The notes beneath the pieces were generated by a model. The model searched no databases. It had not been told where the DNA came from and saw only the letters and a list, made by a program, of their open reading frames with translations. 40,562 nucleotides of DNA, taken from the NCBI GenBank assembly GCA_017881545.1, contig JADGQU010000002.1, forward strand, positions 1-40,562, read 5' to 3'. The position numbers and the translations under genes are program-made. Of this stretch, positions 1 through 40,562 are shown in pieces (position 1 is the stretch's first letter; each line of letters opens with the position of its first letter). This DNA is from Gemmatimonadaceae bacterium. GTDB lineage: Bacteria; Gemmatimonadota; Gemmatimonadetes; Gemmatimonadales; Gemmatimonadaceae.

Positions 1-145
1 GATCCGCGCGCTGGCCGGGTGGCACCGCTTCCAGCGCGCTGACCAGTTGCTCGACGCGATCGGCCGTATGCGCCGCGCGCACCTGCGCGAACGTACGCCG
101 CCCCTCGCGATCGGCGAGAGCCGCAGTGAGCAATGCGGACGCCAC
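1..145 (-). CDS. Possible partial CDS running off the left edge (hypothetical; ...VASALLTAALADREGRRTFAQVRAAHTADRVEQLVSALEAVPPGQRAD...)
   Basis: Open minus-strand frame to the window edge with plausible coding composition; GTG start at 145 is a guess. Confidence 0.3.
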   Translation of the reverse strand, partial: MASALLTAALADREGRRTFAQVRAAHTADRVEQLVSALEAVPPGQRAD

Positions 146-175
146 GATGCGGGGGGCTGGCGCCTGCCCCAGGAC

Positions 176-210
176 ACAACAAGGGCCCGCTTTGGCGGGC
201 CCTATGTTGT
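176..210 (-). terminator. Terminator-like hairpin downstream of tRNA-Cys
   Basis: AGGGCCCGC-TTTG-GCGGGCCCT stem (182-203), extended by ACAACA/TGTTGT with one bulge; weak U-rich tract. Confidence 0.6.
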
Positions 211-234
211 TGTGTGCCAGACATCTCGACCGAG

Positions 235-306
235 AGGCGCCGGTCGGAATCGAACCGACGAATAGCAGATTTGCAGTCTGCCGCCTTACCACTTGGCCAC
301 GGCGCC
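235..306 (-). tRNA. tRNA-Cys (anticodon GCA)
   Basis: Minus strand reads GGCGCCG TGGCCAAGTGGTAAGGCGGCAGACTGCAAATCTGC...GTCGGTTCGATTCCGAC CGGCGCC T; acceptor, anticodon and T arms all pair. Confidence 0.96.
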
Positions 307-317
307 GTACCACAAAG

Positions 318-845
318 CTATCCGGTCCAGAGCCCCCAGAGCAATCGGGCCGCGAAGATGCCGAGCGCCAAGCCTGCAGCGAGTATCAACAACAGCACGA
401 TCACCGCGAGAACGATCGCGCCGGTCACCTTCCGCTTCTCACGATTGACCGCGCCGCCCGCAACGAGATGATGCTCCAGCAGCGACACGTTCTTCATGTT
501 CGCCTTCCACACCGCATCGAACACGTCGCCTACCGCTGGAACGGAGCCGACCAATGCATCGATCCCGACGTTCAACAGCATCCTCGCCAACGTGAACGAT
601 GGCACCTCGGCACGCGCTGCTTCGAGAACGATGTAGCCCGAGAGCACCGCGCCAATCATGTCACCAACCACCGGTACGAGTCCGATGATTGGGTCAAAGC
701 CAAACTTCCACCTCGTGCCCGGAACCGAGATGGAATTGTCGAGCAGCTTTGCCAGCACCCGCACACGATTGATCCGGCTTGCGGCGTCATCGCCGAAAAT
801 GCCCCGACTCGCCGGAAGTACAACCCTTGGCTGCGTCCTGCTCAT
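318..845 (-). CDS. DUF4112 domain-containing membrane protein
   Basis: FGFDPIIGLVPVVGDMIGAVLSGYIV...GIDALVGSVPAVGDVFDAVWKAN is typical of DUF4112; C-terminal TM segment; ATG at 845 overlaps the stop of the upstream gene. Confidence 0.8.
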   Translation of the reverse strand: MSRTQPRVVLPASRGIFGDDAASRINRVRVLAKLLDNSISVPGTRWKFGFDPIIGLVPVVGDMIGAVLSGYIVLEAARAEVPSFTLARMLLNVGIDALVGSVPAVGDVFDAVWKANMKNVSLLEHHLVAGGAVNREKRKVTGAIVLAVIVLLLILAAGLALGIFAARLLWGLWTG

Positions 846-3307
846 TGCGACACTTTGGCCTCGAGCGCCGACATTCGCGTCGGTCCTGGATAAGGCTTGT
901 CGCCCTTCATTGCGCTCCACAGGATACGGTTGAAGAGATCGTCGTTCGACATGTCTTCCTTTTCCAGCACCAGCTTCTTCGAAGCCTCGGCCAGCGCTCC
1001 TCGCGGCGGATTCTTTTCATCGAGCCGCACACTCGATCTGAGCGCGACATACGGCGTAAGATCCGGTGTCTTCTCCCAGATCTCCCGCAACGGACGCCCA
1101 TAGTGATCGAACTGGGACATGCGTCCCAGGCCGAGAATATCCTCGATCGTCGCCAGGACATCCGTGGTGTTGGCGAACCGGTGGAAAACCTTCCCTCTGT
1201 TGTAAGCTGAGATCACGAGCATCGGAGATCGATGCGAGTCTACGTGATCCGGGCCGTCCTGCGCATCATCCTCCAGCACGAACACCACGGTGCTCTTCCA
1301 GAACGGGCTCCTCGACAGGGCCTCGATAATTCTTCCCAGCGCGAGATCGTTGTCAGCCATGTAGGCCCGTGGTGTTGGCTTGCCTGCCTGCGCACCGGAC
1401 GTATGGTCGTTCGGAAGCGTGAGGATCTCGAGCGCCGGCAACTTTCCCGCTTGCACGAATTCCTGAAACTCCTTGAGCCACACATCGGCGCGCGCCTGGT
1501 CGGAAATGTCCAGATTCCATCCCGAATACGCGGGGTTTATGTGGCCGATCAGCGCTCGCTTTGTCGCCACTGCAGACACCGATGCGCCCGCTCCAGGCGG
1601 ATCGTCCGATTCGCTGACGAACTCGCCGTAGTCCCTGTAAGCAATCCCTGCACGTTCGGCGAGATTCCACAGATACCCGCTGGATCCCTCCGACACATCG
1701 TCATCGACCACGCGACCACGATTGAGTCCCTGGTAATCGTAGCTCCGCCCCCGACTTGAATAGTGGCTCGGTATCGTCTTCTCGGCGTAATCGGTCGCGT
1801 AGGCCCCCATCGACCAGTTGTGACCGTCCGGACTTACCTCGGCGTTCACGAAAAACCTGTCGAAGATTCCAAACCGCTCAGCGAGCGCATGATGATTGGG
1901 TGAAACCGGCCGCGGGAAGAAGACGAGCGATGTGTCACCATCTGCCTGCGGCAGGTCGCCGAAAACCTGATCGTAGGTCCGGTTTTCCTTGATGATGTAG
2001 ATCACGTGCTCGAACGGCGGATATTTTTTCTCACGTTGCGCGGAATTCCATCCGTTCGCCGCGGCAACGCGATTGGAGAATCCGTCGAGATCCCCACCGC
2101 TTGTTCTACCCGCGGGGATGACCGTCAGCGTCCCGCTCGTCTGTCCCAGAGTGTAGTCCCGGGTATGGGGCGGCATGCGCTGGCCGGGTTGCCAGTGCCC
2201 GATGTTGGATCCGGTGCCGCGTCCCTTTCCGTTCACGACAAAGACATCGCTCCCGTCCGCCACGACGGCTGACGGATACCAGCCTACCGGAATTCGTCCT
2301 GCCAGCTTGTCTCCGCCGGTCGCACCTGAAACCCCGGATGTCGATGCGGAGAGATTGAAGACTGCGACCGCATTGTTATCCGCCTCGGCTACGAGGAGGC
2401 GAGTACCGTTCGCCGAGAGTGCCAGCGCGTTGGGGGTACTTCCCTCGCCGGTCGCCGCCGGCGAAGCATCGTTGAGCGTGGTGATGACGCGTTGGCTACG
2501 AGTGTCGATGACGCTCACTCTGTCCGTGCTGCCCGAGACGACAAAGAGTCGTGATCCGTCCGTGCTGAGCAGCAGCGCCGATGGATGTCTTGCCACCGGG
2601 ATTCGTTTCCCCTCTCCGAGCGTTCCATTGGCCTGCGCCGGAAAAGCTGACACCGTAAACCCACCCCATGCGGACACGTACACCGTTCCATCGAGCCCGG
2701 CGACGACTCCGTACGGATACTTCTCCGTCGCCAGTCTTTGCACCACTCTACGCGAGGCGAGATCCACCACCGCCAGAGAATCGCCGAGGTTCTCCGCTGC
2801 ATAGAGCGTCCGTCCGTCGCGCGAGATCGCGATTCCGGCGGGATAGCGCGTCCCGCTCTTGTCTTTTTGCTTCACCGCCAATGCAATCGAATCCGCAAGG
2901 GTTGCCTGACCGGCTCGCCAGTCGAAACGATAGATGACATCCTCATTGCCGCCCGACACGTACAATGATTTCCCGTCCGGGCTGAACGTGATGCCGAGAA
3001 ACACGGCGGGAAGCGGAATTGTCTGAAGCAGTCGTCCGGACGATCTGTCGAGGACCTGGATGCCTTGCTCTCTCCAACCGTTGAGCAGCACGATCACGCG
3101 ATCCCTTTCGGGCGATAGCGTCATCGCCAGCGGCATCGAGCCCAGATCGTACGAGACTCCGGCGGGATCGAGTCGCGCCCCGGTTGGAAGACGCCGCACC
3201 CCCGATGGATCCTGACCCGAAATGGCCGCTTCAACTTGTGGGGACGGTGAGCCGCACGCGCTCGCAATGAGGGCGACTGCGAATAGACGGGTGAGTGTCG
3301 TTTTCAT
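842..3307 (-). CDS. YncE-like beta-propeller plus phosphoesterase domain lipoprotein
   Basis: Repeated beta-propeller blades (VSVIDTRSQRVI, VAVFNLS) followed by a phosphoesterase-like domain (HVIYIIKENRTYDQVFGDLP...FFVNAEVSPDGHNWSMGAYATDY); signal/lipobox MKTTLTRLFAVALIASACGS. Confidence 0.8.
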   Translation of the reverse strand: MKTTLTRLFAVALIASACGSPSPQVEAAISGQDPSGVRRLPTGARLDPAGVSYDLGSMPLAMTLSPERDRVIVLLNGWREQGIQVLDRSSGRLLQTIPLPAVFLGITFSPDGKSLYVSGGNEDVIYRFDWRAGQATLADSIALAVKQKDKSGTRYPAGIAISRDGRTLYAAENLGDSLAVVDLASRRVVQRLATEKYPYGVVAGLDGTVYVSAWGGFTVSAFPAQANGTLGEGKRIPVARHPSALLLSTDGSRLFVVSGSTDRVSVIDTRSQRVITTLNDASPAATGEGSTPNALALSANGTRLLVAEADNNAVAVFNLSASTSGVSGATGGDKLAGRIPVGWYPSAVVADGSDVFVVNGKGRGTGSNIGHWQPGQRMPPHTRDYTLGQTSGTLTVIPAGRTSGGDLDGFSNRVAAANGWNSAQREKKYPPFEHVIYIIKENRTYDQVFGDLPQADGDTSLVFFPRPVSPNHHALAERFGIFDRFFVNAEVSPDGHNWSMGAYATDYAEKTIPSHYSSRGRSYDYQGLNRGRVVDDDVSEGSSGYLWNLAERAGIAYRDYGEFVSESDDPPGAGASVSAVATKRALIGHINPAYSGWNLDISDQARADVWLKEFQEFVQAGKLPALEILTLPNDHTSGAQAGKPTPRAYMADNDLALGRIIEALSRSPFWKSTVVFVLEDDAQDGPDHVDSHRSPMLVISAYNRGKVFHRFANTTDVLATIEDILGLGRMSQFDHYGRPLREIWEKTPDLTPYVALRSSVRLDEKNPPRGALAEASKKLVLEKEDMSNDDLFNRILWSAMKGDKPYPGPTRMSALEAKVSQ

Positions 3308-3358
3308 CCGCCCAAAGATGGCATTGACACCCGATTCTGCCAGTCTGATACTCCGCCA

Positions 3359-3862
3359 ATGCGTAGCACTTTGGTAAAGCCTCGGATTGTCCCGGCGACA
3401 AAAAAAGACATCCCCCTCATCCGCGAGCTCATCCTGGAGCTCGCGGAGTACGAGCGAGCGCTTCCGGGCGAAGTGCCGGTCACGGAGAAGGACCTGGCCA
3501 AGACCCTCTTCGGCAAGCACCCGGCTGCCGAAGTCCTGATCGCTTACCTCGGCGACGAGCCCGCCGGTTTTGCTCTTTTTTTCCACAACTATTCGACCTG
3601 GCTCGGCAAGCGCGGAATCTATCTGGAAGATCTCTTCGTCCGGCCGCCCGCGCGGAAGCACGGCATTGGCTTTGCCCTGTTGCGAGAGCTCGCGCGCATC
3701 GCACTCGAGCGCGATTGCGGCCGTCTGGACTGGTCGGTGCTCAACTGGAACGAGTTGGCGATCTCATTTTACAAGCGGATCGGCGCGAAACCCATGGACG
3801 ACTGGACGACATTCCGGCTCACCGGCGACGCTCTCGCCCACGTAGCCGGTGCGGAGAAATGA
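3359..3862 (+). CDS. GNAT family N-acetyltransferase (diamine acetyltransferase-like)
   Basis: IVPATKKDIPLIRELILELAEYER...YLEDLFVRPPARKHGIGFALLRELARIA...RLDWSVLNWNELAISFYKRIGA. Confidence 0.9.
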   Translation: MRSTLVKPRIVPATKKDIPLIRELILELAEYERALPGEVPVTEKDLAKTLFGKHPAAEVLIAYLGDEPAGFALFFHNYSTWLGKRGIYLEDLFVRPPARKHGIGFALLRELARIALERDCGRLDWSVLNWNELAISFYKRIGAKPMDDWTTFRLTGDALAHVAGAEK

Positions 3863-4116
3863 TCTACGGTCGCAGGCCGCGGCAGTTGCTCGTCGTCTGG
3901 GGCGCATCACTTGTGTCGATCGCCCTCATTTACTGGCTCGAGTACAGCGCGCCCGCGCTCCACGAGCTGCTGTTGCCGTTCTACTGGATCATCCTTGCTC
4001 TCGCGTTCTACCTCACCTGGCGTTGGCTTCGCGCGAGGTCTCGCAAGGATCGAAGAGGGCAGGATCGCAGGCGCACAGATCGCCGCGATCGGGAAGACGA
4101 AACTACTTCGTCCTGA
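3859..4116 (+). CDS. Small two-TM membrane protein with charged tail
   Basis: ATGA overlap with the GNAT stop; hydrophobic LLVVWGASLVSIALIYWL and LLPFYWIILALAFYLTWRWL; R/D-rich tail. Confidence 0.6.
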   Translation: MIYGRRPRQLLVVWGASLVSIALIYWLEYSAPALHELLLPFYWIILALAFYLTWRWLRARSRKDRRGQDRRRTDRRDREDETTSS

Positions 4117-4258
4117 GTATCGATAGGGCAAAACCGGCCGGAATCGTTCTGCCGTGAAGGACTCTAGGCTAGATGTACACCCAACCCCGTTTCCATCTTG
4201 TTACGGGCATAAGCTATCCGTGGGTGTCGCCCGACGCTGTACGGCCGCCGGAAACTAA

Positions 4259-4645
4259 TCAGGCGTTGGTGGAGTCGCCGTGATTCCCGTATGGGGAGAA
4301 GCGAGATGCCGGCGGCAATCCGTATCCGGTCCGGCGCGTCGCGGCGTCGCCGCTGACATCGCCGAGCTCGGCAACTTTCTCGACGAAGATCTGCGTCAGC
4401 TCATCGACTCTGTCGTGAACGAGCATGTCGCTGGCGCGTGAGACTGTGGCCGCACGATGCGTGACATCGTCGATCGCCGCGCGCACAGCGTACGGGCCCT
4501 CTGCCGCGAGCATCCGCGAAACTGCGGCCGACGGGGCGAGCTCACCGACCAGGCATTGCACGAGAATTGCGCGAATGGCCGGCGGTTGCAGACCGTCGGT
4601 GAGACGAGTGATGGCTTCCGCTTCCATACCGATGCGACTGCTCAT
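4259..4645 (-). CDS. Hypothetical protein
   Basis: 128-aa ORF with coherent helical composition; no family recognised. Confidence 0.5.
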   Translation of the reverse strand: MSSRIGMEAEAITRLTDGLQPPAIRAILVQCLVGELAPSAAVSRMLAAEGPYAVRAAIDDVTHRAATVSRASDMLVHDRVDELTQIFVEKVAELGDVSGDAATRRTGYGLPPASRFSPYGNHGDSTNA

Positions 4646-4758
4646 ATCAGGGCGACTTGAGATGGGCGACCAAAGCTCGATCGACGCGTTGTTTCATTAG
4701 GCACAACACGCGCCAGACGGTTCAGGGTGCCAGAGTTCAGAAAAGCAGAGGGAGGAGA

Positions 4759-4995
4759 ATGGCTGCACGAAAATCTTCAGGCCGCCGGAAATACGGAAAG
4801 GCAGCTTCGAAGCGCGTCGAAAGCGCGATGCGGCGGAGAAAAAAGGGAACGCTCAAATCGGGAAGGAGCGGAAAAACAGTGAAGAGCCGGGAGCAGGCGA
4901 TCGCCATCGGCCTGTCCGAAGCGCGGAAGAAGGGCGCGAAGGTCCCTCGCCAGCGCACCGGAAAGAGTTCCGGGAGAAAAAAGCGGAGCCGCTGA
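4759..4995 (+). CDS. DUF6496-like small basic protein
   Basis: KSREQAIAIGLSEARKKGAKVP motif; GGGAGGAG Shine-Dalgarno directly upstream of ATG 4759. Confidence 0.75.
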   Translation: MAARKSSGRRKYGKAASKRVESAMRRRKKGTLKSGRSGKTVKSREQAIAIGLSEARKKGAKVPRQRTGKSSGRKKRSR

Positions 4996-5042
4996 AGCCG
5001 CCCGAAAATTAGATAGTTAGTTAACTCGACTATTGCCTCGCC

Positions 5043-6404
5043 TCAGTACTTGGCGAGGTAGTTATCGAGCTCCCACTGCGAAACCTGGGTGATGTACTCC
5101 TCCCACTCGAGACGTTTCGCGGCAAGAAACTGGGCCGTAATGTGGCCACCCAGAGCTTCGGTGATCACATCGTCCTTCTCCAGCTCAGTGCACGCTTCCC
5201 CGAGATTGTGGGGCAAATCGTCGATCCGGAGACGGCGCTTCTCCCGGTGCGACATCTCCCAGATGTTGGTGTTCACCGGCTCCCGCGCATCGGCCTTGGT
5301 CGCGATGCCATCGAGCCCGGCAGCCAGCTGGACCGCCAGCGCCAGATAAGGATTAGCGGATGGATCTGGAATTCGGAGCTCGATTCTGGTCCCTGAGCCG
5401 CGACGATCGGGAATGCGGATCATCGGCGACCGGTTGCGCATCGACCAGGCCACGTTGACCGGCGCTTCAAAACCGGGCACCAGTCTCTTGTAGGAGTTTA
5501 CCAGTGGGTTGGTTATCGCGGTAAAGCCGCGAGCGTGTTTGAGCAGCCCCCCGATGTAGTGGAGCGCCGTGCTGGAAAGCTCCCACTCCGCCTTCTCGTC
5601 CCAGAAAGCGTTTTCCTTCCCGCGGAAAAGCGACTGATGGGTGTGCATGCCGCTTCCATTCTGTCCGAAAACCGGCTTCGGCATGAACGACGCGGTGAGT
5701 CCGAACGTCCGCGCGACATACTTCACCACGAATCGGAACGTCGTGATGTTATCCGCTGTCTTCAGCGCCTCTGCGTACCTGAAATCAATCTCGTGCTGGC
5801 CGTGCGCGACCTCGTGGTGTGCCGCTTCGACTTCGAATCCCATTCGCTCGAGCACATCGACGATCGCGCGCCGCGCATCTTCGCCGAGGTCCGCCGGCGC
5901 GAGATCGAAATAGGAGCCGACGTCATGCGTAATCGTCGAGGGCTCCTCGTCCGCCCGCGGCTTGAACATGAAGAACTCGGCTTCCATCCCCGCGTTCATC
6001 GTGTAGCCGAGCTTGGCGGCCCGGGCGATAACTTTCTTGAGAACTCCCCGCGGATCCCCGGCAAATGGATTTCCGTCAGGAGTGTTGATGTCGCAGATCA
6101 GCCTGGCAACGCGACTCTTCTCGTCACCCCAGGGGAATACCTGAAACGTGCTGAAATCCGGCGCCAGCAGCATGTCCGATTCCTCGATCCGGACGAACCC
6201 TTCGATCGAGGAGCCGTCGAACATCATGTCCCCCGCCAGCGCTTTCTCGAATTGCGATGCGGGGATCTCGACGTTCTTGTTGATGCCGAGGATGTCCGTG
6301 AATTGCAGTCTGAGGAAGCGGACGTTATTGGTGGTGGCGAGATCCAGGATGTCCTGGGCAGTGGCGCCTGAAGTGTCGGGAATCCGGGAGCGATGTCGGG
6401 GCAT
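5043..6404 (-). CDS. glnA: Type I glutamine synthetase (GSI-alpha-like)
   Basis: DGSSIEGFVRIEESDM, NGSGMHTHQSL, NRSPMIRIP, NPYLALAVQLAAGLDG; GFVRIEESD is the GSI-alpha signature; ATG at 6404 preferred over TTG at 6440. Confidence 0.95.
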   Translation of the reverse strand: MPRHRSRIPDTSGATAQDILDLATTNNVRFLRLQFTDILGINKNVEIPASQFEKALAGDMMFDGSSIEGFVRIEESDMLLAPDFSTFQVFPWGDEKSRVARLICDINTPDGNPFAGDPRGVLKKVIARAAKLGYTMNAGMEAEFFMFKPRADEEPSTITHDVGSYFDLAPADLGEDARRAIVDVLERMGFEVEAAHHEVAHGQHEIDFRYAEALKTADNITTFRFVVKYVARTFGLTASFMPKPVFGQNGSGMHTHQSLFRGKENAFWDEKAEWELSSTALHYIGGLLKHARGFTAITNPLVNSYKRLVPGFEAPVNVAWSMRNRSPMIRIPDRRGSGTRIELRIPDPSANPYLALAVQLAAGLDGIATKADAREPVNTNIWEMSHREKRRLRIDDLPHNLGEACTELEKDDVITEALGGHITAQFLAAKRLEWEEYITQVSQWELDNYLAKY

Positions 6405-6491
6405 TGCGGTGAACGTAGCCTTGTTGGCGAATTTTTGCAAATATCGCGCGAAAGTGCGCCAATTCCTTGCGTAATATTGCCCAATTAGCCA

Positions 6492-6507
6492 ATTTGATCG
6501 CTCAAAT
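6492..6507. promoter_or_regulatory. Candidate operator between divergent glutamine synthetase genes
   Basis: Perfect inverted repeat ATTTGA-TCGC-TCAAAT in the GSI/GSIII divergent intergenic region. Confidence 0.4.
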
Positions 6508-6558
6508 GTGTCTGGTTTGCATCTTTCTGACTTACATTCTCATCAGCTCAGATTCCCT

Positions 6559-8784
6559 ATGACAGCCGCCGCCATCACTCTGCGCAAAGCTCTTCTGAAC
6601 GAGATTTCCAAGCGAGAGCCCCGAATCGCCCCCGGTTTCGGGAAGGACGGAATACCCGGGCCGACCTCCCAGTACTTCGGCATCAACATCCTGGGAGTCA
6701 GGCAGCTCCGCGACAAGCTTCCGAGAGAAGTCTTCGGCAGCCTTGCCGCATCCATCCGTCACGGCAAGAAACTCGATCGCGCCATCGCGCCAGTCGTCGC
6801 GCAGGTGATCAAGGAGTGGGCGATCTCGCGCAAGGTGACCCACTTTACCCACTGGTTCCAGCCCCAGACCGGACTTACGGCGGAAAAGCACGACGCGTTC
6901 TTCGCGTTCGATGACGACCGGCAGCCGATGGAATCATTTACCGGCGACCAGCTGATTCAGAGCGAGCCCGACGCGTCGAGCTTTCCCTCGGGTGGATTGC
7001 GCGCGACCTGGGAAGCGCGAGGCTACACGGCATGGAACCCGGCCAGCCCGGTTTTCATCGTCGAGTCCACTGGCGCTCGGACTCTCTGCATTCCCTCAGT
7101 CTTCATCGGCTACAACGGTGAAGCTCTCGACGAAATGACTCCGCTCCTCAGAAGCTCCGATGTGCTTTCGCAGAAATCCACGGAGCTGCTGGAGCTGCTT
7201 GGCGACAAGGGAGTGCAGCGGGTCTTCACGACGCTTGGACCCGAGCAGGAATATTTCCTCATCGATCGCGCGCACTTCGCAATGCGCCCGGATCTCGTGA
7301 TGGGCGCCCGCACGCTCATTGGCGCTCCGCCGCCGCGCGGTCAGCAGCTCGAGGATCACTATTTCGGCGGAATCCCGGAGCGCATCCAGGGATGCATTTC
7401 CGAAGCAGAGTTCGAGCTGTACAAGCTCGGCGTACCGATTACGACACGCCACAATGAAGTCGCGCCTTGCCAGTTCGAGATGGCGCCGTATTTCGAGGAG
7501 ACCGATCTCGCCGTCGATCACAACATGCTCGTGATGGCGACACTGCGGCGCGTAGCGCTGAGACACGGCCTGCAGGCACTGCTGCACGAGAAGCCGTTCG
7601 CCGGCATCAACGGCTCGGGAAAACACTGCAACTGGTCGATGTCCGTCATCGCCGATTCGCCGGACCTCGACGGCTTGAATCTCCTCAAGCCCGGAAAGAC
7701 ACCCCACCAGAACATTCGCTTCCTCGCCTTCCTGGCCGCGGTGCTCAAAGGAGTCCACAAGCATTCCGGACTCCTTCGCGCCGGCATCGCGACCTCGGGC
7801 AATGAGCACCGGCTCGGTGCCAACGAAGCCCCGCCCGCCATCATTTCCATTTTCATGGGCGACATGCTCACCAAGGTCATCGAGGAGATCGCCGCGGGAA
7901 AGAGCTCCGGGTCCGCCGAGCAGCAGATGATCAAGCTGGGAGTCGCGAAGCTGCCGGAAGTTCAGCGCGACAATACCGATCGCAATCGCACGTCTCCCTT
8001 CGCGTTCACGGGGCAGAAGTTCGAGTTCCGCGCCGTGGGATCCTCGGCCTCGATCGCGTTCCCGGTCGCGCTCCTGAACACCGTCGTCGCGGATTCGATT
8101 GGCGAGATCACGGATTCGCTGCGTGAGACTCTCAAGAAGACGAAGTCGGTGGACGACGCGGTGCTCAAGGTCGTGCGAGAGGTGTTCAAGGACACGTCAG
8201 CCATTCGCTTCGAGGGGAACAACTACTCGGAAGAGTGGGTGATCGAGGCGAAAAAGCGTGGCCTTCCAAACCTGCGCCGGACTCCGGAGGCTTTGAAGGA
8301 GCTCGTGTCCAAGCAGTCGCGCGCGCTCCTCACCAAGCTCGGAGTCCTCACCAAGGAAGAGCTGGAGTCCCGCTATCACGTCCGCGTCGAGCGCTACGTG
8401 AAGGACATGCTGATTGAGCTGCACACCATGCGCGAGATCGTGGACACAATGGTGATCCCGGCGTCCTACGGTTATCTCGGACTGCTTTCCAAGGCGGCTT
8501 CACAGTCGAAGACGGCCGGTGTCGCGGTGATTCCGCAGATAGCAACCGCCAACCAGGTGGGCGAGCTGGTGCAGGAGCTCCAGGAATTTCGCGAGGATCT
8601 GAGCGACGTCATCGCTCGCGTCGAGGCGAAGCACGACAATCCGGCCGGACAGGCGGAGATGCTCACCTCGGAGGGAGCAGACACGATGGCAGAAGTGCGA
8701 AAGGTCTGCGACGCTCTCGAGCTGGTGGTAGGAGATGATTACTGGCCGCTCCCGAAGTACCGGGAAATGCTCTTTCCGGTCTGA
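6559..8784 (+). CDS. glnN: Type III glutamine synthetase
   Basis: GPEQEYFLIDR, NEVAPCQFEMAP, GINGSGKHCNWSM, RNRTSPFAFTGQKFEFRAVGSSAS; length fits GSIII. Confidence 0.95.
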   Translation: MTAAAITLRKALLNEISKREPRIAPGFGKDGIPGPTSQYFGINILGVRQLRDKLPREVFGSLAASIRHGKKLDRAIAPVVAQVIKEWAISRKVTHFTHWFQPQTGLTAEKHDAFFAFDDDRQPMESFTGDQLIQSEPDASSFPSGGLRATWEARGYTAWNPASPVFIVESTGARTLCIPSVFIGYNGEALDEMTPLLRSSDVLSQKSTELLELLGDKGVQRVFTTLGPEQEYFLIDRAHFAMRPDLVMGARTLIGAPPPRGQQLEDHYFGGIPERIQGCISEAEFELYKLGVPITTRHNEVAPCQFEMAPYFEETDLAVDHNMLVMATLRRVALRHGLQALLHEKPFAGINGSGKHCNWSMSVIADSPDLDGLNLLKPGKTPHQNIRFLAFLAAVLKGVHKHSGLLRAGIATSGNEHRLGANEAPPAIISIFMGDMLTKVIEEIAAGKSSGSAEQQMIKLGVAKLPEVQRDNTDRNRTSPFAFTGQKFEFRAVGSSASIAFPVALLNTVVADSIGEITDSLRETLKKTKSVDDAVLKVVREVFKDTSAIRFEGNNYSEEWVIEAKKRGLPNLRRTPEALKELVSKQSRALLTKLGVLTKEELESRYHVRVERYVKDMLIELHTMREIVDTMVIPASYGYLGLLSKAASQSKTAGVAVIPQIATANQVGELVQELQEFREDLSDVIARVEAKHDNPAGQAEMLTSEGADTMAEVRKVCDALELVVGDDYWPLPKYREMLFPV

Positions 8785-8797
8785 TCCCTCAGCGCTG

Positions 8798-8865
8798 AAC
8801 TACAACTGATGACTACCTGCCAGGAGCTATGTGCGGGCCTGGCAGGTCGTTTTCAGTTCGTAGTT
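8798..8865. repeat. Long imperfect hairpin / possible terminator downstream of GSIII
   Basis: Arms 8798-8824 and 8838-8865: AACTACAACTGA/TCAGTT(C)GTAGTT plus ACCTGCCAGG/CCTGGCAGGT separated by a symmetric 5x5 internal loop. Confidence 0.6.
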
Positions 8866-8920
8866 GCTGTCTGACTCCTCCGCGATGCAGGGAAGCTGGC
8901 GCCAGACTATTTTCAGGCGC

Positions 8921-9748
8921 ATGAGCTCCCTCCCTCCAGACGAAAGCACCACCTGCTCCTCCTGTGGCGCAGCAGCGAATGGCCGGTACTGCGCTAGCTG
9001 TGGCGCCCCACTGGCGGGTGCGACCTGTGCCTCCTGCTCCGCTGACCTGAGTCCCGGCGCCAAGTTCTGTCACCGCTGCGGGACGCCAGTCGGAGCGGCT
9101 GCTGCCAAACCTGAACCGAGAACGAATGTGCTTCCGTGGGTCGTCGCGGCTCTCGCGTTCCTGGCACTCTTCGCCCTGGCTGCCGGTCGTGGCTTCAATG
9201 CCCGTCGTGGAAGCACCGTTGACGGTTCGGTTAATGCGTTGCCACAGGCTGGACTCGACGATCGCGGGCCTCCAGCCGACGATCAATCCGCTGCAGTTCG
9301 CGCCCCCGACATCTCGAGCCTGTCGCCGCAGGAGCGCGCCGACCGCCTCTATAACCGTGTTATGCTGCTCGCCACCCAAGGGAAGATCGACAGCGTCCAG
9401 TTCTTCGCACCGATGGCCCTTCAGGCGTACCTAATGCTCGCGCCTCTTAACACGGATCAACGCTACGACATGGGTCGCATCGGCGAGGTCGCGGGAGCGA
9501 TTCCACTGGCGAAAGCTCAGGCGGACACCATCCTGCGCGAGAATCCGAATCACCTGCTCGGATTGATCCTGGAGGCGCGTCTTGCCACTCTCGCTCGCGA
9601 CACCGCCCAGCTCCATTCCTACGAGCGAAGGCTCATCGCTGCGCAGAAAGCCGAGCTCGCAAAAAAACGCGATGAGTATGTGCGACACGCGGATGATATC
9701 TCGAACGCCGTCTCTCAGGCGCGGAAAAGCCTGGGAATCAAATCATGA
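8921..9748 (+). CDS. Double zinc-ribbon membrane protein
   Basis: CSSCGAAANGRYCASCGAPLAGATCASCSADLSPGAKFCHRCGTP followed by TM VLPWVVAALAFLALFALAAG. Confidence 0.8.
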   Translation: MSSLPPDESTTCSSCGAAANGRYCASCGAPLAGATCASCSADLSPGAKFCHRCGTPVGAAAAKPEPRTNVLPWVVAALAFLALFALAAGRGFNARRGSTVDGSVNALPQAGLDDRGPPADDQSAAVRAPDISSLSPQERADRLYNRVMLLATQGKIDSVQFFAPMALQAYLMLAPLNTDQRYDMGRIGEVAGAIPLAKAQADTILRENPNHLLGLILEARLATLARDTAQLHSYERRLIAAQKAELAKKRDEYVRHADDISNAVSQARKSLGIKS

Positions 9749-10587
9749 CCTCACCCAGCACGATCCATCTCGCCCACAGCCCCGATTCGGACGATGCGTT
9801 CATGTTCTACGCGCTCGCCGACGGACACATCGATACGCAGGGAATCAGCTACGTCCATGAGCTCCAGGACATCGAAACGCTGAACAGTCGCGCGCGGCGT
9901 GGAGAGCTCGACGTGACCGCGGTCTCGATTCACGCCTACGCGTATCTGTCGGAATTGTACGCCCTGCTACCCCACGGCGCATCGATGGGCGATGGCTATG
10001 GACCCATGCTCGTGGCCAAAAAGCCGATGACGCCCAAAAAGGTCGCTGGCAAGAGAGTCGCCGTGCCTGGAATGATGACGAGCGCATACCTGGCGCTCAG
10101 GCTTTTTCAGCCGGATTTCATTCCCGTCGTCGTCCCCTTTGATCAGATCGAGCAATCAGTGCTGAGCGGCGACGTGGATGCCGGATTGCTGATCCACGAA
10201 GGACAGCTCACCTACAAGGACGAGGGACTGCACCTCGTCGCCGATATGGGTGCGTGGTGGCTCGAGAAAACGGGCCTGCCACTTCCTCTCGGCGGCAATG
10301 TCATCAGGAAAGACATGCCGCGCGACGTCCAGAGAAAGGTCTCGCGGCACCTTCGCGAGAGCATCGCGTACGGGCTCGATCACCGCAAGAACGCTCTCGA
10401 CCACGCTATGCGTTATGCGCGCGGTCTCGATCGGAGCAAGGCAGACACATTCGTCGGGATGTACGTGAACGACTGGACGCTCGACTACGGCGAGCGCGGC
10501 CGCGCGGCAATCCGGCTCTTCCTCGACGAAGGCGTCAAGTCCGGCGTGATAACACGTCCGGTGACGGTGGAGTTCATTGACGACTGA
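9745..10587 (+). CDS. mqnD: 1,4-dihydroxy-6-naphthoate synthase (futalosine pathway)
   Basis: LAHSPDSDDAFMFYALADGHID...VSIHAYAYLSELYALLPHGASMGDGYGPMLVAK; SBP-like MqnA/MqnD fold. Confidence 0.88.
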   Translation: MTSPSTIHLAHSPDSDDAFMFYALADGHIDTQGISYVHELQDIETLNSRARRGELDVTAVSIHAYAYLSELYALLPHGASMGDGYGPMLVAKKPMTPKKVAGKRVAVPGMMTSAYLALRLFQPDFIPVVVPFDQIEQSVLSGDVDAGLLIHEGQLTYKDEGLHLVADMGAWWLEKTGLPLPLGGNVIRKDMPRDVQRKVSRHLRESIAYGLDHRKNALDHAMRYARGLDRSKADTFVGMYVNDWTLDYGERGRAAIRLFLDEGVKSGVITRPVTVEFIDD

Positions 10588-12676
10588 GCTCGTCGCCGAG
10601 CTCGAGCGACGCGCCGCGAGATTCGCGGCGGTCGCGACCGTGCAACAAGCTATTTCAGCCACCATCTCGCTCAACGAAGCGTACCGCGAGATCTACAAGG
10701 CAGTCGCTTCGGTGGTTGATGCTCCGTGCTTTGCCCTCATGATCGCGGACGCCGTGGGTGAGAAGTTCCACGCGCACTGCATCATCGTCGATTCCAAGGA
10801 GCGCGAGGGAGAGAGCGTCCTCGACTTCCCGAATGGCACAGAGGCGATCGCCAGGGTTTTCCGGACCGGCCTGCCGATCGTCTCCTCCAAGCCGGAGCGA
10901 TGGTGGCAGGGAACGATCTTCCAGGTTGCCTCGAAGCGTGAAGTGAAGAGCGAGATTACTGCGCCGCTCACCTACCGCGACCGGACGGTGGGAGTGATGC
11001 AGGTTCTCTCGTACAAGACGAATGCGTACGACGGACACGATCTGGATCTCATCATGCTGATCGCGCGCCAGGCGGCCGTTGCCATCGAGAATGTGCGACT
11101 CTTCGATGCGCAGCGCAGCGAGCAAAGGCAGACCGAGGCCGCGGCCAAGATCGCGCGCGTGGCCCTGCGCAAGGTGACGGTCGCCAAGGCGAGTCATAAC
11201 ATCCTCGAGATTCTCGATGACGTCGTTCCATCGAGCGGGAAAGCAATCGGCATCATCTCCCCCGATGGCAACACCGTCGTGTGTGTCGCCGCCCGCGGCA
11301 CATGTGAGCAGATGGAAGGCATATCGGGTCCGATCGAGACCAGCTCGGTTCGAGCAGCCTGGGAGACGGAGGGGCCGTCCTTCGTCGAGAATCTCCGCGA
11401 AATATCGTCCCAGCCCCTGCGGGTTCCCGAGGAGCCAGCTATCACGATTCCGCTCATCGCGAGCAGCCGCCGACTCGGAGTCCTGGTCGTGACATCTGCC
11501 ACCGCGCAGATGAAAAGCGGTCCGCACATTGAGGCGTTGTTGCGTCTCGCGCCCGCGGTCGCCCTCGCAATCGATGTGCTGCTCCTCAGCGAAGACGAAC
11601 ATCGAACCCATGCCCGCGAGCGCACACTCGCCGCGGCGCTGGCGACTATGGATCAGCCCGTGCTGATACTCGGCATCGATGCGAAAGTTGAATACGCCAA
11701 CACCGCCGCAATCAAAGAGTATCGCTACGACCCAAATGAAATAGCCGGCCTGTCAGTCGACGATTTCGTCGTTGCTTCGGCTCAGCCTTCACCCCGACAG
11801 ACGATTCCCGCGATCCCGCACGACATACAGCTCTGGACCGGCGAGCACGTTCATCGAAGAAAAGACGGAACCGAGTTCCCGGCTGCCGTGACGCTCAGCC
11901 ACATTCGCGACGGAACCCACAACATCGTCGGGCTGGTGATCGGTATCAGAAATCTCACCGAGGAGCGCAAGGTCGCCGACCACCTCGGGCGGACCGAAAA
12001 ACTCGCCGCCATAGGCGAGCTAGTCGCCGGCGTCGCGCACGAGCTCAACAACCCTCTCACCGGCATCTCGACCTTCGCGCAGCTTCTTCTCGAGGACAAT
12101 CTGGAGGGTGAGCAGTTGGAGTCGGTGAGCCTGATCAAGCGCGAAGCCGATCGGGCGATCGGTGTCATTCGCGATCTCCTCCTCTTCGCTCGCAAGACCG
12201 ACGCGCGCGATGTTCCGGTCGACATCAACACCATCGTCAAGCACACAGTGCGGCTTCGCGCCCTGGCGTCCCGCTCGGCCGGCATCAAGGTTCACATGCG
12301 TCTCGATGATTCGAATCCCCAGGCTCGCGGCGATGAGCAGAAGCTCCAGCAGGTTCTCCTCAACCTTCTCGTCAACGCCGAGTCGGCCATGGAAGGAACG
12401 CAGCTCCGTCACATGTCGCTGACGACTCAGCGCAAGCACGGGATGGTGCAGATCATCCTTTCGGACACTGGACGCGGAATGCCGCCCGCAGTGAGTCAGC
12501 GCGTATTCGAGCCTTTCTTCACCACCAAGCCTCCCGGTGAGGGAACCGGACTGGGCCTCAGCGTGAGCTACGGCATCATTCAGGCACACGAGGGAACGAT
12601 CTCGGTGGAAAGCACTCCCGATGTTGGGACGACGTTCACGATTCTTCTACCGCTCTACAGCGAGACAAAGAAGTGA
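10577..12676 (+). CDS. Hybrid-sensor-type histidine kinase with GAF, GAF, PAS, HisKA and HATPase_c domains
   Basis: GELVAGVAHELNNPLTGISTFAQLLLED (H box), LNLLVNAESAM (N box), DTGRGMPPAV, GEGTGLGLSVSYGI (G box); TTG start overlaps the mqnD stop. Confidence 0.92.
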   Translation: MTTELVAELERRAARFAAVATVQQAISATISLNEAYREIYKAVASVVDAPCFALMIADAVGEKFHAHCIIVDSKEREGESVLDFPNGTEAIARVFRTGLPIVSSKPERWWQGTIFQVASKREVKSEITAPLTYRDRTVGVMQVLSYKTNAYDGHDLDLIMLIARQAAVAIENVRLFDAQRSEQRQTEAAAKIARVALRKVTVAKASHNILEILDDVVPSSGKAIGIISPDGNTVVCVAARGTCEQMEGISGPIETSSVRAAWETEGPSFVENLREISSQPLRVPEEPAITIPLIASSRRLGVLVVTSATAQMKSGPHIEALLRLAPAVALAIDVLLLSEDEHRTHARERTLAAALATMDQPVLILGIDAKVEYANTAAIKEYRYDPNEIAGLSVDDFVVASAQPSPRQTIPAIPHDIQLWTGEHVHRRKDGTEFPAAVTLSHIRDGTHNIVGLVIGIRNLTEERKVADHLGRTEKLAAIGELVAGVAHELNNPLTGISTFAQLLLEDNLEGEQLESVSLIKREADRAIGVIRDLLLFARKTDARDVPVDINTIVKHTVRLRALASRSAGIKVHMRLDDSNPQARGDEQKLQQVLLNLLVNAESAMEGTQLRHMSLTTQRKHGMVQIILSDTGRGMPPAVSQRVFEPFFTTKPPGEGTGLGLSVSYGIIQAHEGTISVESTPDVGTTFTILLPLYSETKK

Positions 12677-13734
12677 CCCGGATTCTCGTTGTCGACGACG
12701 AGGAGACTATCCGCCTCGCGCTCCGCAAATTCCTCCGCTCCCGCGGCTACGAGGTGGAGATCGCCGGCTCTGGTGATCTCGCGCTCCAGATCCTGGAAAA
12801 GGAATCGTTCGCCCTCATGCTCTGCGATGTGCGCATGCCCGGAATGACCGGAGTCCAGATCGTTCCAAAGGCGATCGAACGAGATCCGAACCTGGCGATC
12901 ATCATGTTGACCGCCGTCAATGATGCGGCCACCGCGACGGAAGTTTTGTCTTCCGGCGCGACGGACTATATGATGAAGCCCGTCGAGCTCGCCGACCTCC
13001 AGCAAGCTGTCGATCGCGCGCTCCACAAGCGCTCGGAGCTGATGGAGCAACGCCGCCTCGACAAGCTGATTCGCGAGGAAGTCGCCCTTCGCACCGCCGA
13101 GCTGGAGCGGGAGAAGGAAGCCCTGCGGCTCATGTCCATAAGCATCGCCGAGACTCTTATCAACGCCATGGAAGCGAAGGACCTCTACCTGCGGGGCCAT
13201 TCCCAACGCGTTTCCGAGCTGGCCGGCCAGCTCGCCGAGGAGTTGGGCCTCGAGGAGAATGTGTGCGAGGATCTCAGGGTTGCCGGCCGTCTTCACGACG
13301 TCGGCAAAATCGGAATCAGAGAGGAGATCCTCAACAAACCCGGACGCCTTACCGCCGAGGAGTTCGAGCACGTCAAGCAGCACGTGAGAATCGGGCTCGA
13401 CATCCTGGCACCCCTCAATCACATCAAGCAGCCGCTCAAGTACGTCGAGCACCATCATGAGCGCTGGGACGGCGTCGGGTACCCACTCGGCCTGTCGGGC
13501 GAAGCCATTCCTCTCGGCGCCAGAATCCTTTGCGCGGCCGACACCTTTGATGCTCTTACATCCAAACGCGCCTACCGCGAGCCGCTGGAGCCCATCGCAG
13601 CCCTGAATCACCTCCGCGTCGACGCGGGTAAACAGTTCGACCCGGGTGTTTACGATGCGCTGGTCAACGTCATCACGAGGCGAGTAGCGTCTCAATCCAG
13701 CGAATCGGGCCAGACGCGCAAAGCTGCTCCTTGA
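12673..13734 (+). CDS. Response regulator with HD-GYP domain (cyclic di-GMP phosphodiesterase-like)
   Basis: Receiver ILVVDDEETIRLAL...LMLCDVRMPGMTG; HDVGKIGI, HHERWDGVGYPLGLSGEAIPLGARILCAADTFDALTSKRAYR; ATGA overlap with kinase stop. Confidence 0.95.
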   Translation: MTRILVVDDEETIRLALRKFLRSRGYEVEIAGSGDLALQILEKESFALMLCDVRMPGMTGVQIVPKAIERDPNLAIIMLTAVNDAATATEVLSSGATDYMMKPVELADLQQAVDRALHKRSELMEQRRLDKLIREEVALRTAELEREKEALRLMSISIAETLINAMEAKDLYLRGHSQRVSELAGQLAEELGLEENVCEDLRVAGRLHDVGKIGIREEILNKPGRLTAEEFEHVKQHVRIGLDILAPLNHIKQPLKYVEHHHERWDGVGYPLGLSGEAIPLGARILCAADTFDALTSKRAYREPLEPIAALNHLRVDAGKQFDPGVYDALVNVITRRVASQSSESGQTRKAAP

Positions 13735-13750
13735 CGCCGTGTCACCGGCG

Positions 13751-13790
13751 TTGTATTCGGTTTCCACATGTTGTGTTCGGTTTCCACATC
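13751..13790. repeat. 20-bp tandem direct repeat, two copies
   Basis: TTGTATTCGGTTTCCACATG / TTGTGTTCGGTTTCCACATC, 18/20 identical, ~110 bp upstream of the 13898 gene. Confidence 0.9.
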
Positions 13791-13897
13791 TAGAGAAGCT
13801 TTCGGCGCTAGCGTACAAGGCACGCGACGTGCAGCGGGCGAAACTCAGAAAATTCCGCGCTACCCAGCGCGCGTGCTGACATTCTATGGGAGGACTA

Positions 13898-14674
13898 ATG
13901 CCGAGCGGTGAATCAGTGGAGCCATTGCGTTTCGCGGACGACGACGACCAGGACGATCTCGGTGGCTTCAGTCGCGGCAAGCGTTCCTACGACGATGACG
14001 ACGACGAGGATGGCGGCTGGGCGATCAATGAGGATCATAGCGATCGCCTGTGGGATAGCGCTGAAGACGCGGATGACGACGAAGAGGTCGATTCTGATGC
14101 CACGGTCGTAAGCGAAGGCGAAGAGGATGAAGAGGATGAGGAGGAGGATCTCTTCGGCGGCGGCGCTCCGAGAGGAAGAAGGGGCCGGCCCAAGGGATCC
14201 GGGAAAAAGCAGGAGTCGACCCTTGGCGGTGGTGGAACGGGAGGCCTTGGTGGCGCTTCGGGAAATGCCAGCGGAATGAGCGGCAGCTCGGGGTTTGGTA
14301 GCCCGCCGTCAACCGGGTCCAGCACGGCATTCGGAGCTGGAAACTCGGGAGCGGCCGCGCGGACCAGCACTTTCGGCGGCGGAGCCAGTCCAGCCACCCG
14401 GACGACGGCAGCGTCCGGCTCCGGAAGCCGCGCAGGAGCCGCCAAGACAGCCGGCGGCACCAAGAAGAAAGCAGCCAAGGGCCCCCCCCCGAAGTCCTCA
14501 GGCGGGAAGAAATCAGTCAAAAAGAAGTCCTCAGGAGCGCGGAAGCCGGCCCAGAAAGCCGCCGGACGCAAAGCCGCCCCGAAGGCGGCGGCCCGGAAGG
14601 CTTCCAAGGGTGGGGCCAAGTCGCACGGAAAGAGCGGCGGGAGCCATAAGAGCTCGGGTTCGCGGAAGCGCTAG
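13898..14674 (+). CDS. Charge-segregated, disordered, AT-hook/histone-H1-like protein
   Basis: Acidic N-terminus (DDDDQDD, DDDDDEDGG, GEEDEEDEEEDLFGG), RGRRGRPKGSGKK, Gly/Ser linker, Lys/Ala-rich tail; GGGAGGA Shine-Dalgarno. Confidence 0.75.
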   Translation: MPSGESVEPLRFADDDDQDDLGGFSRGKRSYDDDDDEDGGWAINEDHSDRLWDSAEDADDDEEVDSDATVVSEGEEDEEDEEEDLFGGGAPRGRRGRPKGSGKKQESTLGGGGTGGLGGASGNASGMSGSSGFGSPPSTGSSTAFGAGNSGAAARTSTFGGGASPATRTTAASGSGSRAGAAKTAGGTKKKAAKGPPPKSSGGKKSVKKKSSGARKPAQKAAGRKAAPKAAARKASKGGAKSHGKSGGSHKSSGSRKR

Positions 14675-14713
14675 TAGCAGTAGTTTCCTCCGACCCCATG
14701 CGCAGTGCCCGAG

Positions 14714-14745
14714 GCGCGGTTACTCTCAAGTAACCGCGCTTTTTC
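14714..14745 (+). terminator. Rho-independent terminator
   Basis: GCGCGGTTACT-CTCA-AGTAACCGCGC followed by TTTTTCC. Confidence 0.92.
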
Positions 14746-14768
14746 CTTGACCGACCGAGTGAGGTGTG

Positions 14769-15809
14769 ATGCAGGAGAACGACGAGAGAGAAGGGCCGTG
14801 GCGAAAAATTCTTCTGTCCGGCGGCGCCATCCTTGGCGCGGCGGCTGCCTATAATGCTTTTGCCCGAAAGGGCGTCGACAAGATCACCAACCTGATTGGG
14901 GGCGATGAGGGCGGTTTCGACTGGCGCGACAGACGCGTCGCCTTCACCAAGCGCGGCAAGGGTCCGCCGATTCTGCTGATCCACGGCATTCACGCGGCCG
15001 CGTGGTCGTACGAGTGGAGAAACAACGTCGACGCGCTCGCGCGAACGAATACCGTCTACACGCTGGATCTGCTCGGCTTCGGGATGTCGGAGCGTCCCGC
15101 GATCCGCTACTCGGCGCGTCTCTACATCTCGCTGATCTCCGATTTCGTGAGCAGGGTGATCGACGAGCCCACGGTACTCGTCGCGACTTCGCTCTCGGGT
15201 GCATATGCCATTGTTTTGGCGGCGCGAGACCCGTTGCGTTTCCCCGCCGTGGCTCTCATAGCGCCATCGGGGCTTGTGAGCCTGAACGAGCCCGTAGGCC
15301 TTGGGGGTGAAGCCGGGCGGCTCGTGGTCGATACGCCTATTGCCGGCACCGCCATGTTCAACGCCCTCGTCTCGCGGCCGCAGCTTCGACGCAATCTCAT
15401 TAACGCGTACTCGAACGACTCGCTTGTCACGCACGAGCTGGTTGAGATCTACTACGCGACTTCCCACCAGCGCGGTGCGCGTCACGCGCCAGCCGCATTC
15501 CTCTCCGGCCATCTCAACATCGACGTGCGAAACGCCCTGCGGCGTCTCAGCCAGCCGGCCCTGCTGGTGTGGGGTGAGCAGGGATCGAACGCGCCAGTAG
15601 AGGAATTTCGCGGCTTCCGCGAGATCAAGCGCGATTTCGAGATTTCCGTTTTGTCTCCCGCGGGCGACCTTCCGCACGACGAGCGAGCCGAGGACTTTAA
15701 TGTTATCCTATCCACATGGCTGAATCGCCTGTCGCTCTCCTCCGCGCCCACGCTAAACACGCTCCCTGGAACGCCCGAGGCCTTGCAGCCCACGCGACAG
15801 CTCTTGTAG
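14769..15809 (+). CDS. Alpha/beta hydrolase
   Basis: PPILLIHGIHAAAWSYEWRNNVDAL, YTLDLLGFGMSERP, VLVATSLSGAYAIVLA, QPALLVWGEQGS. Confidence 0.9.
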   Translation: MQENDEREGPWRKILLSGGAILGAAAAYNAFARKGVDKITNLIGGDEGGFDWRDRRVAFTKRGKGPPILLIHGIHAAAWSYEWRNNVDALARTNTVYTLDLLGFGMSERPAIRYSARLYISLISDFVSRVIDEPTVLVATSLSGAYAIVLAARDPLRFPAVALIAPSGLVSLNEPVGLGGEAGRLVVDTPIAGTAMFNALVSRPQLRRNLINAYSNDSLVTHELVEIYYATSHQRGARHAPAAFLSGHLNIDVRNALRRLSQPALLVWGEQGSNAPVEEFRGFREIKRDFEISVLSPAGDLPHDERAEDFNVILSTWLNRLSLSSAPTLNTLPGTPEALQPTRQLL

Positions 15810-16261
15810 ACGCGGCTGGAGTCCGACCAACGAACGCTTCAGCGCGAGCGGCGCCGAGCGCGCGAGCAGTTCGGTTTTACGTAGCGAGTGGATTGCTCGA
15901 TCGGCCCGAGGGCACGGGCACCGGTGCGACATATGGGTACCGGCACCTCCTCCAGCTGCTCTCGATCAAGATCCGGCAGCGCGAGGGGCAAAGCCTCGAC
16001 ACCATCCGGAGCGAGATGCGCGATGTCACCGGTGATGCGCTCGAACGGAAGATCGCAACGTCACTTGCGCCAGCGCTCGATTCCGGCGCATACGAAGCTG
16101 TCTCCCACGACGATGACATTTCGCTTCGCTGGCACCGTCTTCCCGTCGCCGACGGAATCGAGCTTCACGTTCGTGAGGATTCCCCCGCTGCCCGCGAGGA
16201 GGCCGTGATCGCGATGCGTGAGGCAGTGCGCGCGGCGCTCGGCCGCGGCGACATCCGCTGA
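15716..16261 (+). CDS. MerR-like HTH transcriptional regulator
   Basis: SARAVRFYVASGLLDRPEGTGTGATYGYRHLLQLLSIKIRQREGQSLDTI matches MerR wing/recognition layout; overlaps hydrolase by 94 nt. Confidence 0.75.
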   Translation: MAESPVALLRAHAKHAPWNARGLAAHATALVDAAGVRPTNASARAAPSARAVRFYVASGLLDRPEGTGTGATYGYRHLLQLLSIKIRQREGQSLDTIRSEMRDVTGDALERKIATSLAPALDSGAYEAVSHDDDISLRWHRLPVADGIELHVREDSPAAREEAVIAMREAVRAALGRGDIR

Positions 16262-16265
16262 GTTC

Positions 16266-19200
16266 CTACATCAGATAGCGCGCGGATTTCTCCCCGCCAA
16301 GGTGCTCCACCAGGGCTTTCTTCGCCTCGACAATTTCTTCGGGAGACAACCAGTCGGCCACGGAAAAACGACGTCCCCGCGCTTCCACCGCAACTGCGAC
16401 GCGCCCACCGCGCGTTACGATGAGCGCGCCCGATCCGCGTGGCCTCGACAGCGGATCTCGCTCCACCATCTCCAGTGAAAGATTGTAGACGTTCGCCGGG
16501 TCGCTCGCCGCCATTACGACGAAGCTCGCCGATGATTGGTCTTCGCTCGCTACAGCTCGAAGCCATTCTACCGCGTCGGGGAGTGCGAACTGGGCGCCCC
16601 CAAGACCTTTGACGAAATACCCACGCCTTACTTCTCCGCGAAACTCGAGACGCTTGAGCTCACGATAGATGGACCGCCACGATACCGGTGGACGTTCGCG
16701 CCGCCACCAATCGCGTGAGACAATGCCGTAGCGCGCCAGCCACTGACGCGCGATTCGCTCCGCCCACTCTTCTTCGGGAAGTTCTGGTCCCAAAGTTCCT
16801 CGCCGCCTCACGAGCGACCAACGACCGGTCCAGCCGCTGGCTGCCGCTCCCGGCCGGTCCGGCCGCCTCCATTTCGGTAGTCTCCTGACGTTCGGGCGGG
16901 TCCGTGTGAATTTCCGATTCGGAGAGGGCGTGTAGTCAGCGGGCAACCAGCTCGTCGGGTCGGCGCCGGTGCGCGGCACCATCGGCTTCCAGCGGGCGAT
17001 CTCACGCAGAGCTTCGACCGTATCGTTGGTAACAAGACCCCATGCGACCAGTTCACGAATTGCTTCGCGCACCGCAAGCATCGTCAGTCCGGTGATCGCC
17101 TGAATGTCGCCGATGAACGAAGCACCCTCCTCCGCAATCGTCGCTCTTACTGCTTCGGCGCTCTCGCTCAACACGGGTTCCTGTTGATCGCTGAGCCAGA
17201 TTCCTCCGGTCCCCCGTTCGAAGAAGCGCACCCGGGCCAGTGGTATCGCGCCTGATTCCGGATCGTAGTTTCCTTCGCCAACCCATACCGGCTCACCCGT
17301 GGCCGTGAACTGCGACAACGTCGTCGGGTCGTACGCTCTGATCCTTGCGCGGAGATAGTCCCGGTCCCAGGCGATGGCCGGACGCGCAATACCATATAGT
17401 TGTCGCACGGCCGCTGCCGTTCCCGCCGCGCCGTCGAGCCGGTCCCGCTCGTCGAGATGCTGCCAGCGCTGCATGAAGGCCGCAAAGTGAGAAAGCTCAA
17501 CAGCTTCGATCTGCTTCCGCAGTGCGGCGAGCGCGCGTCTCCGCCCGATCTCGACCACCCGTCTCGAGCACCATTCGAGATCCTGAACCTCCCGCCGGAA
17601 TTTTCCGCGGACCAGCTTGTCCGTTCTCTCCCACTCCACGAACCGGGATTCGATCCATTCGCGTGGCCAGCCATAGCGATCGTGGATCTCCTGAACAGTC
17701 ACCGGTCCGGATTGTGTGAGAAATCGCGCGAGTATCTCTCGTCGCGCGACCGACGCATCGATCGCGGGGTGACGGAGCACCTCGGGAATCAAAGCCGCGG
17801 CGTCCTGCTCAACGATCTCCGTAGTGCCGAGCACCCGGGACAATTGCTCGGGGCCGTACGCCGAGACATAGCGCGGATATGTCTCCGTAAGAATGAAGCG
17901 CCATTCCTTCGCGGCTTCAGATCCGAGGCGGATCCCGATCACGCGCCCAGTCTCCAGCAGCCGGGCGAAGGGATTCGCCCGGACGCCTTCCTCTTCCGAA
18001 GCGACGCGGGATTCCAATTCATCGCGGGTAAGATCGCCCGCCCGGTCGAGCAGATGCGCAAGCTCGTCATCAGTTCGGGCGCGTCTGCCTGGCGCCGTTC
18101 CGCGCCGCTCCGCCAGAGTTTGTTCGATCGCTTCCCGCGTGATGTCGTCGCTTCCCTCTCCGCCCATGACTTCGTCGAGGAGTGATCTGTCGAGCGACAG
18201 CAGTGCTGCTCTCTGCTCCGCGCGCGGAGTATCATCGCCATAGAGCCAATCCATTACGAAACCGAACTGCAGGCTGGTGGCGAACGGCGACGGCGAGTCG
18301 GTCTGCACGTTGTGGACGCGGATGTTGCCTGCCGCGATCTCCGCCAGCGTTTCTTTGAGTCCCTGCATGTCGAATGCGTCCTGCAGAACTTCGCGGTACG
18401 TCTCGACCAGAATCGGGAAACTCGGAAACTGCCGCACCACCTGCAGTAGGTCGAGCGATTTCAGGCGTTGCAACCACAAGGGCATACGACGCCGTGGATT
18501 TCCGCGCGGCAGCAGCAGCGCCCGCGCGGCGTTCATTCTGAACCGCGCGCCGAACAGGGACGTCGAGCCGACTTCCTCCAGCACGAGCTGCTCGGCTTCG
18601 GCGCCCGACAATCCGAGCAGGGATTGGAATGGTACTCCCATGCCCAGATCGGGCAGACGAAGCATGATGCCGTCGTCTGTGGTCTGCACCTGAAGATCGG
18701 TGTCGTTGATCGCCTCGCGCACGCGCTGCGCCAGTGCCATGCCCCACGGCGCGTTGATTCTTCCCCCAAAGGCGGCGTGAATCACGATTCTTACGGCACC
18801 GGTCTCGTCTCTGAACTGTTCGATCACGATGTTCCGGTCATCGGGAACAATCCCTGTGGCGGCTCGTTGCGATGCGATGTACTTCACGAGCGAGCTGGCG
18901 GTTGCGGCATCACAACCGTATTCAGTGGCGAGTCTCTCCTCATTCGGCGCCTCGGCCAGCTCGCGGCGTAGCGCCCCGACGCGATGACTCAGCATCAGCG
19001 ACCGGGCCATGTACTCACCGTGCCAGAACGGCATCCGCGCTGGCGTTCCGGGCGCGGGTGTTACGACCACACGATCGTGCTCAATCGCCGCGATTCTCCA
19101 CGTCGAGGAACCGAGCTGAAAGACATCACCCATCCTCGACTCGTGCACGAACTCTTCATCCAGCTCTCCGAGGCGCGTGCGATCCGGGAGATTCACCGTG

Positions 19201-20717
19201 TACAGACCGCGGTCGGGGATCGTCCCACCCGAGATCACCGCCGTCATTCGCGCCGCCCGCGATCCGGTCAGCCTGTCATTGACGCGGTCCCAGGTGATGC
19301 GCGCCTCCAGCTCCGCCGCGATATCCGACGGATACTTTCCTGACAGCATCGCCAACACTTCATCGAACGCGCCGCGCGAAAGCTGGTGATACGAATAGGA
19401 TCGTCGCACCAGACGGAACAGATCTTCGCTTTGCCAGTCATCGACCGAGACGGCGGCGACGACCACCTGCGCCAGTACATCGAGGGCGTTCTGCACCACA
19501 TGGGTAGGCTCCACATCCCCGGCGCGCATCGCCGCCACTATTGCCGCGATTTCCATTGCGTCATCGCGAAAGGTTGGTACGAGTATTCCGCGGCTCGCTA
19601 CGCCCAGAGTATGTCCGGCGCGTCCGATTCTCTGGAGCGCCGAGGCGACGCGCTTGGGTGACTGCAGTTGTATCACGAGATCCACCGACCCGATGTCGAT
19701 CCCCAACTCCAGTGAGCTGGTGGTGATGAGAGCGCGAAGAGTCCCGGCCTTCAGGCGCTCTTCCAACGCGAACCTGCGTTCCCTCGCCAGCGATCCGTGA
19801 TACGGAAGCGCGATTTCTTCTTCGGCGAGGGCGTTGACGCGCGCCGCGATCTTTTCCGCCTGCGCCCGATTGTTGACGAACACGAGCGTCGTGCTGGATG
19901 CGCGGATGTGCCGCAGCACGAGCGGAGTGACGCTGGGCCAGACGCTGCCGCCTACGTTCCCGAGATCGGCAACTGGGGACTCGACCGCGATCTGCAGCTC
20001 CTTGATCATGCCGCAGTCGACGATCGTCACGGGACGGAATTTCGGTGTTCCGTCAGCGCTCGCTTCGCACCCGCCGAGAAATCGCGCGACTTCCTCGAGC
20101 GGCCGTTGCGTCGCCGACAGGCCGATGCGCTGGGGTGGCTTCTCGACCAGCGCTTCGAGACGCTCCAGCGTCAGCGCGAGATGAGATCCCCGCTTCGTTC
20201 CGGCTATGGCGTGAATCTCGTCGACGATCACGGCGCGGACGCCGCTGAACATCCCGCGGCCCTTCAGCGTCGTCAGCATGATGTTGAGCGACTCGGGCGT
20301 CGTGATGAGAATGTGCGGGGATTTTCGAAGCATCCTTGCGCGAGCGGATGCAGGCGTGTCCCCTGTGCGAACGCCGACGCGTATCTCGGGAAGCTCCTTC
20401 CCTTCCGCAACAAACCGCGCTCGAAGCTCGGCGAGCGGGCGCTCAAGATTCCTCTGAATGTCGTTATTGAGGGCCTTTAGCGGCGAGATGTAGAGCAGAT
20501 GAACCGCGTTCGACAGCGGTTCCTTCGTTCCCCGCACGATCAGCTCGTTCAGCTCCCACAGAAACGCCGCCAGCGTCTTCCCGGTTCCGGTCGGAGCGAG
20601 GATGAGCGTGTGTGCTCCACTCGCGATCGCCGGCCAACCCTCGCGCTGCGGATCGCTAGGCGTGCCGAACGTCTCCTTGAACCACCGCCTCACGAGCGGA
20701 TGAAGGCGCGGCAACAT
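16266..20717 (-). CDS. lhr: Lhr-type large DEAD/DEAH helicase
   Basis: LAPTGTGKTLAAFLWEL, LLYISPLKALNNDIQRNL, ITTPESLNIMLT, VIVDEIHAIAGTKRG, GLSATQRP, ATSSLELGIDIG..RIGRAGH-type motifs; length ~1490 aa with Lhr C-terminal region; N-terminus could start upstream at TTG 20744. Confidence 0.93.
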   Translation of the reverse strand: MLPRLHPLVRRWFKETFGTPSDPQREGWPAIASGAHTLILAPTGTGKTLAAFLWELNELIVRGTKEPLSNAVHLLYISPLKALNNDIQRNLERPLAELRARFVAEGKELPEIRVGVRTGDTPASARARMLRKSPHILITTPESLNIMLTTLKGRGMFSGVRAVIVDEIHAIAGTKRGSHLALTLERLEALVEKPPQRIGLSATQRPLEEVARFLGGCEASADGTPKFRPVTIVDCGMIKELQIAVESPVADLGNVGGSVWPSVTPLVLRHIRASSTTLVFVNNRAQAEKIAARVNALAEEEIALPYHGSLARERRFALEERLKAGTLRALITTSSLELGIDIGSVDLVIQLQSPKRVASALQRIGRAGHTLGVASRGILVPTFRDDAMEIAAIVAAMRAGDVEPTHVVQNALDVLAQVVVAAVSVDDWQSEDLFRLVRRSYSYHQLSRGAFDEVLAMLSGKYPSDIAAELEARITWDRVNDRLTGSRAARMTAVISGGTIPDRGLYTVNLPDRTRLGELDEEFVHESRMGDVFQLGSSTWRIAAIEHDRVVVTPAPGTPARMPFWHGEYMARSLMLSHRVGALRRELAEAPNEERLATEYGCDAATASSLVKYIASQRAATGIVPDDRNIVIEQFRDETGAVRIVIHAAFGGRINAPWGMALAQRVREAINDTDLQVQTTDDGIMLRLPDLGMGVPFQSLLGLSGAEAEQLVLEEVGSTSLFGARFRMNAARALLLPRGNPRRRMPLWLQRLKSLDLLQVVRQFPSFPILVETYREVLQDAFDMQGLKETLAEIAAGNIRVHNVQTDSPSPFATSLQFGFVMDWLYGDDTPRAEQRAALLSLDRSLLDEVMGGEGSDDITREAIEQTLAERRGTAPGRRARTDDELAHLLDRAGDLTRDELESRVASEEEGVRANPFARLLETGRVIGIRLGSEAAKEWRFILTETYPRYVSAYGPEQLSRVLGTTEIVEQDAAALIPEVLRHPAIDASVARREILARFLTQSGPVTVQEIHDRYGWPREWIESRFVEWERTDKLVRGKFRREVQDLEWCSRRVVEIGRRRALAALRKQIEAVELSHFAAFMQRWQHLDERDRLDGAAGTAAAVRQLYGIARPAIAWDRDYLRARIRAYDPTTLSQFTATGEPVWVGEGNYDPESGAIPLARVRFFERGTGGIWLSDQQEPVLSESAEAVRATIAEEGASFIGDIQAITGLTMLAVREAIRELVAWGLVTNDTVEALREIARWKPMVPRTGADPTSWLPADYTPSPNRKFTRTRPNVRRLPKWRRPDRPGAAASGWTGRWSLVRRRGTLGPELPEEEWAERIARQWLARYGIVSRDWWRRERPPVSWRSIYRELKRLEFRGEVRRGYFVKGLGGAQFALPDAVEWLRAVASEDQSSASFVVMAASDPANVYNLSLEMVERDPLSRPRGSGALIVTRGGRVAVAVEARGRRFSVADWLSPEEIVEAKKALVEHLGGEKSARYLM

Positions 20718-20765
20718 GGAAGAGCTACTCACATGACGGGCCAAGACGCGGTTACCGCTTGAGGG

Positions 20766-22064
20766 CTAGAGTATGCGCCTCAGCTTCTGTGCTCCCCACT
20801 CGAGGATCCTCCCGGAAAGAGCGCGCTTTCTGAACTCGTCGAGCTTTATCTCCTTTGACGACTTGATGTCATTCATGAAGATCGAGTCCATTTGCGCTCC
20901 GAGGTGGCGGTCGAGGGTCACAAGGAGCGACTCGTTGTTGAACGACAGCGAACGGTTGTCGAAGTTCATGGATCCGATGTACGACCATATCCCGTCCACC
21001 ACCATGCTCTTCGCGTGCATCATGGTCGGCTGGTACTCGTAGATCTTTCCGCCTCCCTCAAGCAGCTTCTCGTAGTACGTTCTCCCCGCGTACCAGGTCG
21101 TCTTCACATCCGTCTTGTTGCTCACGGTGATGACCCGAACGTCTACTCCCCGCTTCGCTGCCGCGAGAAGCAGCTGCATGAAATTCTCACCCGGGACGAA
21201 GTATGAGTTGCTGATGTAAAGCGTTTTTCGGGCGCCCGCGATCGACAACGCCAGAAACCTTTCCGCCGATGTGCTTCCGGTACTCGGAATGCTGTACATC
21301 AGGCCGGCTTGCACGTCTCCAACATCGGCGAATGAGCTCTTTGGAAAGAACAGGTCGCCAGTCAGCAGCTCGCCCGTCGCTTCTGCCCACGCCGCCGCAA
21401 ATGCTGCTTGCAGGGCTCCCACGGTTGGTCCCTCGAATCGTACGTTCGTCTCGCGCCACTGGTCCTCGTGGTGTCCGTCTCCGAGCCAGTAGTCGGCGAG
21501 CCCGAAACCACCGGTGTAGCCGATCTTCCCATCGACCACGACCACGCGTACGTGCGATCGCTGCGCGGCTTTCTGCAGTGTGTACCAGCGCAGAGGCCTC
21601 AGCCATTTGACTTCGACGCCGGCGTGCCTGAGACTGTCACGCCATTCCGGCTTGAGCGGCTGAGACCCGAATGCGTCGAGCAGCAACAGCACGCGTACCT
21701 TGTGCTGCGCGCGATCGATCAGGTACTTCGCCATTGTGTCGGCGACCCCGCCGGGCTGTGAGTAGTACATCTGCACCGTCACAGTGCGCTCGGCAGAGGC
21801 TATGTCCTTCCACAATTGGGGATAGGTGCCGTCGCCGTTCAGCAGGATCTGAACGCTGTTGCCGGGATCGATGTGCGTTCCCGTGAACAGCTCGATGCTC
21901 CGGGCGAACAGCGGATCCTCGACGCTTGGCGGTCCGTCCTTGTCGCCTTCCGCGATTACGCTCGTAACCGGCGTATCGTGCGTCACCGACAGGATGCCGA
22001 TTAGGGCCAGAATGAGCCCAAACAGGCATAGGGCCGCGATTGCTATGTACTTGATCAGTGTCAT
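20766..22064 (-). CDS. Cardiolipin synthase / phospholipase D-like protein
   Basis: Two PLD motifs: SHVRVVVVDGKIGYTGGFGLAD and MHAKSMVVDGIWSYIGSMNFDNRS; N-terminal TM. Confidence 0.9.
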   Translation of the reverse strand: MTLIKYIAIAALCLFGLILALIGILSVTHDTPVTSVIAEGDKDGPPSVEDPLFARSIELFTGTHIDPGNSVQILLNGDGTYPQLWKDIASAERTVTVQMYYSQPGGVADTMAKYLIDRAQHKVRVLLLLDAFGSQPLKPEWRDSLRHAGVEVKWLRPLRWYTLQKAAQRSHVRVVVVDGKIGYTGGFGLADYWLGDGHHEDQWRETNVRFEGPTVGALQAAFAAAWAEATGELLTGDLFFPKSSFADVGDVQAGLMYSIPSTGSTSAERFLALSIAGARKTLYISNSYFVPGENFMQLLLAAAKRGVDVRVITVSNKTDVKTTWYAGRTYYEKLLEGGGKIYEYQPTMMHAKSMVVDGIWSYIGSMNFDNRSLSFNNESLLVTLDRHLGAQMDSIFMNDIKSSKEIKLDEFRKRALSGRILEWGAQKLRRIL

Positions 22065-22075
22065 ATTCTCTCTAC

Positions 22076-22927
22076 ATGACCTTCGTGGCCCGTCGGCGAA
22101 TCGCGACGCGTGCTATCGTTCTCGACCGCTCCCTTGAAGCGCTTCCAATCTTCCGACTGAGCGATTCTGCCGAGGACACGGCAATTTCCTTCTCTCCCGA
22201 GAGCGGTGGGCGGTGGCGTGTTCTGCCCAGCCCGGGCGACCGCTTGCCCGGAACATTCGACCAGGACGTGTACATCGAGCTCCTGCATCGCTATCACGAG
22301 GCAGGGGCCCCCGAAGACGGGGTGATAAGCTTTACGCTCCACGCGTTTTTGCGTTCCATCGCCCGGCGCGTCGACGGCAGAACGTACGAGCAGCTTCGGT
22401 CCGCTTTGACGAGGCTCGAGCGGACTACTCTCGAGTCGAGCGGAGTGTACGTTGCGGCAAAAGAAGGACAGCCGCTAGAAGGACGCTTCACCATTCTCTC
22501 CTCAGTTTCGATCGCGCGCCGACGAATGGCCGAGCGCGAACAATTCACCCTGTTTCCCGTGCTCGCCGCGTCGGAACCGGGCGACGCACACGTCACGATC
22601 GGCCCCGCAATCCGCGCGAATATCGCCGCCGGACACACCGTGACCCTCTCTGCAACGCACTACTTGTCGCTCACCAATCCCGTTGCCAGACGGCTCTATC
22701 GCCTGCTGGAAGTCGCGAGGGAGGAGGGGATGGTGACCTGGAGAGTCCCCCTCGCTTCCCTCGCCGAGCAGTTGCCGCTGACCCAGCGATACCCATCCCA
22801 TTTGCAACGAGTGCTCCAGCCCGCTCACGAAATGCTGCTCGCGGCAGGCCTCCTGCGCGACGCAACGTTCCGGCAGCTTAACCGCGATTGGCTCGTGGAC
22901 TACGTGCTGGCCTCCCGCGCCGCCTGA
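22076..22927 (+). CDS. Replication initiator protein A-like (RPA/plasmid RepA type)
   Basis: YEQLRSALTRLERTTLESSGVY, LSLTNPVARRLYRLLEVAREEG resemble plasmid RPA-type initiators; no domain search possible. Confidence 0.6.
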   Translation: MTFVARRRIATRAIVLDRSLEALPIFRLSDSAEDTAISFSPESGGRWRVLPSPGDRLPGTFDQDVYIELLHRYHEAGAPEDGVISFTLHAFLRSIARRVDGRTYEQLRSALTRLERTTLESSGVYVAAKEGQPLEGRFTILSSVSIARRRMAEREQFTLFPVLAASEPGDAHVTIGPAIRANIAAGHTVTLSATHYLSLTNPVARRLYRLLEVAREEGMVTWRVPLASLAEQLPLTQRYPSHLQRVLQPAHEMLLAAGLLRDATFRQLNRDWLVDYVLASRAA

Positions 22928-23040
22928 ACAACCCTGAGCAGCGGCGTTCCGTTGGTGCCTTTTGTGCGTCCTTGAGGAACACTGCCTCGCCAGGGGCGTA
23001 TCTATTACGTTACCGCCTTCTTCTCTCTACCTAGAGCCGT

Positions 23041-24645
23041 ATGTCCCGACCCAGAAAGAGCTTGCTGTTCGGCCTCGCATTGATCCCGCTGATGGCCGGC
23101 GGCTTCGTATTTCAACAACACGAGAACCAGCAAGGTGCTCGCTTGCTGGACCAGGTCCTCAACATTGTGTCCACCCGCTTCGTCGACACCGTTGACGCCG
23201 CCACGCTTTATGAAAAGGCGGCGCGCGGGCTCGTCCACGAGCTGAACGATCCCTACAGCGTCCTGCTCTCCCCGAAGGAGCTTTCCACCTTCAATGCGCA
23301 GACGAATGGACGCTACGCCGGCATCGGAATGGAGATCGCCGAGACACAGGGTTTCATCACCGTTCAGCGCGTTTTCCCGCATACACCGGCCGAGGGTGCC
23401 GGCGTGCAGGAAGGCGATCGCATCAACTTCATCGACACGACCAATACCCGCGGCTGGACAGTCTCGCAGACGTCCGATGCGCTCAAGGGAAGTCCTGGCA
23501 GTAAGGTTTTGGTCAAGTTCTCACGTCCCGGCGTGCCCGAGTTGATACCGATCACTTTCACCCGTGCGGTCATCACCATCCCGGCCGTTCCTTACGCCAT
23601 CATGCTCGACAACAAGGTTGGGTATGTCCCGCTTCTCCAGTTCAACGAGAGCGCGAGAGACGAGCTCGAGAGCTCGATCGCCCGCTTGTCGCGCGAGGGC
23701 GCGCGCGGAATCGTCATCGATCTGCGTGGGAATCCCGGCGGCATCCTCGATCAGTCGCTGAGCGTCAGCAATCTCTTCCTCAAGAAGGGACAGCAGATCT
23801 CGAGCATCCGGGCCCGCAACGGTGAGAACCAGAATTTCGTCGCCAGCGATGATCCAATCGCGCCGACGATTCCGCTGGTGCTCCTCACCGACGGAAGAAG
23901 CGCCTCGGCTTCAGAGATCGTCGCCGGTGCACTCCAGGACCACGACCGCGCTCTCATTGTCGGCACGACTTCGTTCGGAAAAGGCCTCGTGCAGTCGGTC
24001 TTCCCGCTCGAGGGCGGTTACGCGCTCAAGATGACGACCGCGAAGTGGTACACTCCGAACGGCCGTTCCATCCAGAAGGAGCGGAAGCTTCTTCCGAGCG
24101 GTGAGTTTGTGGAAGTGATGCCCGATTCTCTGGAGACCGATTCGGTCCGCCGGTCTCGCCCTGTGTTCAAATCGGACGCCGGCCGCATCGTTTATGGTGG
24201 CGGGGCTATCACGCCCGACATCATCGTGCGTCCCGACACATTGACCACCGCGGAACAGAAGGTGTTCAACGCCTTTGCTCCGAAGACCACCGATGTGAGA
24301 GCGACGCTCATGGACTACTCGCTCGAGCTCAAGAAAACGGTCCGCCCTGACTTTACCGTACCTCCGGCATGGCGCGAAGAGTTCTATCGCCGCCTTCAGG
24401 CTAAGGGAGTCACGATTGATCACGTGCAGTACGAGCAGGCGGGGCCGGAGATCGATCGACTGCTTGGCAATACCGTCGCGCGGTTGGCGTTCGGAGATTC
24501 CACGGCCAAGCGTCGCAGCGTTCCGGAAGACAATCAGCTGATGCACGCGTTGCAGGTTCTCAAGCAGAGCGCCTCCCAGAAGGATCTCTTCCTTATCGCT
24601 CAGCGGGAACAGGCATTGGCGGCGTCAGCGTCCGCTCGTCCCTGA
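23041..24645 (+). CDS. ctpA: S41 family C-terminal processing protease
   Basis: PDZ region (GIGMEIAETQGFITVQRVFPHTPAEGAGVQEGDRI), GIVIDLRGNPGGILDQSLSVSNLFL, TDGRSASASEIVAGALQDHDRALIVGTTSFGKGLVQ. Confidence 0.95.
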   Translation: MSRPRKSLLFGLALIPLMAGGFVFQQHENQQGARLLDQVLNIVSTRFVDTVDAATLYEKAARGLVHELNDPYSVLLSPKELSTFNAQTNGRYAGIGMEIAETQGFITVQRVFPHTPAEGAGVQEGDRINFIDTTNTRGWTVSQTSDALKGSPGSKVLVKFSRPGVPELIPITFTRAVITIPAVPYAIMLDNKVGYVPLLQFNESARDELESSIARLSREGARGIVIDLRGNPGGILDQSLSVSNLFLKKGQQISSIRARNGENQNFVASDDPIAPTIPLVLLTDGRSASASEIVAGALQDHDRALIVGTTSFGKGLVQSVFPLEGGYALKMTTAKWYTPNGRSIQKERKLLPSGEFVEVMPDSLETDSVRRSRPVFKSDAGRIVYGGGAITPDIIVRPDTLTTAEQKVFNAFAPKTTDVRATLMDYSLELKKTVRPDFTVPPAWREEFYRRLQAKGVTIDHVQYEQAGPEIDRLLGNTVARLAFGDSTAKRRSVPEDNQLMHALQVLKQSASQKDLFLIAQREQALAASASARP

Positions 24646-24677
24646 TTAGAATAGGGAGATAGGAAGCAGAATTCCAA

Positions 24678-24713
24678 AGCTCCGGCGGGTTCGTCCCGCC
24701 GGAGCTTTTTTCC
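24678..24713 (+). terminator. Rho-independent terminator
   Basis: AGCTCCGGCGGG-TTCG-TCCCGCCGGAGCT followed by a T-run. Confidence 0.93.
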
Positions 24714-24714
24714 C

Positions 24715-25473
24715 CTAAGGCCAGCGGTGCTTATTGGAGTATTTGCTGCCGAATATCTCGAGCAGCGTAGGCTTCGGATCCTCCGTCCGAACGATAGCGT
24801 CCAGCCTGTCGGCGAGCATGATCGGTCGTGTGAACTGCCGGTATCTTCGGTAGCTGTGGCAGAAGCAGAGCGGTCCTTTGCGGGTAAGGTCTCCCAGCAG
24901 AATGTCGGGCTCCCCGAAGATCGTGAGGGCGTAGAAAAAATTGAGAGTGCGCGATCTCGGCAGGTCGCTTTGCCGGACGTTCCGGGGAAGGCTGCCATGC
25001 TTTCCCCACTGGACATCGATCGCGACCTGAGACCGGGGCCACGGGGTGTGAAGTGTCATCCCGTGCCAGTAGGTCCAGACATCGGTAGGGGCGTAAGTCG
25101 AGTCATAGCCTACCCATACAACCTCTTCGTCGGTCGGGACCGTGAACGGAATCCACGACCCGTGGATGTCGTCCCGCCATAGTAAATGGTAGGCAATTAC
25201 CCGCCGGATCGGGTGCAGAACGGCCACTACGCGTTCCAGCGGGAACGTTTCATCTGGTTGTAGGTACAAGACCGGTGCTAGGCGCCGTGCGAGGAGTGCT
25301 CCGCTATCCGTCGGTGCAAGGGCGTCAGGCAGATTGGCCGGTCGGAGCGGTATGTGGGCATGCGGGCCACAGGCAGTAAGAAAGCTGAGGGCCAGCCCGA
25401 CGCAGATCCGCTCGCGAATCTCGATGGCTCTTCTTCTCAATGGATTAGCCGTCAAGAACGTCCACCTCACCAT
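24715..25473 (-). CDS. Hypothetical lipoprotein
   Basis: 252-aa ORF with lipobox-like LSFLTACG; WVGYDSTYAPTDVWTYWHGMTLH; no family recognised. Confidence 0.6.
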   Translation of the reverse strand: MVRWTFLTANPLRRRAIEIRERICVGLALSFLTACGPHAHIPLRPANLPDALAPTDSGALLARRLAPVLYLQPDETFPLERVVAVLHPIRRVIAYHLLWRDDIHGSWIPFTVPTDEEVVWVGYDSTYAPTDVWTYWHGMTLHTPWPRSQVAIDVQWGKHGSLPRNVRQSDLPRSRTLNFFYALTIFGEPDILLGDLTRKGPLCFCHSYRRYRQFTRPIMLADRLDAIVRTEDPKPTLLEIFGSKYSNKHRWP

Positions 25474-25517
25474 GCGACGCCTACCGCGCAGCGCCGTTTC
25501 GAGTAACTGGAGAGCTC

Positions 25518-25727
25518 ATGCGCAAGCCACGTCCGAACGCGTACAATCCCGCCCAAGCCCTGTTTCTGATTAGCAACGACCGCCACGGATCTCCACTCAG
25601 CTGCCCTTCGTGCGCTGGATCGATCGAGCGCGACCCGCACCAGATTCCTCCGCCACCCTATGCGCACGTGACTCTCCGCTGCAAGAGCTGCGGGCGTTCG
25701 GCGCACTATGTCGCAGGCGCGGCCTAG
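25518..25727 (+). CDS. Small zinc-ribbon protein
   Basis: 69 aa with CPSC and CKSC pairs. Confidence 0.55.
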   Translation: MRKPRPNAYNPAQALFLISNDRHGSPLSCPSCAGSIERDPHQIPPPPYAHVTLRCKSCGRSAHYVAGAA

Positions 25728-25806
25728 GGTCATGGTCTGTTGCACAAAACTTGCCCTCCTCAGTGAGCGCCGGATGGATAATGCGTCACGCGGACCAGAA
25801 TCCGGC

Positions 25807-25853
25807 GAAGCGACAAGATCTCTTAACTGTCGCTAGCCTGTCGTAGACGCTTC
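25807..25853 (+). promoter_or_regulatory. Candidate structured 5' UTR element of the cold-shock gene
   Basis: AGCGACA (25809-25815)/TGTCGCT (25828-25834) competes with GAAGCG (25807-25812)/CGCTTC (25848-25853). Confidence 0.4.
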
Positions 25854-25890
25854 ACAGATTGCCCTGCTGGGGATTGAGAGGATTAGTTAA

Positions 25891-26100
25891 ATGGCACGCA
25901 TCACTGGAACGGTCAAATGGTTCAACGACGCCAAGGGATTTGGCTTCATTTCACGCGAGGGTGGCCCGGACGTCTTTGTCCATTTCAGCGCGATCAGTGG
26001 ATCCGGTTTCAAATCTCTTGCTGAGGGCGATAAGGTCGAGTTCGAGGTAGTCCAAGGTCAAAAGGGACCCCAGGCCGCGGACGTCACGAAAGCAACCTGA
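25891..26100 (+). CDS. csp: Cold-shock protein
   Basis: [30 protein letters not shown], canonical RNP1/RNP2. Confidence 0.97.
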
Positions 26101-26121
26101 CCGTTTCGATTCCGTCCGAGG

Positions 26122-26150
26122 AAAAAGCCCCGCTGAGCGGGGCTTTTTTT
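26122..26150 (+). terminator. Rho-independent terminator
   Basis: AAAAAGCCCCGCTGAGCGGGGCTTTTTTT. Confidence 0.95.
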
Positions 26151-26178
26151 GCATCACGCTTCTCATCAAGAGGACACC

Positions 26179-28299
26179 GTGACAGCGACGCGCACCAGGA
26201 AGGTTGAGGCAGCATTGTCCCAGCCGAAGCTTTCGTTCAAGGCCCTCGAGCCGATGTACGCCAGCATCGGCACGGAAATCCCAGGCAAGGGTTGGACTTT
26301 CGAGCCCAAGTACGATGGCATCCGCGTTCTCGCCTATGTGTCGTCCACCGACATGAAGCTCATTACTCGGAACGGTAAGGACAAAGCGGCACAATTCCCC
26401 GAGATCGTGGGCGCCCTGAAGAGGCTTGCGTCCGAGACCAGGCGCTCGTTCATCCTCGACGGCGAGATCGTGGCGTTAGTCCACGGAGAGCCGGCAAGGT
26501 TTCAGGAGCTCCAGAGTCGCATGCACCTCAAGGAAACGCACTTGATCCAGCGACTCTCGGTCGAGACTCCGGCGGCGCTCATTCTCTTCGACATCCTCCT
26601 CGATGGCGACGAGGCTCTCATCCCGGAACTTTGGACGGAACGGCGCACGCGCCTCCTCAAGCGGGTCGGCAAGCGGACATCGACACACCTGCGCGTGACC
26701 GATTCCATCGAGGACGATGGAAAGAAAATGCTCGAGAAAGCTCGCCGGCAGGGTTGGGAAGGCATCATCGCCAAGCGCATCGATTCCCGCTACGAGCCGG
26801 GAAAACGGACGCGATCATGGCTCAAGCTCAAAATCGAATTTCGGGAGGAGTTCGTGGTCGGCGGCTACACTGAGCCGCGGAACAGCCGCGAGCACATCGG
26901 CGCCCTGCTGCTCGGCTACTTTGACGGAGACCGGCTCATCTACGTCGGCCACACCGGTGGAGGCTTCACCCGTGAGGAGCTGAACGACATGTACAAGCGC
27001 CTAAAGCCCCTCGAAAGAAGAACATCACCATTTGAAGAGACCCCGAAAACCAATGAAAAGGCTCATTGGGTGAAGCCTGAAGTCGTGGTGGAAGTGAAGT
27101 TCAGCGAATGGACCGCCGATCGCCGCTTGAGGCAGCCCATTTTCGTTGGCGCGCGCGACGACAAGGACGCAAAGGATGTCGGGATCGAGGCTCCAAGCGT
27201 ACAGCGTAAGACAATTCGGGACGGTACCATAGCCAAGCGTCGAGCCCGGCTGAGTGTCAACGCTCGGGCAAAAAGCCCCTCGAACACCTCGGACGCGAAG
27301 ACCTCGGCGTCGAACGCTGGACGCTCCCGGATCGGGTCTGTCAAACAATCAAAAATCGACACGAGCGGCACTATTGGGCAGCTCTCGGCGATCGAGGAAG
27401 CGGGCGGGGATGGGATCCTCGACTTCGGGCACGGAAAAACCCTCAAGGTCTCAAACCTCGACAAGGTCTTTTTCCCCAAGGAGAAGTACACAAAAGGGGA
27501 CTTGATGCGGTATTACGCGCGCGTGGCGGACTTCATACTTCCGGCGATCCAGGATCGCCCGCTCGTTCTGAAGCGATTCCCCAACGGAATAGACGGGGAA
27601 GGCTTCTACCAGCACAAAGCTTCAGAGACCACGCCGCTTGGGGTTCGGGTCGAAGTAATAACAACCGAGGATGGGGAGAAGCAGCCTCGGATCGTCGGTA
27701 GAGACCTCCTCACGCTGCTTTATACGGTCCAGCTGGGGGCCATCTCCGTCGATCCATTGCATTCCCGCGTTCAGTCATTGGACTACGCGGACTACACGAT
27801 CCTCGACCTGGATCCGGGTCCGCGCGCCAGCTTTGCCCGCGTCGTTGAGGTCGCGCGCTGTGCCAAGGAAGTCATCGATGGATTCGGGCTGCACGCGGCA
27901 ATCAAGACTTCCGGATCGACGGGGTTGCATATCTATCTACCACTTCCGCCAAAAACGCCAAACGAGGCGGCAATGATCGTCGCGCAAATGATCGCCACGA
28001 AGGTAGCGGACGCTCATCCGAAGGAGGCGACGATCGAGCGCTTCGTCAAATCGCGCGGAGCCGCAACGGTTTACGTCGACTACCTGCAAAATATTCGGGG
28101 GAAAACCGTGGCCGGTGTTTATTGCGTTCGGGCGAAGCCTGGAGCGACGGTCTCGACTCCGCTCAAATGGAGCGAGCTGGCGGATGATCTCGACCCGCGC
28201 GACTTCCACCTCGGCAACGCGGCCGAGCGTTTTGAAAAAGTTGGGGATATCTGGAACGAGGCGATGAGGAAGAAGAATTCGCTTCGCGCGCTCGTTTAG
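26179..28299 (+). CDS. ligD: LigD-like ATP-dependent DNA ligase plus polymerase/primase domain
   Basis: Ligase KYDGIRVLAYV, DGEIVAL, EGIIAKRIDSRYEPGKRTRSWLKLK; Pol domain ENRPL-like DRPLVLKRFPNGIDGEGFYQHKA, LDLDPGPRASF, KTSGSTGLHIYLPL; GTG start after AGAGGA. Confidence 0.92.
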   Translation: MTATRTRKVEAALSQPKLSFKALEPMYASIGTEIPGKGWTFEPKYDGIRVLAYVSSTDMKLITRNGKDKAAQFPEIVGALKRLASETRRSFILDGEIVALVHGEPARFQELQSRMHLKETHLIQRLSVETPAALILFDILLDGDEALIPELWTERRTRLLKRVGKRTSTHLRVTDSIEDDGKKMLEKARRQGWEGIIAKRIDSRYEPGKRTRSWLKLKIEFREEFVVGGYTEPRNSREHIGALLLGYFDGDRLIYVGHTGGGFTREELNDMYKRLKPLERRTSPFEETPKTNEKAHWVKPEVVVEVKFSEWTADRRLRQPIFVGARDDKDAKDVGIEAPSVQRKTIRDGTIAKRRARLSVNARAKSPSNTSDAKTSASNAGRSRIGSVKQSKIDTSGTIGQLSAIEEAGGDGILDFGHGKTLKVSNLDKVFFPKEKYTKGDLMRYYARVADFILPAIQDRPLVLKRFPNGIDGEGFYQHKASETTPLGVRVEVITTEDGEKQPRIVGRDLLTLLYTVQLGAISVDPLHSRVQSLDYADYTILDLDPGPRASFARVVEVARCAKEVIDGFGLHAAIKTSGSTGLHIYLPLPPKTPNEAAMIVAQMIATKVADAHPKEATIERFVKSRGAATVYVDYLQNIRGKTVAGVYCVRAKPGATVSTPLKWSELADDLDPRDFHLGNAAERFEKVGDIWNEAMRKKNSLRALV

Positions 28300-28305
28300 A
28301 GCGTT

Positions 28306-28665
28306 CTAGCGGCCGCTGTTGCTGACTTTACGGAGCGGCAGCTCCATCTGTCCGCCTGTGGGCTCGCTGTGCTTTGCAGCATCGCCGAAGATCGGATCGC
28401 TCGACTCGTCAACCATATGAGTGAGCTTGTAGTAAAAATGGAGCGAGTGAATCGGAGCCATGAAGCTACGGTTACCGGCGCGAGATATCGCGACGGCTTC
28501 TTCACGCACTCGGCGGGGCAGATCGCGCGCCGCTGGAAGTGCAAGAAGACGCTGTATCTCTGTGCTGTCTCGTGCGAGCAACGCTGCGCACAAACTATCG
28601 AGATAAGCGAGCATAGGTACCGGGCTCCCAGTTACAGGGTGTTTAGCCTTATGTACACATTGCAA
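28306..28665 (-). CDS. Hypothetical protein
   Basis: 119-aa ORF downstream of the Nudix-type regulator. Confidence 0.5.
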   Translation of the reverse strand: MQCVHKAKHPVTGSPVPMLAYLDSLCAALLARDSTEIQRLLALPAARDLPRRVREEAVAISRAGNRSFMAPIHSLHFYYKLTHMVDESSDPIFGDAAKHSEPTGGQMELPLRKVSNSGR

Positions 28666-28731
28666 CTAATACACCGCTGCCGCAAGAGGTTCCGTAGGCA
28701 AGATCGGGTTAAATACCGATCTGTTACGGTA

Positions 28732-29403
28732 TCAGGGATAGAGAAAATCGAACCTCACACCCCGATGGGGCCTACGCTTTTTCTTCGGTAAATACTGGAA
28801 GAGTTGAGCGGGTCTGCCCCGGCCTTCACTACGCCATTCGTCCATAGGTTCGACGAGCCAGGCGGCCTGGAGGGCACGACGGAAGCTCGCTTTGTGCAAG
28901 CGTTTACCAAGGAGCAACTCATACATATGTTGCAGTTCACTTAGGGTAAACGTCGCGGGGAGAAGTCTGAATGCGATTGGCGCTTGATCGAGGCTGCCTT
29001 CGATGGCTTTGGTGGCACCCTCGACCATGGCGCGTTGCCTGGGAGCGAGAGGCGGCAGCTCCGTAACCTGGAACCAGGCGTAGCCTGTACGGGGTGACGC
29101 GGTATCGTGGGGGACGAGCCCGAGGTAGGCCACCGACACTTCAGCTTCGCTCGGGTGCCGCTTCCCATCACCAAACGCCCCGATCTGCTCCATCCATGCT
29201 GGCGGTTCGCCGAGCGCATCTTTCGCGACGGTGGCTGCGGCGGCGGCGAGCGTTTCACCGGCTTGCGGAGTTCGCCACGGAACCGACCATCGCTCCCGCT
29301 CACTCGAGTTCCGCACCAACAAGATGGCGAGCTCATTGCCCGTCGCCGTCGCCAGAACTGCATCGACGGTATGAGGGGTGGCTCTGGAAGGGCGTTCGCG
29401 CAT
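28732..29403 (-). CDS. Nudix-related transcriptional regulator (NrtR-like): Nudix domain plus winged helix
   Basis: Nudix-like N-terminus with degenerate box; C-terminal FTLSELQHMYELLLGKRLHKASFRRALQAAWLVEP wHTH typical of NrtR family. Confidence 0.8.
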   Translation of the reverse strand: MRERPSRATPHTVDAVLATATGNELAILLVRNSSERERWSVPWRTPQAGETLAAAAATVAKDALGEPPAWMEQIGAFGDGKRHPSEAEVSVAYLGLVPHDTASPRTGYAWFQVTELPPLAPRQRAMVEGATKAIEGSLDQAPIAFRLLPATFTLSELQHMYELLLGKRLHKASFRRALQAAWLVEPMDEWRSEGRGRPAQLFQYLPKKKRRPHRGVRFDFLYP

Positions 29404-29414
29404 CGTAGTGCGAA

Positions 29415-29435
29415 TTAGTCACTTTCTGTGACTAA
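29415..29435. promoter_or_regulatory. Candidate operator upstream of the NrtR-like gene
   Basis: Perfect inverted repeat TTAGTCAC-TTTCT-GTGACTAA, 12 bp upstream of the start codon. Confidence 0.6.
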
Positions 29436-29639
29436 AGTCAAGGCCGCTACGGTTGAATTCTTTGCGGAACGACGGCGCGCTTAGCGGGAAATGTCTGGAA
29501 GCGAGCGACTAGTGATATAACGATGCGATGATCGAATCGTCAACAGAAAATTTTGGCGAATTTTTTTTGTTGGCACGTCAATGATTCCAGCCACAGCCTT
29601 CGTAGAAACTTCCGGCGCGCTGGCGGAAAACGGATCGGC

Positions 29640-31430
29640 TCAGGGACCCCGGGCCGCTCTCTCCTCGCCTGTGCCGCGGCTCACATATGGCGGGATGCTG
29701 ATCGGCAGGTGACCGGAAATCGCCGACGTTCCGAGCAGCGCTCGCGCTGCTGCCGTTTGCGAAACCGGGAAACCACCCCACGCAACGAGATACGCGCTTA
29801 CCCAGGGAAGCTGCTGAAACAGATAAGGATTCCCGAACGCGACCACGATTGGCTTTCGCCCGCGCTGGACGAGCGTCTGCACGAAATCCGTGAACGCCTG
29901 CGGCGCGCTGGCTGTAAGCGCATCCCAGCTTTGTCCTACGTAGGAGCTGACTATCGTTACATCAGACGAATCGGCCGCCGCGATCAGTCGTGGGTAGTTG
30001 AGAGTGGCGTCCTCCGTCGCGACAAATTCAGTCCGCAGATTTGGCAGGCCTGTCCTCAGCTCCCCATTGAATGCGTTCCCTGCGGGAAGGTCGGCCCGGC
30101 GCGCGAGCGTGATGGAAAGAACTCGCGCGCTGGATACGGCGAGTGGAACCTGCCTGAGCGAATCCTTGACGAGGGTGATCGATTTCTCGGCCACTCGTTT
30201 CGCGATTTGCAGGTTGGAACTGTCCCCGACAAGAAACCGTAACGCGCTCAGGTCGACCAGCTTGCTTTGTGCGAGACCCAGCTTGCGCTTTGTCTCGAGC
30301 ACTCTGCGGACCGATGAATCGAGGCGAGCTTCCGTGTACCGCCCCTCCGCTATGCCCGCGACGACGGCATCGATCGTCTGCGGCACATCGAGCGGCTGAA
30401 TGAGAATGTCGATTCCGGCGGCGATCGCCCGCTTCACTGCCTCTGCCGAGCCGAACTGATCCAGAACCCCACGCATGTCCATCGCGTCGGAGATGATGAG
30501 GCCGCGAAATCCCATCTCACCACGGAGGAGTCCGGTCAAGACCTTGGACGAGAGTGTTCCAGGTACGCCGGACGAATCCAGCGCGGGCATCGCACCATGG
30601 AATGACATGATCGCGCCCACGCCACCATTGACCGCCGCCCGGAACGGCACGAGCTCCACGGTGTCGAGCCGGCTTCTGCTTGCCGTCACCACTGGCAACG
30701 CCAGGTGTGAATTGACGCCAGTGTCGCCGTGACCGGGAAAGTGCTTCCCTGTCGCGATCATGCCGTGATCCTGCAGGCCATGAATGAACGCGACACCCAT
30801 TTGCGCGGCGAGGTGAGGATCCTCGCTGTAAGAGCGCGTATTTATGACGGGGTTGTCCGGATTGTTGTTGACGTCGAGCACGGGCGCGTACGCGATGTGG
30901 ATTCCAAGCGCCCGCCCTTCCAGCGCGGTGAGACGCCCTTGTTCATAAGCGAGCGTCGTGTCTCGCGTGGCGCCAATTGCCATCTCGGGCGGGAACACGA
31001 TCGCTCCTCCGAGATCGATCGCGTTGGGCACGAAATACCCGCCACGCGCACGGAATCCGGCGCCCGCTTCCAGGTCCGCGCCGAACAGCAAGGGAATCTT
31101 GCTCATCGATTGGAGCGCATTCAGCTTGGCGGCCACTTCGATGGGCGAGCCAACGGAGATTGTGAAACCTCCTACTTTGTCCTGCTGGACATATTGCGAC
31201 AGTCGCCGCCATTGGGGCGAATCACCGGATACGTAATCGCCGAACAGGCTCGGCCACACGAGCTGTGCTGCCTTCTCGCGCAAGGTCATCGAGGAAAGAA
31301 CCGAGTCGGTCCAGCGCGCCGAGGTGGTCCCCGTTTGTACGGAGCCGCCTGAGTTGGTGCCCATCGTCGTGCAGCTCGCCACCAGGAGAACGAGCGCTAA
31401 CGCAGGCAATCCCTTCAACTTGTGCATCAT
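29640..31430 (-). CDS. GH3 family beta-N-acetylhexosaminidase-like lipoprotein
   Basis: KHFPGHGDTGVNSHLALP, FRGLIISDAMDMRGV, lipobox LVASC. Confidence 0.9.
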   Translation of the reverse strand: MMHKLKGLPALALVLLVASCTTMGTNSGGSVQTGTTSARWTDSVLSSMTLREKAAQLVWPSLFGDYVSGDSPQWRRLSQYVQQDKVGGFTISVGSPIEVAAKLNALQSMSKIPLLFGADLEAGAGFRARGGYFVPNAIDLGGAIVFPPEMAIGATRDTTLAYEQGRLTALEGRALGIHIAYAPVLDVNNNPDNPVINTRSYSEDPHLAAQMGVAFIHGLQDHGMIATGKHFPGHGDTGVNSHLALPVVTASRSRLDTVELVPFRAAVNGGVGAIMSFHGAMPALDSSGVPGTLSSKVLTGLLRGEMGFRGLIISDAMDMRGVLDQFGSAEAVKRAIAAGIDILIQPLDVPQTIDAVVAGIAEGRYTEARLDSSVRRVLETKRKLGLAQSKLVDLSALRFLVGDSSNLQIAKRVAEKSITLVKDSLRQVPLAVSSARVLSITLARRADLPAGNAFNGELRTGLPNLRTEFVATEDATLNYPRLIAAADSSDVTIVSSYVGQSWDALTASAPQAFTDFVQTLVQRGRKPIVVAFGNPYLFQQLPWVSAYLVAWGGFPVSQTAAARALLGTSAISGHLPISIPPYVSRGTGEERAARGP

Positions 31431-31711
31431 CAGTGGCTTATCGTGCCTTTCTTGCTGGTGTCGATGTCGGCAGTGACGCCGGTCTTGAAGAAGAACGCCG
31501 TCATGTTCTTGGTGAGGAACGCGCGTGCCTGTGGATCCATCACGTTGAGCCCATAGTGATTGATCAGCATCGTCTGCTGCTTGAGCCAGTCGGCCCAGCA
31601 CTGCGTGCAGATTTCCTCTACGACGCGAGCCCCGATGGGGCCGGGAAAGGGAGGCTTTACGAATCCTGCGCGCGTCTGTCCGCAACGCGCGCAGGTTACC
31701 GTCTCAGGCAC
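31430..31711 (-). CDS. YggX-like Fe(2+)-trafficking / oxidative damage protection protein, four-cysteine variant
   Basis: PPFPGPIGARVVEEICTQCWADWLKQQTMLINHYGLNVMDPQARAFLTKNMTAFFF matches YggX; additional CxxC pairs. Confidence 0.85.
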   Translation of the reverse strand: MPETVTCARCGQTRAGFVKPPFPGPIGARVVEEICTQCWADWLKQQTMLINHYGLNVMDPQARAFLTKNMTAFFFKTGVTADIDTSKKGTISH

Positions 31712-31719
31712 GCTCGAAG

Positions 31720-32469
31720 CTACCTGCGTGAGTACGAGATTTCAGCCAGGCCGAAAATCGAGAGAAGCCGGAGATAGACCCAGCCGATGTCGAGCTCGTA
31801 CCATTTCGCCTTGAACTTGGGCGAGTGGGGATCGGCGTGATGATTGTTGTGCAGCTCCTCGCCGCCGAGCCAGATCGCAATGGGTGAGATGTTCCGGCTC
31901 TCGTCCTTGACGTTGAAATTCCGATAGCCCACCGCGTGGCCGACGCCGTTGATGATTCCGGCAGCCCAGAAGGGGATCCAGATCATCTGCACGCCCCAGA
32001 CGAGTGGTCCGACGAAGAAGCCAAACAGATAGACGTCAACCGCAAGCATGACGAGAATTCCAACCCAGTTCAGCGGCGACAAGAGATGGCGCTCGAGCCA
32101 GTCGTTCGGCGTCCCTTTTCCGTATTTGTCCAGCACGCCTGGCTGGCGAACAGCCTTTCTATAGTAGAAGGCACCCTTCAGAACGATGTTCCGAAGTCCT
32201 TCCATCAGCGGGCTATGCGGATCACCCTCGCGATCGGCAAACGCGTGATGCTTGCGATGACAAGCAACCCATTCCTTGGTGACGATTGCGGTCGAAAGCC
32301 ACAGCCAGATTCTCATCGGCAGCTCGGCGAGATAGTGCAGCTTCACGCCGCGGTGGGTCTGGGCGCGGTGCAGGAACAGGGTGACGGACACATTGGTGAG
32401 ATGTCCCGCAACGATCACGAACAGAATCGGCTTCCACCACGCCGTCGCCCAGCTTCCAAAATCCGGCAT
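31720..32469 (-). CDS. Acyl-CoA/fatty acid desaturase
   Basis: His boxes HRAQTH, HRKHH, HNNHH. Confidence 0.93.
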   Translation of the reverse strand: MPDFGSWATAWWKPILFVIVAGHLTNVSVTLFLHRAQTHRGVKLHYLAELPMRIWLWLSTAIVTKEWVACHRKHHAFADREGDPHSPLMEGLRNIVLKGAFYYRKAVRQPGVLDKYGKGTPNDWLERHLLSPLNWVGILVMLAVDVYLFGFFVGPLVWGVQMIWIPFWAAGIINGVGHAVGYRNFNVKDESRNISPIAIWLGGEELHNNHHADPHSPKFKAKWYELDIGWVYLRLLSIFGLAEISYSRR

Positions 32470-32543
32470 TACTTACTCCGTTTATCTAAGGCTTACACAT
32501 GCAATCTACCCGGACAGCTACCACAATCCAAACGACCACGGGA

Positions 32544-34547
32544 CTATCTCGTAACGGGGCCGGGCGGGTTCGCGTTAGGTGGTCTGCCCCACGTATCGTT
32601 TGACGGATTCCAGTCGGGAACAGACGGGTCGGGCCACAGTCGCACGCCAACGACACTGCCATGCACGAGTAGCACGGCGTCGAAGCGATTGCTTCGCGCC
32701 CAGATGTTCACGGGCAGCGAGAAGTCCTGAGTAGTTCCGTCGGCGTACGCGACTCGCAGCCGGACCGGAAATGGAATCGATGTGAAACGGTGAAGCGATA
32801 TCGTCGCAAACGTCTGCCCTTCAACTGTCCTTGTCGACACGCTGTCGATTCCAATGTCGAGGACGTCTGTCGTATAGAAGAAGCCGCGCCAGAACCAGGA
32901 GAGATCCTCGCCGGTTGAATTCTCGATGCTGCGGAAGAAATCTCCAGGTGTGGGATGTTTGAACGCCCAGCTCCGGATGTATTCCCGGAACGCGGTATCG
33001 AACATTTCGGAGCCTATGACGTGATTGCGGAGGGTCAACATGACCGCGGCCGGTTTGCGATATCCGATCGCTCCGAGTGCCGAAGGGTCGATGTTGTCCG
33101 GCGCAGTCATCAGCGGGGATTGGGTTCGCTGCGTCACTGCGTCGCTCCAGTTTTTCAGATAACCGGGATAGGCATTCTGCCCTGGATAGCGCGCTTCATT
33201 GGCGAATGCATTGAGATAGGTATTGAATCCTTCGTCCATCCAGGCGTAACGCCGTTCGTTGGACCCGACGATCATCGGAAACCATTCGTGCCCGTGCTCG
33301 TGATTGATGGTCCCGAAGATCGAGGCCGGATCATCATTGCCGTAGTGCACCATCACAAACATCGGGTATTCCATCCCGCCGACCGGACCGGCGACGCTCG
33401 TCGCCTGCGGATAGGGGAAGGGGAAAAAGAGCTGCGAGTACTGCCTGATCGTCCACTGAGTCTGCTCGGCTCCATGCTCCCACGCCTTTCCGGCTTTCGG
33501 GAATTGGTAGTAGGCCTGGGTCAGAGTCCCGTTCCAGCTGGTTGCATCCCATCTGAAGTCCGGAGCTCCGGCCCACGCGACGTCGTGGACGTTCCGCGCG
33601 CGGAATCGCCACGTCCGCGTGCCCGCCTTTGGCTGACCCTTCGCGGCAGCCGCCTCGGCTTGGGTAATGATCTGGACTACCTCGCTGCTGCGCGCGGCCG
33701 CTGCTAACCTCTGTCGCTGTTCAGAGGTCAGAACGTCTTCGGGATTCTGAAGCACTCCGCTGGCGGCGACCACATATCCGGCCGGCACCGTGACGGAGTA
33801 GTCGTAGTCGCCGTATTCGAGATAGAACTCACCCTGCCCCAGATACGGATCTGTGTTCCAGCCGCGGACGTCGTCGTAGACGGCCATGCGCGGATACCAC
33901 TGTGCCATCTCGTAAAGCGTGCTGTCGCGGCCCATGCGATCCGATCCGTGCTCGGGAACCCGGAACGAGAAGCGGATTGCGATCGTCGCCTTGCCACCGT
34001 GCGGCAGCAGTGGGGAGGCAAGATCGAGACGCATCATGGTGTCGTTGATCCTGGGCCGGACGGCGGTACCGGTCACGCGCACGTCGCTCAAGTTGTATCC
34101 GCCCTCGAAGCCTCTCACTCCCCACCGTGAATCGGCCGGGAAAAGAGCGGAGCCTTTACTGCCTGTGCGATAAAGATTCTGGTCCACCTGCACCCAGACG
34201 TAGCGGAGCGTGTCGGGAGAGTTGTTCGTGTACCGTATCTCGACCGACCCGGTTAGTTCGGTGGTGCCTGTGTCGAGAGTCGCCGCGATCGTATAGTCTG
34301 CGCGCTGCTGCCAGTAGTCAGGGCCCGGAGTGCCGTTCGCGGAGCGGTACCCGTTTGGACCGGGCCAGTCGATCCTGTTTGTCGTCGCGAACGGATCGTC
34401 GCGCTGCGTCTCGAATACCCGGCGGGGGCGCATTGCCGTCGCCGTAGTGTCGCCACCCGGAGTTTCCATTCGCACCGGGGGGAGCATCACTGGACGCTGC
34501 TGCGCACACGCAGTCAGTGCTATGAACAGCAAAGCGTATGATTTCAC
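32544..34547 (-). CDS. M1 family metallopeptidase
   Basis: INHEHGHEWFPMIVGSNERRYAWMDEGFNTYLNAFA (HExxH + E); GTG start. Confidence 0.92.
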   Translation of the reverse strand: MKSYALLFIALTACAQQRPVMLPPVRMETPGGDTTATAMRPRRVFETQRDDPFATTNRIDWPGPNGYRSANGTPGPDYWQQRADYTIAATLDTGTTELTGSVEIRYTNNSPDTLRYVWVQVDQNLYRTGSKGSALFPADSRWGVRGFEGGYNLSDVRVTGTAVRPRINDTMMRLDLASPLLPHGGKATIAIRFSFRVPEHGSDRMGRDSTLYEMAQWYPRMAVYDDVRGWNTDPYLGQGEFYLEYGDYDYSVTVPAGYVVAASGVLQNPEDVLTSEQRQRLAAAARSSEVVQIITQAEAAAAKGQPKAGTRTWRFRARNVHDVAWAGAPDFRWDATSWNGTLTQAYYQFPKAGKAWEHGAEQTQWTIRQYSQLFFPFPYPQATSVAGPVGGMEYPMFVMVHYGNDDPASIFGTINHEHGHEWFPMIVGSNERRYAWMDEGFNTYLNAFANEARYPGQNAYPGYLKNWSDAVTQRTQSPLMTAPDNIDPSALGAIGYRKPAAVMLTLRNHVIGSEMFDTAFREYIRSWAFKHPTPGDFFRSIENSTGEDLSWFWRGFFYTTDVLDIGIDSVSTRTVEGQTFATISLHRFTSIPFPVRLRVAYADGTTQDFSLPVNIWARSNRFDAVLLVHGSVVGVRLWPDPSVPDWNPSNDTWGRPPNANPPGPVTR

Positions 34548-34574
34548 TTTTCGAGCGCCGTTGTTGGAGAAAGC

Positions 34575-35774
34575 ATGGTAAGCTGCACCACCGAGTTAGA
34601 GCAACGTAGGGGCCAATACGCCATACGCGGCACCTTGCAATACTCCGGTGCTGCCGATAGCCTCTCCGCAATGGCTCGACCGAAAGTCTTGGAATCGCTC
34701 CTTCAGGGGCACGCGACACCTGAGGGCACGCAGCGCTTTCAAAAGCGATTCGTCAGGACCCAGCCGGATCATTTCTACCGGCCAATCGCTGGAGGCACCC
34801 TCGTATCGGCGCTCGGATTGGGTACCTACCTCGGCGACTGCGACGACTCCGAAGACGCTCGGTATACATCAACGACCAGGGCCGCACTGGAGAGGGGCGT
34901 GAACCTGCTCGACACCGCGATCAATTACAGGTGCCAGCGCTCCGAGCGCGCGATTGGGCAAGCTGTCCGCACGAGTGTCGCAACCGGCGTCGTCAACCGG
35001 GAAGAGGTCGTCGTCTGCACCAAAGGCGGATACATCCCGCTCGACCGGATTCCGCCCGCCACGAAGGAAGGGTATCGGGGATTTCTCGACAGCGAATACT
35101 ACGGACCGGGTGTGATGCGACCCGCTGACGTCGTCTCCAGCGGCCACTGCCTCGCGCCAGGGTATCTGGAAGATCAGATCGAGCGCAGCAGAAAGAACCT
35201 CGGGCTCGACGTCATTGACATCTACTATCTCCATAATCCCGAGCAGCAGCTGGATGTGCTGTCGCGTCCAGATTTCCTGACTGTTATGCGCAATGCGTTT
35301 TCGACCCTGGAGGAACACGTCAGCCGAGGAGTGATCGGTTGCTACGGGTGCGCGACCTGGAATGGACTCAGGGTCCCACCTGAGTCGCGGAATCATTTGA
35401 GTCTCGAAGGGCTCGTTGCGATAGCCCATGAGATCGCGGGTGAGGATCATCACTTCAGAGTCGTCCAGCTTCCGATCAACCTGGCGATGACGGAGGCGGT
35501 GCGGCTTCCCACCCAGTGCGTGCGAGACGACCGCGTTCCGCTGCTCGAGGCGGCCAGCCGGCTCGGCATCTCGGTGGTGGCGAGCGCGACGCTGATGCAA
35601 TCCCAGCTGGCGCGGGCGCTCCCGGAACAAGTGCGCTCCGCCTTTCCCGGATTCGAGACCGACGCGAGGCGTGCAATAGCTTTTTCGCAGTCACTTCCCG
35701 TCGCAGCGGCGCTGGTCGGTATGAAATCGCTCTCGCATCTTGAGGAAAACCTCGCGCCGCCCACTGTCGGTTAG
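34575..35774 (+). CDS. Aldo/keto reductase
   Basis: SALGLGTYLG, GVNLLDTAINYRCQRSERAIGQA, VVVCTKGG, DVIDIYYLHNPEQQ; alternative start at 34671. Confidence 0.85.
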   Translation: MVSCTTELEQRRGQYAIRGTLQYSGAADSLSAMARPKVLESLLQGHATPEGTQRFQKRFVRTQPDHFYRPIAGGTLVSALGLGTYLGDCDDSEDARYTSTTRAALERGVNLLDTAINYRCQRSERAIGQAVRTSVATGVVNREEVVVCTKGGYIPLDRIPPATKEGYRGFLDSEYYGPGVMRPADVVSSGHCLAPGYLEDQIERSRKNLGLDVIDIYYLHNPEQQLDVLSRPDFLTVMRNAFSTLEEHVSRGVIGCYGCATWNGLRVPPESRNHLSLEGLVAIAHEIAGEDHHFRVVQLPINLAMTEAVRLPTQCVRDDRVPLLEAASRLGISVVASATLMQSQLARALPEQVRSAFPGFETDARRAIAFSQSLPVAAALVGMKSLSHLEENLAPPTVG

Positions 35775-35792
35775 CGATCGCGACGCATTGAC

Positions 35793-36803
35793 ATGACTCA
35801 ACCGGACACTGGGACCCCTGTCCATCATCGGCCGGAAGGTGGCTTCAGGAATCCTTGGCCGTCCTCTCAAATGCATGGGTTCCTGGATTTCCTGAAATGG
35901 TCGCTTGGGGAACGACGGCGAGGTGCGGATCGCCCTGACCCTGATCCGGCGACGTTTGTGCGGGTCGCTCCCGAGTTTGTGGTGCCGCGGACGAGCCCGG
36001 ACCAGTTGACCATAACGTGGGTCGGACACACGAGCTTTCTGATCCAGATCGCCGGTCTTAATGTTCTTATCGATCCGATCTGGAGCGACCGCGCGTCGCC
36101 AGTCCAGTTCGCTGGCCCCCGGCGCTGGGTCCCAGCCGCGGTCGAGTTCGACCGTCTGCCTCCCATCGATGTCGTCGTGCTCTCCCACGACCACTACGAT
36201 CACCTCGATGCAGGCACCGTCTCGCGCATCGCCAGGCGTTATCCCGCAGCCGGATGGTACGCGCCGCTCGGCGTGGGAACGTTTCTGCGGCAACGCGGAG
36301 CACGCGAGGTGGTAGAACGGGATTGGTGGCAGGAGAGCGCCATCGGATCGCTGCGGCTGACATGTGTTCCCGCCCAGCACTTTTCAGGCAGAACTCTTGG
36401 CAAGCGCAACAAGACTCTATGGTGTGGATGGACACTTCGGTCCGTTCATCAGTCGCTGTTTTTTGCCGGTGACACCGCCTTGCATCCCGAGTTTGGAGCG
36501 ATCACCGAGCGCTGTGGCCCGTTCGACATGGCGATCCTGCCGATCGGAGCATACGACCCCCGATGGTTCATGGGCTCCGTTCATATGGATCCTGACGACT
36601 GTATGAAGGCATTTACGCAGATTTCGGCGGCGCAGGACGGAAGACGTTTGGTTATGACCGCCGCGCACTGGGGAACTTTCAAGCTCACTGACGAGCCGAT
36701 GGACGAGCCGCCGGAGAAGATGCGCGAGCGCTGGCGCGCATCGGGCCGGGACAGTAACGACCTCTGGATACTGCGTCACGGTGAGACGCGCGTGTTCGGC
36801 TAG
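35793..36803 (+). CDS. MBL-fold metallohydrolase (UlaG/NAPE-PLD-like)
   Basis: ITWVGHTSFLIQIAGLNVLIDPIWSDRASP, VVLSHDHYDHLD, FFAGDTALHPEF. Confidence 0.92.
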   Translation: MTQPDTGTPVHHRPEGGFRNPWPSSQMHGFLDFLKWSLGERRRGADRPDPDPATFVRVAPEFVVPRTSPDQLTITWVGHTSFLIQIAGLNVLIDPIWSDRASPVQFAGPRRWVPAAVEFDRLPPIDVVVLSHDHYDHLDAGTVSRIARRYPAAGWYAPLGVGTFLRQRGAREVVERDWWQESAIGSLRLTCVPAQHFSGRTLGKRNKTLWCGWTLRSVHQSLFFAGDTALHPEFGAITERCGPFDMAILPIGAYDPRWFMGSVHMDPDDCMKAFTQISAAQDGRRLVMTAAHWGTFKLTDEPMDEPPEKMRERWRASGRDSNDLWILRHGETRVFG

Positions 36804-36917
36804 TTGGCTGCGTCGCGGTTGGGATTCACGCTTGCACGTGAAGGGGAATGTGGCAGCTTTGTTGTGCGCGAATCTTGCTAAATCGGTTTGACGAACCCTC
36901 CTACGCGGAGCATTCCC

Positions 36918-37274
36918 ATGGCTGCAGCCAAGAAGTCCAGTCGTTCAAAGAGTGGTAGAAAGAAGTCGCGGTCCGGTTCCTCCGGACGCAAGCGTGCGGG
37001 TGCAAGAAAGCGCGCCACCAAACGGAGCTCCACTAGCGCGCGGAAGTCGCCGCGCCGCGCCGCCCGGAAGGCCTCGGCCAAGCGGAAGAGTAGCCGACGC
37101 AAATCCTCCGGACGAAAGAGCGGAGCCCGCAAGAGCAGCAGCCGCTCCCGTCGTCGATCGCAATCTCCCGTAGCTCGCGTGAAGCGCGTTGCCAGCGGCG
37201 TCGTTCACCAGGCTGCAGACTTGGGCGAACGCGCGGTCGACACTGTTACCGAGTTCGTGCAGGACCGCTTTTAG
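36918..37274 (+). CDS. Histone-H1-like / SR-KR-rich basic protein with C-terminal amphipathic segment
   Basis: MAAAKKSSRSKSGRKKSRSGSSGRKRAGARKRATKRSS...; C-terminus VARVKRVASGVVHQAADLGERAVDTVTEFVQDRF. Confidence 0.75.
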   Translation: MAAAKKSSRSKSGRKKSRSGSSGRKRAGARKRATKRSSTSARKSPRRAARKASAKRKSSRRKSSGRKSGARKSSSRSRRRSQSPVARVKRVASGVVHQAADLGERAVDTVTEFVQDRF

Positions 37275-37287
37275 CTCCAGAGGCCGT

Positions 37288-37321
37288 CGACAGCCGCTCT
37301 CCTATTCGGTGGCGGCTGTCG
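37288..37321. terminator. Convergent-gene hairpin without a clear U-tract
   Basis: CGACAGCCGC ... GCGGCTGTCG 10-bp inverted repeat overlapping the end of the esterase gene. Confidence 0.45.
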
Positions 37322-38117
37322 AGCCACGGCTGTCGTGTGCCCGCAGCCATTTCTCGACCTCGCCGAACACGCGCTCCCGGCCGTAGTCGACCGTTATGAT
37401 GTGCCCCGCGCCTTCGGTCCAGATGAGTCTTTTTTCCTTTGCCCCTAGTTCCTCGAGGGCGAATTCCGCGATGTCGGGAGAGATGCGCGGGTCTTCCCGC
37501 GACTGCATTATAAGAGTCGGAGCGGTCACTGCGCGAAGCGCCTTCCTCGCGCGAATCATCACCTTCGACAGCTCGAACAGCATGCGCCCGGTTACCGCGC
37601 CGTAAGCGAGATTTTTTTCGCGCTCGATTGGATCACGAATCGAACGCGGATTCCTTCCATTCAGTTCTCCGGCGAATCTGCCCCAGACCCAGTGGGTCGC
37701 CGCCGCAAGGCGGAGCACCCGCGGCATGCCAAGATAGGGCGCGATCAGAACCAGAGCTGAAATATCCCGGACCTCCGCGGCCAGCAGGACAGCGAGCGCT
37801 CCGCCCATCGAGAGTCCCACAACGCTGACCGTAGTGCTCCGGGAGCGCATCTCGAGCAGAGACCTTCTTGCCGCGTCGATCCATTCGTCGGCGCGCGATC
37901 GGGTGAAGGCGTCCATCGTGCGTCCGTGCCCCGGCAGAAGCGGGACGAGTACACTGTACCCGGCCTTGTGCAACCTCCGGGCAAGCAGGGAGAGCGTCTG
38001 CGGCGTATCTCCAAAACCGTGCAGGAGGAGAACTCCGTGTGAGCCCTCCTCCTGCAGGTCTATCATTTCAGCCCCTTTCCGTACTCCGGGTGCGTCAGCG
38101 TCTCGCCGATCGGCCAT
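37302..38117 (-). CDS. Alpha/beta hydrolase (carboxylesterase-like)
   Basis: GVLLLHGFGDTPQTLSLLARRLHKAGYSVLVPLLPGHGRTMDAF, VVGLSMGGALAVLLA; an alternative start at 38066 has a better Shine-Dalgarno (AAAGGGG). Confidence 0.88.
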   Translation of the reverse strand: MADRRDADAPGVRKGAEMIDLQEEGSHGVLLLHGFGDTPQTLSLLARRLHKAGYSVLVPLLPGHGRTMDAFTRSRADEWIDAARRSLLEMRSRSTTVSVVGLSMGGALAVLLAAEVRDISALVLIAPYLGMPRVLRLAAATHWVWGRFAGELNGRNPRSIRDPIEREKNLAYGAVTGRMLFELSKVMIRARKALRAVTAPTLIMQSREDPRISPDIAEFALEELGAKEKRLIWTEGAGHIITVDYGRERVFGEVEKWLRAHDSRGSTAATE

Positions 38118-38125
38118 TCATCCCA

Positions 38126-38860
38126 TCACCGGAACAGCTCTCTGGAAATGGGAGGCGCCGAATCCCCGTTACCGTTGTCGCCCAATGTGGACGAAAGTGA
38201 ACCGGGTTCGATCAGAAAGGTCATCCCCTTTCTCTCCGCGATTCCAGCCGCCACCAGGCGGCTCAGCGCCAGCGCGATCGATTCTCTCGTGGCACCGACC
38301 ATCTCGCAAAGCAATCGATGATGAGTGTTCTCGAGCTTGAGACGGCCATCGGATGTCGTGAAGCTGCGGTCGGTGCTGAGATGAGTCAGCGTCGACATCA
38401 AACGCTGATCGACGTTCAACGCCGCCAGCTCATGAAGCTTCTCGAGAAGATACGCGCGCTCCGACATGATCTGCGACAACAGGGGAATCGTCTGCGCCGG
38501 ACGCTCCCTCACGAAGGCGCGGAACTGCGATCCACTCAGGAACATGGTCTTCGTTTCTTCCGACGCGCTCGCGTCCGTGACGTAGTTGCTATTGGGAGAC
38601 AATCCTTCGCTTCCAAATGTCTGTCCCGACGTGGCGATGACAGGAACGAATCCACGACCGACCTTTATCTTGTTGCGCAGGACGACGTGCCCGTCGAGAA
38701 CGATGAAGACTCCGTCTGCCGGAGCGCCACGCTGATAGAGTTGAAATCCTGGAGGCCAGCTTGCCTTCGCGCCGTACGCACTGATGGGCGCTATTTCCTC
38801 CGAAGTGAGACGCAAGCGTCGAGCTATGGCTTGCCCGTTTCTCATCTGGCTGTCTTTCAT
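38126..38860 (-). CDS. Crp/Fnr family transcriptional regulator
   Basis: cNMP-binding-like FQLYQRGAPADGVFIVLDGHVVL; HTH HHRLLCEMVGATRESIALALSRLVAAGIAERKG. Confidence 0.88.
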   Translation of the reverse strand: MKDSQMRNGQAIARRLRLTSEEIAPISAYGAKASWPPGFQLYQRGAPADGVFIVLDGHVVLRNKIKVGRGFVPVIATSGQTFGSEGLSPNSNYVTDASASEETKTMFLSGSQFRAFVRERPAQTIPLLSQIMSERAYLLEKLHELAALNVDQRLMSTLTHLSTDRSFTTSDGRLKLENTHHRLLCEMVGATRESIALALSRLVAAGIAERKGMTFLIEPGSLSSTLGDNGNGDSAPPISRELFR

Positions 38861-38892
38861 TTCATATCTCGTCGAGCGGTCATCGGACGCAA

Positions 38893-38908
38893 TGTCCGGG
38901 CCCGGACA
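38893..38908. promoter_or_regulatory. Candidate Crp/Fnr-family operator
   Basis: Perfect 16-bp palindrome TGTCCGGGCCCGGACA 33 bp upstream of the Crp/Fnr-like start codon. Confidence 0.5.
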
Positions 38909-38929
38909 AAGCGAGGGATAACTTCGCGT

Positions 38930-40562
38930 TCAGGTTTTCCGTAGCAATTCCGTCGCCACCTTCAATGCGCGCGTCGCCGCGTCAAAATGTTGGGCAAGAT
39001 CTGTCAGCTCTTGCCCAGCAGCAGTTTGGTCACCTAGCCGGATCGCTTCATTCACCGACGGCAAGACCATTGTTGAATAGCCGTTGTTCTCGTCGGACGC
39101 GTAAATGAGGTTTCTGAACCAGGGTCTGGTCACCAGCCCCTGTGGTCTTGTAAGCTGGCGTTCAACTTCGCGCAGACTGGCATTGACCTGTTTGGCGGTT
39201 CCCCTTGCCAGCTGAGCAGTAAGAGCACGATCGCGCGCGGCATTGAATGCGACCGCGGCATCTTCCATTCTCGCGATCGCGCTGGTTAACCCGGAGGCGG
39301 AAACTTTCCAGCGCTTGTCGGCAATCGCCTGGTCAACCTGTGTTCCGAACCGCCGCATCGTTCGCGCGAATTCCACATAGTCGTATGGCAGGATATCGGC
39401 GTTCGCGATGCGCAGGAGCGTCGCGGCTCCGATACGTGCTGTGGTCGCATGGACCTCGAAGGTCGGGTCGCCGAACTTCGTCATCCAATGGTACGAGTCG
39501 TAGGCCGAGTGGTAGACGCCGGTGGGTCCGCCAAAACCCCAATCGGCGATGGGAATGCCAAGATGATTGTAGAATCCCGCGAAGTCCGACCCGCCGCCCG
39601 GATCTCCCATTTGCGGCTCCAGCGAATCCGCCGCGAGGTTTGCGTGTTTCCTCCACACCTCGTAGACGGTGCCCTGGTGGCTCGGATCAGGAACCTGCTT
39701 CGCCACATCACGAAGCAGCGCACGAAGCGACGGCGATCCTCCACCGCCGAAGTTCGGGCCCTGGGCCACGTCGTCCTGATTGAGATAGGCAACGGCGCCC
39801 GTGCTCAATCGCAGTGAATCGTCTTCCACGTACTCGGTCGATCCGATCAATCCCCACTCTTCCGCGTCCCACGTCGCGAACACTATCGTGCGCTTCGGTC
39901 GCTTCCCCGCCCTCACCTGTTCGGCGATTGCGCGCGCCGCTTCCAGCACGCTCACGGTGCCGCTTACGTTGTCCGCCGCGCCTGGCCCCCACGCATCACG
40001 GTGCCCGCCAATCATCACGATTTCTTCGGGGAATTCGCTTCCGCGAACAATCCCGAATGTGTCCCAGATTTCCTTGTACGGGTTCGTCGTGGCGTCCGTC
40101 GTCACCGCCATCCGCGCTTGCACTGGTCCGGGGCCGACGTGGTATCGGAAAGGAAGGCCGCCCTGCCACGGTTGCGGGATTGAATTCCCAGCCAGTCCGC
40201 GCAGCAGCTCGGTGGCGTTTCCGTAAGAGATGGGCAGCACCGGAATGTGGGGGACGTCCATCTGCGACAGCGGGATCCGTTTCGCGTTCGTCGTGCTGGG
40301 ATATCCCGGCGTGCTCGGATCGCCATCCTGGTTCATGACGCTTCCGCGCTGAATCCCCTGCGACGGCCTCATCGGGCCGACGGGATATACGTCCCCGCGC
40401 ACATAGCCGTCGTCGGCGGGATCGCTGTAAATCATCAGCCCGACCGCTCCATGCTTCTCGGCCTCCCGAGCCTTGATCCCGCGGAACGACCGGCCATAGC
40501 GCGCGATCGCCACCTTCCCCTTTACCGAGACACCCATCGAATCAAGCTGCGCGTAGTCCTCG
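38930..40562 (-). CDS. M28 family metallopeptidase (glutamate carboxypeptidase II-like), 5' end outside window
   Basis: PA domain remnant, MIGGHRDAWGPGAADNVSGTVSVLEAARAI, TIVFATWDAEEWGLIGSTEYVED; frame open to the right edge. Confidence 0.92.
   Translation of the reverse strand, partial: EDYAQLDSMGVSVKGKVAIARYGRSFRGIKAREAEKHGAVGLMIYSDPADDGYVRGDVYPVGPMRPSQGIQRGSVMNQDGDPSTPGYPSTTNAKRIPLSQMDVPHIPVLPISYGNATELLRGLAGNSIPQPWQGGLPFRYHVGPGPVQARMAVTTDATTNPYKEIWDTFGIVRGSEFPEEIVMIGGHRDAWGPGAADNVSGTVSVLEAARAIAEQVRAGKRPKRTIVFATWDAEEWGLIGSTEYVEDDSLRLSTGAVAYLNQDDVAQGPNFGGGGSPSLRALLRDVAKQVPDPSHQGTVYEVWRKHANLAADSLEPQMGDPGGGSDFAGFYNHLGIPIADWGFGGPTGVYHSAYDSYHWMTKFGDPTFEVHATTARIGAATLLRIANADILPYDYVEFARTMRRFGTQVDQAIADKRWKVSASGLTSAIARMEDAAVAFNAARDRALTAQLARGTAKQVNASLREVERQLTRPQGLVTRPWFRNLIYASDENNGYSTMVLPSVNEAIRLGDQTAAGQELTDLAQHFDAATRALKVATELLRKT

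Follow-up and report, generated by a model that had tools for sequence, protein, structure and literature searches.

A predicted disordered protein of Gemmatimonadaceae with a conserved motif in its acidic head and a histone H1-like tail

In this work, a 40,562-nucleotide stretch of DNA (the window) from a Gemmatimonadaceae bacterium with a genome of ~2.95 Mb was analysed around a single-copy gene at 13898..14674. The gene, like all of its features given below, lies on the forward strand and encodes 258 amino acids plus a stop. The ATG at 13898 is the start common to homologues (MPS/MPG/MPR...), and a ribosome-binding site, GGGAGGA, can be read in front of it at 13888..13894; an in-frame ATG at 13886 is lost in more distant members of the genus. 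The protein begins with an acidic head (residues 1-86, 13898..14155) holding 39 D/E and 5 K/R, which includes the motif GGWAINEDHSDRLWDSA (residues 39-55, 14012..14062). It is followed by a single AT-hook-like motif, RGRRGRPKGS (residues 92-101, 14171..14200), and by a Gly/Ser/Thr linker (residues 106-180, 14213..14437), fast-evolving, in which G and S make up 37 of the 70 residues at 111-180 and D/E are absent there. The chain ends in a Lys/Ala/Ser/Gly-rich, H1-like tail (residues 181-258, 14438..14671) with 26 K/R and no D/E.

Upstream of the gene, a promoter-like pair TTGACG-N15-TGTATT (13731..13757) gave no hit in a strict sigma-70 scan, and its form TTGACG...T[GA]TA[TC]T recurs in most genera of the family. 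At 13750-13790, a 20-bp direct duplication, TTGT[AG]TTCGGTTTCCACAT, repeats the -10 region, and its second copy is missing from aligned relatives. Between the promoter-like pair and the start, ~60 nt upstream of the ATG, lies a conserved palindrome GGCACGCGACGTGCAGC (13819..13835), which occurs once in its own genome at up to 2 mismatches. It is found as GGCAY-N5-GTGCAGC in the window's genus and about ten others, and many genera lack it. No variation is seen in three of its pairs, and C-G or T-G predominates in the fourth, so that covariation gives no means of deciding between a hairpin in RNA and an operator in DNA. The leader matches no known RNA family in Rfam, and its RNA fold is not more stable than those of shuffled sequences. 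An upstream reading frame starting in the palindrome was rejected, as the frame is not conserved on inspection. Downstream, an intrinsic terminator at 14714..14744, consisting of an 11-bp perfect stem GCGCGGTTACT/AGTAACCGCGC and TTTTT with a fold of -22.3 kcal/mol, was missed by the terminator scan; because of this strong terminator, the gene is probably transcribed alone in the window.

A MerR-type regulator (15716..16261, forward strand; Pfam MerR_1) is the conserved neighbour, separated from the gene in the window by an alpha/beta hydrolase. It was found near the gene in all 29 family regions compared, on the same strand in 28 of them, with the MerR proteins 69-98% identical, and it is a possible regulator of the gene. 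Two sister families keep a MerR relative with no such charge-segregated gene beside it. The other recurrent neighbours are a glutamine synthetase, a zinc-ribbon protein, a menaquinone-biosynthesis protein, an RPA-domain protein and an S41 peptidase. The gene at 22058-22927, whose product has the RPA (replication initiator protein A) domain, is syntenic across the family, and a pair of glutamine synthetase genes that differ in type occupies 5043-8784, adjacent and on opposite strands.

By searching 399 genomes of the phylum with profile A3, orthologues were found in no fewer than 119 of the 139 Gemmatimonadaceae genomes sampled and in none of the 260 others, the total of 119/399 being a lower bound as few candidates were scored per genome. 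The 20 family genomes with no match are in part incomplete or belong to a genus that has positive members; of the 18 other genomes of the window's genus, 17 gave a match. In one sister family, no match at E 0.1 was obtained in 80 genomes. The possibility that the two sister families have an unrecognised homologue next to MerR was also rejected, since none of 17 loci had a charge-segregated reading frame within ~1.5 kb. As far as these searches reach, the gene is restricted to Gemmatimonadaceae and nearly universal there. A phage origin was discarded, as viral contigs held no relative of the protein.

The reading frame is a real gene under strong purifying selection as a protein. For pairs within the genus (pS 0.12-0.74), dN/dS was 0.03-0.09 in the head and 0-0.04 in the hook. 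The linker and tail, where most gaps fall, gave higher values than the head (0.13-0.59 where computable), although in several of these comparisons the synonymous sites are saturated, which makes the ratios unreliable. These values, together with the mixed D/E codons, rule out an overlapping-frame artefact or codon slippage, and they speak against the possibility, raised with the original prediction, that the frame is not translated. It had also been expected that the architecture would be kept despite sequence drift. This holds for the linker and tail, which drift while keeping their composition, but not for the head, which is the most conserved part of the protein.

The charge polarity of the protein, taken at the best split of the chain as the net charge on the right less that on the left, reaches 69; in 20,000 shuffles the mean was 10.4 and the highest value 39. 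After normalisation for length, two short reading frames of the window score higher, so the argument rests on the shuffle test and on conservation, and not on the ranking of reading frames. In 58 of the 59 distinct proteins the bipolar charge lies beyond every shuffle, and the sole exception carries a frame shift in the tail. The acidic-to-basic layout claimed from the single sequence is thus retained by all relatives with an intact tail. In G079 (L073 6210-9131) the frame shifts within the Lys-rich tail and continues into the next gene, a histidine kinase, owing either to an error of assembly or to a true frameshift. The claim of disorder agrees with the AlphaFold2 model (42-row alignment), in which the mean pLDDT is 45.5, no residue reaches 70 and there is one helical turn at 50-53; the protein is thus predicted to be wholly disordered.

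The W-containing motif of the head is near-invariant. G40, W41, D46, L51, W52, D53 and S54 do not vary across two alignments, one of 35 and one of 42 sequences, and the motif can be written GGWAxxxDxSxxLWDS, most members having GGWA[ILV]N[EK]DxSDxLWDS set between D/E runs, with D-L/V-F after it. LWD is present in 57 of 59 distinct full-length proteins (the other two have LWE and LFD) and GW in 53 of 59; genus g20, probably Gemmatimonas, has lost the first W and shows GYGLP or GYGIT instead. The D/E runs on either side differ in detail among members. A head serving purely to brake by charge or to drive condensates would not need such a motif, so the head is probably a docking site and not merely an electrostatic brake, and its conservation would be best explained by a specific partner.

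The hook and the tail are of more familiar kinds. An RGRP core with basic flanks, in line with the GRP core of the original prediction, is present in the 258-aa protein and invariant in its genus, but the family as a whole does not share the AT-hook: GRP was found in 34 of 59 family members, RGR[KR]P in 13 and neither in 12. Multiple hooks per chain were not found, the one RGRP lying at the head-linker junction, and the hook is dispensable, being lost in several genera. The tail varies across the family from G/S/K-rich in the window's genus to KKAAKKPAKK in others. Its likeness to histone H1 is borne out by matches to Pfam HC2 (PF07382) in 7 of 42 relatives (best 1.2e-8), which may reflect composition only. 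The 258-aa protein itself matched no Pfam profile, including HC2, CarD_CdnL_TRCF and Bac_DNA_binding (HU/IHF), so membership of the CarD, HU or HC2 families was rejected. NCBIfam and solved structures gave no informative match; a hit to valine--tRNA ligase within the Lys/Ala tail scored 25 bits against a cut-off of 1783, and one PDB match (E 0.67) is due to chance.

The protein was compared with the closest known systems. HC2 shares the tail composition, although we know of no counterpart of the acidic head in it. The HMGA-like C-terminal domain of CarD from Myxococcus xanthus is unfolded, and its RGRP AT-hooks come after an acidic segment (PMC4374960), an order matched by the head and hook here. 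However, CarD carries four hooks and binds RNAP through an N-terminal fold, whereas the present protein has no folded domain and one hook or none; the W motif in the acidic segment and the long H1-like tail belong to the Gemmatimonadaceae protein. AlgP and PhaF of Pseudomonas have a disordered, K/P/A-rich C-terminal tail resembling histone H1, and their KPAA-repeat tails bind DNA or are proposed to anchor granules on the nucleoid (PMC9239181). AlgP has a predicted helical N-terminus and that of PhaF binds granules, whereas here the N-terminus is acidic and disordered. Eukaryotic HMGA also combines AT-hooks and an acidic region within one disordered chain, with three hooks and an acidic C-terminus (PMC4482583), but here the order is reversed, there is one hook and the tail is Lys-rich. 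In the open-licence literature searched, no description of this combination of parts or of the family was found; the parts are of known kinds.

We hypothesize, with about even confidence, that the protein is a fully disordered chromosome-associated adaptor, for which we infer DNA binding, a partner and charge competition. The cationic tail of all members, and the RGRP hook where present, would hold nucleic acid with little sequence preference, and the GW...LWDS motif of the head would bind one specific partner protein, which we guess to be part of the transcription or nucleoid machinery. The D/E runs and DNA would also be rivals for the tail, which would couple binding of the partner to binding of DNA. 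An adaptor linking a partner to nucleic acid is preferred, with charge competition as a secondary element, because Lys-rich tails (PMC9239181) and RGRP hooks (PMC4374960) bind DNA in the closest studied proteins and because of the conservation of the head. The bipolar charge kept by nearly all of the proteins, the lower dN/dS of the head than of the linker and tail, its hydrophobic motif in an acidic setting, the AT-hook core, the K/A/P tails with their HC2 matches and the predicted disorder are all in favour of the adaptor. Against it stand the single hook, lost in several genera, the HC2 matches, perhaps compositional and absent from the 258-aa protein, and the fact that Lys-rich tails bind RNA or polyphosphate too. 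The same genome also has an ordinary, separate HU, so that no further nucleoid protein is needed for want of one. A bolder version, a chromatin adaptor invented in one bacterial family, in which the W-motif head brings one partner to DNA that the H1-like tail holds and a dedicated leader palindrome tunes expression, is put forward only tentatively.

A reading after the original prediction is a nucleoid protein whose acidic head does no more than autoinhibit electrostatically or drive condensates and has no dedicated partner. The extreme polarity retained in members and the variable D/E runs around the motif are consistent with this, but a charge brake needs composition and not sequence, and conservation is highest in the head, where G, W, L, W, D and S are near-invariant; we consider this explanation unlikely. 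An organiser of granules or polyphosphate similar to AlgP/PhaF, whose tail would hold DNA or polyphosphate and whose head would hold the other side, is equally improbable in our estimate. The K/A/P tails resemble AlgP, a polyphosphate kinase gene occurs in the genome and its relatives, and Gemmatimonas aurantiaca is described as polyphosphate-accumulating in a title cited in PMC9530729, but the kinase is widespread, also in a family in which the gene was not found (f2), and the neighbouring genes have no known tie to polyphosphate. Slightly less probable still is an RNA- or ribosome-associated disordered protein that is autoregulated via its own leader palindrome. A cationic tail does not tell RNA from DNA, and the palindrome is conserved with one occurrence in the genome; however, RGRP in the cases known is a motif for the minor groove of DNA, the leader folds no better than shuffles and many genera do not have the palindrome.

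The adaptor remains the preferred reading, and the orthologues with and without the hook provide a natural comparison of its contribution. Since selection is strongest on an acidic region that is disordered, the protein gives a clear and testable example of a short conserved motif within a bacterial disordered protein. In Gemmatimonadaceae, a widespread family of soil bacteria, this undescribed protein is nearly universal.
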